The notes beneath the pieces were generated by a model that made no database searches, was not told the origin of the DNA, and saw nothing but the letters and a program-made list of their open reading frames with translations. Positions 1 to 52,880 of a stretch of DNA of 52,880 bases are shown here, piece by piece (position 1 is the stretch's first letter; each line of letters opens with the position of its first letter). The translations under genes and the position numbers were made by a program. The stretch is from Candidatus Pacearchaeota archaeon (GTDB taxonomy: Archaea; Nanobdellota; Nanobdellia; Pacearchaeales; GW2011-AR1): contig JAFCDB010000013.1 in NCBI GenBank assembly GCA_017609885.1, forward strand, positions 1 to 52,880, given 5' to 3'.

Positions 1-302
1 TATCAAACATTATTTCCAAGAAGTATATCATGAAATTTTGTTGCATATAATTAAAAGAAAAATAAAAGACAAAAAAAGTCATTTGTCTAATTAAGAAAGT
101 TTTGGAAAATGGAGGGGGAGGGGAGGGGCGGTTTCGCGAGAAAGATTCTCTGCGGGAAATTAGTTAATATGTGCAACAATATTAATTGATTATCTCCTAA
201 AAAATTCCTGAGCGACAAGGAGATTTTTTAGATAAGAGGTGATGGCGGTTGATTCTGAGCTTTAACAAATTTTATAAACTAATCTTTTGTGTTTATTTTA
301 TT

Positions 303-375
303 GGGGCTATGGTCTAGTCTGGCATGATCCGAGCTTTGGGAGTTCGTGACCCAGGTTCAAATCCTGGTGGCCCCA
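303..375 (+). tRNA. tRNA-Pro (TGG)
   Basis: Cloverleaf: GGGGCTA/TGGCCCC acceptor, CGAGC-TTTGGGA-GTTCG anticodon arm (TGG), CCAGG-TTCAAAT-CCTGG T-arm; no encoded CCA. Confidence 0.92.
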
Positions 376-444
376 TTTTTTTATTAGAAATTATTGCACT
401 GAAAACTTTAAATAATCCATTGTATAACTTTATACAATTGTAAA

Positions 445-705
445 ATGGAAATAAAAATATTACATTATCCAAAATTAGATTCTATCTTAATGGTTGAAAA
501 GGCAATTCAAAATAGTGAAGACTATCCCACTCGAATGGAATTGTGGAAAAGTTTGCCTAAGCAAATGCAGTATCAAACATTTAAATTAATTTTAGATTAT
601 CTTGAGAGGTCAAATAAGATAATGTTTGAAGAAGATAAGATAGTTTGGATTTTTGCAAATAGCAGGAAACTTAATATGCTGATTAACGAGGCTGTTAGAG
701 TTTAG
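445..705 (+). CDS. hypothetical protein (86 aa); followed in the same frame, after one TAG, by a second ORF
   Basis: ORF with ATG start. Confidence 0.5.
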   Translation: MEIKILHYPKLDSILMVEKAIQNSEDYPTRMELWKSLPKQMQYQTFKLILDYLERSNKIMFEEDKIVWIFANSRKLNMLINEAVRV

Positions 706-1062
706 ATTAAAGAGTTTGTTACAAAATTAAGTGGAAGTTTATTTCACGCAAAAGTTGAAATAGAAAGAGAGTTGAGAGAGGGAAATAAATCCAACGAGAG
801 ATTATATTTATTAATCTTGAAAGCAATTGATTTTCTTAAGGTTGGAAGGAGAGGAGATCCAATATCAAAGAAACTTCTAATTTACAAATATTTCGAAAAT
901 AAATATGGAATTACAAATTTATTTTTAATTAAATCGAGCAGAGAAGCAAGAGCATTTCATACAAATACTTCTCAAAATAAATTTAAGATTTTGCAGATTA
1001 TTTTAGAAGTTTATGAGAGGCATAAAAATTACGAGAAAGTTGGAGGATACAATGAACATTGA
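706..1062 (+). pseudogene. open frame continuing the 445..705 frame after TAG; no ATG in this segment
   Basis: Same frame as the upstream ORF; the only listed start is TTG at 772. Confidence 0.35.
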
Positions 1063-1133
1063 TAGAAATATTCCTTTTTGACAGAATCTCCCCAAATCCC
1101 AAAATTTAAAAACCCTCCACTCAATAAAATATC

Positions 1134-1355
1134 ATGGCGCGCACAAAAAAAGTTAAAGCTTCAGGAAAGCACAAAGTCGGCTATGGAACAAACGTCAGAA
1201 AGAAATTTGTAGCTGTAGAATCAAAGCAGAGGAAAAAGCAAACTTGTCCTTTTTGCAAGAAGCTTGGAGTGAAACGGAAATCAGCTGGAATTTGGAATTG
1301 CAAAAAGTGCAAAAAGACTTTCGCAGGCAGGGCCTATTATTTAGACAATGAATAA
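1134..1355 (+). CDS. rpl37ae: 50S ribosomal protein L37Ae (eL43)
   Basis: MARTKKVKASGKHKVGYGTNVRKK...CPFCKKLGVKRKSAGIWNCKKC zinc ribbon. Confidence 0.93.
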   Translation: MARTKKVKASGKHKVGYGTNVRKKFVAVESKQRKKQTCPFCKKLGVKRKSAGIWNCKKCKKTFAGRAYYLDNE

Positions 1356-1390
1356 ATTTAAATAACCTCAAAATCAGATAATAATATAAA

Positions 1391-1528
1391 ATGGCAGAAT
1401 ACAAATGTTTCAAATGCGGAAAATCAATTTCATCAAAGAAGTTAGGAAAAAGATTCACATGTCCTGGTTGTAACTATAAAATATTTTTCAAGCCGAGGTC
1501 GGCAGTTGTTAAAATAAAGGCAGATTAA
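1391..1528 (+). CDS. rpoP: DNA-directed RNA polymerase subunit P (Rpo12), 45 aa
   Basis: Not in ORF track; translates MAEYKCFKCGKSISSKKLGKRFTCPGCNYKIFFKPRSAVVKIKAD. Confidence 0.85.
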   Translation: MAEYKCFKCGKSISSKKLGKRFTCPGCNYKIFFKPRSAVVKIKAD

Positions 1529-1529
1529 A

Positions 1530-1853
1530 ATGGATGAAGAAATGAATAAACGGGTTCAGAATTTACAGGCACTTGAGCAGGACTTTCAGCAGATTATGAT
1601 GCAAAAGCAGACACTCCAGGTTGAAGCAAATGAAATTAATACAGCATTTGAAGAAATAAGCAAAACAAAAGGAGATGTGTTCAGAGTTTTAGGAAGTATT
1701 ATGTTAAAAGCCAAACCAATAGAGCTGAAAAAAGAGCTCAAGGAAAAAAAAGAATTTTTAGATAAAAGATTAAAAGCAATTGAACAGCAAGAACTTTCTT
1801 ATCGGGAAAATATTGAAAGAATCAGAAATGAATTAATTAGCAAGATGAAATAA
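1530..1853 (+). CDS. pfdB: prefoldin subunit beta
   Basis: Coiled-coil prefoldin beta pattern (MNKRVQNLQALEQDFQQIMMQKQTLQ...). Confidence 0.85.
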   Translation: MDEEMNKRVQNLQALEQDFQQIMMQKQTLQVEANEINTAFEEISKTKGDVFRVLGSIMLKAKPIELKKELKEKKEFLDKRLKAIEQQELSYRENIERIRNELISKMK

Positions 1854-1891
1854 TTAGGTAGTTTTTTATATCTATTTAAATTATTAATCCT

Positions 1892-3235
1892 ATGAAAAAA
1901 ATAAAAAGAGAAAATAAATTAAAGACACTTTCAATATTAATTTTTATAATTTCAATAATTTTCCTAATAAGTTTTTTTTCAATTTCAAGGGGAAATAGCT
2001 ACAAGGGAGAAATTCACCAAGTTCCGGAATCATCAATAGAATTTCTTTATGACTTGACTTATAAAGATGAGAATGGAATCATTGTTTATGAGCAGGAAAT
2101 TTTTGATAGGATTTTTGAAATAATTGACAGTGCAGAAAATTTCATAATTGCGGACTTTTTTTTATTCAAAAGTTCAGAAAAGCAAGTTCACAGAAATCTC
2201 GCAGAAGAACTTACAAGCCATTTAATTAATAAGAAAAAACAAAATCCTAAAATGCCAATTTATTTTACAACTGATTATCTTAATGAAATGAATTTTGATA
2301 ATAGGCACCTGGAAAGATTAAAACAAGAGGGGATAATTGTCAAGTATTATTCTCCTCATAAGACTAAGAATTTTGATGAAGAAACTTGGGTAAATTCCTT
2401 CTGGAAATTATTCAGGGGTAGATTAAATCACCGAAAATTGATAATTGCAGACAGCAAGGATAAAATAGTATCTTTGATTACTTCAGCAAATCCTCATGAT
2501 GAAAGCAGTGCACATTCAAATGTGGCAGTTTATATTGAAGAAAAAATCTGGAAAGATATTTATGATTTTGAAAATGGACTTGGATTAATTGATGAAAAAG
2601 AATTTGAAGGATTTTTTGAAAATGTTTCTGAATCCCAATCTGGAAATATTTCAGTGCAATTTTTGGCAGATAATGCGCTTGTTAACTCCTTTATGAGTGA
2701 AATCGATAATACTGAAAAAGGAGAATCTATAGAAATTATGGTTTTTTATTTGTCGTCTAAAAAGATAATTGGGAAGTTAATTTCTGCGTCTGAAAGAGGT
2801 GTTGATATAAAAATTGTGTTAGACCAAAGCATAAACGCTTTTGGAAAGAAAAAGAACGGAATTCCAAATAAACCTGTTGCGGAAATAATCACTCAAAAAA
2901 GTAAGGGGAAAATTCCTATTCGATGGTATGATTCGCACGGAGAACAATTCCATGTTAAAATGACCATTATTAAAAAGAAAAATAATCAGTCAATTGTTTT
3001 TTTAGGTGCATCTCATTTAGTCAACTATGAAGTTATCAATTATAATTCGCAGGCAGATGTGAAAATTGTTGCAGATAGAAATTCAAAGTTAATAAAAGAA
3101 ACTGAAGGATTTTTTGAGAGGATTTGGGAAAATAAAGCAGGAAAATATACTGTTGAATATGAAGAGTTTAGGGATAATTCTGTTTTGAAAAGATTGTGGT
3201 ATGAAATATGGGAGATTTTGAAATTGATTTTTTGA
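1892..3235 (+). CDS. membrane-anchored phospholipase D-like protein
   Basis: N-terminal TM; HxK motifs HRKLIIADSKDK and HVKMTIIKKK. Confidence 0.8.
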   Translation: MKKIKRENKLKTLSILIFIISIIFLISFFSISRGNSYKGEIHQVPESSIEFLYDLTYKDENGIIVYEQEIFDRIFEIIDSAENFIIADFFLFKSSEKQVHRNLAEELTSHLINKKKQNPKMPIYFTTDYLNEMNFDNRHLERLKQEGIIVKYYSPHKTKNFDEETWVNSFWKLFRGRLNHRKLIIADSKDKIVSLITSANPHDESSAHSNVAVYIEEKIWKDIYDFENGLGLIDEKEFEGFFENVSESQSGNISVQFLADNALVNSFMSEIDNTEKGESIEIMVFYLSSKKIIGKLISASERGVDIKIVLDQSINAFGKKKNGIPNKPVAEIITQKSKGKIPIRWYDSHGEQFHVKMTIIKKKNNQSIVFLGASHLVNYEVINYNSQADVKIVADRNSKLIKETEGFFERIWENKAGKYTVEYEEFRDNSVLKRLWYEIWEILKLIF

Positions 3236-3296
3236 TGTATTGAAATGACTTTCTGACTATAGAAATCTTTATAAAGATTTCAAGTTTACTTCTATC

Positions 3297-3683
3297 ATGG
3301 TGTTTGATAAATTAAAAAAAGCATTTGGTGAGGGCGAAGATTCAGAAGATTATATTGAACTTGATTTAGGGCAGGAACAGAAAAAAGCAAAGGTAAATGT
3401 GCGCCCGTTTGTTTTAAGAAAATTCGACGATGTTAATGAAATCTTGAATTCTCTAAGAGAAGGCTACACAATCGCAGTTATTGATATAAAAGATTTGAGA
3501 AAGAAAGATGTTATTGAGTTGAAAAGGGCGGTTAGTAAAATTAAGAAAACAACTGAGGCACTTGAAGGGAGCATCACTGGTTTTGGGGAAAATATTGTGA
3601 TTGCAACTCCTCAATTTGCTGAGATTAATCTTAATCCTGTGGGGGTTAGTGAAAGTTCGCAGGAAGGGATTGGGACTTATTAA
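3297..3683 (+). CDS. sepF: cell division protein SepF
   Basis: VNVRPFVLRKFDDVNEILNSLREGYTIAVIDIKDL...ITGFGENIVIATP. Confidence 0.88.
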   Translation: MVFDKLKKAFGEGEDSEDYIELDLGQEQKKAKVNVRPFVLRKFDDVNEILNSLREGYTIAVIDIKDLRKKDVIELKRAVSKIKKTTEALEGSITGFGENIVIATPQFAEINLNPVGVSESSQEGIGTY

Positions 3684-3723
3684 GTATCTATAACTATATA
3701 AAATTTATATTCTTTAATTTTTT

Positions 3724-4150
3724 ATGAGTGAGAGATTTAATACCTTTATTAATATAATGGGGGATTGGAGCTTCGTTACTTGCATTACTGATTCCTTTAG
3801 TAATTTTTTTCTATACAGCTCCTAATGAAATAAAAAATCAGACATTAATAATTTTGGGCATAATTTTGTTTGCGTTAGTTATCTTATCAATAATTTATCT
3901 ATTATGGTCAAGATATAGAAAGTTAATTAGAAGTGTTAGTCGAACTGATAATAAAATTTTAGAAATGGAAAAAGATTTAAAGCTTAATGAACTACTAAAT
4001 AACATGGATAAGAGGTTATCAATTCTTGAGGCAGTTTTTCTTATAAAGAAGAATAAAAAGGGAATGGAGTTTGATCCAAGAATACTTATGATTATTATAT
4101 TATTGATATTGTTGTATTTGTTTTTGAAATCTGCAGGATATTTGCCGTGA
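3724..4150 (+). pseudogene. small membrane protein interrupted by a frameshift at a G5 run
   Basis: MSERFNTFINIM in one frame continues as GIGASLLALLIPLVIFFYTAPNEIKNQ... in the frame of ORF 3854..4150. Confidence 0.5.
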
Positions 4151-4459
4151 TTATTCACAATCTTCAGGACAATTACATTCACTTTCCCAATCTTCACAGT
4201 TATTATTACCACAATCTGTGCATATACTTGCTCCTCCCTCGAGAAGATTACACTTCCTATCAAATGAGTTCTTAGAAGCTACTTCTGTTAAACCCTCACA
4301 ACATTCTCTAATTGTAGTCGAAGGATTAGATGCTGCAACTTCTCCTTCTTTTGCACAAGTTAAGGAACCTTGAGTTGCAATTTGAAAAAATGCATAAACT
4401 CCAAAACCTATAATTAAAATTGCAACGATTATAATGCCTATAATCAATCCTCTTTTCAT
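4151..4459 (-). CDS. secreted/anchored Cys-rich small protein
   Basis: Signal/TM N-terminus, C-terminal DCGNNNCEDWESECNCPEDC. Confidence 0.65.
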   Translation of the reverse strand: MKRGLIIGIIIVAILIIGFGVYAFFQIATQGSLTCAKEGEVAASNPSTTIRECCEGLTEVASKNSFDRKCNLLEGGASICTDCGNNNCEDWESECNCPEDCE

Positions 4460-4492
4460 AAAACTATATGGAAATTATTTATATATACCTTT

Positions 4493-4861
4493 CTATTTAA
4501 CACTTGCAACAGAAAAAACCGTCTTCAGCGCAACTATAATTGTTGCAGGAATAAACATTGTGAGCAAAGCATTAAGTATTGTTACAATTAAAATCCCAAC
4601 ATCGCCGACAAGAATCAATCTTTGCTGCCCCATTGAGCTGACTATCACAAGGGAAACTGTTGCGAGCAAGAAAGTCATTGACTCTTTTGCATCATTGCCG
4701 ACACTTACTATTCCAATTATTGTCCCTAATATAGCTAAGGTGAGATAAATCCATTGGTTATATGAAATTAAAACTGTTTTTTGGAAAACACCGAAAGCTA
4801 CAGCTACAATTACCCCTAAAAGAACAGCCCACGCACCCCATAAATTTTCCCGCGATTTCAT
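4493..4861 (-). CDS. small integral membrane protein (four predicted TM)
   Basis: Hydrophobic 122-aa ORF. Confidence 0.6.
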   Translation of the reverse strand: MKSRENLWGAWAVLLGVIVAVAFGVFQKTVLISYNQWIYLTLAILGTIIGIVSVGNDAKESMTFLLATVSLVIVSSMGQQRLILVGDVGILIVTILNALLTMFIPATIIVALKTVFSVASVK

Positions 4862-4949
4862 ATTAAATATAGAATAAAGAAGATTATAAAGTTTGTGATG
4901 ATTTTTGATTTGTGAAAAAGTTTATATAGAATGTTTTTTTAATTGTTTT

Positions 4950-6909
4950 ATGAAAAGAGGTTTAGTAATTGGGGTTTTGTTTTTTGTTTTAGCTATGTCT
5001 CTCTCTCTCTCTCTCTCGTTTCTGCAGCTTGGTGGAATCCGTTTGATTGGTTTGAACCGCAGTTGAGTCCAGGAGATTGTGTTGATAGTGATGGGGGGAA
5101 AAACTATGATGAAGTTGGTATAGCAACCGGAGATTTTAATGGAGAATATGGAGATTATTATGATAGTTGCGGATACCCTGGTCCAAGATATATTTTGAAA
5201 GAATATTATTGTGGAATTGATGGGAATGTAGAAATAGAATATAAATATGACTGCCTTAATGGATGTTCTGCTGGGAAATGTTTACCCTCTGAATGTGAAA
5301 TTGATTCTGATTGTGATGATGGAAAAGAATATTCAATAGATACCTGTGATAATAAACATCAATGCAAATATGATCCTTATCCCCCAATCTGTACAGATTC
5401 AGACGGAGGAACAGCGTTAGGTGTTAAAGGATTTATTCAAGAAACTTATACAACTGTTCTTGGTGTTGATTACCAAAGAAATGGAACAGATTCTTGTTCT
5501 GAAACAAAAATTTTAGAAGAACATGATTGTGATGATCCTGGCTCAGCACATAATCCAAAGCAATACTATTGCAAAAATGGTTGTTTAGAGGGAGCTTGTC
5601 AAGGAACTTTTTCAAATTGTAATCCTGGACAAAAATGTGCATCAACAAACAAACTAGTGTTCCTATCTGGAAATTGTGAAATTGATTATCAGGAAACCAG
5701 GAATTGTAGATATGGTTGTTCAAATGATAAATGTAAATCAGCTTGGGGAATTGAGGTATTGAGATTTATAATGCTAGATCCCGCCGAGATCCCTTATAAT
5801 CATATTATATTAGATAATAGCTCTGTGATGTTTAATGTTACCTTAAAGAACAACGCAAATAGGAGACTAACAAACATTCCAATAACAGTTGACGATAACA
5901 AAGGGTGGAAACAAACAAAAGATATTGATTTCGAAATTGGAGAAGAAAAATCAATCATATTTGAGTTCACTACCTCAGAAAATCAAATATTAAATAATCC
6001 CCACATATTCAATGTATCTTCTGGAAATGAGGGAGATACTTCAATATCTGTCAATTATGATTATTATCTAATAGTTTTAGATAATAATACGCTTTTAGAT
6101 TTATCTCAAGGAGAAGAAAAGCAAGTAATTGTTGGAGAAGAAGAGTATAATGTTTCTATTGCCTACATGGATCCTTCGAGACTTAAATTATATATAAATG
6201 AGGAAGTTGTTTCCTCTTCTAGGGGCAGTTACAATAGATTCCCAAATGGAGGATACTTGGGAGTTTTTGACATCATCTTTCTAGATTATCCTGGAGGACT
6301 TCGACAAGCAACATTCGCACTCGCACCCCCAGGAATAAATGCAACTTGCGAAGACACAGATGATGGAAAAAATTATTCTGTTCCTGGACAAACTTGCTTT
6401 GGGGTTCAATGCGAACAAGATTATTGTATTGAAGGTTGGAGAGATTTAGTGGAATATTATTGTGAGGGAGATGAAATTAAATCTGAGATTATTGAATGCA
6501 CTCCAGAACTTGGAGGCGAGGATTGTATAGATGCTATGTGTACTAATGTTGCTCCTGTACCTCCATGTGATGTCTGTAAAATAGGAACTAAAATTTGTGT
6601 TGATGAAAATTCTTATGAGGAATGCATTTCTCAGGGTGAGTGTTCACATTATGGTGAAACTCAAATGTGTGATGAAGGATCTCTCTGTGAAGACGGAGAA
6701 TGCATCCCAGAAAACGCCTGCACCCAAGTCGGAAAAAGAAAATCAGGAGAATATTGTTCATCTGAAAGAATTTGGGTTGAACAAAAAACCATTGATGAAA
6801 TTTGCCAAAGAGATTTTGAATGTCAGGATTTTGGTATGTTCTCGGAGCACTACTTACTGTCTTAATTGTTTTGTTAGTTGTATTGGGAATTACAATGAAA
6901 AAGAAATAA
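4950..6909 (+). CDS. Cys-rich surface protein; signal peptide and C-terminal TM anchor are out of frame with the body
   Basis: MKRGLVIGVLFFVLAMSLSLSL at 4950 in frame 0; body in the frame of ORF 4943..6865; C-terminal GALLTVLIVLLVVLGITMKKK (6844-6909) in a third frame. Confidence 0.6.
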
Positions 6910-6947
6910 TTTTTGGGAATAGGAAGTTTTATGAGTGATGCTTCTTT

Positions 6948-7184
6948 ATGATAATTATGAAAAAAACAAAAGTAAAAGAGATATTTGGAAAATTGAAATT
7001 GGAAAGTAAAAAAACAACTGAAGAGGCTATAAAGGAGATAGATGAAGGATCATTATCTGAAGAAGAACATGATAAGAAGTTTGAATTAAGACCTGAATTC
7101 ATTGAAAGATTAGAAAGAATAGAGAAAGGAAAGTTCTTTGAATTTAAAAATATAGAAGAATTAAGAAAATCTATCGAGGGATAA
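6948..7184 (+). CDS. small charged antitoxin-like protein
   Basis: 78-aa Lys/Glu-rich ORF; family not established. Confidence 0.45.
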   Translation: MIIMKKTKVKEIFGKLKLESKKTTEEAIKEIDEGSLSEEEHDKKFELRPEFIERLERIEKGKFFEFKNIEELRKSIEG

Positions 7185-7355
7185 ATTTCCCAGGATTTTT
7201 TTAAAGCAATCGCCCAATTTCCTAAATTCCCAAAATTTCCTATTTTCCAAAATTTCCCAAATTTTTAATTTATCTTCGACAAAACTAATTTTAATTTCAA
7301 ATTTTTTTGAATTAATCGAAAAGTTTATAAACCGCTGTAACTGAAAAATTACAAC

Positions 7356-8951
7356 ATGAAATCAAAAACTCTTATGTTTGGATTTTTCGCATTGTTCTTG
7401 ATTGCACTTGTAGCAGCAAGTTTCACAGCAACTCCTTCAACTTTGACTTTCCATCCAGGAGATGCTTCTCACACATTCACAATTACTAACACTGACGAGT
7501 TGACACTTTTAGATATTAGTCCACTTGCACTTTCAATTGAAGGTGAGGACAGCTACATTGTAGCATTTGATTTTACCGGAGATTTAACAGGAATACCTCA
7601 TACAACTCCAAGTGTTATCACAGTAACCCCTTCAACTGAGATCGACTTTTCAAATTTCAATTTAGGAGAAACATATTCTGAAGAACTATTAATAGAAGGA
7701 AATGGAGAAAACCAAACAATGACAATTGCAATTGAAAGAGATTATTGCGAAATTGGAGAAGTAGGAGATTTAAATATTAGAAGAGTAGAATTTGATAACA
7801 AGGGAAAATTTGGAGATGATGATGAATGGTACATGTTTGAAGAAATTGAAGTTGAAATTAAAATTGAAAACAACGGAGACGAAGATATTGATGATGTAGT
7901 TGTTGAATGGGGGTTGTATAATAAGAGAACAAAAGAATTTATAATTGATGATGATGAAAATGATTTTAACCTTGATAAAGATGATGATGAAACAATAACA
8001 TTCTCTTTTGAAATTGACCCAGATGATTTTGAGGAAGATGATGATGAAAATGATTTTGTTTTTTATGTAAAGGCATACAGTGATGATGAAGGAGAAGAAA
8101 ACCAGTGTGTTTCACAAATTGAGAATATTAAAATAATGAGGGACGACAATTTTGTTGTCATAGGAGATATTGACTTTCCGGAAATTGTTCCGTGCGACGA
8201 ACCATTTGAAGTAACTGCAGAAATCTGGAATATTGGAGATGATGATGAAAAAGATATTTATGTTATTGTAAAAAATGACGAGTTAAGTATTCATGAAAAA
8301 ATTCAAGTAGATGATTTAGATATTTTTGATGACGATAAAATTTCATTTGAGTTGACAATTCCTGAAGATGCAGAAGAAAAAACTTATGGATTAATATTCG
8401 AAGTTTATGATGATAACAATCATATTTTTGAAAATGATGATAATGATGAAGCAATTTTCACAGAATTATTTGAAGTTAGTGGAGGATGTAAAATTCCTTC
8501 ATCTGTTGATATTGATGCTTCACTTGAATCAGACGCTGTTGCAGGAAAAGAGACAATTGTTAAAATTATATTGACAAACACCGGAAGCGAACAAACAACT
8601 TATCAAATTTTAGTTTTAGATTATAATGACTGGGCTGAATTAGATTCAATCGAACCTAACTTTATAAGTATTGATGGAGGAGATAGTAGCGAAGTTATAG
8701 TAACTTTAACTCCAAATAAAGATTCTGAAGGAGACAGAGAATTCACAGTTAAAACTCTTTTCGACGAAAATACTGACGAACAAAGAATTAGTGTTCCTGT
8801 TGAAGCATCTCAAGGATTTTTTCCTTCAATAACAGGATTTTCAATTGTAGAAAATATAAAAGACAACTGGTTCATCTGGTTAGTTGGTTTGTTAAATGTG
8901 GTTTTGGTTATTTTAATTGTTGTGATTGCTGTTAAAATTGCGAGGAGATGA
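7356..8951 (+). CDS. acidic surface protein with signal peptide and C-terminal TM plus basic tail
   Basis: Signal peptide, beta-sandwich-like repeats, DDDENDF repeats, C-term ITGFSIVENIKDNWFIWLVGLLNVVLVILIVVIAVKIARR. Confidence 0.8.
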   Translation: MKSKTLMFGFFALFLIALVAASFTATPSTLTFHPGDASHTFTITNTDELTLLDISPLALSIEGEDSYIVAFDFTGDLTGIPHTTPSVITVTPSTEIDFSNFNLGETYSEELLIEGNGENQTMTIAIERDYCEIGEVGDLNIRRVEFDNKGKFGDDDEWYMFEEIEVEIKIENNGDEDIDDVVVEWGLYNKRTKEFIIDDDENDFNLDKDDDETITFSFEIDPDDFEEDDDENDFVFYVKAYSDDEGEENQCVSQIENIKIMRDDNFVVIGDIDFPEIVPCDEPFEVTAEIWNIGDDDEKDIYVIVKNDELSIHEKIQVDDLDIFDDDKISFELTIPEDAEEKTYGLIFEVYDDNNHIFENDDNDEAIFTELFEVSGGCKIPSSVDIDASLESDAVAGKETIVKIILTNTGSEQTTYQILVLDYNDWAELDSIEPNFISIDGGDSSEVIVTLTPNKDSEGDREFTVKTLFDENTDEQRISVPVEASQGFFPSITGFSIVENIKDNWFIWLVGLLNVVLVILIVVIAVKIARR

Positions 8952-8999
8952 AAGATTGTGAAAATTTCTGAGACAAAAGCTTATACAAGTTAAGTTCTG

Positions 9000-9360
9000 C
9001 TACTAGAGAACACTGTGATAGTGTGTTGGGAAACAACTTTCAGATTATGTGCAAGTAAGGAGGCGTTCAGGGTCATAATTTGAATCGTTTATATTTAGAG
9101 GTTCCAGCAAGAAACTGAAGTTGTGACAGATCTTAGAAGAACTCCGATGACTGGGGAATACTTTTAGATCAAGTAATTTTTATATTGATGCGGTTGCAAT
9201 AGTTCCTAAAGAAATGGCAAAATTTGCATATTTAGAAAAAAACTGAAAATCTGCGGAATTTAAATTTTTTAGGAAGAGAAGATACTCCTGAATCGGCTTT
9301 TAGCACGATTCTCAGCAGAAAATACTACAAATCTCTGAAACAATATTTATTTTAATTAAC
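9000..9360 (+). pseudogene. decayed gene; fragments resemble a band 7/SPFH (stomatin-like) protein
   Basis: Peptides in different frames: RFQQETEVVTDLRRTPMTGEYF, SSNFYIDAVAIVPKEMAKFAYLEKN, GREDTPESAFSTILSRKYYKSLKQYLF. Confidence 0.3.
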
Positions 9361-9381
9361 AACATAATTATCCAAATCTAA

Positions 9382-9535
9382 GAAAACCAAATCTGCAAAT
9401 CGTTATCGAATTTTATTGATTAACTAATTCCCTGAAAAAAATCTCCGAGCCCGAGGACAAGCGATTTGACGAGTGGGAATCAAAAGGGTGAAAAAGGCGA
9501 GTCAGGTCACGAGGTTTTATTTCCCTTCATCAAAA
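9382..9535 (+). repeat. dispersed intergenic repeat family R2, copy 1
   Basis: aagaaaaccaaatctgcaaatc...gaatttta...gacgagtgggaatc...aaggcgagtcaggt shared with 18905-19260 (reverse) and 45081-45180. Confidence 0.65.
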
Positions 9536-9595
9536 TCTCTTCCCCAATTTCCCCTTCCCCCAAAATTCTTAAACCTCTTCTTCCTTCTTAATTCA

Positions 9596-10114
9596 ATGAA
9601 AACCCACGAAATAATCAATCTCCTGCTAAGATACACAATCCTCCTAATCTTAGGACTCGGAAACCTCTACTTTATCTACCTTATCTTCACACCATTAACA
9701 ATTTACCCTATCTTCGCTTTCCTCAAAATATTCTATCAAACAACCCTCATAGAAACAACAATCTTAATAGAAAACAAAATCATAGAACTAATTCCTGCAT
9801 GCATTGCAGGCGCTGCGTTTTACTTTCTTATAATATTAAACCTCACAACTAAAATGCCAATTAAAAAACGAATTTACTCTCTCACTTACTCTTTAGCATT
9901 CCTCTTGCTCTTAAACATCTCAAGAATAATTCTTCTAACACTATTTTTTATAAATTCCCTCTCGTTTTTTGACATAACTCACAAAATTTTTTGGTATGGA
10001 TTAAGTACGGTTTTTGTCGTCTGCATTTGGTTTTCTGAAGTAAAAATTTTCAAAATAAAAGACATTCCAATTTATTCAGATATTTTAAGAATCAAATCTT
10101 TAGTGAAATTATGA
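9596..10114 (+). CDS. archaeosortase/exosortase-like membrane transpeptidase
   Basis: Multi-TM protein with the Cys (IPACIAGAAF), Arg (LNISRIILL) and His (DITHKIFWYGLS) pattern; start at ATG 9596, because the longer ORF runs through repeat R2. Confidence 0.75.
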   Translation: MKTHEIINLLLRYTILLILGLGNLYFIYLIFTPLTIYPIFAFLKIFYQTTLIETTILIENKIIELIPACIAGAAFYFLIILNLTTKMPIKKRIYSLTYSLAFLLLLNISRIILLTLFFINSLSFFDITHKIFWYGLSTVFVVCIWFSEVKIFKIKDIPIYSDILRIKSLVKL

Positions 10115-10116
10115 AA

Positions 10117-10205
10117 ACCTTTGGACATTTTTCTCTATGCTCCCCGCCCACCCAATATTGCTCGACTTCGTCTAGCAATGTCAAATTTAAATCGAAAAAT
10201 ATCTA
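10117..10205 (-). mobile_element. degraded copy (D) of MITE family M1
   Basis: catttttctc...ccccgcccaccca.tattgctcgac...tctagcaatgt matches the core of copies A-C. Confidence 0.55.
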
Positions 10206-10235
10206 TTAATCAAAACATTTCATTAAAGTTAAGAA

Positions 10236-11120
10236 TTAAAGCGGTTCGTTAGTAAATCTCGCAAGTGTTGCAATTTGCAGCTTCTCAACAACTTCAATAT
10301 CCTCGCAATTGTTCACACTTAAAACATAACAATTTGGATTTTCCTCATCTTGATAAATCCCGCTCTCATTCCCAACTGTTAAAATAAAAACAGTATTCTT
10401 GGGCTTGTTTTCGCAGGTTACAAATTCCCTGTCATGTTCCTCTGCTGATTTTTCTGTTGTAACCGCAGTTATTAAATCAAATTTCATTTCAGTCATAAAT
10501 CTCCCAAAATTAATTAATGCAAGCGTCCCGCACTCATTAATCCCAGAATCCAAATCAATTGAAAGATAAACAGGATTATTCAGAATATAATTTATATCTC
10601 CCCCTTCGATTGGAATATTCAATTTCCGAGGGTCATTTCTAAACGGCATTTTAAATCCAATTGCCTGTCCTGTAATACTCTGCCCAGTCATAACTGTAGT
10701 GTGAATTGGAATGTTGCCGAACATTTCTTTCTGCCATGTTAATCCAATATATTCGTAGGTTTTTGATTCTGCTCCAAACCATGCAAAAAAGAAAATTCCA
10801 ATAACAAAAATAGCCATCACAGCAATAATCCATTTTAATTGACTATCTTGTTTTTCAGAAATTTTTTCTTTTGGTTTTTCCTGAGTTTCTTTTTTGTTTT
10901 CGTCTTTTTCTAAATTATCATCTAATTCTTCATTTTTTTCCTCTTTCTTATTTTCTTCTTTTTCTTCATGCTCTTTTTCTTTAGGTTCCTTTTCTTTTTT
11001 ACTTTCATCTTCTCCTTCAGTTTCCACCTTGCTTTCACTACTTTCATCAAATGGCTCGCTTTTTTCAGATTCGTTTTTTATTTCTTTTTTCTCTTCTTTA
11101 TTTTCTTCTTCTTCTTCCAT
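10236..11120 (-). CDS. membrane protein with extended Glu/Lys-rich cytoplasmic N-terminus
   Basis: E/K-rich first ~95 aa, one TM, extracytoplasmic Cys-containing domain; related to 11122..11712. Confidence 0.65.
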   Translation of the reverse strand: MEEEEENKEEKKEIKNESEKSEPFDESSESKVETEGEDESKKEKEPKEKEHEEKEENKKEEKNEELDDNLEKDENKKETQEKPKEKISEKQDSQLKWIIAVMAIFVIGIFFFAWFGAESKTYEYIGLTWQKEMFGNIPIHTTVMTGQSITGQAIGFKMPFRNDPRKLNIPIEGGDINYILNNPVYLSIDLDSGINECGTLALINFGRFMTEMKFDLITAVTTEKSAEEHDREFVTCENKPKNTVFILTVGNESGIYQDEENPNCYVLSVNNCEDIEVVEKLQIATLARFTNEPL

Positions 11121-11121
11121 C

Positions 11122-11712
11122 TTAATTTTGAATCTCCAGAACTTTAAAAATTATTCTATCAACAGCTCTGCTCTGCTCTTTGTCTTCTGCATTAATAAAG
11201 ACACAATTCTGCTCTTTATAAATTTTTATACTCTCTGAAACATTGTTTTCATTAAAAACAATTACATTGCTTGAGCAATTTTTTATAACAAATTCTCCTC
11301 GGCACTTTTTGTTTTCTAAACAAACTTCCTGCGCTCTCTCTGAAAATCTGCCAAGATTATACAAAAATTCATTCATTGCATTTTCATTTCCATAAACATA
11401 ATACAGCGGTTTGTTGTAAAAATAACTTCTGCTAAATATAAAATCCATAGAAATATTTTCAGTTTCCAGCGGATTGTATCTTGTTGTAAATGTCTCACCA
11501 TCAATCTCAACTTTCCAATATCCATTTTGATTTCTCACAAATTCAAATCCTTGATATTCTATTTTATCTGGATTGTTTCCTCCTCCGCCTCGATTAAAAA
11601 GTGAAAATCCGAGGGGACTCAAAACCATTAGTGCAATAAGCACGCCCCCAACCACCCACGCCTTAATATTCTGTCTTTTTTCAATATCTTCCTTAGATTT
11701 AATCTTCCTCAT
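11122..11712 (-). CDS. single-TM protein, likely paralogue of 10236..11120
   Basis: Shared features: N(L/F)GRF and C-terminal NC(V/Y)... Confidence 0.65.
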   Translation of the reverse strand: MRKIKSKEDIEKRQNIKAWVVGGVLIALMVLSPLGFSLFNRGGGGNNPDKIEYQGFEFVRNQNGYWKVEIDGETFTTRYNPLETENISMDFIFSRSYFYNKPLYYVYGNENAMNEFLYNLGRFSERAQEVCLENKKCRGEFVIKNCSSNVIVFNENNVSESIKIYKEQNCVFINAEDKEQSRAVDRIIFKVLEIQN

Positions 11713-11795
11713 AAACTAACAACTAAAAATTTGTTTTTAAAACTTTCCAAATAGAAGGGAAAAAATAAAGAAAAAGAAAAAAATAAAAAATAAAA

Positions 11796-14174
11796 TTATG
11801 CTACCACTGCTGCATCACTTGCTGTAGTTCCAGTATACTTAGTTCCTTCTGCAATCTCGATTGTTCCTGTAGTCAAAGCGTTTGCTGCATTTGTTGTATC
11901 AATTGCATTATATCCTGCAACCAAAGTCGCAACTTTTGAAGCGTAAGGTGACTTGAATGTCTCAATTAGATATTCGCCCGCACCTACACCTGTCTTAGTT
12001 TGGAATTCAGCTTCACATAAACTGCCTCCAAGAAGTTCAGCTGCAACTGTGTTAATACAACTTCCACCAACAACAATCATGTTTTTACCTACTCCAGAAG
12101 CTTCTGCATCTGTTATCGGAACGATGTTTCCACTACCTTCTCCAAAACTTGTGTCTGGTGATGCAAGGTGTAACTTACCTTCAGCCTCGCCTCCATGGTA
12201 TTTAAGTGTAACCTTATACTGGTCACCGCTTTTATCCCACAAAATCTCTGTTGCAAGTGCTGAATATGCAAATGATCTGAAAACATCTGTAGATTGTATT
12301 TCTTCAAGTGTTGCATCTTCTCCAACAATATCTGTAACAGATACTTGAGGTGTTGATGCAGAATTAAATCCTAATGTCAGATTAATACTATTTCCAGCAC
12401 CAATGGCTCCATCTTTGTCTTCTTCTTGGAAAACAAGATTAAATGTATTTGTTGCATTTCCAGTATCAACATAATCTGTGCTTATTACTCCAATTTGCCC
12501 ATTCTGTCCATCAGCGCCAAGAAAATCAGATGTATTAAGATAGGGTAGATAAACTCTCATGCCCTCTTTTGAATAAAGCTGATAGAAGTTAACATTAGTT
12601 CCTGAAGTAATGTTTAAAGTTTCTTGATTTGTTGCAATTCCATCAAGAACAATTTCTACATTTCCAATAGTGATGGTGTCATCATCTTTTGCTTTTGATT
12701 GAATAGTAACCCATTCTCCATCTTTTTTATACTGAACATTAGTATAATTAATACTACTAGTTGTTGTAAATCCATTTACTCTCATTAAATAAGATTCAGC
12801 ATCATTACCATCATTAAATGAAGCTACAAAATAATCATGGATATTTCCATCAAAATCAATTGTTGAATTAATACTACTTAACAACATATTATCTTCGTCT
12901 TTACCTGTTGAATTGTACACCGAAGTATTTGCTGCATAAAGAATGGAGATATCTTCAACACTATCTTTTAGTGGAAAATTATCTAATTGGATGTATGAAT
13001 CAGATCCTGCAATAATCTTGATTTCTTCTTCTACTGGATATTCCATTCCTGTAAAAGCTAACTTAACAGCCTCAAATCCAGGCATTACAGGTGAACTATC
13101 AGGAGCAATAAATAAATCATCATTTGCCTTCCAATTAATCACAAGTTTATCAAGTTTTGATGCACTAGTGTAAAAATTCACTTTTAAATTGTTAATTGAT
13201 TCATCATTTATTTCAATATTCGAGTTATTTACTAATTTAAGTTTACCTGAACCAATAGCAAATTCTGCAGTTTTAATACCTCCAGCATAATCATTAACAT
13301 TCACTTCTTTAACTCCTATATAGGCTTCCTTATCAGTACCACTACATATCTTTTGAGTTTTAGTTGCAGCCAATAATCCTGTAGGACTATCTTGACAATC
13401 AACAGTTAATTTAACACCACTACTACCAATAAATGAAAAACCAACAGTATATACTTTTCCATTAACAGTTAAAGTAGTTGTTTCTCCATCATTTAATGAT
13501 GTACTATCTGCAGCATCAAGTAATTCCATTGTTTGACTAGAATTTGTTGCACTCAAAATATAATACTCTTTGCCTAAAAGTGGTAGAGTAGCAGTTGCTA
13601 AATCAGCCCATTCAGGATCAGTACTAAATTCTAAGGAGTAATTTAATATGTAATCATTGTTGGAAATTTTAACTCCTACTGTAGGTTCATCTTCTTTGTA
13701 ATCACCACTTTCAAACATTGTAACATTTAAATTTGCCATATCTATTTTTTGACTATACTCAAATTCATCGTGGTCATCATCTTCAAATTTACCATCTGCT
13801 AAAAGTGTTGGAAGTCCATTTCCAGGACTGGTGTCTGTAACCGAAGTAGCTACAACATCCCATAAACTTTTTCCTAATTGGAATTTAGTAGATGATTTTT
13901 CAAACAAAACACTATCGCCTCCTGTTGGGGGGGCTGTTGTTGTAACTACACTACCTGCAAGTCCTGTTGCTAAATTGCTACTAATATCTATTGCTGCTAA
14001 CATATCTGAGTTCGCTGCTACAGAACCTACAACAATTGCCACATCAGATGCTCCTCCGTCTACAAACGGAGCAGGATAAGTTGCAGCTGTTGCAGCTGCT
14101 GCAAATCCCATTGTTGAACCTAGCATAACTGCGCTAGCTAAAACAGAAGTCATTTTTTTAAAATCAAATTTCAT
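11796..14174 (-). CDS. S-layer protein
   Basis: Signal peptide followed by YPAPFVDGGASDVAIVVGSVAANSDMLAAIDIS, typical of archaeal S-layer N-termini; GGAGGT upstream. Confidence 0.82.
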   Translation of the reverse strand: MKFDFKKMTSVLASAVMLGSTMGFAAAATAATYPAPFVDGGASDVAIVVGSVAANSDMLAAIDISSNLATGLAGSVVTTTAPPTGGDSVLFEKSSTKFQLGKSLWDVVATSVTDTSPGNGLPTLLADGKFEDDDHDEFEYSQKIDMANLNVTMFESGDYKEDEPTVGVKISNNDYILNYSLEFSTDPEWADLATATLPLLGKEYYILSATNSSQTMELLDAADSTSLNDGETTTLTVNGKVYTVGFSFIGSSGVKLTVDCQDSPTGLLAATKTQKICSGTDKEAYIGVKEVNVNDYAGGIKTAEFAIGSGKLKLVNNSNIEINDESINNLKVNFYTSASKLDKLVINWKANDDLFIAPDSSPVMPGFEAVKLAFTGMEYPVEEEIKIIAGSDSYIQLDNFPLKDSVEDISILYAANTSVYNSTGKDEDNMLLSSINSTIDFDGNIHDYFVASFNDGNDAESYLMRVNGFTTTSSINYTNVQYKKDGEWVTIQSKAKDDDTITIGNVEIVLDGIATNQETLNITSGTNVNFYQLYSKEGMRVYLPYLNTSDFLGADGQNGQIGVISTDYVDTGNATNTFNLVFQEEDKDGAIGAGNSINLTLGFNSASTPQVSVTDIVGEDATLEEIQSTDVFRSFAYSALATEILWDKSGDQYKVTLKYHGGEAEGKLHLASPDTSFGEGSGNIVPITDAEASGVGKNMIVVGGSCINTVAAELLGGSLCEAEFQTKTGVGAGEYLIETFKSPYASKVATLVAGYNAIDTTNAANALTTGTIEIAEGTKYTGTTASDAAVVA

Positions 14175-14556
14175 ATTTTTTACCTCCTTTCAATTGTATT
14201 TTACTTATCGACTTAACGGCGTGTCAAAAATTGACATTCACATCTCTGTCGTCGGCAAACTTTTCAATAATTTATATAATTTTAAGTCCTTTATAAATTT
14301 TTTGCTTTAATTTTTAAAATTTACTTTGAAATTGTGATTTCTTTTATAAAACTTGTGTTATCACTAAAAATATAGACACATTATTGAAATTGAAAATAGA
14401 AAGGTTTATTAAGGTATATGGCTTTTAGTTACATATATGTTTTATTCAAACATATAACTTAAAAGTATATGTTAAATACATATGGCAAAAAAACCATATA
14501 TCGTTTACCGACGATAAAAAACTTTAAGAGAAAATGAAAAAAAGAAACTTTCCAAC

Positions 14557-14688
14557 ATATAAATTGCAGGAACAATTTACATAATCAAATGAGGGAACAT
14601 TTTCAGATATAAATTGCAGGAACAATTTACATAATCAAATGAGGGAACATTTTCAGATATAAATTGCAGGAACAATTTACATAATGGC
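14557..14688 (+). promoter_or_regulatory. 50-bp tandem repeat (about 2.6 copies) carrying a TATA-like box and an AAATTG-N6-CAATTT inverted repeat
   Basis: atataaattgcaggaacaatttacata at 14557, 14607 and 14657, ending at the ATG of 14684. Confidence 0.75.
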
Positions 14689-15037
14689 AGAAAAAACAAG
14701 AATAATTGATATTTATGAAAAAGGCGGAACTTTTGCATCTGTCTTTAGAAGATTTAAAGGAGAGAAAAAAGATTACAATTATTCTGACCTTTCTTTGCTT
14801 AGACAAATCTTCAGTAATGAAAAAGCCCGGCTATTGAATGTAATAAAAATGAAAAAACCAGCATCTCTTTACAGTTTGGCGAAATTTCTTGGAAAAGATT
14901 TTAAGACAGTAAGACAAGATGTGCTTTTATTAAAAAAATTCGGATTTATAGATTTAATTCAGGAAAAACACGGAAACAGAATAACCCATAAACCAGTTTT
15001 AACAGCAACAATAGTAAACATAATTATAAGAATTTAG
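14684..15037 (+). CDS. HTH transcriptional regulator, HVO_A0114-like
   Basis: KPASLYSLAKFLGKDFKTVRQDVLLLKKFGFIDLIQE winged HTH. Confidence 0.7.
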   Translation: MAEKTRIIDIYEKGGTFASVFRRFKGEKKDYNYSDLSLLRQIFSNEKARLLNVIKMKKPASLYSLAKFLGKDFKTVRQDVLLLKKFGFIDLIQEKHGNRITHKPVLTATIVNIIIRI

Positions 15038-15537
15038 TTTTGACAAACTTCAAACCGCATGATTATCTCTTGTCTATCTGCTGCTCTAAACTCTTTTTCA
15101 TTGTAAATCCTTGCACCTGAACAATCTCCAACTCCTTCCTGAACAGGACTAATCAACTCTACATTTTCATCATAATAAATTTCTAATTTATAATATTGTG
15201 TTCTTGAGTTCTCGCCAACAACATAAGTGCTGCTTTCTAAAATCTCCTCCAAAGTTTCTTCAAGCACCTCACAAACTAATTCTCCATTAGCACACTGTTC
15301 ATTATCATAGCATTTTACAACTAAATCCCCGATTGTCTGAAATTTCGTTTCAGGAATTTCACAATCTGTAGTAAAATAACTAACTGCAGATAAAAAACTA
15401 TTCAACTCCTCATTTATTTCTATGGAATCTGTATTTGATTTTCTCAATGAAATTCCAAGGAAAATCACCGCAATTACTGCAACTATTACAACAATCAGCA
15501 CAAATCCCACAATTTCTTCCTGCGCTTTTTTCCTCAT
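15034..15537 (-). CDS. pilin-like protein 4 of cluster
   Basis: MRKKAQEEIVGFVLIVVIVAVIAVIFLG N-terminal helix. Confidence 0.6.
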   Translation of the reverse strand: MRKKAQEEIVGFVLIVVIVAVIAVIFLGISLRKSNTDSIEINEELNSFLSAVSYFTTDCEIPETKFQTIGDLVVKCYDNEQCANGELVCEVLEETLEEILESSTYVVGENSRTQYYKLEIYYDENVELISPVQEGVGDCSGARIYNEKEFRAADRQEIIMRFEVCQN

Positions 15538-16040
15538 TCTAATTCCTCCTCAACTTCAATCATCAAAAATCCAATTTCACATCTGTCATAACTTTCTCCT
15601 GAAACACTATCTTTTCTGCACAAAGCAACATAAGAACCGATCGGTGCATTGCTCTTTTTCGTAAACAATTTTATAACATTGCAATTTGGATAATTTCCTT
15701 CATTACATTCAACTTCGTTGTTCACAGGGTAAAGTTTCTTCACAATAATTCCTTTAACACCCCAAAACCCCTTATATTCTCTTGCATTTTTCAAAACCAT
15801 CAACTTATCCATATCAATTCCTCTTGGAATCCCTTCAAAATTAAATTCTGGCGTAGAAGCAATTTTTGTAACAAGTCCCACTGCCTTTTCCCTCCTAAGC
15901 TCCAAAACATCGTTCTGTAAATTAAATGTCTTGACAGAAACATAAAACAAAAAAACAAGAATGAAAAAAACTGTCACTGCAACTAGCATAAACGCCATCT
16001 GCTGGATTTTCAGTTGTCCTTTATTTAAAACAATCGACAT
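15534..16040 (-). CDS. pilin-like protein 3 of cluster
   Basis: NKGQLKIQQMAFMLVAVTVFFILVFLF; overlaps neighbours. Confidence 0.6.
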   Translation of the reverse strand: MSIVLNKGQLKIQQMAFMLVAVTVFFILVFLFYVSVKTFNLQNDVLELRREKAVGLVTKIASTPEFNFEGIPRGIDMDKLMVLKNAREYKGFWGVKGIIVKKLYPVNNEVECNEGNYPNCNVIKLFTKKSNAPIGSYVALCRKDSVSGESYDRCEIGFLMIEVEEELE

Positions 16041-16996
16041 TCTGCACCTCTATTTATTTCATTAATTTCTTCTGCTTTTATTTTGATAAGATTCAAATTT
16101 TCTAACTCATTAAAATTTTCTGCCATTTCCATCAAAGAAGAAATATCTCCTGCCAATCCTGTTCCACATCCTTTAATAGAAACAAATCTTGCTTTTTCAA
16201 GATAAATCTCACTCAAATGCTTTAATCTCATCATCAACCTTTCAACACCGCACTGGTAATTTCCCGGTGAACTGAAAATCGCAGCATACATTAAATTATC
16301 AATAAAATACAATTCCTCGTCATTTTTCAAAACAAAACCCCTTTCATAACCCTCGCAACTAATTCCTTGGCAAGCACTTTGAACAACAATATCACAATTT
16401 CCGTGAGCAAAACAAACACTTACACTATCTCTCGCACACTCAGAAACATCGTCTGTAATGTTCATATTTGAACCATCTTCATAAGATAAATCCTCGACAA
16501 AATCTGCTATATCGTCAGGAGGAGAAACAAAGCAATATTGTTTTGTGTGCATTATGACAATGTCTGCAGTTTTGTAAGGCATCTTAAATGGCATAATTAA
16601 ATAATAAAGTTTTTCCCCTTGGATTTGGTCCTCTGCAAAAATATACTGATTTTTTGAAGCAGGAATTTCCCCTCCCAAATCACTCCAGTCTTGTCCTTGA
16701 AGCTCAATTTTTTCAGAAACCTGCAATTTATTTTCTCCAAATTTTCCAGTTAATCTGCAAGAAGTGAAAATTTTTGTTTCTTTTGCAAGTTCAATATTGT
16801 TAATTTTTGCTTCTTCTGTAGCTGTTTGCAGAGGGTCGAGGAGATTTGAAAGTGCCTGCGCAGTTTTTGTATTTATTTCATAAGTTCCTGTATTTATTAA
16901 TCCAATTGCAAAAAAAATCGCAATAAACAAAATAACAGCTCCTGCAACAATTGCAAAAATCCACGCAAAACTCATCTGAAAACCTTTCTTATCCAT
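16025..16996 (-). CDS. pilin-like protein 2 of cluster
   Basis: MDKKGFQMSFAWIFAIVAGAVILFIAIFF; Cys-containing ectodomain. Confidence 0.6.
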   Translation of the reverse strand: MDKKGFQMSFAWIFAIVAGAVILFIAIFFAIGLINTGTYEINTKTAQALSNLLDPLQTATEEAKINNIELAKETKIFTSCRLTGKFGENKLQVSEKIELQGQDWSDLGGEIPASKNQYIFAEDQIQGEKLYYLIMPFKMPYKTADIVIMHTKQYCFVSPPDDIADFVEDLSYEDGSNMNITDDVSECARDSVSVCFAHGNCDIVVQSACQGISCEGYERGFVLKNDEELYFIDNLMYAAIFSSPGNYQCGVERLMMRLKHLSEIYLEKARFVSIKGCGTGLAGDISSLMEMAENFNELENLNLIKIKAEEINEINRGAECRLF

Positions 16997-16997
16997 T

Positions 16998-17492
16998 TTA
17001 TGCTCTTGAAATTGTCACAAGCTCATCTCTAATGTCTTTTTTAATTTCAATTGAAAATCCTCCCTCTTTATTTTCAATACAATAAGGATTTTCTGGGAGG
17101 TTTAAATTTATGTGTTCTATTTCTGCAGAGTCAATTTCTGCAAATCTCCGAGGGTAAAAATAAAAATTGTCCCTATAATCAACATTATTTGCTATATCTT
17201 CATATTGCTCTTTGTATTTTCCTTTTTGTTCTTGGATTGCGTTGTAAAAACAGATGTGAGTTATCTCACTTCCCCTTAGATTAAAATTAACTACTCTTTC
17301 CTCACCGCCTGATGATTTCCAAACTCTTTCTATTTCAAAATCTAAATCATTAATAAATGCGCCAGTCTCAACATTGTCTCTAATTCCAAGAAAAACATTA
17401 ATAACATAAAACGCCACCGTAATGAAAACTATAATTAAGATAATTGAAAAAATCATCCCAAATGAAAGTTGAAACTGCCCCCTTTTTTTCAT
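16998..17492 (-). CDS. pilin-like protein 1 of cluster
   Basis: MKKRGQFQLSFGMIFSIILIIVFITVAFYV. Confidence 0.6.
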   Translation of the reverse strand: MKKRGQFQLSFGMIFSIILIIVFITVAFYVINVFLGIRDNVETGAFINDLDFEIERVWKSSGGEERVVNFNLRGSEITHICFYNAIQEQKGKYKEQYEDIANNVDYRDNFYFYPRRFAEIDSAEIEHINLNLPENPYCIENKEGGFSIEIKKDIRDELVTISRA

Positions 17493-17553
17493 ATATGGAA
17501 ATAGTTTGAGAGGTTATTAAATGTTTTTGTTAATAGTTGAAAAGAGAAGAATA

Positions 17554-17608
17554 AAATGTTACGTTCAAACGTAACATTTATATAGTATATGTTACGTTAT
17601 ACTGTAAC
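17554..17608 (+). promoter_or_regulatory. two GTTAC...GTAAC palindromic sites around a TATA-like element
   Basis: AAATGTTACGTT-CA-AACGTAACATTT (12-bp perfect arms) then tttatatag then tatGTTACgttatactGTAACa next to the ATG at 17610. Confidence 0.7.
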
Positions 17609-17609
17609 A

Positions 17610-18902
17610 ATGGAAATTCAAAAACTAGCAGAATGGAATCCTTGGTGGGAGAGTAAAGAAATAATCAAAGATTTTTTAGGGAAGCCCAGGCCAGAATACA
17701 AATCACTTATAAATTCAACTGAAATAAAAGAAATTATTATAATTACTGGAATAAGGAGATCTGGAAAAAGCACTTTGATGTATCAAATGATTGAAAATCT
17801 GTTCAAAAAAGGAATATCCTCTAAACAGATTTTATTTATCAATTTAGAAGACAAAAAATTAACAAATGACTCACTAGAAGAGATTTACGAAGCTTACAAA
17901 CAAGAAATAAACCCCGATGAAAAAACATATATTTTTCTTGATGAAATTCATAAAAAACAGGGATGGGAATCGTGGATACGAAAAAAATATGATTTAAAAA
18001 CAAAAGACAAATTTATAATTTCAGGCTCTTGTTCATATTTGCTAAAAAAAGAATATTCTACTCTTCTTACTGGAAGAAACTTAACTTTTGAAATATTTCC
18101 TTTAGGTTTCAGAGAGTATCTTTTTTTTAAAAATATTGAAGTTAACAAAAACAGCATAAAAAAAGGATTAATACAAAATAAAACAAAATTTTTGATATTA
18201 AAAAATTTAAATGAATATCTGTATCTCGGAGGTTTTCCAGAAATAATAATAAAACAAAAAGAATATCAAATGAAAATATTAAAACAATATTTCGACGATA
18301 TTTTGTACAAAGACATAATAGATAGATATAATTTAAATCCTCAAAAATCAGAAGACCTTGCACTATTTTTAATAACAAACTTTACAAGTTTGATTTCACT
18401 AAGAAACACAAGAAATTCTTTAGATATGTCATACGATACAATTAAAAATTATCTGAGTTATTTTAAAGAAGCTTATTTATTTTTCATATTAAACAAATTT
18501 TCATATTCTTTTAAAGAGCAAAAATCAGTTGCTCCAAAAATTTATTGCATAGACAACGGATTGAGGAATGCTGTTTCATTTAAGTTTTCAAAAGATTATG
18601 GAAAACTTGCTGAAAATCTTGTTTTTGTTGAATTAAGAAGAAGAAATAAAAATATTTATTATTGGAAAGAAAAGTCAGAAGTAGATTTCGTAATTAAAAA
18701 CAGCGACCATACACTAAATGCAATAAAGGTTACATACAATGATGAGATTGACAAAAGAGAAATTCAGGGTTTGTTGAATTTTAAAAATAAATATAAAAAA
18801 TGCAGGGAATTAATATTAATAACAAAAAATTTAGAAAAAGAGGAAAAAATAGATAATAAAAAAATAAAATTTATTCCTTTGTGGAAATGGTTGCTTGAGT
18901 GA
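17610..18902 (+). CDS. AAA ATPase with DUF4143-type C-terminus
   Basis: P-loop GIRRSGKST, YIFLDEIH, C-terminal nuclease-like ENLVFVELRRR...EVDFVI; start at MEIQKLAEWNPWWES. Confidence 0.88.
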   Translation: MEIQKLAEWNPWWESKEIIKDFLGKPRPEYKSLINSTEIKEIIIITGIRRSGKSTLMYQMIENLFKKGISSKQILFINLEDKKLTNDSLEEIYEAYKQEINPDEKTYIFLDEIHKKQGWESWIRKKYDLKTKDKFIISGSCSYLLKKEYSTLLTGRNLTFEIFPLGFREYLFFKNIEVNKNSIKKGLIQNKTKFLILKNLNEYLYLGGFPEIIIKQKEYQMKILKQYFDDILYKDIIDRYNLNPQKSEDLALFLITNFTSLISLRNTRNSLDMSYDTIKNYLSYFKEAYLFFILNKFSYSFKEQKSVAPKIYCIDNGLRNAVSFKFSKDYGKLAENLVFVELRRRNKNIYYWKEKSEVDFVIKNSDHTLNAIKVTYNDEIDKREIQGLLNFKNKYKKCRELILITKNLEKEEKIDNKKIKFIPLWKWLLE

Positions 18903-18904
18903 GG

Positions 18905-19260
18905 GGAAAATTGCTCTGCTCCCAATCTCGCTCGCCCAATTAAATCCTTGTGACTCCCACTCGTGAGATTGCTCACCTTTGGCTCGGATTTTGAATTTTT
19001 CCCTCAGAGTTCGGGAAAAATTCCAGGGAAATAATCAAATTCATAAAATTCTTACTAAGATTTGTAGATTTGGTTTTCTTTAGTTTTGAATGAATGTAAT
19101 CTAAATCGTAGTGAATATTGTTCAATACATTAGCATTTTTCCCGCGGAGAATCTTTCTCGCAACCTGACTCGCCTTTCTTTCCTTGCAAATCTTTTGTAC
19201 CACTCGTCAAATTGCTCGCGAAGGTAGATTCGGAAGCAATTTCTATTTCTCTTCCCCTTC
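18905..19260 (-). repeat. dispersed repeat family R2, composite copy
   Basis: Reverse complement has aagaaaaccaaatctacaaatc, cacgagtgggagtc, gcgagcaatttgacgagtgg, ggcgagtcaggttgcgagaaagattctccgcggg. Confidence 0.65.
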
Positions 19261-19423
19261 CCAAATTTCTCCAAAAAATTCCCATCAACAGATTTTTAAA
19301 CCCTCAACATCTAATTTTTTCATGACAACTAAAATTTGGGGTTTTCCCCATCACACAGAATAAAGATTCTTCTAGTTGTGACTTTAGTAATGTTTTTATA
19401 TCTCACTTCTCTAATCTAAATAT

Positions 19424-19524
19424 GGCGGTTGTAGCTTAGTGGTTAAAGCGCACGGTTGTGGTGAGTTGTTATTAAACAAACTCGCAAATTCCGTGAGACG
19501 GGCGTTCGACTCTCCCCTTCCGCT
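19424..19524 (+). tRNA. tRNA-His (GTG) with 28-nt intron at 37/38 (19462-19489)
   Basis: D-arm GCTT-AGTGGTTA-AAGC; anticodon stem CACGG/CCGTG; exact bulge-helix-bulge; encoded G-1; mismatches 5-68, 6-67 and 52-62. Confidence 0.85.
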
Positions 19525-19530
19525 TTTGAA

Positions 19531-20712
19531 ATGAGTAAAATGAAAAACCAAACAGTAAAAGGATTTAAGGATTTCCAAGGAAAATCTACGCAAAAAAGAG
19601 TAGAAATAAGAAAAGTATTAGTTGAAACTTTCGAAACCTTCGGCTTTGAACCAGCTGAAACTCCAATTGTAGAATATGAAGAATTTGTAAAATCTGATAA
19701 TGAAAAAGACGAAGCAGTAAGTGACATTTTCAAATTAAAGGACAGAGGAAAAAGAAATCTTGCTTTGAGATACGAATTTACATTTCAGTTAAAGCGCCTG
19801 ATGAAAAATCAGAAACTGCCTTATAGAAGATATCAAATTGGCCCGGTTTTCCGCGACGAACCTGTGCAAAAAAATCGCTTGAGGCAATTCACCCAATGTG
19901 ACGCCGACATCATCAGTTCAAATACAAAAGAAGAAGCTGAAATTTTGTCTTTAGTAAAAACAATTTTTGAGGAATTAAATCTTAAACCAGAAATCTATGT
20001 AAACAACAGAAAATTGCTAAACGAAATTTTAGAAAAAGAAAAAATCAAAGACAAAAAACAAGTTATCAGAGAAATTGACAAATTAGACAAACTTCCTGAA
20101 TCAGAAGTTAAAAAGAATTTGGAGAAATATAATGCCAGAGCGATTTTAAAAATTTTCAAAAAACCAGAAAGCTATTTTAAAAAATTCGCCAGTTTCAAAG
20201 AAATCCAAGAACTAAAAAAATACTGCAAACTTTTCAATGTAAAAATAAATTTCTCGTCAAGTTTAGCTAGAGGTTTAAGTTATTATAATGGAAATATCTT
20301 TGAAATTAAATCAAAAGGAATGAAAGAAAGTATTTGCGCTGGCGGAAGTTACATGTTTAACAACATCCAATGCACAGGAGTTTCATTCGGCTTAGACAGA
20401 TTAGCAACAATTGTAAAACTTGATGAAAAGAAAAAAAAGATTTTAGTTATTTCAATAAATCAAGATAAAGAAGCAATTGATTTGATTAAAAAGTTGAGAG
20501 AAAATAAAATTTCTTGTATGGGATTTTTTGGCAAAACAGGAAAAGCACTTGAATATGCAAATTCTAAAGGTTTTGATTATGTTGTTTTTGTTGGAGAAAA
20601 AGAAATTAAGAGCAGGAAATTTACTTTGAGGGATATGGGGACGGGGAAGGAAAGGAAAGTTTCAGAAAAAGATTTAGTTAAAGGATTTAGAACCAGCGAA
20701 AAATTTAAATAA
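19531..20712 (+). CDS. hisS: histidyl-tRNA synthetase
   Basis: VKGFKDFQGKSTQKR, YQIGPVFRDEPVQKNRLRQFTQCDADII, SFGLDRL. Confidence 0.92.
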   Translation: MSKMKNQTVKGFKDFQGKSTQKRVEIRKVLVETFETFGFEPAETPIVEYEEFVKSDNEKDEAVSDIFKLKDRGKRNLALRYEFTFQLKRLMKNQKLPYRRYQIGPVFRDEPVQKNRLRQFTQCDADIISSNTKEEAEILSLVKTIFEELNLKPEIYVNNRKLLNEILEKEKIKDKKQVIREIDKLDKLPESEVKKNLEKYNARAILKIFKKPESYFKKFASFKEIQELKKYCKLFNVKINFSSSLARGLSYYNGNIFEIKSKGMKESICAGGSYMFNNIQCTGVSFGLDRLATIVKLDEKKKKILVISINQDKEAIDLIKKLRENKISCMGFFGKTGKALEYANSKGFDYVVFVGEKEIKSRKFTLRDMGTGKERKVSEKDLVKGFRTSEKFK

Positions 20713-20741
20713 TAGCAAGATTTCCATAATATAAGATAACA

Positions 20742-20804
20742 GGTATTGCCTTAAGTCTTCGGACATGCCGCAAGCGTGTTCCCTGCTATTACCTCGGTAA
20801 TACC
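20742..20804 (+). ncRNA. structured RNA candidate, possible cis-regulatory element
   Basis: 9-bp closing stem GGTATTGCC/GGTAATACC; hairpins GTC-TTCG-GAC and ATGC-CGCAA-GCGT; alternative pairing TATTACC/GGTAATA. Confidence 0.4.
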
Positions 20805-20816
20805 GGATTTATTAAA

Positions 20817-20930
20817 ATGATGAAAAGAATCTCTATTTATATTGATGGTGCTAATTTCGTTTATGGTTTGAAAACTTTGAACCCAAAAAAATTAAATCAT
20901 CTCAAAAATAAACCTTTCTATAGTTTTTAG
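20817..20930 (+). pseudogene. truncated NYN-domain ORF (37 aa)
   Basis: MMKRISIYIDGANFVYGLKTLNPKKLNHLKNKPFYSF*; matches only the start of an NYN nuclease. Confidence 0.55.
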
Positions 20931-20978
20931 AAAATTTCAATAAATACCAACAAATTCATTTATTATTCAATTATCTTT

Positions 20979-22247
20979 CTATTTCACTCCCTCTAACATC
21001 CACTTCCAGATAGGTTTAACATTTATCTTTTTGTTGTTGGATACAATTTCTTTTTCCTGATCAAGTGTCAGGATTAATCCTTTCCTTAATTTAAACTTGT
21101 CCATTGCTTTTAGTAATCCCCTAATCTCTCGTTCTTCATTTTTCTCAGTTAATGTTTTTGTTACTTGTATCGCATTAACTATTTTATTCCTATCTTGAAT
21201 AATAAAATCACATTCTATTTTTGTTTCGTTTTCACGAAAGTAATATATGTCCAACATATCTTGTGCTCTTCTTTTTAGTTCTATTAACACAATGGTTTCA
21301 AGCAACCACCCTAAATTTTCTGAAAAAGCAAAAGAATTTGCAGAAAAAAAGCCAATATCATTAACATACGCTTTTTTAGGATTAACTTGTTGTTCTTTTA
21401 GTGAATAGCTATATTTTGGGACAAATATAATGAGTCCGATATCTTCAATATATGATAGATAATCAGATAATGCGTCTTTAGAAATTTTAGACATTTGTTT
21501 TACCATTCTATAATAAGAGTTTAATGAAAAATCTTTAGCAGTATTAGTTATTAAGAATTTTATTAGGTTCTTTAATAAACTTACATTGCGGAGGTTGTAT
21601 CTATCTATTAAATCTTTGTAAATTGTCAAATCTAAATAACTTTTCAATGTTTCAATTTTTAATTCTTCAAAAACTATTTCAGGAAACCCCCCATATTTTA
21701 AATACTCCCTAAATACTTTCTTTGTCCTGGAAGAACCTTGAGTAGTATACAAATCTTCTTCAATATCTTTGAAATTTAAGAATTCTTTGAATGATAAAGG
21801 ATAAATATAAAATGTCAAAGAACGACCTCTCAATTCTGTGGCAATCTCCTTGCTCATTAATTTTGCACTTGAGCCTGTTAAATAAATATTCGTTGTAATT
21901 GTATCATAAATTCTTCTAACAAATTTTTCCCAGTTTTTAATTTCTTGTATTTCATCAAAAAATATAGTTGGCTTTTTATCAGGGAATAATTCAAAATACG
22001 ATTGCAATATTAAATCTAATTCATCAGTTTTCATTGGAAGGATTCTCTCATCTTCAAAATTAATATAAAGGATTTCTTCTGAGTTCAATTCTTTCATTTT
22101 TTGAAACAACAAAAATGATTTACCGACTCTTCTCGGACCCACTAAGGTAATTATCTTATTTGTTTTAGGGAATTTGAAATCCCTATCTATAATATTTAAT
22201 CTTAATTTCTGATTTTCCAAAATTATTTTTTTTATTATTTCTTTCAT
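20979..22247 (-). CDS. AAA ATPase with DUF4143-type C-terminus
   Basis: P-loop GPRRVGKSF, PTIFFDEIQ, GSSAKLMSKEIATELRGRS. Confidence 0.88.
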   Translation of the reverse strand: MKEIIKKIILENQKLRLNIIDRDFKFPKTNKIITLVGPRRVGKSFLLFQKMKELNSEEILYINFEDERILPMKTDELDLILQSYFELFPDKKPTIFFDEIQEIKNWEKFVRRIYDTITTNIYLTGSSAKLMSKEIATELRGRSLTFYIYPLSFKEFLNFKDIEEDLYTTQGSSRTKKVFREYLKYGGFPEIVFEELKIETLKSYLDLTIYKDLIDRYNLRNVSLLKNLIKFLITNTAKDFSLNSYYRMVKQMSKISKDALSDYLSYIEDIGLIIFVPKYSYSLKEQQVNPKKAYVNDIGFFSANSFAFSENLGWLLETIVLIELKRRAQDMLDIYYFRENETKIECDFIIQDRNKIVNAIQVTKTLTEKNEEREIRGLLKAMDKFKLRKGLILTLDQEKEIVSNNKKINVKPIWKWMLEGVK

Positions 22248-22277
22248 AATATTTTAGAGTTTCTTGTTATTTAAATC

Positions 22278-22334
22278 TTTCCTTTCTTAGAAGGATAAAT
22301 ATGCCAAATAGTTTCCTTTCTTAGAAGGATAAAT
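22278..22334 (-). promoter_or_regulatory. duplicated 23-bp operator-like motif upstream of 20979..22247
   Basis: tttcctttcttagaaggataaat at 22278 and 22312 (34-bp spacing), each with TCCTT-N6-AAGGA symmetry. Confidence 0.6.
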
Positions 22335-22408
22335 AATTTTTGAAGAAGGGATGTTGAATTGGGAGTTTGGGAAGGGGAAATTTTTACTTTAATTAACTTT
22401 CGTTTTCA

Positions 22409-22573
22409 GGCTTTGGTGAAACCATTAAATTTTTGAACATTTTTCTCAATTCCCTACCCGCCCGCCCAGCATTGCTCGACGTGATTTGTCTCGCAATGTA
22501 GATTTTAAATTGAGACGCAATGTAGATTTTAAATTGAGAAAAATGTTATATATCCTATGATTTCACCAAAGCC
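22409..22573 (-). mobile_element. MITE family M1, copy A (165 bp)
   Basis: Terminal inverted repeats GGCTTTGGTGAAAC.../...GATTTCACCAAAGCC; flanked by 8-bp direct repeats CGTTTTCA (22401-22408, 22574-22581). Confidence 0.85.
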
Positions 22574-22578
22574 CGTTT

Positions 22579-24792
22579 TCACTCCCCAATCTCAACTGGC
22601 TTCACAATCATGCTACACTCAGTAGGCAGCGGTTGCTTCCCGCTGTCATCAACACATTTGATATAATATGCCTCATCAACTTCCCAAGGTGCAAAATGCT
22701 CTGTTAATTTGTCAGAAGATTCATGCATCATTTGTTCTACTATTGCATCTTCACCAATATTAAAGTCACATTTTGTATTATCATTTGTAGAGTAAAAACA
22801 ATCTGCGTTCTCGTTTGTAATTATTTGCAAAGAATCTACATTAAATAATACTCGAACAACTTCAGGCGCCTGCGTGTCTACAAAAACTGTGAAGGTTGTG
22901 TTTGTGCTTGCTTGGTTTCCGCCAAGGTCGACACATTTTATGTAGTAAGTGTAGGTTCCTGCTGGAAGATACTGCGATTGTTTGTGTTCAAAAGAATTTG
23001 TTTCTAGGAATTCAATAAAGTTTGAGTTGTCTAGACCATAATAACAGACAGATGTGCCTTTGTCATCTTCGCCATTCCGTGTTTCCAACTCCAAATTCAC
23101 TTCAACTGTTGTAGTCGCACCTCTTATTACTTCACCTTCTTTAGGTTTTAATGAATCATCTAAAATAGTTAATGGCTGTGTCCCTCTTAATGTCAATTTT
23201 CTTCCCTGGCTCATTTTATTCCTATCTGCTTTGTCCATCCATGGCTGGTCCTCACATCTAAAATAATAATCATTATCTTCTCTATCTACTATCCCTGTTA
23301 AAGTTCCTGAACAAGTATATAACATATTCGCATTCATCTCCCATAAATTATCTGCACACTCCATTATGTTTTCCATTGTATCAAAATTCAAATCATTGTC
23401 TCTTGTCCATCTGCAATTTGCAGGTTCGTTTGTGTAAACAACTATTGGAACTTCATCAACTTCATACTGCACTGGCGAGTTGTCTGCAATACTAAATTCT
23501 TCAATTATTGGAGCTGTTGCATCTGGGCCTTTGTCAACACAAAACTTCATAACATAAGGTTCTGCATTGTAGTAACCGTTTGGACTAACACATCTAATAT
23601 ATAACTCATATCTTCCGTCATTTTCAATTTCCAGACCACCTGTTTCTGTTTGATTTGTTGAATCAGCAAAATCATTAATTGCATCAGGACTTGGAAGGTT
23701 CATTCTCTGAGTGTGATTGTAAGCAAAAAGCGAAGACTCTCCAAAATAATATTCCATGTCGTCGTATCCTGCTGGTTCATATGCCTGAGCCCCATGCCCT
23801 ACTGTAGGAACAATATCAATTTTGCATTGTGCCGGCATATTTGTCTGAATTCCAAATTCAATTGGCGTAAATGCCTCAATACATCTTCCTGTAATTCCCT
23901 GCCTTATAATTTGCGCTCCCCGCGACAAAGGCCTCTGAGACATCGGCTTGTAATCATAACCATCTGTAAGAACATCTTCCCAAGGCCGAATCCCAGGAGA
24001 TTTCACATTTCCCTCATATAAATCCGCGCACATTTCACTTTCAGTCCCCTCATTTAAAATCCCACATCCCTGCCCTAAACTCTTGCACCTATACTCCGAG
24101 CACGCATGTAACTCATCATTGCACTTTTCACAATCACTTCCACCTATTGGAGCTTCCCAAGGTTGACAATCGAAAGTTATTGTTTTATATTCTACTTCTT
24201 TGTATGTTAAGGCGAAGACAACTACTCCGACAACTGCTCCTGTGAGGAATGCGTGGCTTCCAAAAAATCCTTTAATCGCTTCACTTCTTAAAACACCAGC
24301 AGTAAACAATCCTGAAGAAACTCCCCATTGCAAACTATTTGTCAAAGGTTCTTCTAATCCTAACCAACCACCTACAAGTCCAACTACCATATAGGCTGTT
24401 GTTGCCCAGCTTAGTCCTTGCAATATTCCGCCGCCGATTCTTTTGGGTTTTGCGAATATAGAAAATAGTCCTCTTTCCCCAGTTTCAGTAGTTGTTTCAG
24501 TTCCAAAACCAGGGTCGGGTAAATCTTTGACAGTTACAGATGGATCAACAGGGGTATTGCTAACAGTTGGATTTTTCTTTATTTCATCTTGTAAGTGTTT
24601 ATTCCATAATTGACTGGCTTCTTCATCTGTCATAGATTCAGTATTAAACTGTCCTGCAGGAGTGAAGTCCCCTACTTCAGCACTAACAACTTCAACCTCC
24701 AGTCCAATCAAAAAACTAATTGCAACAATTGACAAAATCAAATTCACAACTACAAACAAACATTCACTCTTTTTCAAGTTTTCTTTTTTCAT
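22579..24792 (-). CDS. Cys-rich surface protein, equivalent to the C-terminal half of 28395..32078
   Basis: FDCQPWEAPIGGSDCEKCNDELHACSEYRCKSLGQGCGILNEGTESEMCA aligns with FDCKTWQRPFMGNCKKCNENPMKPCSKYRCESLGMNCGMINEGTEYGVCA. Confidence 0.8.
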   Translation of the reverse strand: MKKENLKKSECLFVVVNLILSIVAISFLIGLEVEVVSAEVGDFTPAGQFNTESMTDEEASQLWNKHLQDEIKKNPTVSNTPVDPSVTVKDLPDPGFGTETTTETGERGLFSIFAKPKRIGGGILQGLSWATTAYMVVGLVGGWLGLEEPLTNSLQWGVSSGLFTAGVLRSEAIKGFFGSHAFLTGAVVGVVVFALTYKEVEYKTITFDCQPWEAPIGGSDCEKCNDELHACSEYRCKSLGQGCGILNEGTESEMCADLYEGNVKSPGIRPWEDVLTDGYDYKPMSQRPLSRGAQIIRQGITGRCIEAFTPIEFGIQTNMPAQCKIDIVPTVGHGAQAYEPAGYDDMEYYFGESSLFAYNHTQRMNLPSPDAINDFADSTNQTETGGLEIENDGRYELYIRCVSPNGYYNAEPYVMKFCVDKGPDATAPIIEEFSIADNSPVQYEVDEVPIVVYTNEPANCRWTRDNDLNFDTMENIMECADNLWEMNANMLYTCSGTLTGIVDREDNDYYFRCEDQPWMDKADRNKMSQGRKLTLRGTQPLTILDDSLKPKEGEVIRGATTTVEVNLELETRNGEDDKGTSVCYYGLDNSNFIEFLETNSFEHKQSQYLPAGTYTYYIKCVDLGGNQASTNTTFTVFVDTQAPEVVRVLFNVDSLQIITNENADCFYSTNDNTKCDFNIGEDAIVEQMMHESSDKLTEHFAPWEVDEAYYIKCVDDSGKQPLPTECSMIVKPVEIGE

Positions 24793-25227
24793 TTAATCAT
24801 CTTCTCCTGTTCTATTTTTTTGAACAAATGTTCTAATTTCTTGAACAAACTTCTCTGCTTTCTTAATCACTTCTTTAACATCACACTTCTCAATAATATT
24901 TACTTCTCTATAAACTACTATATTTCTCTTTTTTCTTACTTTATCAAAAAAATTAATCAATTCTTTATTAAGTTTTGTTTCTCGCAAAAACTCAAAAACT
25001 GATTTGTGTTGTTCGCTCCCTACTGGCTTAAATCCTAAACTAAACATCAATGTTCTTGCACTTTGCAACACAGCATTATATGCAATAGAATATGTCCAAT
25101 CATAATCTCCCTCTTCTAAAATATTTTTTGCAGTCCTTAAATCTCTCTCTGCCAAACTAAAGTCAGGTTCTTGTTTTATCAAGAGCTTTTTTATTTTCCT
25201 ATCCCTTAACAATTTTCCGAAGTTCAT
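24793..25227 (-). CDS. HEPN-domain protein
   Basis: All-helical; AYNAVLQSARTLMFSLGFKP...VRKKRNIVVYREVNI; adjacent to MNT partner. Confidence 0.75.
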   Translation of the reverse strand: MNFGKLLRDRKIKKLLIKQEPDFSLAERDLRTAKNILEEGDYDWTYSIAYNAVLQSARTLMFSLGFKPVGSEQHKSVFEFLRETKLNKELINFFDKVRKKRNIVVYREVNIIEKCDVKEVIKKAEKFVQEIRTFVQKNRTGEDD

Positions 25228-25765
25228 CTTCCTCTCCCTTTATCATGATTACTTTTCCAGCAAAAATTTCATTCATCAACCTATTATCTTTCTTTTTTTG
25301 GATACTTTTAATTGACCAAACAACTGGATTAATTTCTCTTCCTGTTTCTTCTTCTAATGGTTTGAATAACTTAAAAGTTTCAGACAACTTTACATTTCCA
25401 ATAATTAAAACATCAATATCACTTTCTGTATGGTAATCTCCCCGGGAAAAACTCCCAAAAACCAGCGCAAATTCTATTTTTTTATTTTTCTTCAGTAAAT
25501 CTTCTAGAGAGTAAACAATATAATCTGTTTTAACAAAAATACTTTTTAACTCATCAACAATGTTGTTCTTTCTATTTAATTTTATTTTATTTCCCTCTTT
25601 TTCTATCACACCAACACTCTCAAGATTATCAATCTCTCTCTTCACAGCACTTGAAGAAATTTTTAATTGATTAGAAATTTCTCTAATATGAGTTTCCTTG
25701 CTTTCAAAAAATAAATATTTCATTATTTTTATTCTGTTTTTTGATGTAAATATTTTTTCTAACAT
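25199..25765 (-). CDS. winged-HTH + MNT nucleotidyltransferase domain protein (antitoxin-like)
   Basis: HTH HIREISNQLKISSSAVKREIDNLESVGVI; NTase motif GSFSRGDYHTESDIDVLII. Confidence 0.85.
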   Translation of the reverse strand: MLEKIFTSKNRIKIMKYLFFESKETHIREISNQLKISSSAVKREIDNLESVGVIEKEGNKIKLNRKNNIVDELKSIFVKTDYIVYSLEDLLKKNKKIEFALVFGSFSRGDYHTESDIDVLIIGNVKLSETFKLFKPLEEETGREINPVVWSIKSIQKKKDNRLMNEIFAGKVIMIKGEEDELRKIVKG

Positions 25766-25766
25766 T

Positions 25767-27572
25767 TTAACTCCCCTTAGCAAAGTTGTAAGCTTTGATT
25801 ATCATTCCTTGAACAACATTTCCTGCAGGCTGCGAACCTCTGAAAGTTTCCTCTCCAGTTTGCTGCGCCCCCCCAAATTCCTGGCTTTGTGATTGCGGTG
25901 CTTCTTCTCTTTCATCGCCAACTTGAGTTTCTTTTCCCCCTTTAATTTTTATTTCATAACCCTCATTTACAAATTTTCCGACATAATTTGCCCCTGGACC
26001 GCAGTCTCCCAAAGACGAACAATAAAACATTGCAGCTAATGCAGTTTTCTTTGATTCAGGATTATCCGGGTCGCAGAAGCAGTTTTCTACGCATTTTTTT
26101 TCTCCTCCAATTGCTCGCTTTTCATATTTTACAATACATGTCTGCGTTCCTGCCATGCAAACATCCTGCGCATTTTCACTCCAGAAATCCAAACCCGGTG
26201 CAACTTTCGGAACACACTTTCCATAAGATTCCTGGTCTTCAATCTGCACATTAAACAACTCTGCTTTTACAGTGTCAATATCCAGCATATTTCTAATTGC
26301 ATTGTCAACTCTTCCTTTTTCATCAATCGGCAACCAGATGCAATCTCTTTGATAGCGGTTCAAACAATCTCTTGTCTTATTCTGCAAAATACAATCCTGC
26401 CACCGATTCACAATACATCCTGCCTGAGAAAAATCCTCTCCCTCTGTTTCAATTGCATCTTCAACACAAACCTCGTTCCTAAAATCCCCGCATGGTTCAA
26501 CAATTTCCTCACCCATATAACAAATATGTCTGTAATGCCTTGAACCAACAGAATCTGCATTTTGATTTCCATTGTCATAGTAGCACCACGACTCGCCGTT
26601 TTTGTAGTCCTCGCCATTTGAAGTATCATAGCAATTTACATCCTGGCAAATATAATCTCCATAAGCTGGTTTTTGTCCTCGGAGAGCTTCTGCGCAAATT
26701 GTCCCCTGCCCAAGATATTCACAATTACCACAACCTCTTGGTGAACCATGACAACTTTCCTCTGGATGTTTTATCTTTGTCCAATAAGCTGCACTATTTA
26801 ATTTACTTGCGTCATAAATATTCGCCCTATTTCCGCAAGTATCAACAAAATAAACCCGGCCATTTTCACATCTTGTTTCCTGTGTTTTTGCACAATCTGT
26901 CTCCAGCTCTTCTGCGGTGCACAAATAATCTTTATAAAATCTTATTGATTCCTGATCTGAAACTTGCTCACCAAGTTCTGCAGAATCACACTCATCTCGT
27001 GTTCCAAATCTGCAGGTTTTCACAAATTCTGATTCAAATACGCATGCCCCAAAATCCTGCGAAGTTGCAAGAGCAATACATGAAAGTTCATCAGCTACAT
27101 CTGTCCTGAAATTTGTCTGCAACCCATAAATTCCAGAAAGTTTCTTGCATCTTTGCAAAGTTACATAAGCTGCTTCTGTTCCAAGTAAACAACAGCCCAT
27201 ATTACATCGAGGAATCTGGCAGTTTGCGTTTTCCTCCCATGAGCCGTTTGCAGCTGAACATGCTTCTTCAGGCGTATTTTCCATGCAAATTCCTTCGTCG
27301 CTGTCATAACAACATCCCTTTTTACAATAACTTGTTGCCTCGCATGAAGTAGGGCTTACTTTAAAATTTGCATCGCAATTTTCCTCTGGCTCATTTTGGC
27401 AATAAGCTCCTGTCAGGGTTTTCTCACAGCAAAAACTCACTTCCTGCGCAGAAACAAACACTCCTAAAACTACTAAACAAATTATCACAAGCAAAATTCC
27501 TGCAGCTATTTTTTCCCTCTTTGTCATTTTTCCTCTTACACTTTCTTGGTTTTTATTTTTATATGTTCTCAT
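25767..27572 (-). CDS. Cys-rich surface protein, equivalent to the N-terminal half of 28395..32078
   Basis: GCCYDSDEGICMENTPEEACSAANGSW..., VDTCGNRANIYDASKLNS, NGESWCYYDNGNQNADSVGSRHYRHIC match the large protein; probable start at internal ATG 27527. Confidence 0.8.
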   Translation of the reverse strand: MRTYKNKNQESVRGKMTKREKIAAGILLVIICLVVLGVFVSAQEVSFCCEKTLTGAYCQNEPEENCDANFKVSPTSCEATSYCKKGCCYDSDEGICMENTPEEACSAANGSWEENANCQIPRCNMGCCLLGTEAAYVTLQRCKKLSGIYGLQTNFRTDVADELSCIALATSQDFGACVFESEFVKTCRFGTRDECDSAELGEQVSDQESIRFYKDYLCTAEELETDCAKTQETRCENGRVYFVDTCGNRANIYDASKLNSAAYWTKIKHPEESCHGSPRGCGNCEYLGQGTICAEALRGQKPAYGDYICQDVNCYDTSNGEDYKNGESWCYYDNGNQNADSVGSRHYRHICYMGEEIVEPCGDFRNEVCVEDAIETEGEDFSQAGCIVNRWQDCILQNKTRDCLNRYQRDCIWLPIDEKGRVDNAIRNMLDIDTVKAELFNVQIEDQESYGKCVPKVAPGLDFWSENAQDVCMAGTQTCIVKYEKRAIGGEKKCVENCFCDPDNPESKKTALAAMFYCSSLGDCGPGANYVGKFVNEGYEIKIKGGKETQVGDEREEAPQSQSQEFGGAQQTGEETFRGSQPAGNVVQGMIIKAYNFAKGS

Positions 27573-27573
27573 T

Positions 27574-28362
27574 TTACCTCAACCCATATCCTGGCGGAAA
27601 CACCAAACTTTTCGAAGCAAAATTAAATTCCTCTTCTATATTTCTGTCTGAAACAAAATACAAAGTCGTTCCATCTCCCTGTTTTAATTTTTGTATTCTC
27701 ATCTCAGGATACAATAGCATGTAAACATCAACATCTGTATCTCCATACCTTGCCTCATAATTTAATATTGAAGTTGACAACATTATCAATTCATACAATT
27801 TACTTTCTTTTCTAATTTCAAATCCATCAAACACCCTCCTGTCATCCTCTTTTGAAATTGTCAAACCAGTATCAATATCAACTATCAAATTTCCATAAGC
27901 TAAATCAATGGAATAATCAAATCCCCGCGACTCAACATTATATCCTCTTTTTTCTGCCTCTTCTTTTGCATCTTCAAAACAACCCTGCACATTAGGTTTT
28001 ATTTCCATTTCAATCTCACTTTCAACATGTTGAATTAAAAGAGGGTTTTGAATATAGCATGTTTCAAAGTCCACAGATGACTTGCACAAATAAGCCAACT
28101 TCACTCCTTGATACAAAAAATAATCTTTTGGTTCCATATATCCTCCCTGCCTTGCAATCTGCGAAATCTTCATGTTTATATTTTCTCCTTCAATGCAAGC
28201 TTCTAAATTATCTTTAAAATCAAATTCTCCACCTGTAAAAATATTTGGAAGATTAATAACATCTGTTGCTATTAAAATAATAAGGATAGCTACAGCTACA
28301 ATTACAACTCCGATTATTATAAAAATTGCAATCTGCCCCTTTTTATTCATTTTCTTGTTCAC
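27574..28362 (-). CDS. pilin-like KKGQIAIF membrane protein
   Basis: MNKKMNKKGQIAIFIIIGVVIVAVAILIILIA; paralogue of 32327..33136. Confidence 0.75.
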   Translation of the reverse strand: MNKKMNKKGQIAIFIIIGVVIVAVAILIILIATDVINLPNIFTGGEFDFKDNLEACIEGENINMKISQIARQGGYMEPKDYFLYQGVKLAYLCKSSVDFETCYIQNPLLIQHVESEIEMEIKPNVQGCFEDAKEEAEKRGYNVESRGFDYSIDLAYGNLIVDIDTGLTISKEDDRRVFDGFEIRKESKLYELIMLSTSILNYEARYGDTDVDVYMLLYPEMRIQKLKQGDGTTLYFVSDRNIEEEFNFASKSLVFPPGYGLR

Positions 28363-28394
28363 CTTATTAACATATCTTGATTTATAAATTTTGA

Positions 28395-31300
28395 CTATGC
28401 AATTGAATCATCTGGCTGAACAATTATCGAGCATCCAGAAAATCTGTTGCTCCAATTATCCTCACAGATAATATAATGTGTAACATCAGATTCCCAAATA
28501 GTAGTATGAATTTTCGAATTTTCTCCATTCATCAAATTCGCGTTTTGCAAATTAAAATTGCACCCCCATCTTGAATCTGTATTAAAATAACATCTTGAAT
28601 CTTCATTTGTAACAACAACTAAATTCCCAGAATCATGATAAACCCTTGTCACCTCAGGCCCAATTTCGTCTAATTCTAAACTAAATGAACTTTCTTTTTC
28701 TGCGAAATTCCCCACAGCATCATTGCATTTAACCTCAAATTCATAATCTCCTTTTGTCATGCTTGCTAAAATATGCCGATGATTATTGTCCCAAGTTTCT
28801 GAAAATCTGTCTGAAAATCCCTGCTCTTTAAATTCATATGAACAGCTCGCATTACCATTGTCAACTCCGCCAGAAGTTTCAACCCTCAACTCAACACTAA
28901 TCGGCTCTGTTCCTCGAGTAATAGTTTCATTAGGTTCAATTGAATCTATCTTCAATTCAAACTCACTCTTTTTCAAATTATATTCGTAAACTCCTCCTAA
29001 CTCTGCCCCAATATTTCTCGAACTATTTTCCCCTAACCAAGGCTGGTCCCTGCATAAAATATAATAGCTATTTTCATTTTCTTCAACAGGCAAATTTGCA
29101 GAGCATGAATAACCTAATATTGTTCCTGAATTAACATTTGTCTCACACTCCATTTCATTTTCTAAATATCTATATGCTTCTAACATGTCTCCTGTTATCG
29201 GTCTTATAACATCCCATTTGCACTCTGCAGGTTCATTTACAAAAATAATTGTCTCCTGTTCTGTTGCATTTACAGGAAGAATCGCACCATCTGCAGGCAT
29301 CGTTAGAGTTACAACAGGAGCAGTTCTGTCAGGCCCCGGAGCAACACAAAAATTAATTTGATAATCATGATCATTTTCAATACCATTTATATTCGCGCAC
29401 TTCACATAAAAATTCAACTCCCCAACTTGGTCAAGCAAATATTCATGAATTGTGTCTCCAATATGCTGCTCGATATCATCATCAAAAATCCCCATGTCCT
29501 CTGCATTTTCCTCAGTTATTTCTGCCTCCATCAATTCCTCAAATTCTTCAGGTGTGCTTACTTGAGATGCAATTAAACTCTCAGCACTTGGAAGATAAGT
29601 TGCGTAGGTGTGATTTTTTGTAAGAACATTTCTCTCAAAAAAATAACTCCAATCACTTTCTTCAAAATCTCGTTCCTGTGAAATTCTGCATTGGGCGTAG
29701 ACATCTGTTTCAACTCCAAATATTAAAGGAGTAAATGCCTGAATGCAGTTTCCGTTACTATCTCTGACTTCAAAACCATTTGTAGTTTCAGATTGATATC
29801 TAAACAAACTCCTGTTTAAAATTTCTTCCCAAGGACTTATTGTTGGAATGTTGTCCTCATTGTTGATACTTGCGCAAACTCCATATTCAGTTCCCTCATT
29901 TATCATTCCACAATTCATTCCTAAACTTTCACAGCGATATTTTGAACATGGCTTCATAGGATTTTCATTGCACTTTTTGCAGTTTCCCATAAACGGCCGC
30001 TGCCAAGTTTTGCAGTCAAAAGAGATTTCTACAATTTCTGTTTTCCCGCACCCCATTGCATACATTGCTCCCATAACAATAACTGCTCCAAGTACAGCAA
30101 AACCCAAGGGAGTTGCACCTATGAAAATTCCGCCAATAGAAAGTCCTGAATAAGTTGCTCCTGCTCCAAATAATCCTGCTCCTCCGGCAAGTATCCCTCC
30201 AACTGCCCCAACTCCTGCCCCAATTCCTGCACCAGTTAAAGTACTCCCCAACTGATCCCCAAACATATTCCCTAACTGACTCCCCTCCTCAAAATCCCCA
30301 AAACTTGCATAACCTGATAAAAAAGAATCTGCCATTCCTAAAGGTAAACTTAAAATTGACTCCACACTATCATATCCTCCTGGTTTTGCATGCTGTCCTC
30401 TAACTGCAATTGCAAGAACAGCATACAAAGGAGCAAAAAATGCAGGCGGAGGAGGACGATGCCCATGCGAACCTTTTTTTGAAACACTCGCCCCGAAAAA
30501 TGTCGGCTTTCCAACATAATTAATATAAGCTCCGCAATCTCCTAAACTCGCACACAAATTATTCATCTGCGCTGTAAATCCTGCATTCATACAATTGCAA
30601 TTTTCAACACATGTCCATCCTCCAGGACATTTTTTTACAAACATAACACTACAAGTTTTTGAAGCCAACCCACAAACATTGTTTGCGCTTGTTCCACCAC
30701 CAAACCCTCCAAGCCCTCCTGCAATATCTCCAAATTCCCCTAACACTCCTAAATCTCCCAATGCATCTCCTGCAATTCCTCCTGCAACTCCTACCAAGCC
30801 ACTTGTACTTTCTAAATCAAAACCAGGAGGATATTTTGGAACACACATATTAAATTTAAATTCACTATCAACAAAAATTGGTTGAATACTGCAATCAGGA
30901 TTTAATGCACATTTTGCCATGCATCCTGGCCCGCAATCACCTCCAGAATTCGCAGCAACACACTGCTCCCAAGTATTTACTCTACACATTGCATTATTAA
31001 TTTTCCTAATCCCTTCAACTTCTTTTTCATCCTCGACACAAATTTCCTTTCTGTAATCTGCGCAAGGTTCTACTTTCACCTCTCCATTAACACAAGCATA
31101 TCTAAAATGCCTGCTTCCAACAGGGTCAACACTCAAAGCACCTATACTTCCAATTCCTAAGTTTCCTATTTGCCCGTCGTAAACACACCATGACTCTCCA
31201 TTTATCCTGTCTTTTTTTCTTCCTGCATGTCCTGGCGCATCATCACAATTCAAATCTCTGCAAGTGAAACCTTCCATATTTCCTTTGTCTCCTGCTCCAA

Positions 31301-32078
31301 ACTCTCTGCAAATACTTCCTAACTCATAATTGCAATTTCCACAGCTTGATGAACGCGAATTTGCTGAATTAGGATTGCATGAGTCCTGCTTTGACAAAAC
31401 TTTTCCCTCATTCCACGAGTTTAATTTATTTGAAGAATAAATATTCTCTCTATTTCCGCAACTGTCAAACCAATAGATTTCTTCCTCACCTTCAATACAA
31501 CCTGCTGATTTTTGTTTTTCACAAATAGTATTTAATTCTTCATTAGAACATAAATAACCTTCATGAAAATATTGTAAATCATTTGTTATACTCAAACATT
31601 CGGTTTTTGTCGTGAACTTGCAATTGTTTGTTTCTTCATATGGAATTGGAATAACACACGCTCCTATTTCTCCTGAATCAACAACTGCCATGCACTCCAA
31701 GTCATCTTCTATTGAAGGGTCCCAGTTTCCAGGAGTTCCGAAAAGTTCTGATAATTTCTCGCATCTTCTCTGCGTGACAAATTGCGTATTTAATCCTAAT
31801 GAACAGCAGCCAATTCTGCACGCACCAACCTGACACAGCGGATCATCAAACCAACTTCCTCCTGCTACTTGACAATTTTCCTCAACAACATTTGGGTCGC
31901 AAAGCCCCTCATCCCCATCAAAACAACATCCTAATTCTTCTTCAGATGTTCCTAATGCTCCCACCATTTCAAAATCTCCAACAATAAAAGCAAATGCAAA
32001 AATCCCCAAAACCAAAATCCCAATTTCAAACAGCGACCCTATTTTCTTTTCCAAATTTTTATTTTTCATTTCTGCCAT
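28395..32078 (-). CDS. giant Cys-rich surface protein (about 1227 aa)
   Basis: Signal peptide after MAEMKNKNLEKK; many Cys; internal Gly-rich hydrophobic segments; listed start at 32153 lies inside the tRNA and is not used. Confidence 0.82.
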   Translation of the reverse strand: MAEMKNKNLEKKIGSLFEIGILVLGIFAFAFIVGDFEMVGALGTSEEELGCCFDGDEGLCDPNVVEENCQVAGGSWFDDPLCQVGACRIGCCSLGLNTQFVTQRRCEKLSELFGTPGNWDPSIEDDLECMAVVDSGEIGACVIPIPYEETNNCKFTTKTECLSITNDLQYFHEGYLCSNEELNTICEKQKSAGCIEGEEEIYWFDSCGNRENIYSSNKLNSWNEGKVLSKQDSCNPNSANSRSSSCGNCNYELGSICREFGAGDKGNMEGFTCRDLNCDDAPGHAGRKKDRINGESWCVYDGQIGNLGIGSIGALSVDPVGSRHFRYACVNGEVKVEPCADYRKEICVEDEKEVEGIRKINNAMCRVNTWEQCVAANSGGDCGPGCMAKCALNPDCSIQPIFVDSEFKFNMCVPKYPPGFDLESTSGLVGVAGGIAGDALGDLGVLGEFGDIAGGLGGFGGGTSANNVCGLASKTCSVMFVKKCPGGWTCVENCNCMNAGFTAQMNNLCASLGDCGAYINYVGKPTFFGASVSKKGSHGHRPPPPAFFAPLYAVLAIAVRGQHAKPGGYDSVESILSLPLGMADSFLSGYASFGDFEEGSQLGNMFGDQLGSTLTGAGIGAGVGAVGGILAGGAGLFGAGATYSGLSIGGIFIGATPLGFAVLGAVIVMGAMYAMGCGKTEIVEISFDCKTWQRPFMGNCKKCNENPMKPCSKYRCESLGMNCGMINEGTEYGVCASINNEDNIPTISPWEEILNRSLFRYQSETTNGFEVRDSNGNCIQAFTPLIFGVETDVYAQCRISQERDFEESDWSYFFERNVLTKNHTYATYLPSAESLIASQVSTPEEFEELMEAEITEENAEDMGIFDDDIEQHIGDTIHEYLLDQVGELNFYVKCANINGIENDHDYQINFCVAPGPDRTAPVVTLTMPADGAILPVNATEQETIIFVNEPAECKWDVIRPITGDMLEAYRYLENEMECETNVNSGTILGYSCSANLPVEENENSYYILCRDQPWLGENSSRNIGAELGGVYEYNLKKSEFELKIDSIEPNETITRGTEPISVELRVETSGGVDNGNASCSYEFKEQGFSDRFSETWDNNHRHILASMTKGDYEFEVKCNDAVGNFAEKESSFSLELDEIGPEVTRVYHDSGNLVVVTNEDSRCYFNTDSRWGCNFNLQNANLMNGENSKIHTTIWESDVTHYIICEDNWSNRFSGCSIIVQPDDSIA

Positions 32079-32105
32079 TTTATTGAAATTCGAGAGATTT
32101 GTAGG

Positions 32106-32187
32106 CGCCTCGGCCGGGACTCGAACCCGGACACCGGTGAAGGTCTCGCGCATCAGGCGAGTGCATTACCCTTAATGCTACCGAGGC
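32106..32187 (-). tRNA. type II tRNA, anticodon GAT in a 7-nt loop, G73 (Ser-like body; identity ambiguous)
   Basis: Perfect acceptor GCCTCGG/CCGAGGC, D-stem GCAT/ATGC, anticodon stem CTCGC-CTGATGC-GCGAG, 14-nt variable arm, T-stem CCGGG-TTCGAGT-CCCGG. Confidence 0.85.
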
Positions 32188-32245
32188 ACTTTCTACACCT
32201 CTAACCAAAAAATTTATATAGTTAGTGAAATTAAATATATTATAT

Positions 32246-32277
32246 CCGGTGAAGATATGCATTGCTCTTGATGCTAC
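32246..32277 (-). pseudogene. truncated tRNA copy lacking anticodon arm and 3' half
   Basis: Minus strand GTAGCATCAAGAGCAATGCA-TA-TCTTCACCGG vs tRNA GTAGCATTAAGGGTAATGCA...CCTTCACCGG. Confidence 0.65.
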
Positions 32278-32326
32278 ATTAATCGTAGCATTTTTCTTTT
32301 TTATTATTAAATTTATTTCTATCATT

Positions 32327-33136
32327 TTACCTTGGAGTATTTAACACACACCCTCTTACTGCAAATCTAATTTCCCTTCCATCTCTCAAATCTTTAATTG
32401 TATAAATTTTATTATCATTTCCGGTATTGAATTTGTCAATATCTGCCCAGGTATTTGCTCTCATTAAATTAAGATATTCTGAATTGCAGTAAATAGATTC
32501 CTGCCTCAAAATTTCCTGAATCAAAATTGCCAAATCATAAATCGAACTTTCAAATTCTGCTTCAAAAATATCAAACTCTAACCGCCTGCCAGATTTTCTG
32601 ATATGAATTTCCTTTTCCATAAAAGTCCTTACCTTCCCAGGAACAATCTCAACACTCGAGTTCAATTCAGGAGAAAAATCAACAGAATAATGCTGTTCCT
32701 CTAAAATATTTTCAAAATCATCAAAACAATCTTTAATTCTCTCATCAATAAATCCATAAATTTCATCTTCTAAATGTTTGTCAAAAAGTGGCTCAATAGT
32801 ATTACATCTTGCATAATTCCTAGGCGTAAAGCAAAGATAAGGCACATTCAAATATGTCCCCTGCAAATGATAGCCACTCGGATAGGAAAAATTCCTTGAC
32901 AACTCTGAAGCTCGAATATATCCCCCATTTTCAATAATCTTTTCAACAGCTGTTTCAACATATTCATTAACACACTGCTCAATAAATCCTTCAGGGTCTT
33001 CACCAGGATCAATTACAGGGTCTGGAACAAGAACCCGATTATACAAAAAAAACAACAAAATAACTGCAGCAACTATTAAAATTCCCACAATTACAAAAAT
33101 CGCGATTTGTCCTTTTTTATTTATTTTACCAACCAT
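32327..33136 (-). CDS. pilin-like KKGQIAIF membrane protein
   Basis: MVGKINKKGQIAIFVIVGILIVAAVILLFFLY. Confidence 0.75.
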   Translation of the reverse strand: MVGKINKKGQIAIFVIVGILIVAAVILLFFLYNRVLVPDPVIDPGEDPEGFIEQCVNEYVETAVEKIIENGGYIRASELSRNFSYPSGYHLQGTYLNVPYLCFTPRNYARCNTIEPLFDKHLEDEIYGFIDERIKDCFDDFENILEEQHYSVDFSPELNSSVEIVPGKVRTFMEKEIHIRKSGRRLEFDIFEAEFESSIYDLAILIQEILRQESIYCNSEYLNLMRANTWADIDKFNTGNDNKIYTIKDLRDGREIRFAVRGCVLNTPR

Positions 33137-33303
33137 AAATTCACCCCCAATTTTTTTATTCTTTCTGCTTTTCCCTCGACAACTAATTCTAATAGATATT
33201 TATCTGCAGTATTCCAGGAAATCCTAAAATGTTTTGCAATCTCAGAACTAGTTACAACCCTTTCTTTTTTCACAAACTCTTTTATTTTACTATGAATATC
33301 CAT
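33121..33303 (-). CDS. small winged-HTH protein
   Basis: 60 aa; VTSSEIAKHFRISWNTADKYLLELVVEGKAERI; overlaps the next gene. Confidence 0.65.
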   Translation of the reverse strand: MDIHSKIKEFVKKERVVTSSEIAKHFRISWNTADKYLLELVVEGKAERIKKLGVNLWLVK

Positions 33304-33424
33304 ATTATTTTACATATCTTATCTTATAGGATAACTAATATGTTTATTGTCATGAATACTCAAAGATGTTTTTAAACTTTTCTACATTAAAAAATTATTT
33401 AAACATTAAAATCTTAAGGAGGGT

Positions 33425-33643
33425 ATGAAAAATAAAACTCTTGGAGTCTTGATTTTTGGAACAGCACTTGCTTCACTTTTCACAGGATGTGTAACAAATT
33501 CATCAAATCCGAGGGGAATGTATTTTGACAATTCTGAAAATTTTGTTATTTTCAGAATGGAATTAACTCCTAAAAGACGTGAAATCTATTTCCCTCACAG
33601 AACAGACCATCATTCTCCTGCAAATTATAGATATTTGTGGTGA
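33425..33643 (+). CDS. small lipoprotein
   Basis: MKNKTLGVLIFGTALASLFTGC lipobox; AAGGAGGG upstream. Confidence 0.6.
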   Translation: MKNKTLGVLIFGTALASLFTGCVTNSSNPRGMYFDNSENFVIFRMELTPKRREIYFPHRTDHHSPANYRYLW

Positions 33644-33644
33644 G

Positions 33645-34370
33645 TTAATCCTCATTCTCAACTCTCGGCGCAAGAACAAAAGCAAGAATAAAATCATCTG
33701 TTTTAAATTCTAATTTTAGCGGGTGGTCTGAAGAAAAATTTAAATAAATTTTATCACTCAACTTGCTGGCTTTCAAAAACTTCTGCAAATATTCTAAACT
33801 ATACCGCGATTTTGAAGTTCCTGAAATTATTTTTATCTCGTCGCTTGAAAACTCTGCCCTTGCAGAATTTAATCCTGATGCTTCAACAACAAATTTTTCC
33901 GGCTCTGCAGAAAAAGTGCATGAGTCAGCAACAATCAAACAATCTTCAATCGCATCAACAAAATCCAGAGGATTTATCTGTATCTGTGACAAAAATTCCA
34001 GCGGAGGCATATCCTTGTCCTCTGCATCAATTTCAATTAATGCAAGAGAAAAATTCCTCTTTACCCTGTCAGTAATTTCAAGGTTTAAAACATTCTCCCT
34101 ACTTTCCATAACAAGATTGCTGCTTGATTTTGCCCGGCGAAGAATAGCCTTGAAATTATCTAAATTAATTCCCAAAGTTTCATTTGATGCTTCATAATCT
34201 GAAAATGCGGTTTTTGGCAGTTTAAATAAAACAAGCGCAACATTCGCAGGGTCAACAGCAATAATACTCAGCCCCTCGTCATTAAACTTCAGCTTTACCT
34301 CTGTGACCAACTCAGAAATTATAGATATCACATCTGAAAAAAACTTCGGATTTTCTAATTTAGCTTTCAT
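33645..34370 (-). CDS. pcn: DNA polymerase sliding clamp (PCNA)
   Basis: GLSIIAVDPANVALVLFKLPKTAF...; C-term LKLEFKTDDFILAFVLAPRVEN. Confidence 0.92.
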   Translation of the reverse strand: MKAKLENPKFFSDVISIISELVTEVKLKFNDEGLSIIAVDPANVALVLFKLPKTAFSDYEASNETLGINLDNFKAILRRAKSSSNLVMESRENVLNLEITDRVKRNFSLALIEIDAEDKDMPPLEFLSQIQINPLDFVDAIEDCLIVADSCTFSAEPEKFVVEASGLNSARAEFSSDEIKIISGTSKSRYSLEYLQKFLKASKLSDKIYLNFSSDHPLKLEFKTDDFILAFVLAPRVENED

Positions 34371-34454
34371 ATTATTTTAAAAGTGTTCGAGCTTTTAAGT
34401 TTTGTTGTGATGTGGTTGCTAAACATATTTAATGTTTGTAATTTTAGAATTATT

Positions 34455-36011
34455 ATGGATTCGGAACCTGAAATCAAAGAAAAGAGAATAAGAAAAATCT
34501 CTCCTTTATATTATTCAAGAAAAGACATAATAGATGCGATTTTCAAATTTTCAAAAAATAGAGAAATTTCCCCGAGATATTTTCAGGGATTTGGAAAACG
34601 TCCAGATTCTCTGCAGTATCCTTCAGACATAACTTCTTTAATAAAAAGAGGAGCAACAAGTTTTCATTGCAGCGAAGAACTCTGGAGCGAACCAATGGAA
34701 CTTTCAACTGAAATGTCAAAAGAACAATTAAATGAATTAAGGACTGGCTGGGATTTGATAATTGACATTGATTGTCCGTGGTTTTATTACAGCAAAAAAG
34801 CAGCACAGGCAATTATCAAAGCAATGGAATACAAAGGAGTGAAAAATATGGGAATCAAATATTCTGGAAGCAAGGGATTCCATATCATCATCCCATGGAA
34901 AGCATTTCCTAAGGAAATTTCAGAAATAAAAACAAGCTCAATGTTCCCTGAATGGCCAAAAGCAGTTGTCAACTATCTAAAATATCTCTCCCGCCCAATT
35001 CTTGAACAATCAATAAAAGATTCTCTGAAAGATTTCAAAGAACAGGAAGGATTTACAGGAATAAAATGCGAGACCTGCAATAATCTTGCATCTAAAAATT
35101 ATGAAATTAATTTAACTTGTCCTTCATGTGCTCCTCCTTACATAGAAACATTCAAAACTTCCAACGAAAACTACAAAGAAAAAAAATGCCCTGTATGCAA
35201 ATCAATTTTAAAACAAATAGAAAAAAAACAATTTTATTTCTGCAGTCATTGCAACATAAACTCTATAGAAAATCCAGGCAATTTCAATGAAGGAATTATC
35301 TCAACAGACATTTTCAAAATCCTTGGCTTGGATGTTTTGCTCGTTTCTTCAAGACATTTATTTAGAATGCCCTATTCTCTCCACGAAAAAACAGCTCTTG
35401 CAAGTGTTGTCATAGAAAAAGAAAAGTTAGAAAATTTCAGCATGAAAGATGCAGCCCCCTTAAATGTAAAAGTCCTAAACTTCATTCCAAATACTGAAAA
35501 AGACGAGGCAAAAAATCTTTTGTTGCAGGCAATTGATTTTGATAAATCTCAGGAACTTGAAAAACCAAAAATAAAAATAAAATATGGGGAATTTTCTTAT
35601 GAAGGTGGAAAAAAAGATTTCGAACTTCCAAGCATAGAAAACATCAAAGAAGAAAATTTCCCCCCAGTAATTCAAAAGATTCTTGAGGGAATGGTTGACG
35701 GCAAAAAACGCTCGCTATTTATTTTAATTAATTTTTTTAGGTCTCTCGGACTTTCAATTGAAGAACTCGAAGAAAAACTTGTTTCTTGGAATAAACTAAA
35801 CAAACCACCTTTGAAAAAGGGCTATATTGAAGCGCAGTTAAAATGGCACTCACACAATAAACCTGTCCTGCCACCAAATTTCACAAATCCAATTTACAAA
35901 GAACTTGGAATCTACGAATCTGATTTTCTATCTGAAAAAGTAAAAAATCCTGTTAATTATGTAATACGAAAATCTTTGATGCAGAGAAAAAATTCAACCA
36001 AGAAAAAATAA
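34455..36011 (+). CDS. priS: DNA primase catalytic subunit PriS with C-terminal primase-associated domain
   Basis: DLIIDID...SGSKGFHI, two CxxC zinc-ribbon insertions, C-term GKKRSLFILINFFRSLG...PPNFTNPIYKELGIYESDFLSEKVKNPVNY. Confidence 0.85.
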   Translation: MDSEPEIKEKRIRKISPLYYSRKDIIDAIFKFSKNREISPRYFQGFGKRPDSLQYPSDITSLIKRGATSFHCSEELWSEPMELSTEMSKEQLNELRTGWDLIIDIDCPWFYYSKKAAQAIIKAMEYKGVKNMGIKYSGSKGFHIIIPWKAFPKEISEIKTSSMFPEWPKAVVNYLKYLSRPILEQSIKDSLKDFKEQEGFTGIKCETCNNLASKNYEINLTCPSCAPPYIETFKTSNENYKEKKCPVCKSILKQIEKKQFYFCSHCNINSIENPGNFNEGIISTDIFKILGLDVLLVSSRHLFRMPYSLHEKTALASVVIEKEKLENFSMKDAAPLNVKVLNFIPNTEKDEAKNLLLQAIDFDKSQELEKPKIKIKYGEFSYEGGKKDFELPSIENIKEENFPPVIQKILEGMVDGKKRSLFILINFFRSLGLSIEELEEKLVSWNKLNKPPLKKGYIEAQLKWHSHNKPVLPPNFTNPIYKELGIYESDFLSEKVKNPVNYVIRKSLMQRKNSTKKK

Positions 36012-36052
36012 TTTCAACAAACTTTTTAAACTCCTTCTTCCTCTTAGGAGCA

Positions 36053-37933
36053 ATGAAAAGAGGTTTATTTGCATTAGTTGTATGTTTAGTTTTTTTTATC
36101 TCAATAGTTTCTGCTACAAACGAAACCGAGAATCTTGAAAATGCTTATGAATGCATCAGGGACAAAGTTCAGGAAGACTGCTCTGCACTAACCTCTGAAC
36201 AGCAGGCATTTGCAATTCTCGCTTTAGGTTCCTACAAAAACTGTGAATCATCTTTCTTGGAAAATTCTAATCAAATAAATGAACTTCAAGAGTGCTGGCC
36301 AAAATCAAACTGCAATCCAAAAGAAAGCTCATTAGCTTTACTTGCATTAGATAGATTAAACAAAGACACAACAAATGTAGAAAACTGGCTTCTTAATCAA
36401 ACGAAAACAGCTTCAGAATTAATCTGGTTTTTGCAAATCGAAGCAGACCAGGCAACAGAATGCACAATTTCATACAACGCTGGAAACTATGACATAGAAA
36501 TTTTAGAAAACAAAAAAATAACCTCAAACGCCGGCAGCTGTTTATCTCTGGCACAGGATTCTTACTGGCTTCAAATCAGCCCCGACTCTTCCTGCTTAAA
36601 TTACAACTACCAAATTTCCTGCAACAAAGATTTCAAGACAACCTTATTATATAAAACTCCTGATTCATCAACAATTCATGTATCACGAAACATTCACTCA
36701 GAATCTGCAAATGGCCAAACAACAGAAGGAGTAAGTTACCAATGTTTCAAAAAAGGAACTGTGTGTGACTACGAAAGCAGTTTGTGGGCAGCTCTTGTTT
36801 TGGATTTCAAAGGCCACGAAACTTCAAAATATCTTCCTTATCTCGAGGCAGCAGCTGCAGAAAACTCAGGATTTTTCCCTGAATCTTTTCTTTATATTTT
36901 AACAAGAGCTGATGATTATCTAAACCCCATTTTATCAACACGATTCAAAGGAGAATATTGGAGTGCTGGAGGAGATAGATTTTATGACACTGCCCTCGGA
37001 CTTTTGGCTTTGCAAAACCAGGAATACTCCCAAATAGAAACTGCAAAATCTTATTTGCTAAATGGAAACACACAAAACACAGATAGTTGCTGGAATAATT
37101 TAGAAGACACAGGGTTTTTGTTGTATGCTGGCTGGCCTTTAATTGAAAGTCCTGGAGACGAACCTTTGGTTGACTGCGAAGATAACTCTGACTGTTTAGA
37201 AGGGCAGGAATGCATCGAAGGATATTGCGTCGACTCTGATGTGATTGATTACTGTGAAGATAGTGGTTATTATTGCCTTCAAGACTGCAATGAAGCAGGT
37301 GGAGAAATATTAACAAATTATGAGTGCACATACTCTTTTGATGTTTGCTGTACAGAAGATTATGAATCTCCAGTTCAAACATGCGAAGAAGCAGGCGGCG
37401 AAATCTGTGAATATGATGAAACCTGCCCTTATGAATATGAAATTTATGATTTTTCAGGTTCTGGAATTTGCTGCGAAATAGGGGAATGTATTATAGAAGA
37501 ATTTCCAGAAGAATCAGAGTGCGAAAAACAAGGATACAGTTGCCATAACAGTTGCTTTGAAGACGAAGAAAAACTTCCTTATGATTGCTACTCAATTTTA
37601 GTTTGTTGTGGAGAAGAAACAATAACTCCTGATAAACCTGTTACAAAATCAAGACTTTGGATAATTATTCTCATTGTAATTGTAATTTTATTAATTGTTT
37701 TAATAGTTATTTTCAGAAACAAGATAAAACTATTTTTATTTAAAATAAAAACTAAATTTAAAAAAGGTCCTCCAGTTCAGAGAACGCGCCCTGTGCATTT
37801 TCCTCCTGGTCCGCGTCCAAGAGCAAGACCTGTCCCTGCGCGAAGAATGCCCGTTCGCCGACAACCTCAAAAAACTTCAAAAGACAAAGAATTCGACGAC
37901 ACCTTGAAAAAGTTGAGAGATATGAGTAAGTAA
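36053..37933 (+). CDS. membrane-anchored protein with prenyltransferase-like alpha/alpha-toroid repeats and Cys-rich segment
   Basis: Signal peptide, QQAFAILALGSY, SSLALLALDRL, SLWAALVLDF, TALGLLALQNQ repeats, C-terminal TM and basic/Pro-rich tail. Confidence 0.65.
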   Translation: MKRGLFALVVCLVFFISIVSATNETENLENAYECIRDKVQEDCSALTSEQQAFAILALGSYKNCESSFLENSNQINELQECWPKSNCNPKESSLALLALDRLNKDTTNVENWLLNQTKTASELIWFLQIEADQATECTISYNAGNYDIEILENKKITSNAGSCLSLAQDSYWLQISPDSSCLNYNYQISCNKDFKTTLLYKTPDSSTIHVSRNIHSESANGQTTEGVSYQCFKKGTVCDYESSLWAALVLDFKGHETSKYLPYLEAAAAENSGFFPESFLYILTRADDYLNPILSTRFKGEYWSAGGDRFYDTALGLLALQNQEYSQIETAKSYLLNGNTQNTDSCWNNLEDTGFLLYAGWPLIESPGDEPLVDCEDNSDCLEGQECIEGYCVDSDVIDYCEDSGYYCLQDCNEAGGEILTNYECTYSFDVCCTEDYESPVQTCEEAGGEICEYDETCPYEYEIYDFSGSGICCEIGECIIEEFPEESECEKQGYSCHNSCFEDEEKLPYDCYSILVCCGEETITPDKPVTKSRLWIIILIVIVILLIVLIVIFRNKIKLFLFKIKTKFKKGPPVQRTRPVHFPPGPRPRARPVPARRMPVRRQPQKTSKDKEFDDTLKKLRDMSK

Positions 37934-38057
37934 TTTAATATTAATTACATAAATTTCTTTTCTTTAGAATTTCATTTAGACAATTCCAGTAAGTAAAATA
38001 ATTATCAGAAATAAAACAAAAACAACAGTTTTTTAAACCATCAAAATAAATAAAATT

Positions 38058-38468
38058 ATGGAATATGAACAATTATTAGAAGAAGCGTATGAGAAAATAA
38101 AACCAATTGAAGCAAATAAGGATTTTGATAGATGGGAAATTCCTCAGGCAGATATTTCAATCTCTGGAAATAAAACAACGATTCTGAATTTTGCGCAAAT
38201 CTGTTCTGCTCTTAGAAGAAAACAGGAGCACCTAAGCAAATTTCTCTCAAAAGAATTAGCGTCTTATTCAAAAATTGAAGGAGATAAACTTGTGATAAAT
38301 CGAAAACTTTCAAAGGAGATTATTAATGAGAAAATCCAGCTGTATATTGCCAAGTATGTGGTTTGCCTTGAGTGCAAAAAACCTGACACCGAGATTGTAA
38401 AAGAAGGCGGGTTTTTGTTTGTTCATTGCTTGGCGTGCGGAGCCAAGCATAGTTTAGGGCGAGTTTGA
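38058..38468 (+). CDS. translation initiation factor aIF2 subunit beta
   Basis: NFAQICSALRRKQEHLSKFLSKELAS; YVVCLECKKPDTEI...FVHCLACGAKHSL. Confidence 0.9.
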   Translation: MEYEQLLEEAYEKIKPIEANKDFDRWEIPQADISISGNKTTILNFAQICSALRRKQEHLSKFLSKELASYSKIEGDKLVINRKLSKEIINEKIQLYIAKYVVCLECKKPDTEIVKEGGFLFVHCLACGAKHSLGRV

Positions 38469-38497
38469 ATTTTTGGCGAAATTTGTAGAATATGAAT

Positions 38498-39235
38498 TTA
38501 TCTAAACCTCTCCAGCGTTTTGACAGGATCTTGCGCATCTGCTAAATTAATTATTACTTTTTCAATATTTAAAACATCATCAGTCCCAATCCGCGGACAG
38601 GCAGTATTCACCCACGCCTCAACAAAATTAAAATTATCCAAATTAGAAAAATCAAAATCATTATCAATAAAAATAAAACACTTTTTACCCTCTTTCTCCA
38701 GTTTTTTCTTCAACTTCAACCCTCCATTAAAATGCTCCTGCCCAGATTTCAAAGAAACTAAAATACCAATTTTCCTCGCAGAAACAAACATTCGAAGATT
38801 CCTTTTCATCCTTTTAACCTGCGGTTCAATATCTTCCCTCCCCAAGATTTTAATTTTTCCATTTACAGGATTAAAACATAAAACCCTCTTAAAATTTTCA
38901 TGCCCAACTTGCGAAAGCAGGAGCGCCTTTGGATGAAAAAGCCCATCACCAACATAAATTATCAAATCACTTTCGAAAATATCTTTTCCAAAATTTTCTT
39001 TATAGCAATTACAGCCTAAAATTTGCGCATCTTTACAAGCATGTGAGGCCCTTGTTTTCAAAACTGCAATTTTTGATTCTTTAAGTTGTCTCTCAACACT
39101 TGCCAGATTTATAAATTGCAGAGAAGCAAACAACGCAATTTTTTTTATATTTTCCTTTTTCAAATAATCTAAAAGCTCTTCAGAAAATTTAATCTCTCCT
39201 TCATATTTTACATCTATAAAAATTGTTTTTGTCAT
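38498..39235 (-). CDS. dph2: diphthamide biosynthesis enzyme Dph2, C-terminal part
   Basis: FASLQFINLASVERQLKE, ILGCNCYKENF, YVGDGLFHPKAL, VNTACPRIGTDD. Confidence 0.85.
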   Translation of the reverse strand: MTKTIFIDVKYEGEIKFSEELLDYLKKENIKKIALFASLQFINLASVERQLKESKIAVLKTRASHACKDAQILGCNCYKENFGKDIFESDLIIYVGDGLFHPKALLLSQVGHENFKRVLCFNPVNGKIKILGREDIEPQVKRMKRNLRMFVSARKIGILVSLKSGQEHFNGGLKLKKKLEKEGKKCFIFIDNDFDFSNLDNFNFVEAWVNTACPRIGTDDVLNIEKVIINLADAQDPVKTLERFR

Positions 39236-39558
39236 TTTGATTTAGATAAATCCCTGCTTAGATAATTTAATAATATGCCATAATTTTCCTCTATATTTTC
39301 TCTCAACTCATCTCTTAACTCACCCATATGATAATCTTCACCAAAATTCAAAATATATCCCTCAATTTGTCCAAGCAATCTGGAAGAATCAATAAGCAAA
39401 CAAAGAAAATTTCTCTTATCTAATCTAAATAAAACATCTCTTCCATCTTCATCTTTAGCTATAGTTCCCTGTGCAAATTCTTCATAACTTTCAAGTTGCT
39501 TAAACTGTCTCATGATTTCTTCACTTGATATTAATCTTAAATTTCTATATTCCATCAT
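39232..39558 (-). CDS. hypothetical protein (108 aa) inserted between the two parts of dph2
   Basis: Overlaps both dph2 fragments by 4 nt; no recognised family. Confidence 0.65.
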   Translation of the reverse strand: MMEYRNLRLISSEEIMRQFKQLESYEEFAQGTIAKDEDGRDVLFRLDKRNFLCLLIDSSRLLGQIEGYILNFGEDYHMGELRDELRENIEENYGILLNYLSRDLSKSK

Positions 39559-39821
39559 TTATCCCACCTTGCTGTCTTAATAAATTTATTATGTCCGAAT
39601 TGAACTACCAAATCAATTTTTAGTCCAAAAGTGGAAGGCAAATCGCAAGCTCCGAAACAACTCTCAAACCAAATTAAAACTTCTGCCTTTGTATTTTTTT
39701 CTAAATATTCCACTATTTTCTCTGCCTGCGGTTTCAAACCATCAGGTAACTGAATCAAAACAATTTTTGCTTTTTTGTCTTTTATTTCTCTTGCAATTTT
39801 CTCTAATTCTAAATTGTACAT
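39555..39821 (-). CDS. dph2: diphthamide biosynthesis enzyme Dph2, N-terminal part
   Basis: KIVLIQLPDGLKPQAEKIVEYLE...WFESCFGACDLPS...VVQFGHNKF. Confidence 0.85.
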   Translation of the reverse strand: MYNLELEKIAREIKDKKAKIVLIQLPDGLKPQAEKIVEYLEKNTKAEVLIWFESCFGACDLPSTFGLKIDLVVQFGHNKFIKTARWDK

Positions 39822-39863
39822 AATTCAGGGTAAATATGAGGTTATTAAAATGTTTTGTTCTGT

Positions 39864-39977
39864 GGCTTTGGTGAAATCATAGGATATATAACATTTTTCT
39901 CAATTTAAAATCTACATTGCGAGACAAATCACGTCGAGCAATGCTGGGCGGGCGGGTAGGGAATTGAGAAAAATTCC
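39864..39977 (+). mobile_element. MITE family M1, copy B (114 bp, right end deleted)
   Basis: GGCTTTGGTGAAATCATAGGATATATAAC...; flanked by TGTTCTGT at 39856-39863 and 39978-39985. Confidence 0.8.
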
Positions 39978-40166
39978 TGTTCTGTTAAGTCCACTTCATA
40001 ACTTAACATAATTTTCTTTCGATAATTGGTTGTCATATCTGTTATCCTTGTGTAATTTTTGATATTTTTATGATTAATGAACAAAAAATAAGTGTAAGGA
40101 TGTTAAGTTAATGAGTTTACTTTACATGTTCACAAGATTTAAAAACTTGATATTAATTTACAAAAT

Positions 40167-40403
40167 ATGAAAACATCAAGAGAGATAAAATTTGACAAAA
40201 TTTTAGGGTCAAGGATTAGAGGAAAAAGAAAACAACTTGGATATTTGCAGAGAGAATTAGCTCTATCTTCAAAAATATCAAGACAAGCGGTTGTTTATAT
40301 TGAAAAAGGGAAGTCCAGCCCAACACTTTATCACCTTACTTTAATTGCAAAAAAATTAAGAGAACCAGTTGACTACTTCACAAGAAATATTGGAGAGAGA
40401 TAA
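40167..40403 (+). CDS. XRE-family HTH regulator
   Basis: RIRGKRKQLGYLQRELALSSKISRQAVVYIEKGKSSPTLYHLTLIAKKLREP. Confidence 0.85.
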   Translation: MKTSREIKFDKILGSRIRGKRKQLGYLQRELALSSKISRQAVVYIEKGKSSPTLYHLTLIAKKLREPVDYFTRNIGER

Positions 40404-40437
40404 AAACATTTAATTACTTATTTTAATTCTTATTGAA

Positions 40438-40893
40438 ATGAAACCATCACTATTAAACTCAGCGAAAAAGAAAAAAATAGTTCAGCTACTTGAAAAGTTT
40501 TATGGAATTTCAAAGTTGCCTTACCTCCTAATCCAAACAGGAAAACGAAAGTATAGAATTTATTCTGGGAGTTTGTCAAAAGAGGAGATAAACGAATTAG
40601 GAAAAAATCTACACATAGAATTAATAGGAACGAGATTCTGCAAAATTAACGACGAAAAATTAAGAATAAACTTTGATTCAGTAAATATTTCTGAAATAAA
40701 AAGTCAGGTTGAAAATGTTTTTGAGTTAGATGATGAACAGGCAAAAAAATGGATGAATGGAGAAAACATAGAAACAAATGTTGAAGGTGGAGAATTTTTA
40801 ATTATGAAATACAGTGAGGACTTTTTAGGAGTTGGACAAAATAGAAAAACTTTTATTCAGAATTATGTTCCGAAGGAACGGAGGGTGAAATGA
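40438..40893 (+). CDS. PUA-domain-like RNA-binding protein (NIP7/RsmF C-terminus-like)
   Basis: C-term FLGVGQNRKTFIQNYVPKERRVK. Confidence 0.5.
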   Translation: MKPSLLNSAKKKKIVQLLEKFYGISKLPYLLIQTGKRKYRIYSGSLSKEEINELGKNLHIELIGTRFCKINDEKLRINFDSVNISEIKSQVENVFELDDEQAKKWMNGENIETNVEGGEFLIMKYSEDFLGVGQNRKTFIQNYVPKERRVK

Positions 40894-41771
40894 ACCAAAC
40901 AGAACAAACAATAAAAGCAGGAGCAATTTCCAAACAAGTCAAAGATTACGCTAGAGAAATTATAAAAAAAGACGTGCCCTTGTTGGGAATTGCAGAAAAA
41001 ATCGAAGAAAAAATAATCAAACTCGGCGGCAAACCTGCCTTCCCAACAAACCTAAGCATAAACGAAAACACAGCCCACCACACCCCAATCTACAATGACG
41101 AAACAAAAGCAAGTGGCTTGCTAAAAGTAGATCTCGGAGTCCATATAAACGGTTTCATTGCAGACACAACATTTTCAATTGACTTAGAAAACATAGAAGA
41201 GAATAAAAAACTAATAGAAACAGCACAAGACTGCTTAAACCAAGCAATCCAAGCAGTAAAAGAAAACAAATCTCTAGGACAAATTGGAAAAGCAATCCAA
41301 GATACTGCAGAACAAAATAATTTTTCACCAATCCAAAATCTTTCAGGGCATGAAATTGCGCAATGGGAACTGCACGCAGGAATTACAATTCCAAACTATA
41401 ACAATAATAATGAGCAAACCCTCAAAGACGGGACATACGCAATCGAACCTTTTGTAACAGCAGGAGTTGGATCAGTTTACGAAGGAAAACCTTCAGGAAT
41501 CTATCAGATAATAAAACAAACAAATGTTCGTGATAGAAATGCCCGGGAAGTTTTGAATTATATTATTGAGGAATATAAAACTCTGCCTTTTTGTTCACGG
41601 TGGCTTGTAAAAAAATTCGGGACTCGGGCGTTAATTTCTTTGAAGTTAATTGAGCAGGCAGGTTGCCTTCACCAGTTTCCGCAGTTGATTGAAAAGAGTA
41701 AAAAACCTGTTGCGCAGTCAGAAGATACTTTGATTATTAGGGATGGGAAGATTGAGGTTACGACGGGTTAA
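40890..41771 (+). CDS. map: methionine aminopeptidase, type II
   Basis: FPTNLSINENTAHHTP, LLKVDLGVHINGFIADTTFSI, NLSGHEIAQWELHAG, YAIEPFVTAG. Confidence 0.93.
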   Translation: MNQTEQTIKAGAISKQVKDYAREIIKKDVPLLGIAEKIEEKIIKLGGKPAFPTNLSINENTAHHTPIYNDETKASGLLKVDLGVHINGFIADTTFSIDLENIEENKKLIETAQDCLNQAIQAVKENKSLGQIGKAIQDTAEQNNFSPIQNLSGHEIAQWELHAGITIPNYNNNNEQTLKDGTYAIEPFVTAGVGSVYEGKPSGIYQIIKQTNVRDRNAREVLNYIIEEYKTLPFCSRWLVKKFGTRALISLKLIEQAGCLHQFPQLIEKSKKPVAQSEDTLIIRDGKIEVTTG

Positions 41772-41802
41772 TTTTTAAATACAAAAAAATAAAACTCATA
41801 AA

Positions 41803-41979
41803 ATAGGAAATAGATATTTCACTTTTGAATTTCTTTTAAAATATGGATTAGAAAACAGAGATTTGAGAGTTGATGAAAGGTTCGAACAATATGATGGAGA
41901 AGTAAAAGAAATGAATATTCAAACAGCAAAAGTATTTGCTGAAATTTTTGTCCTGGAAAAATTTAATGAAATTCGATAA
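41803..41979 (+). pseudogene. open frame of 58 codons without standard start codon
   Basis: IGNRYFTFEFLLKYGLENRDLRVDERFEQYDGEVKEMNIQTAKVFAEIFVLEKFNEIR*; no ATG/GTG/TTG at its 5' end. Confidence 0.3.
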
Positions 41980-42009
41980 TTTAATAAAACCCCTTCTCTA
42001 TAATAAATC

Positions 42010-43344
42010 ATGACACTAAAATTTTACAATACTCTAACAAGAAAAAAGCAGGTTTTCAAACCACTAAAGTCCAAACAAGTAGGAATTTATTCTTGCGGTC
42101 CTACAGTTTACAACTACGCCCACATCGGAAACTTGCGAACATACATTTTCAACGATCTCTTAAAAAAAAGTCTGGAATTTTTAGGATATAAAGTAACGCA
42201 TGTAATGAATATTACAGATGTAGATGACAAAACAATCACAGCAAGCAAAAAACAAGGAGTTTCCTTAAAAAAATTCACGCGAGAATATGAAAAAATATTT
42301 TTCAACGATTTAAAATCTCTTAACATAAAAAAACCCACCCATATTCCTAGAGCAACAGAATCAATAAAGGACATGATAAAACTAATTCAAGTTCTCTTGA
42401 AAAAAGGATATGCTTACAAATCAGACGATGGAATTTACTTTTCAATTAAAAAATTCAAATCTTACGGAAAACTCGCAAAACTTCAAAAAATCAAAAAATC
42501 AAAATCGCGAATTGCCAATGATTCTTATGACAAAGAGAATGCAAAGGACTTTGCATTGTGGAAATTCCACACCCAAGAAGATGGTGACAATTTTTGGAAA
42601 GCTGGTTTTGGAAAAGGTCGGCCTGGCTGGCACATCGAATGCTCTGCAATGTCAATGAAAAAATTAGGAGAAACTTTTGACATTCACACAGGTGCAAGTG
42701 ATTTGATTTTTCCCCATCATACAAACGAAATTGCCCAGAGCCAAGCTGCAACAGGAAAACAATTTGTAAAATACTGGCTTCACGCAGGATTTCTAACAAT
42801 GAAACAAGGAAAAATGTCAAAATCCCTCGGAAATATTTTAAGATTAAAGGATCTTAGACAGAAAGGGTTTTCTGCTCTTGATTATAGATACCTTACACTA
42901 ACAACCCATTATAGAGAGCAACTGCGATTTTCATTAGAAAATTTAAACGCCTCAAAAATAGCACTTCAAAGATTAAAGAATATAATTTTAACAATCAAAA
43001 ATGATAAAAAAATAAATAATAAATACCTCGCTCAATTCACAGAAGCACTTAAAGATGATCTTAACACTCCAAAAGCACTTGCAATATTATGGAAGCTCGT
43101 CCGCGACCCAGATGCAGAAGGAAAATTAAAGGCAATAAAAAAAATAGACGAAATTTTCAGTCTTGATTTGTTGAAGAATGAAAAAACAAAAATCCCACAA
43201 AAAATCAAAAAATTAGTTGATGAAAGAGAGAGGGCAAGGAAAAACAAAGACTGGAAAACTGCTGATTCTATAAGGGAGAAAATTAATGAGTTTGGTTTTC
43301 AGGTTGATGATACTGGGAGGGGAGCAAAAATTTCTAAAAAATGA
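42010..43344 (+). CDS. cysS: cysteinyl-tRNA synthetase
   Basis: YSCGPTVYNYAHIGNLRTYIFNDLL, KMSKSLGN, WHIECSAMS. Confidence 0.95.
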   Translation: MTLKFYNTLTRKKQVFKPLKSKQVGIYSCGPTVYNYAHIGNLRTYIFNDLLKKSLEFLGYKVTHVMNITDVDDKTITASKKQGVSLKKFTREYEKIFFNDLKSLNIKKPTHIPRATESIKDMIKLIQVLLKKGYAYKSDDGIYFSIKKFKSYGKLAKLQKIKKSKSRIANDSYDKENAKDFALWKFHTQEDGDNFWKAGFGKGRPGWHIECSAMSMKKLGETFDIHTGASDLIFPHHTNEIAQSQAATGKQFVKYWLHAGFLTMKQGKMSKSLGNILRLKDLRQKGFSALDYRYLTLTTHYREQLRFSLENLNASKIALQRLKNIILTIKNDKKINNKYLAQFTEALKDDLNTPKALAILWKLVRDPDAEGKLKAIKKIDEIFSLDLLKNEKTKIPQKIKKLVDERERARKNKDWKTADSIREKINEFGFQVDDTGRGAKISKK

Positions 43345-43484
43345 CACGCAAATCATGTCCCAACAAACAAGAAAACTTAGAATCTTGCCCCTGCGACTGG
43401 CCTGGTTGCGAAAGAAAAGGAACATGTTGTGAATGCATTGCCCACCACAGAAAACACAACGAACTCCCTGCTTGTTTAAAATAA
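43341..43484 (+). CDS. small Cys-rich protein (DUF6485-like)
   Basis: Not in ORF track: MTRKSCPNKQENLESCPCDWPGCERKGTCCECIAHHRKHNELPACLK; ATGA overlap with cysS. Confidence 0.7.
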   Translation: MTRKSCPNKQENLESCPCDWPGCERKGTCCECIAHHRKHNELPACLK

Positions 43485-43518
43485 AAACATTTAATAAATC
43501 ATTTCTGTTAAATTAAAT

Positions 43519-43812
43519 ATGAAAAAAGGGATGAATGTCTGGGATATAATAGCTTGGATAGTTTTAGCTTTAATATTACTATGGTTAATTCTTAAAACAT
43601 TAGGAATTATTAACACTCCAATGTTATTAACATACGCCCCATACTATGGAGCAGTATATGTTGCAGGATGGGCTATGGCTACATTAATTCGAGCAACCTA
43701 TGATATTAATAGGGTGGACAGAAATTTATCACACTTAAATAAGAATTTCCATGAATTAGATAAACAAATAAAAATGATTCAGTTAAATTACGCAAAAAAT
43801 TATTCAAAATGA
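43519..43812 (+). CDS. small membrane protein
   Basis: Two TM plus coiled tail; overlaps the RuBisCO start. Confidence 0.6.
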   Translation: MKKGMNVWDIIAWIVLALILLWLILKTLGIINTPMLLTYAPYYGAVYVAGWAMATLIRATYDINRVDRNLSHLNKNFHELDKQIKMIQLNYAKNYSK

Positions 43813-45065
43813 AAAAACAAAAACTCGAATTCATAAACTTAAAATACAAACCACAAAATGATTTGATTTGCTTATTTAAAATTTCTCCAAACAAAATGTC
43901 AATGAAAAAAGCGGCAAACACAGTTGCCCTCGAATCAAGCACAGGAACATGGACAAAAGTCCCTGGAAAAGATTATGTTCACAAATTAAAAGCAAAAGTT
44001 TTTTCGATAAAAGGCAACTGGATAAAAATTGCTTATCCTTCAGAACTTTTTGAAGCAAAAAATATTCCAAACATCTTATCGTCAATTGCAGGAAACATCA
44101 TGGGAATGAAAGCAGTTAAATCAATCCGACTTGAAGATATTTCCTTTCCAAATTCAATTTTAAAAAAATACAAAGGTCCAAAATATGGAATTAAAGGAAT
44201 TAGAAAATTAACAAATGTTAAAACACGTCCTTGGATAGGAACAATAATAAAACCAAAACTTGGATTAAATTCAAAGCATTACGCGCAATCAGCATATGAA
44301 TCCTGGCTCGGTGGCTGCGATTTTGTTAAAGACGACGAAAACCTATCATCACAAAAATTTAACAAGTTTGAAAAAAGATTAAAACTGACTATTAAAGCAA
44401 AGAAAAAAGCAGAAAAACAAACGGGTGAGAAAAAATTTTATTTTGCTAATGTAACTGCTGAAACAAACGAAATGATTAAAAGAGCAAAGCTCGTGAAAAA
44501 ACTTGGTGGAAAATATATCATGGTTGATATTGTGACTTGTGGATGGGCAGCTGTTCAAACACTTAGACAAGAAAATCTCGGACTTGCGATTCACGCGCAT
44601 AGAGCAATGCACGCAGCTTTTGACAGGAATCCAAATCACGGAATAAGCATGATGGTAATTGCAGATTTTGCAAGATTAGCAGGAGTTGACCAAATTCACA
44701 TTGGAACAGGAATTGGAAAACTTGAAGGGAAAATAAAAAATATCAAACAACTAAAACAAGATATTGAAAATCAAAAAGTAAAAGCAACAGAAAAAAGATT
44801 GCAGCAGTATTGGGCAAAAATAAAACCAGTCCTCGGAGTTTCAAGCGGTGGCCTGCATCCCGGGCATGTTCCATTCTTAATAAAAAATTTAGGAAGGGAC
44901 TTAGTAATTCAAGCAGGTGGCGGAATCCACGGACATCCGCAGGGAACAATTGCAGGTGCAAAAGCAATGAGACAGGCAGTTGATGCCGTGATGAAAGGGA
45001 TAAGTTTGAAAAAGTATGCAGAGAAGAATGAAGAGTTGAAAGAAGCGTTGAGGGCATGGAATTAA
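43809..45065 (+). CDS. rbcL: RuBisCO large subunit, form III-type
   Basis: GTIIKPKLGL, GGCDFVKDDENL, HAHRAMHAAFDR, HIGTGIGKLEG, SSGGLHPGHVP, QAGGGIHGHPQG. Confidence 0.92.
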   Translation: MKKQKLEFINLKYKPQNDLICLFKISPNKMSMKKAANTVALESSTGTWTKVPGKDYVHKLKAKVFSIKGNWIKIAYPSELFEAKNIPNILSSIAGNIMGMKAVKSIRLEDISFPNSILKKYKGPKYGIKGIRKLTNVKTRPWIGTIIKPKLGLNSKHYAQSAYESWLGGCDFVKDDENLSSQKFNKFEKRLKLTIKAKKKAEKQTGEKKFYFANVTAETNEMIKRAKLVKKLGGKYIMVDIVTCGWAAVQTLRQENLGLAIHAHRAMHAAFDRNPNHGISMMVIADFARLAGVDQIHIGTGIGKLEGKIKNIKQLKQDIENQKVKATEKRLQQYWAKIKPVLGVSSGGLHPGHVPFLIKNLGRDLVIQAGGGIHGHPQGTIAGAKAMRQAVDAVMKGISLKKYAEKNEELKEALRAWN

Positions 45066-45080
45066 TTTGCATAAAATTCC

Positions 45081-45180
45081 CAAGAAAACCAAATCTGCAA
45101 ATCATTATTGAATTTTTAGCATTAGCAAATTTTTCGCGAAGAGTCGTGCCACAAGGCTGATTCGGAAGCTCCCCTTTCCC
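45081..45180 (+). repeat. dispersed repeat family R2, partial copy
   Basis: aagaaaaccaaatctgcaaatcattattgaattttta; ttcgcgaagag; gattcggaagc. Confidence 0.6.
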
Positions 45181-45251
45181 ATATCCTAAAAAGTGTCGTA
45201 ACTCCAAAATGCTCAGAAAAACTTTATTAACTAAAAAAACATCAAAATTCC

Positions 45252-46772
45252 ATGCAAAATCAAGAAATTATTGAATCTCTTTCACCAATTGAACAAAAAA
45301 TCCTTCCATATCTTGAGGGAAAAAACATCCAAGAAATAATTGAAAAATCAATGCTAGACAGAGTGTCAGTATTAAGAGCCCTTGAATTTCTCAGCTCAAA
45401 AAAAATTATTATATTAAAAATTTCAAAGAAAAAAATCATAGAACCAGGAACAAATGGAATTTACTACAAAACAAAAGGTCTCCCAGAAAGACAATTAATA
45501 ATCCTCCTTGAAAAAGGAAACCTAAATTTAGAAGAAGCACAAAAACAATCTCATCTTTCAAAAAATGAATTTAAGGCAGCACTCGGAGCACTCAAAAAAA
45601 AGGCACAAATTGAAATAAAAAATGGAACGTTAATATTAACAGGTAACAAAGAAGAACTGACAAAAAAATCACTTGAAGAGCAATTCCTAGAGAAACTTCC
45701 TAAAGAACTTGATGCACTTGAACCAGAAGAACAATTTGCCCTAAAAAATCTGAAACAAAGAAAAGACATAATCCAAATTGAAGAACAGCAAATAATTAAT
45801 TTCAACTTAACTGAATTAGGAAAAGAAATTGTAAAACAAGATATTTCAAAATCAAAAGATTTAGTTGAGGCGTTGACTCCACAAATGATAAAATCAGGAA
45901 ATTGGAAAGGAAAAAAATTCAGACGTTATGATGTTATATCTCCTGTCCCTAAAATCAGCGGAGGAAAAAAACATTTTGTAAATCAAGCAATTGACTATGG
46001 GAGAAAAATCTGGAGCGAACTTGGATTCAAAGAAATGACAGGAACTTTAATCCAAAGTTCGTTTTGGAATTTTGATGCCTTATTCACAGCCCAGGACCAT
46101 CCAGTAAGAGAAATGCAAGACACATTTTTTCTAAATAAAGAAATCGCAATTTCAGATAAAAAATTAATTAAAGAAATAAAACAAGCGCATGAATCAGGAG
46201 TTGGTGGGAGCAGAGGATGGCAATATAATTGGGATGAAAAAATCTCAGAAAAAGCAGTTTTACGAACACACACAACCTGTCTTTCAGCTCAGACTTTATA
46301 CAATCTAAGCAAACTTCTAAGAGAACAAAGAAAAGGAAAATTCTTTGCATTAGGAAAAAACTTTAGAAATGAAACTGTTGATTGGAGTCATGGTTTTGAA
46401 TTTAACCAAACTGAAGGAATTGTCATTGATAAAAATGTGAATTTTCGGCATTTGCTTGGATATTTGCAGGAATTTTTCAAGAAAATGGGATTTGAAAAAG
46501 TGAGATTCCGCCCAGCATATTTTCCCTACACAGAACCAAGCGTGGAAATTGATGTCTTCGACCCAGAAAAAAAAATCTGGCTTGAATTAGGAGGCGCTGG
46601 AATTTTTAGGCCAGAAGTAACAATCCCTCTTCTTGGAGCTCAAATTCCAGTTCTTGCATGGGGTCCTGGTTTTGACAGAATTCTTATAGATCATTACAAA
46701 ATAAAAGATTTAAGAGAACTTTACAAAAACGATATTGATAAATTGAGGAAGATGAAGTTTTGGGTAAAATGA
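45252..46772 (+). CDS. pheS: phenylalanyl-tRNA synthetase alpha subunit
   Basis: Class II motifs: HPVREMQDTFFL, LRTHTTCLSAQTLY, GPGFDRILI. Confidence 0.94.
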   Translation: MQNQEIIESLSPIEQKILPYLEGKNIQEIIEKSMLDRVSVLRALEFLSSKKIIILKISKKKIIEPGTNGIYYKTKGLPERQLIILLEKGNLNLEEAQKQSHLSKNEFKAALGALKKKAQIEIKNGTLILTGNKEELTKKSLEEQFLEKLPKELDALEPEEQFALKNLKQRKDIIQIEEQQIINFNLTELGKEIVKQDISKSKDLVEALTPQMIKSGNWKGKKFRRYDVISPVPKISGGKKHFVNQAIDYGRKIWSELGFKEMTGTLIQSSFWNFDALFTAQDHPVREMQDTFFLNKEIAISDKKLIKEIKQAHESGVGGSRGWQYNWDEKISEKAVLRTHTTCLSAQTLYNLSKLLREQRKGKFFALGKNFRNETVDWSHGFEFNQTEGIVIDKNVNFRHLLGYLQEFFKKMGFEKVRFRPAYFPYTEPSVEIDVFDPEKKIWLELGGAGIFRPEVTIPLLGAQIPVLAWGPGFDRILIDHYKIKDLRELYKNDIDKLRKMKFWVK

Positions 46773-48391
46773 CAATCTTAATAATCCAAAAAAAACAATT
46801 TGAAAAAGAAATCGGAAAACTTGATGAAAAAATGCAGGAAAAAATCGCAATGTTCGGAACCCCTGTCGAAGATATAACCCAAAATGAACTCCAAATAGAA
46901 ATATTCCCAAACCGCCCAGATCTATTAAGCTACCAAAACTACAAAAACGCCTTCCTAACTTACTTAGGAAAAAAACCAAATAAAATAAAAATCAACAAAC
47001 CAGAAAGAAATTTTGATGTAATAATAGACCCTTCCCTAAAAAACATACGCCCTTACACAGCATGCGCAATTGTAAGAAACATGAAATTTGACAATGAAAA
47101 AATCAAAGAAATAATTGACATCCAGGAAAAACTCCACATGACTCTAGGAAGAAAAAGAAAAAAAGCAGCAATTGGAATTTATCCTCTTGAAAAAATAAAA
47201 CTGCCAATTACATTTAAAGCTATTGAACCAGAAAAAATAAGATTTCAGCCCTTAGAATTTCCAGTAGAATTAACAGGAAAACAAATCCTATCAAAACACT
47301 CAGCAGGGAGAGAATATGGAAACCTCTTAGAAGGACTAAATAAATACCCTATCTTCATAGACGCAAACAACGAAATCTTAAGCATGCCCCCAATAATCAA
47401 CTCCCACAAAACAGGAAAAATAAGTGAACAAACCAAAGATGTTTTCATAGAATGCTCTGGTTTTAATTTTGAAGTTTTGAAAAAAATTCTAAACATAATA
47501 GTTGCAGTTTTCAATGACATGGGAGGAAAAGTTTATCAAATGAATCTTAAATATAAAACAAAAAAAATAACTCCTGATTTCACATCTCAAAAATTAAAAC
47601 TTTCAGTTGAAAACACAAACAAACTTCTGGGCTTAAACCTAAAAGAATCAAAAATTTCTTCTCTACTTAAAAAAATGGGGCATGAATATAAAAAAGGTTT
47701 TGTAGAGGTCCCAGCAACAAGAACAGATATTCTCCATGAAGTTGATTTAATAGAAGATGTTGCAATTGCCTACGGTTACGACAAATTTATTCCAGAAATT
47801 CCAGAAGTTTCAACAGTTGGAGAAATTGACAAAAAAGAAATTGTCAAATCAAAAATTTCAGATATTCTCTCAGGACTTGGACTATTAGAAACCTCTTCCT
47901 ACCATCTAACAACAAAAGACGCGCAAATTAAAAAAATGCAAAATAAAAAATCAGGATTTGTTGAAGTTAAAAATTCAAAAACAGAATATAAAATTTTAAG
48001 AAAAGATTTAACTCATAATATGTTAAAAATCTTCAGCGAAAATGTTGATGTTTCCTACCCTCAGGAAATTTTTGAAATTGGAACAGTTTTTAAAAACTAC
48101 AATGAAAAACAAAATCTTTCAATTGCTCTTGCTCCAGGAAATTTTACAAGACTAAAACAAATTTTAAATTATTTGGAGGAAATGCTTAAAATAAAATTTG
48201 AAATTTCAAATCCTGAATCTCTTCCAAACCATTTTATCGACGGCAGAGTCGGAGAGATAAAATTTAGTGGCAAAATAATCGGGTATTTTGGGGAAATTCA
48301 TCCAAAAATATTAAAAAATTTCAAAATCAAAATGCCTGTTTCTGTTTTGGAGATTTGTTTAGATGGGGTTTTGGAAAACAGAAAGATTTAA
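46760..48391 (+). CDS. pheT: phenylalanyl-tRNA synthetase beta subunit
   Basis: EIFPNRPDLLS, VPATRTDILHEVDLIEDVAIAYGYDKF. Confidence 0.93.
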   Translation: MGKMTILIIQKKQFEKEIGKLDEKMQEKIAMFGTPVEDITQNELQIEIFPNRPDLLSYQNYKNAFLTYLGKKPNKIKINKPERNFDVIIDPSLKNIRPYTACAIVRNMKFDNEKIKEIIDIQEKLHMTLGRKRKKAAIGIYPLEKIKLPITFKAIEPEKIRFQPLEFPVELTGKQILSKHSAGREYGNLLEGLNKYPIFIDANNEILSMPPIINSHKTGKISEQTKDVFIECSGFNFEVLKKILNIIVAVFNDMGGKVYQMNLKYKTKKITPDFTSQKLKLSVENTNKLLGLNLKESKISSLLKKMGHEYKKGFVEVPATRTDILHEVDLIEDVAIAYGYDKFIPEIPEVSTVGEIDKKEIVKSKISDILSGLGLLETSSYHLTTKDAQIKKMQNKKSGFVEVKNSKTEYKILRKDLTHNMLKIFSENVDVSYPQEIFEIGTVFKNYNEKQNLSIALAPGNFTRLKQILNYLEEMLKIKFEISNPESLPNHFIDGRVGEIKFSGKIIGYFGEIHPKILKNFKIKMPVSVLEICLDGVLENRKI

Positions 48392-48409
48392 AAAATAATC
48401 TTTTAGTTA

Positions 48410-49075
48410 TTGTTTATGAAACTACTAACACTTGAAGAAATTTCAAGAAAGAATATAACATTATTAGATACTAATATAATTAGTAGCAATCTTCCGGGAA
48501 ATAGAAGACCAATTTCACAAAAGTCTATTTTGGAACTTCAAGAAGGGGTTAATTATTACACAGAATTATTAGATTTATCAAAAAAAGGTCATAATATTTA
48601 TATTACTAATGGAATTTTTAATGAAAGCAGGGCATTTGCCGATTACTTAATAACTAATAGTAGCAAAAATGGGAGCAGAGGAAGAAAAAATGAACTTGGA
48701 AGAAAAAATCAGAGTTTGAGGTCGCAGATATTTAATTTACTTGAAGATAAGGGCAAGATTATTAAATTAAATGAGGGTGAAACTATAGAATATGAGCTAT
48801 TTGATCAAGCATGTCAACAAATTAAAAATCACTACGGATTAAGCAATATTGATTGGGATTTCTTATTGTCAGGTTTAGTTATGTCAAGGAATAGAGGAAA
48901 TGTTTCATTAATTTCAAATGATAATGGAATTGTTGAATCGTGGAGAGCTTTTATTGCTTGTGAGTGTGTAAATCCTTATGTTTTGAATTTTTTTTCGAGA
49001 AAGGAGATACATAGTTTTGTATCAAGAAGTCCAGATCAACGTCGTTTTCAGATATCTGAGAAATCCTATAGTTAA
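48410..49075 (+). CDS. PIN-domain-like protein
   Basis: ITLLDTNIIS near N-terminus; SNIDWDFLLSGLVMSRNRGNVSLISNDNGI. Confidence 0.65.
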   Translation: MFMKLLTLEEISRKNITLLDTNIISSNLPGNRRPISQKSILELQEGVNYYTELLDLSKKGHNIYITNGIFNESRAFADYLITNSSKNGSRGRKNELGRKNQSLRSQIFNLLEDKGKIIKLNEGETIEYELFDQACQQIKNHYGLSNIDWDFLLSGLVMSRNRGNVSLISNDNGIVESWRAFIACECVNPYVLNFFSRKEIHSFVSRSPDQRRFQISEKSYS

Positions 49076-49573
49076 TCACCCAAAATAACTCCGTTGCTTC
49101 TTCCCACTGCTCTTACTCCAGTTAATCTTCAAAACATCCATAACCTTCTTTATCTCAGGCTTCAAATTCTGCCAAACCTTAAATTTCTCCTTAACAAAAT
49201 CCGCTTCCTTCCTCTTATTATAATTAACATCCAATCCAAAAGAATCAATTTCAATCTCCCCCAACTTCCCAAACAACTCCTTTAATATTTCCTTTTCCTC
49301 CCCATTAATTCCCTTAACCAAAAACATATTAAACATCGAACCATTTGTTGGATTAATAAGCAATTCAACAAACTGCATTACAGATGAAAACTTCAAAATC
49401 ATCGCCTTCCTCACATCTCTAAGTAAAGTTAAAGAATCACAGTCAATTTTTGCAATATCAAAATCATCATTTAACTTCTCAAAATCAGGGAGATTATGTT
49501 TTGATTTTAACTTTCCATATTTTTCTCTAATATCAAAAACTTCATCAACACAAAATTTATTTTCTTTTTCCAT
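49076..49573 (-). CDS. hypothetical protein
   Basis: Start at MEKENKFCVDEVFDIREK; longer ORF runs through tRNA-Thr. Confidence 0.6.
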   Translation of the reverse strand: MEKENKFCVDEVFDIREKYGKLKSKHNLPDFEKLNDDFDIAKIDCDSLTLLRDVRKAMILKFSSVMQFVELLINPTNGSMFNMFLVKGINGEEKEILKELFGKLGEIEIDSFGLDVNYNKRKEADFVKEKFKVWQNLKPEIKKVMDVLKINWSKSSGKKQRSYFG

Positions 49574-49611
49574 AATTAATTCGAGGATGAAGAGTTTATA
49601 AGTTTTTGCAA

Positions 49612-49687
49612 AGCCTCGGGCGGGAGTCGAACCAGCGACCTCTTGTTTACAGAACAAGCGCTCTAACCTAAACTGAGCTACCAGGGC
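49612..49687 (-). tRNA. tRNA-Thr (TGT)
   Basis: GCCCTGG...CCGAGGC acceptor, CTTGT-TCTGTAA-ACAAG anticodon arm, GCTGG-TTCGACT-CCCGC T-arm, U73; mismatches C4-A69 and T51-C63. Confidence 0.87.
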
Positions 49688-49719
49688 ATAAATCACTTTA
49701 GAAAAATTAAATTAAAAAA

Positions 49720-49953
49720 TTACCTCTCCTCAGAAACCCAATCCATCTTAACAACCTCGCCAGTAACCTCCCACCCATTTTCCCCAATCTCCCGAACCCA
49801 ACTAAAATATTCCTCTCCCAAAACCCTCCAGTTCTCTCCATTCTTCATCGCAAGCTCCTCATTTGAAATTATCAAAAATGCATTCATCAAAAGAAAAATA
49901 ACAATTATCATTATGGCTTTCATTTTAAAAGGGATTTTTAACTCCCCAGTCAA
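49720..49953 (-). CDS. small membrane-anchored protein
   Basis: TM N-terminus; overlaps next ORF. Confidence 0.5.
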   Translation of the reverse strand: MTGELKIPFKMKAIMIIVIFLLMNAFLIISNEELAMKNGENWRVLGEEYFSWVREIGENGWEVTGEVVKMDWVSEER

Positions 49954-50224
49954 GTTTCACTGCGTTTGTTGTCAGGGTTTTCACATTTTCAAATGCATTT
50001 CCCATCCACGTTAAATAAATCTTCCCAGATTCTTCAAGTCCTTCAATTGAAGTTAAATTAACATCGTGCCCTGCAATGCTCACCATAAAAGTCATATACA
50101 GGAAAAAAACACCTGCAAGAATCAAAATCCACGACATTTTATGTTTGATATATCTAAATTTAACAAATAAAAATATAAGCGCAACTAAAACAATTCCAAC
50201 AATTATTAACATTAAAGCAGCCAT
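49925..50224 (-). CDS. small membrane protein
   Basis: Two TM; WMGNAFENVKTLTTNAVKLDW similar in layout to 49720..49953. Confidence 0.5.
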   Translation of the reverse strand: MAALMLIIVGIVLVALIFLFVKFRYIKHKMSWILILAGVFFLYMTFMVSIAGHDVNLTSIEGLEESGKIYLTWMGNAFENVKTLTTNAVKLDWGVKNPF

Positions 50225-50478
50225 TTCAACCTCTAATTATAAAAATACTCCAACGTTTAAAAAGTTTTATGTTCTTTGGGGAGTGACAGTCTTGAAAATT
50301 TTTCCTTAATATTTTCATTCAATCAACGAAAACTTAACAGCTCACTTTATTATTGGACATTAAATTAATTTTATCTAATCTTTCTTTTACTTCCCCACCA
50401 ACAAAAATAATATCTCCTGTATTTTTTACATATTTGTAATAAACCCATCGCATAATTCGCTAATTTTATGAACATAAA

Positions 50479-50501
50479 CCTCCTTTTCTTTGAAAAGGAG
50501 G
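50479..50501 (+). promoter_or_regulatory. perfect hairpin sequestering a Shine-Dalgarno sequence
   Basis: CCTCCTTTT-CTTTG-AAAAGGAGG, 9 nt before ATG 50511. Confidence 0.75.
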
Positions 50502-50510
50502 TAAATAGTA

Positions 50511-50615
50511 ATGAACTTACTAAAATCTTTACTGAATAATAGATGGATAAAGAAATTAATAAAGCTTACGCAAAAAGAGGATAAACTCTTCAGTTCAGTA
50601 AATCGGCTTTGGTGA
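50511..50615 (+). pseudogene. gene start truncated by MITE copy C
   Basis: MNLLKSLLNNRWIKKLIKLTQKEDKLFSSVNRLW*; last codons and stop lie in the MITE terminus. Confidence 0.5.
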
Positions 50616-50739
50616 AATCATAGGATATATAACATTTTTCTCAATTTAAAATCTACATTGCTAGACAAATCATGTCGAGCAATGCTGGGCGGGCGGGTAG
50701 GGAATTGAGAAAAATGTATTTAATGGTTTCACCAAAGCC
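50605..50739 (+). mobile_element. MITE family M1, copy C (135 bp)
   Basis: GGCTTTGGTGAAATCAT.../...ATGGTTTCACCAAAGCC; no obvious 8-bp direct repeat in the flanks. Confidence 0.85.
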
Positions 50740-50740
50740 G

Positions 50741-50972
50741 AATATCTGAAGTATGTGATACTGCTCCATCAAGCAATTTGGATTTCCATATAGCGATTGA
50801 TACTGTTGATAGTGCTTGTAAGGTAGATGTTTCAACTTCTAATGGAGTTGGAGCAAGTGCATCATGTAGTGTCTCTTTTAGTGCTAACGATAATTTAGGA
50901 TGCACTGCTAATTTAATAGATGGTTCAGCTGGGACTAATTGTTGGTGCGGATGGTGGGTTCAATATGATTAG
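50741..50972 (+). pseudogene. 3' fragment of a probable secreted protein gene, 5' end lost at MITE copy C
   Basis: Open frame from the MITE edge: ISEVCDTAPSSNLDFHIAIDTVDSACKVDVSTSNGVGASASCSVSFSANDN...WVQYD*; in-frame TAA inside the MITE. Confidence 0.5.
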
Positions 50973-51014
50973 ATTAACAAAAGGTTTATAAGTAAAAGAT
51001 TATTAAATAATAAC

Positions 51015-52079
51015 ATGAAAACAATAAAAAAAATAGGGTTAAGATTATTATTAAGTTTACTTTCTTCTTATGCACAACAACAAATAGTTCATTTAAAACC
51101 AGAAACATATGAAGGATTTGTTACACAAGAAAACACTACTTATGTTGGGACATTGCCAACAGAAAGAATTGATGAATTAAAAAAAGGATTGATTAGTGGA
51201 GATATAAAAGAAGAGCAAATTTTAGACACAAATCATACTTTAATTAGGGGAAATAATTTTGGGTGGAATTATGAAACAAAATTTGAAAATACACAATTTG
51301 AGGCATTAGATTCTTTAGGATATTTTGATGATGGAAATGATTTTAAAAATTGTGTTTTCTGTAGGAGAAATCCAGATATTACTGTTCATGGAATAGAAAC
51401 AAACGCTTCAACATTAAATATTGAAAATTGTTTTTTTTATGGATTTGACACTGGATTAATGATAAATGATTCTGCTTATGGAGGACATAATTTTCAAAAT
51501 AATATGTTTATGAAACATGATAAAGCAATATGGACACAACAAGGATTAAACATAGGAGATGAAATTGTTAATGGCAATAATATTTTTTATAAAAATAATG
51601 TGAATGTAAAAGCAGATTCAATTACTTCTACTCATCCTCTTAAAATGGAAGGGAATTTATGGTTAAATGTTGATGGAAGACCAATGAGGGAAGAATATGA
51701 AATATTACGGACAATTGGTGTTTATAACACAATGGTATTAAAAACAGACCCAACAAAAGCAGTTTCAATGAGTGATTTTGTAGATGTAGTCCCATTTCAA
51801 ACATCTTCTCCATATCTCCCAGAACAAGACCCTATTTCAGACCAAGATGGAGATGGACTATCTGATGAATATGAAGGAACAGGAGACCCAGATGAAGATG
51901 GAATCCCAAACTATTTAGATTTAGATAGTGATAATGATGGAGCACCTGATTATTTAGACCCTTATCCTTATGATATAAGTTATCCTGATAAACTTCCTGC
52001 TACAAGTTATGGAGGATTAGCATTACTTACAACAAGTTTAGCTTTACTTCCAATTATTAAAAGAAAACGGAGAAAATGA
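51015..52079 (+). CDS. surface protein with beta-helix-like domain, Asp-rich linker and C-terminal sorting-like signal
   Basis: [45 protein letters not shown] Ca-binding-type repeats; C-term [27 protein letters not shown]. Confidence 0.75.
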
Positions 52080-52438
52080 GATATATAATTCCTTTGTTTT
52101 TACTTTTATTCTTAATTGTAAATGTCTCAGCAGATATAATTTCTATTAATGCTGGGGGAAGTGATGAAGCGATAATTACAGATAAATATATTTATGGATT
52201 TTATTTTGGAGATGTTGAAGAAGTAGAAGAGCAACCAGGTGAGGGTAGAGGAATAATTCCAGGGATTATTGAAGAAATTCCTGAATTAATTAAAAAACCA
52301 ATAGTTATAATTTCTTTTTTACTTCTTTTATTAATGGTTTTAATTATGATGGCAATTATAAATAGAGAAAAAATTAGAATATATTATTTAGGGATGAGGA
52401 AGAAAGAAGAACCAGATTTGGAAGTTCTTTTGAAATAG
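52076..52438 (+). CDS. small secreted/membrane protein
   Basis: Signal peptide and C-terminal TM; ATGA overlap with upstream gene. Confidence 0.6.
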
Positions 52439-52645
52439 AAAATTAAGTGAAACACACCCACCTAAAATGTTTTTAATTTTCTGAAGAAAATTGTAACTAA
52501 GTTAGAAAAAATTGAGAGAAAAGGAGAGTAATGTATGATAAAAATGAATTAATAAAAAATTATTTTAACTTTAAGTATGGGTATTAATTTTGGGTTTTTC
52601 ACTTCAAAAAACTTTATAAAACCTCGCAGTGTTCAAATAATATCC

Positions 52646-52718
52646 AGCCCTGTAGTACAGTGGTCAAGTATCTTCGGTTCTGGGCCGAAGGACCCAGGTT
52701 CGAATCCTGGCAGGGCTA
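52646..52718 (+). tRNA. tRNA-Gln (CTG)
   Basis: AGCCCTG/CAGGGCT acceptor, TTCGG-TTCTGGG-CCGAA anticodon arm, CCAGG-TTCGAAT-CCTGG T-arm. Confidence 0.92.
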
Positions 52719-52763
52719 GATACTGTCTACTTAAAGGGATAGATATATAAATTGTATTTATTT

Positions 52764-52777
52764 CCTTTCTGTAAAGG
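52764..52777 (+). promoter_or_regulatory. short hairpin overlapping the SD of 52790
   Basis: CCTTT-CTGT-AAAGG followed by AGG; resembles the 50479 hairpin. Confidence 0.5.
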
Positions 52778-52789
52778 AGGTGAAATAAT

Positions 52790-52880
52790 ATGAAATGTCC
52801 AAAATGCAAAAGTAAAAATATTTCAAAAAGAGGAAAAAGATACAACAAATCTGGAGAAAAACAACTTTATCTTTGCAACA
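52790..52880 (+). CDS. partial: zinc-ribbon N-terminus of a transposase-like protein
   Basis: MKCPKCKSKNISKRGKRYNKSGEKQLYLCN, cut by window end. Confidence 0.55.
   Translation, partial: MKCPKCKSKNISKRGKRYNKSGEKQLYLCN

Follow-up and report, generated by a model that had tools for sequence, protein, structure and literature searches.

A HEPN-MNT pair between the split halves of a giant protein in Pacearchaeota is probably a mobile cassette hitchhiking in a conserved surface operon

The window analysed here, a stretch of 52,880 nucleotides, comes from a member of a Pacearchaeota family, and all genes given with coordinates below lie on its minus strand. A 60-aa wHTH gene (33121–33303), a probable operon regulator with weak Pfam HTH matches, overlaps pilA by 16 nt, and the same overlap between the wHTH gene and the KKGQ gene is seen again in many relatives. 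pilA (32327–33136) encodes the 269-aa KKGQ pilin-like protein of module A. It is followed by a tRNA-type gene (32106–32187; Rfam RF00005, 56.7 bits), which ARAGORN did not call, and by giant A (28395–32078), a fused Cys-rich/Ig-like protein of 1227 aa with 64 Cys residues. In the original prediction module A was a KKGQ gene followed by a giant protein; both genes are there, but they are not adjacent, as the tRNA-type gene intervenes. Module B starts with pilB (27574–28362), encoding a KKGQ pilin-like paralogue of 262 aa, and continues with the N-half of giant B (25767–27572; 601 aa, 46 Cys), a wHTH-MNT nucleotidyltransferase (25199–25765), a HEPN protein (24793–25227) and the C-half of giant B (22579–24792; 737 aa). 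The C-half was said to have its own signal peptide, and a hydrophobic N-terminal leader is present. All coordinates given earlier hold on recheck, and the wHTH-MNT/HEPN pair does lie exactly between the N-half and the C-half. The MNT ATG is located 1 nt past the N-half stop and MNT overlaps the adjoining HEPN by 29 nt, both as described before; HEPN and the C-half are directly adjacent (0 nt apart). An accessory, AT-rich gene for an AAA_14/DUF4143 ATPase is found 3' of the C-half (20979–22247). Four small pilin-like genes with an N-terminal TM segment (164, 323, 168 and 167 aa; 15034–17492) belong to the operon; in this window other genes, spanning about 5 kb, lie between them and the C-half.

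The operon order PCNA, wHTH, pilA, giant A, pilB, N, C and four small pilin-like genes is found in dozens of relatives. In many of them, genes of the same size and order as the four small ones are located directly 3' of the C-half. The module is indeed duplicated, as proposed: the KKGQ proteins are paralogous (30% over 268 aa, E=1e-31) and both halves of giant B are homologous to the fused copy. A prepilin-like N-terminus (basic residues, G-Q and a hydrophobic helix) is present in pilA/pilB, and Gln10 is invariant (n=33 proteins). Glu at position +5 of the mature pilin is absent from the pilA/pilB alignment, where this position is mostly F; a +5 Glu is not universal among archaeal pilins. The AF2 model of pilB (pLDDT 90.6) consists of an N-terminal helix (residues 7–32) and an alpha/beta head, and a search of PDB structures with this confident model returned no match with E < 0.001. 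The KKGQ proteins are called putative pilins, the name being taken from N-terminal motifs only and not from a fold match. Outside the operon, the genome of the window (G000) has matches to a type IV pilus ATPase (PF00437), a TadC-like protein (PF00482) and a prepilin peptidase (PF01478). With its pilin-like and giant disulfide-rich proteins, the operon probably serves to assemble a type-IV-pilus-like tip or surface complex.

The two halves of giant B were originally taken for separate N and C parts of the same giant protein, and the alignments agree: the N-half matches residues 1–536 of giant A (199/609 identical, E=3e-78) and the C-half residues 644–1222 (188/618 identical, E=7e-74). Sequence searches of PDB with the giant halves and the pilins gave no credible match, the weak N-half model (pLDDT 71) gave no structure match, and PilY1 was matched neither in Pfam or NCBIfam nor in the PDB. 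The title of the original prediction stated that the MNT-HEPN pair had split the giant gene. The position of the pair exactly between the halves invites such an explanation; nevertheless, almost the whole family has the split, and MNT/HEPN is absent from 58 of the 66 N|C junctions surveyed, so that relatives have split halves with no insert. Moreover, same-genus genomes that lack the pair have a homologous N tail and C leader. In the outgroup loci L084 and L086 the giant is single-copy and fused, and the fused B rows (n=6) cost 5 changes on the tree. The split is ancestral to the B copies of this family, i.e. it is old. The family-wide split mostly without MNT/HEPN, the fused outgroups and the tree cost leave insertion of the pair as the cause of the split virtually excluded.

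The claim of a toxin-antitoxin-type pair within a surface-protein operon stands, the reference being the HEPN-MNT family (HepT/MntA, type VII). MNT has the GSX10DXD motif (GSFSRGDYHTESDID at residue 104), PF01909/PF18765 matches (Pfam Polbeta/NTP_transf_2) and a wHTH match, and HEPN matches PF05168 (E=8e-15). The best PADLOC matches are PDC-M05A for MNT (3.5e-37) and PDC-M05B for HEPN (7.8e-21); the N|C pairs of loci L055 and L062 match both as well. The RX4-6H motif (RX4HXY, the RNase/AMPylation motif of Class I, HepT) is absent from the HEPN, which is therefore not a Class I HepT. Instead, RNIVVY (RN-x3-Y) is found at position 101 together with His74, which is aligned in 7/7 pairs. Judged by these motifs, the HEPN fits a Class II, AF0298-type protein. 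Loss of RX4-6H, with RNIVVY in its place, would also be expected if the pair were a domesticated, non-toxic regulatory nucleotidyltransferase, in which HEPN binds a substrate for MNT and MNT modifies another protein. Where HEPN domains occur as fusions with nucleotidyltransferases, the motif is usually missing and the domains are probably inactive (PMC3710099). We find domestication improbable, since the conserved alternative His74 agrees with the active site put forward for the AF0298 type in the same work (PMC3710099), pairs of Class II continue to be regarded as likely TA modules (PMC7641770) and the distribution is sporadic.

The window pair is missing from the same-genus operons G001, G002, G003 and G005, the last of which has a different pair at the A|pilB junction. 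Its GC content is 27.7%, and the halves on either side have 40% and 39%. As the pair is missing in the sampled same-genus relatives and is unusually AT-rich, it was inserted recently, at a junction that already existed. The N-half tail and the C-half start are closest to those of genus-mates, which means that only the pair came in. MNT-HEPN does recur in other genomes, as had been anticipated: the MNT/HEPN subfamily of the window (50–58% identity for MNT) occupies this junction in three genera, starting about 1 nt past the N-half stop. This could point to a preferred, even functional, partnership and counts against hitchhiking. Movement of the pair together with flanking N/C sequences by homologous recombination among the three genera was considered and rejected, because the tail and the leader on its two sides remain closest to genus-mates. 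At the window pair no flanking target-duplication repeat exceeded the shuffled control, which likewise counts against a mobile cassette; a 28-nt repeat (75%) was considered as a scar and treated as chance.

Our survey of junctions covered 98 loci with 66 N|C, 96 pilB|N and 75 A|pilB junctions. Cargo was present in 34/66 N|C junctions (MNT/HEPN in 8, lipobox-type proteins, scored by regular expression, in 20), in 29/96 pilB|N junctions (MNT/HEPN in 11) and in 13/75 A|pilB junctions (MNT/HEPN in 2). The eight MNT/HEPN-bearing N|C loci correspond to 8 changes on the tree. The MNT/HEPN inside junctions belong to several subfamilies, every one is co-directional with the operon, and the same gaps also house lipoprotein-like genes and a ParE-toxin pair. 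HEPN is enriched in the operon, with 13 of 146 Pfam HEPN matches inside it where its length would predict 2.0 (P=1.8e-7); by junctions, the counts are 22/316 in the operon versus 8/503 in the neighbourhood (P=1.6e-4). Direct repeats of 29–75 nt flank 18/80 MNT-HEPN pairs and 0/111 controls, and it is likely that they are insertion scars. Cassettes have landed repeatedly at the operon junctions, at N|C and pilB|N in particular, and the presence of MNT/HEPN there is mostly independent. Since in many related archaea these few gaps contain other, unrelated cassettes of this type, the operon is a hotspot for landing and not a purpose-built circuit.

Wiring of the pair into the operon, possibly to couple assembly to growth or for addiction, was suggested before. 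In a circuit of this kind the wHTH-MNT would sense or repress the operon, and HEPN would halt growth when a virus that uses the pilus, for example, interferes with assembly or expression. One subfamily at one junction across three genera, the tight spacing, the enrichment of HEPN and the constant co-directionality are what such a circuit would produce. A dedicated circuit is unlikely given that inserts of several subfamilies occupy differing junctions, most relatives and the sampled same-genus operons are without the pair, unrelated MNT-HEPN types share their gaps with lipoprotein-like and ParE-toxin genes, and the operon already has a conserved small wHTH gene of its own. Put forward tentatively, and with a low probability, is that the operon serves as a dedicated in-operon defence/TA hotspot. 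Assorted two-gene toxin-antitoxin cassettes would insert repeatedly with target duplications of about 30–75 nt, leaving neighbours intact; embedding would tie their expression to a surface structure that faces viruses or hosts, and interference with the operon would trigger HEPN.

The explanation we favour, with a probability of about 0.72, is that a mobile Class II HEPN-MNT (PDC-M05-like) cassette hitchhikes at a pre-existing junction of a conserved T4P-like surface operon. Copy A of the giant is fused and copy B was divided long ago into an N and a C subunit; in this lineage the cassette of antitoxin-type wHTH-MNT and Class II HEPN would have landed between these two. The cassette may share a transcript with the pilus genes and be coupled to them in translation. 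MNT would nucleotidylate and thereby silence HEPN, and loss or disturbance, e.g. by a virus, would unleash it. Embedding in a conserved operon may shield the cassette from loss and supply a promoter, while the cassette itself would have no specific role in pilus assembly.

One conserved operon that occurs in dozens of relatives, some of them with inserts and some not, is a tractable natural experiment on the spread of TA cassettes in tiny archaeal genomes, and the direct-repeat scars at some pairs may reveal how bare two-gene TA modules insert. The operon also encodes a conserved and apparently undescribed surface apparatus of Pacearchaeota, in which a giant Cys-rich protein is duplicated and one of its copies is split and occasionally re-fused. 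This apparatus is a candidate for host contact of these DPANN archaea. The open-access literature on Pacearchaeota TA systems or pili gave no account of the operon, which is not proof of novelty.

Several known systems resemble the locus in part. The bacterial type IV pilus minor-pilin/PilY1 tip-complex operon is an analogy: it likewise combines several pilin-like genes with a giant Cys-rich secreted protein, and ATPase, TadC-like and prepilin peptidase genes are present in the Pacearchaeota genome as there. In contrast, the Pacearchaeota operon lacks PilY1 sequence homology and the +5 Glu, its pilin fold is unmatched, and its giant is duplicated with one copy split. Class II toxin-antitoxin modules of the HEPN-MNT type (PF05168/PF01909; PMC7641770) likewise consist of two overlapping genes with MNT first, have GSX10DXD in MNT and a PF05168 HEPN without RX4H and with a conserved Tyr, and are sporadic and mobile. 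The window pair differs by an N-terminal winged helix in MNT and by its place inside a surface-protein operon, and its neutralisation is putative. PDC-M05, an archaea-enriched candidate for phage defence (PMC12988326), shares the two-gene architecture and both best matches with the window pair, whose context is a surface operon and not a defence locus. A precedent comes from Thermus thermophilus, where an MNT-HEPN pair is inserted in the lysine operon of strain HB8 and not of HB27 (PMC2701414), so there too it sits in an unrelated, metabolic operon and in one strain only. Compared to this single report, the Pacearchaeota surface operon is a recurrent hotspot with mixed cargo.

Our results confirm the gene arrangement that the original prediction described for the minus strand, with its coordinates and order. 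Module A consists of the pilin-like gene pilA (32327-33136) and giant A (28395-32078), a fused Cys-rich protein of 1227 aa. Module B runs from pilB (27574-28362), a paralogue of pilA with the same KKGQ motif, through the N-half of giant B (25767-27572), the wHTH nucleotidyltransferase MNT (25199-25765) and its HEPN partner (24793-25227) to the C-half (22579-24792). In alignment the N-half matches residues 1-536 of giant A and the C-half residues 644-1222. The prediction had left out two things. One is a tRNA-type gene within the operon (32106-32187, minus), which separates pilA from giant A; the other is the rest of the operon, four small genes at 15034-17492 with prepilin-like starts (MKKRGQFQLSF, MDKKGFQMSF, LNKGQLKIQQM and MRKKAQEEIVG). 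In relatives, small genes of about 163, 306, 175 and 165 aa lie directly 3' of the C-half; gene size and order, rather than a homology search, suggest that the four are their counterparts. The stretch parting them from the C-half is bordered by two AAA_14/DUF4143 ATPases (17589-18902, plus; 20979-22247, minus), possibly further accessory cargo. A 100-nt tRNA-type Rfam match without an ARAGORN call (19425-19524, plus) probably contains an intron. Same-genus genomes G001, G002 and G004 have tRNA-Asp between pilB and the N-half in place of the tRNA-type gene at 32106-32187.

Of 92 relatives searched genome-wide with giant A, 70 gave a match. They take in almost every sampled genome of the same family and the greater part of the order, together with a single genome from a different family of the class. 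Named N-half homologues mostly carry Candidatus Pacearchaeota labels, the rest being Nanoarchaeota or unnamed archaea, apart from two records labelled otherwise. The order PCNA, small wHTH, pilA, giant A, pilB, N-half, C-half and small pilin-like genes recurs in dozens of genera.

The first interpretation is supported in part: the halves are homologous to giant A, but the MNT-HEPN pair did not cause the split, which predates it according to the N-domain tree and the relatives. In that tree A copies separate from B copies, A being nearly always fused and B nearly always split. Two outgroup loci of the same order but another family (L084, L086) each have a single fused B-like copy, and fused B copies within the family are few (L047, L071, L052, L226); the six fused B rows amount to five changes on the 97-row tree. 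This is compatible with a single old split and several re-fusions. Parallel splits are also possible, and under either history the split is older than the insert. In G008 the C-half (C1:13854-14843) lies far from the N-half (near C1:225000-232000), and in L193, L195, L204 and L231 3-5 kb of genes, some inverted, separate the halves.

The pair itself appears to have come alone and recently, exactly between stop and start, because it is absent from same-genus genomes with a sequenced junction between the halves, its GC content is 27.7% as compared to 40% and 39% in the halves, and the N-half tail and C-half leader are still most similar to those of genus-mates. The junction is 116 nt in G001, holds one small secreted-type protein in G002 and three in G003, and in G005 the halves overlap. 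Close relatives of the MNT (matches >170 bits) occur in only 4 of 112 family genomes, at this junction in the window genome, G021 and G029; the G052 copy has an in-frame stop and lies on a different contig from its operon. PADLOC assigns the pair to the phage-defence candidate PDC-M05A/B. MNT keeps GSX10DXD. In HEPN, RX4-6H is missing; RN-x3-Y is present and, upstream of it, a conserved His, which agrees with how Class II is described (PMC7641770) and with the alternative active site of AF0298 type (PMC3710099).

Mechanical ORF calling in 98 loci found cargo at 34/66 junctions between the halves, 29/96 between pilB and the N-half, 13/75 between giant A and pilB, and 1/38 between pilA and giant A. 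MNT/HEPN genes were present at 8, 11, 2 and 0 of these, respectively, so that recurrence between the halves holds for other loci, but for only 8 of 66 junctions. These eight loci represent eight changes on the tree and therefore not a single inherited insertion. The kinds vary: some are wHTH-MNT/HEPN, some are minimal MNT/HepT in which RX4H is present, and in others HEPN comes first. Between the halves there is also a ParE-type toxin pair in L213 and probably another in L239. Genome-wide, a hand tally puts 13 of 146 HEPN Pfam matches in the operon, where 2.0 would be expected from length (P=1.8e-7), and MNT/HEPN occupies 22/316 operon junctions versus 8/503 neighbouring junctions of the same loci (odds ratio 4.6, P=1.6e-4), where related genomes are not independent and several outside-operon cases directly follow the C-half. 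A regular expression, rather than a trained predictor, called small secreted proteins bearing a lipobox-like motif at 20 junctions between the halves. Variable, they are the most frequent cargo there (L040, L041, L054, L075, L083, L178, L232, L235, L243 and others), several with a common VNVNN-type motif.

When the sequences on either side of each MNT-HEPN pair in the retrieved loci were compared, imperfect direct repeats of 29-75 nt flanked 18/80 pairs versus 0/111 shifted control windows; L107/L242 and L035/L202 share contigs and L069 is a tandem paralogue, which leaves about 14 distinct cases. Repeat-flanked pairs in Pacearchaeota include L196, L173, L063/L202, L242, L164, L159 and L140. 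In several loci the repeats are operon gene ends: the N-half 3' end (L196), the pilB end (L173) and the C-half start (L063); in L242 the leader preceding the C-half is repeated around two cassettes. Elsewhere in the phylum the figure is 1/26. Among VapBC-like units 2/28 have such repeats, and a 59-nt repeat surrounds a VapBC-like unit in L283. The flank comparison found no repeat at the window pair. The repeats may be target-duplication scars of bare toxin-antitoxin cassettes, and duplicative insertion, a plausible candidate mechanism, would leave tightly packed neighbours intact.

It is most likely that the surface genes make a type-IV-pilus-like tip or adhesin complex, a reading based on the prepilin-like starts, the confident pilB model (a long N-terminal helix and an alpha/beta head), the giant disulfide-rich proteins and genes outside the operon for a pilus ATPase, a TadC-like protein and a prepilin peptidase. 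Comparison of the predicted folds gave no match among solved structures. The cassette would most likely be expressed from the operon and act as a toxin-antitoxin or abortive-infection unit. The literature searched contains no recurrent in-operon hotspot in a surface system of Pacearchaeota where some pairs have scar-like repeats, and the system apparently has not been described previously, whereas mobile HEPN-MNT cassettes inside operons are already known (PMC2701414).
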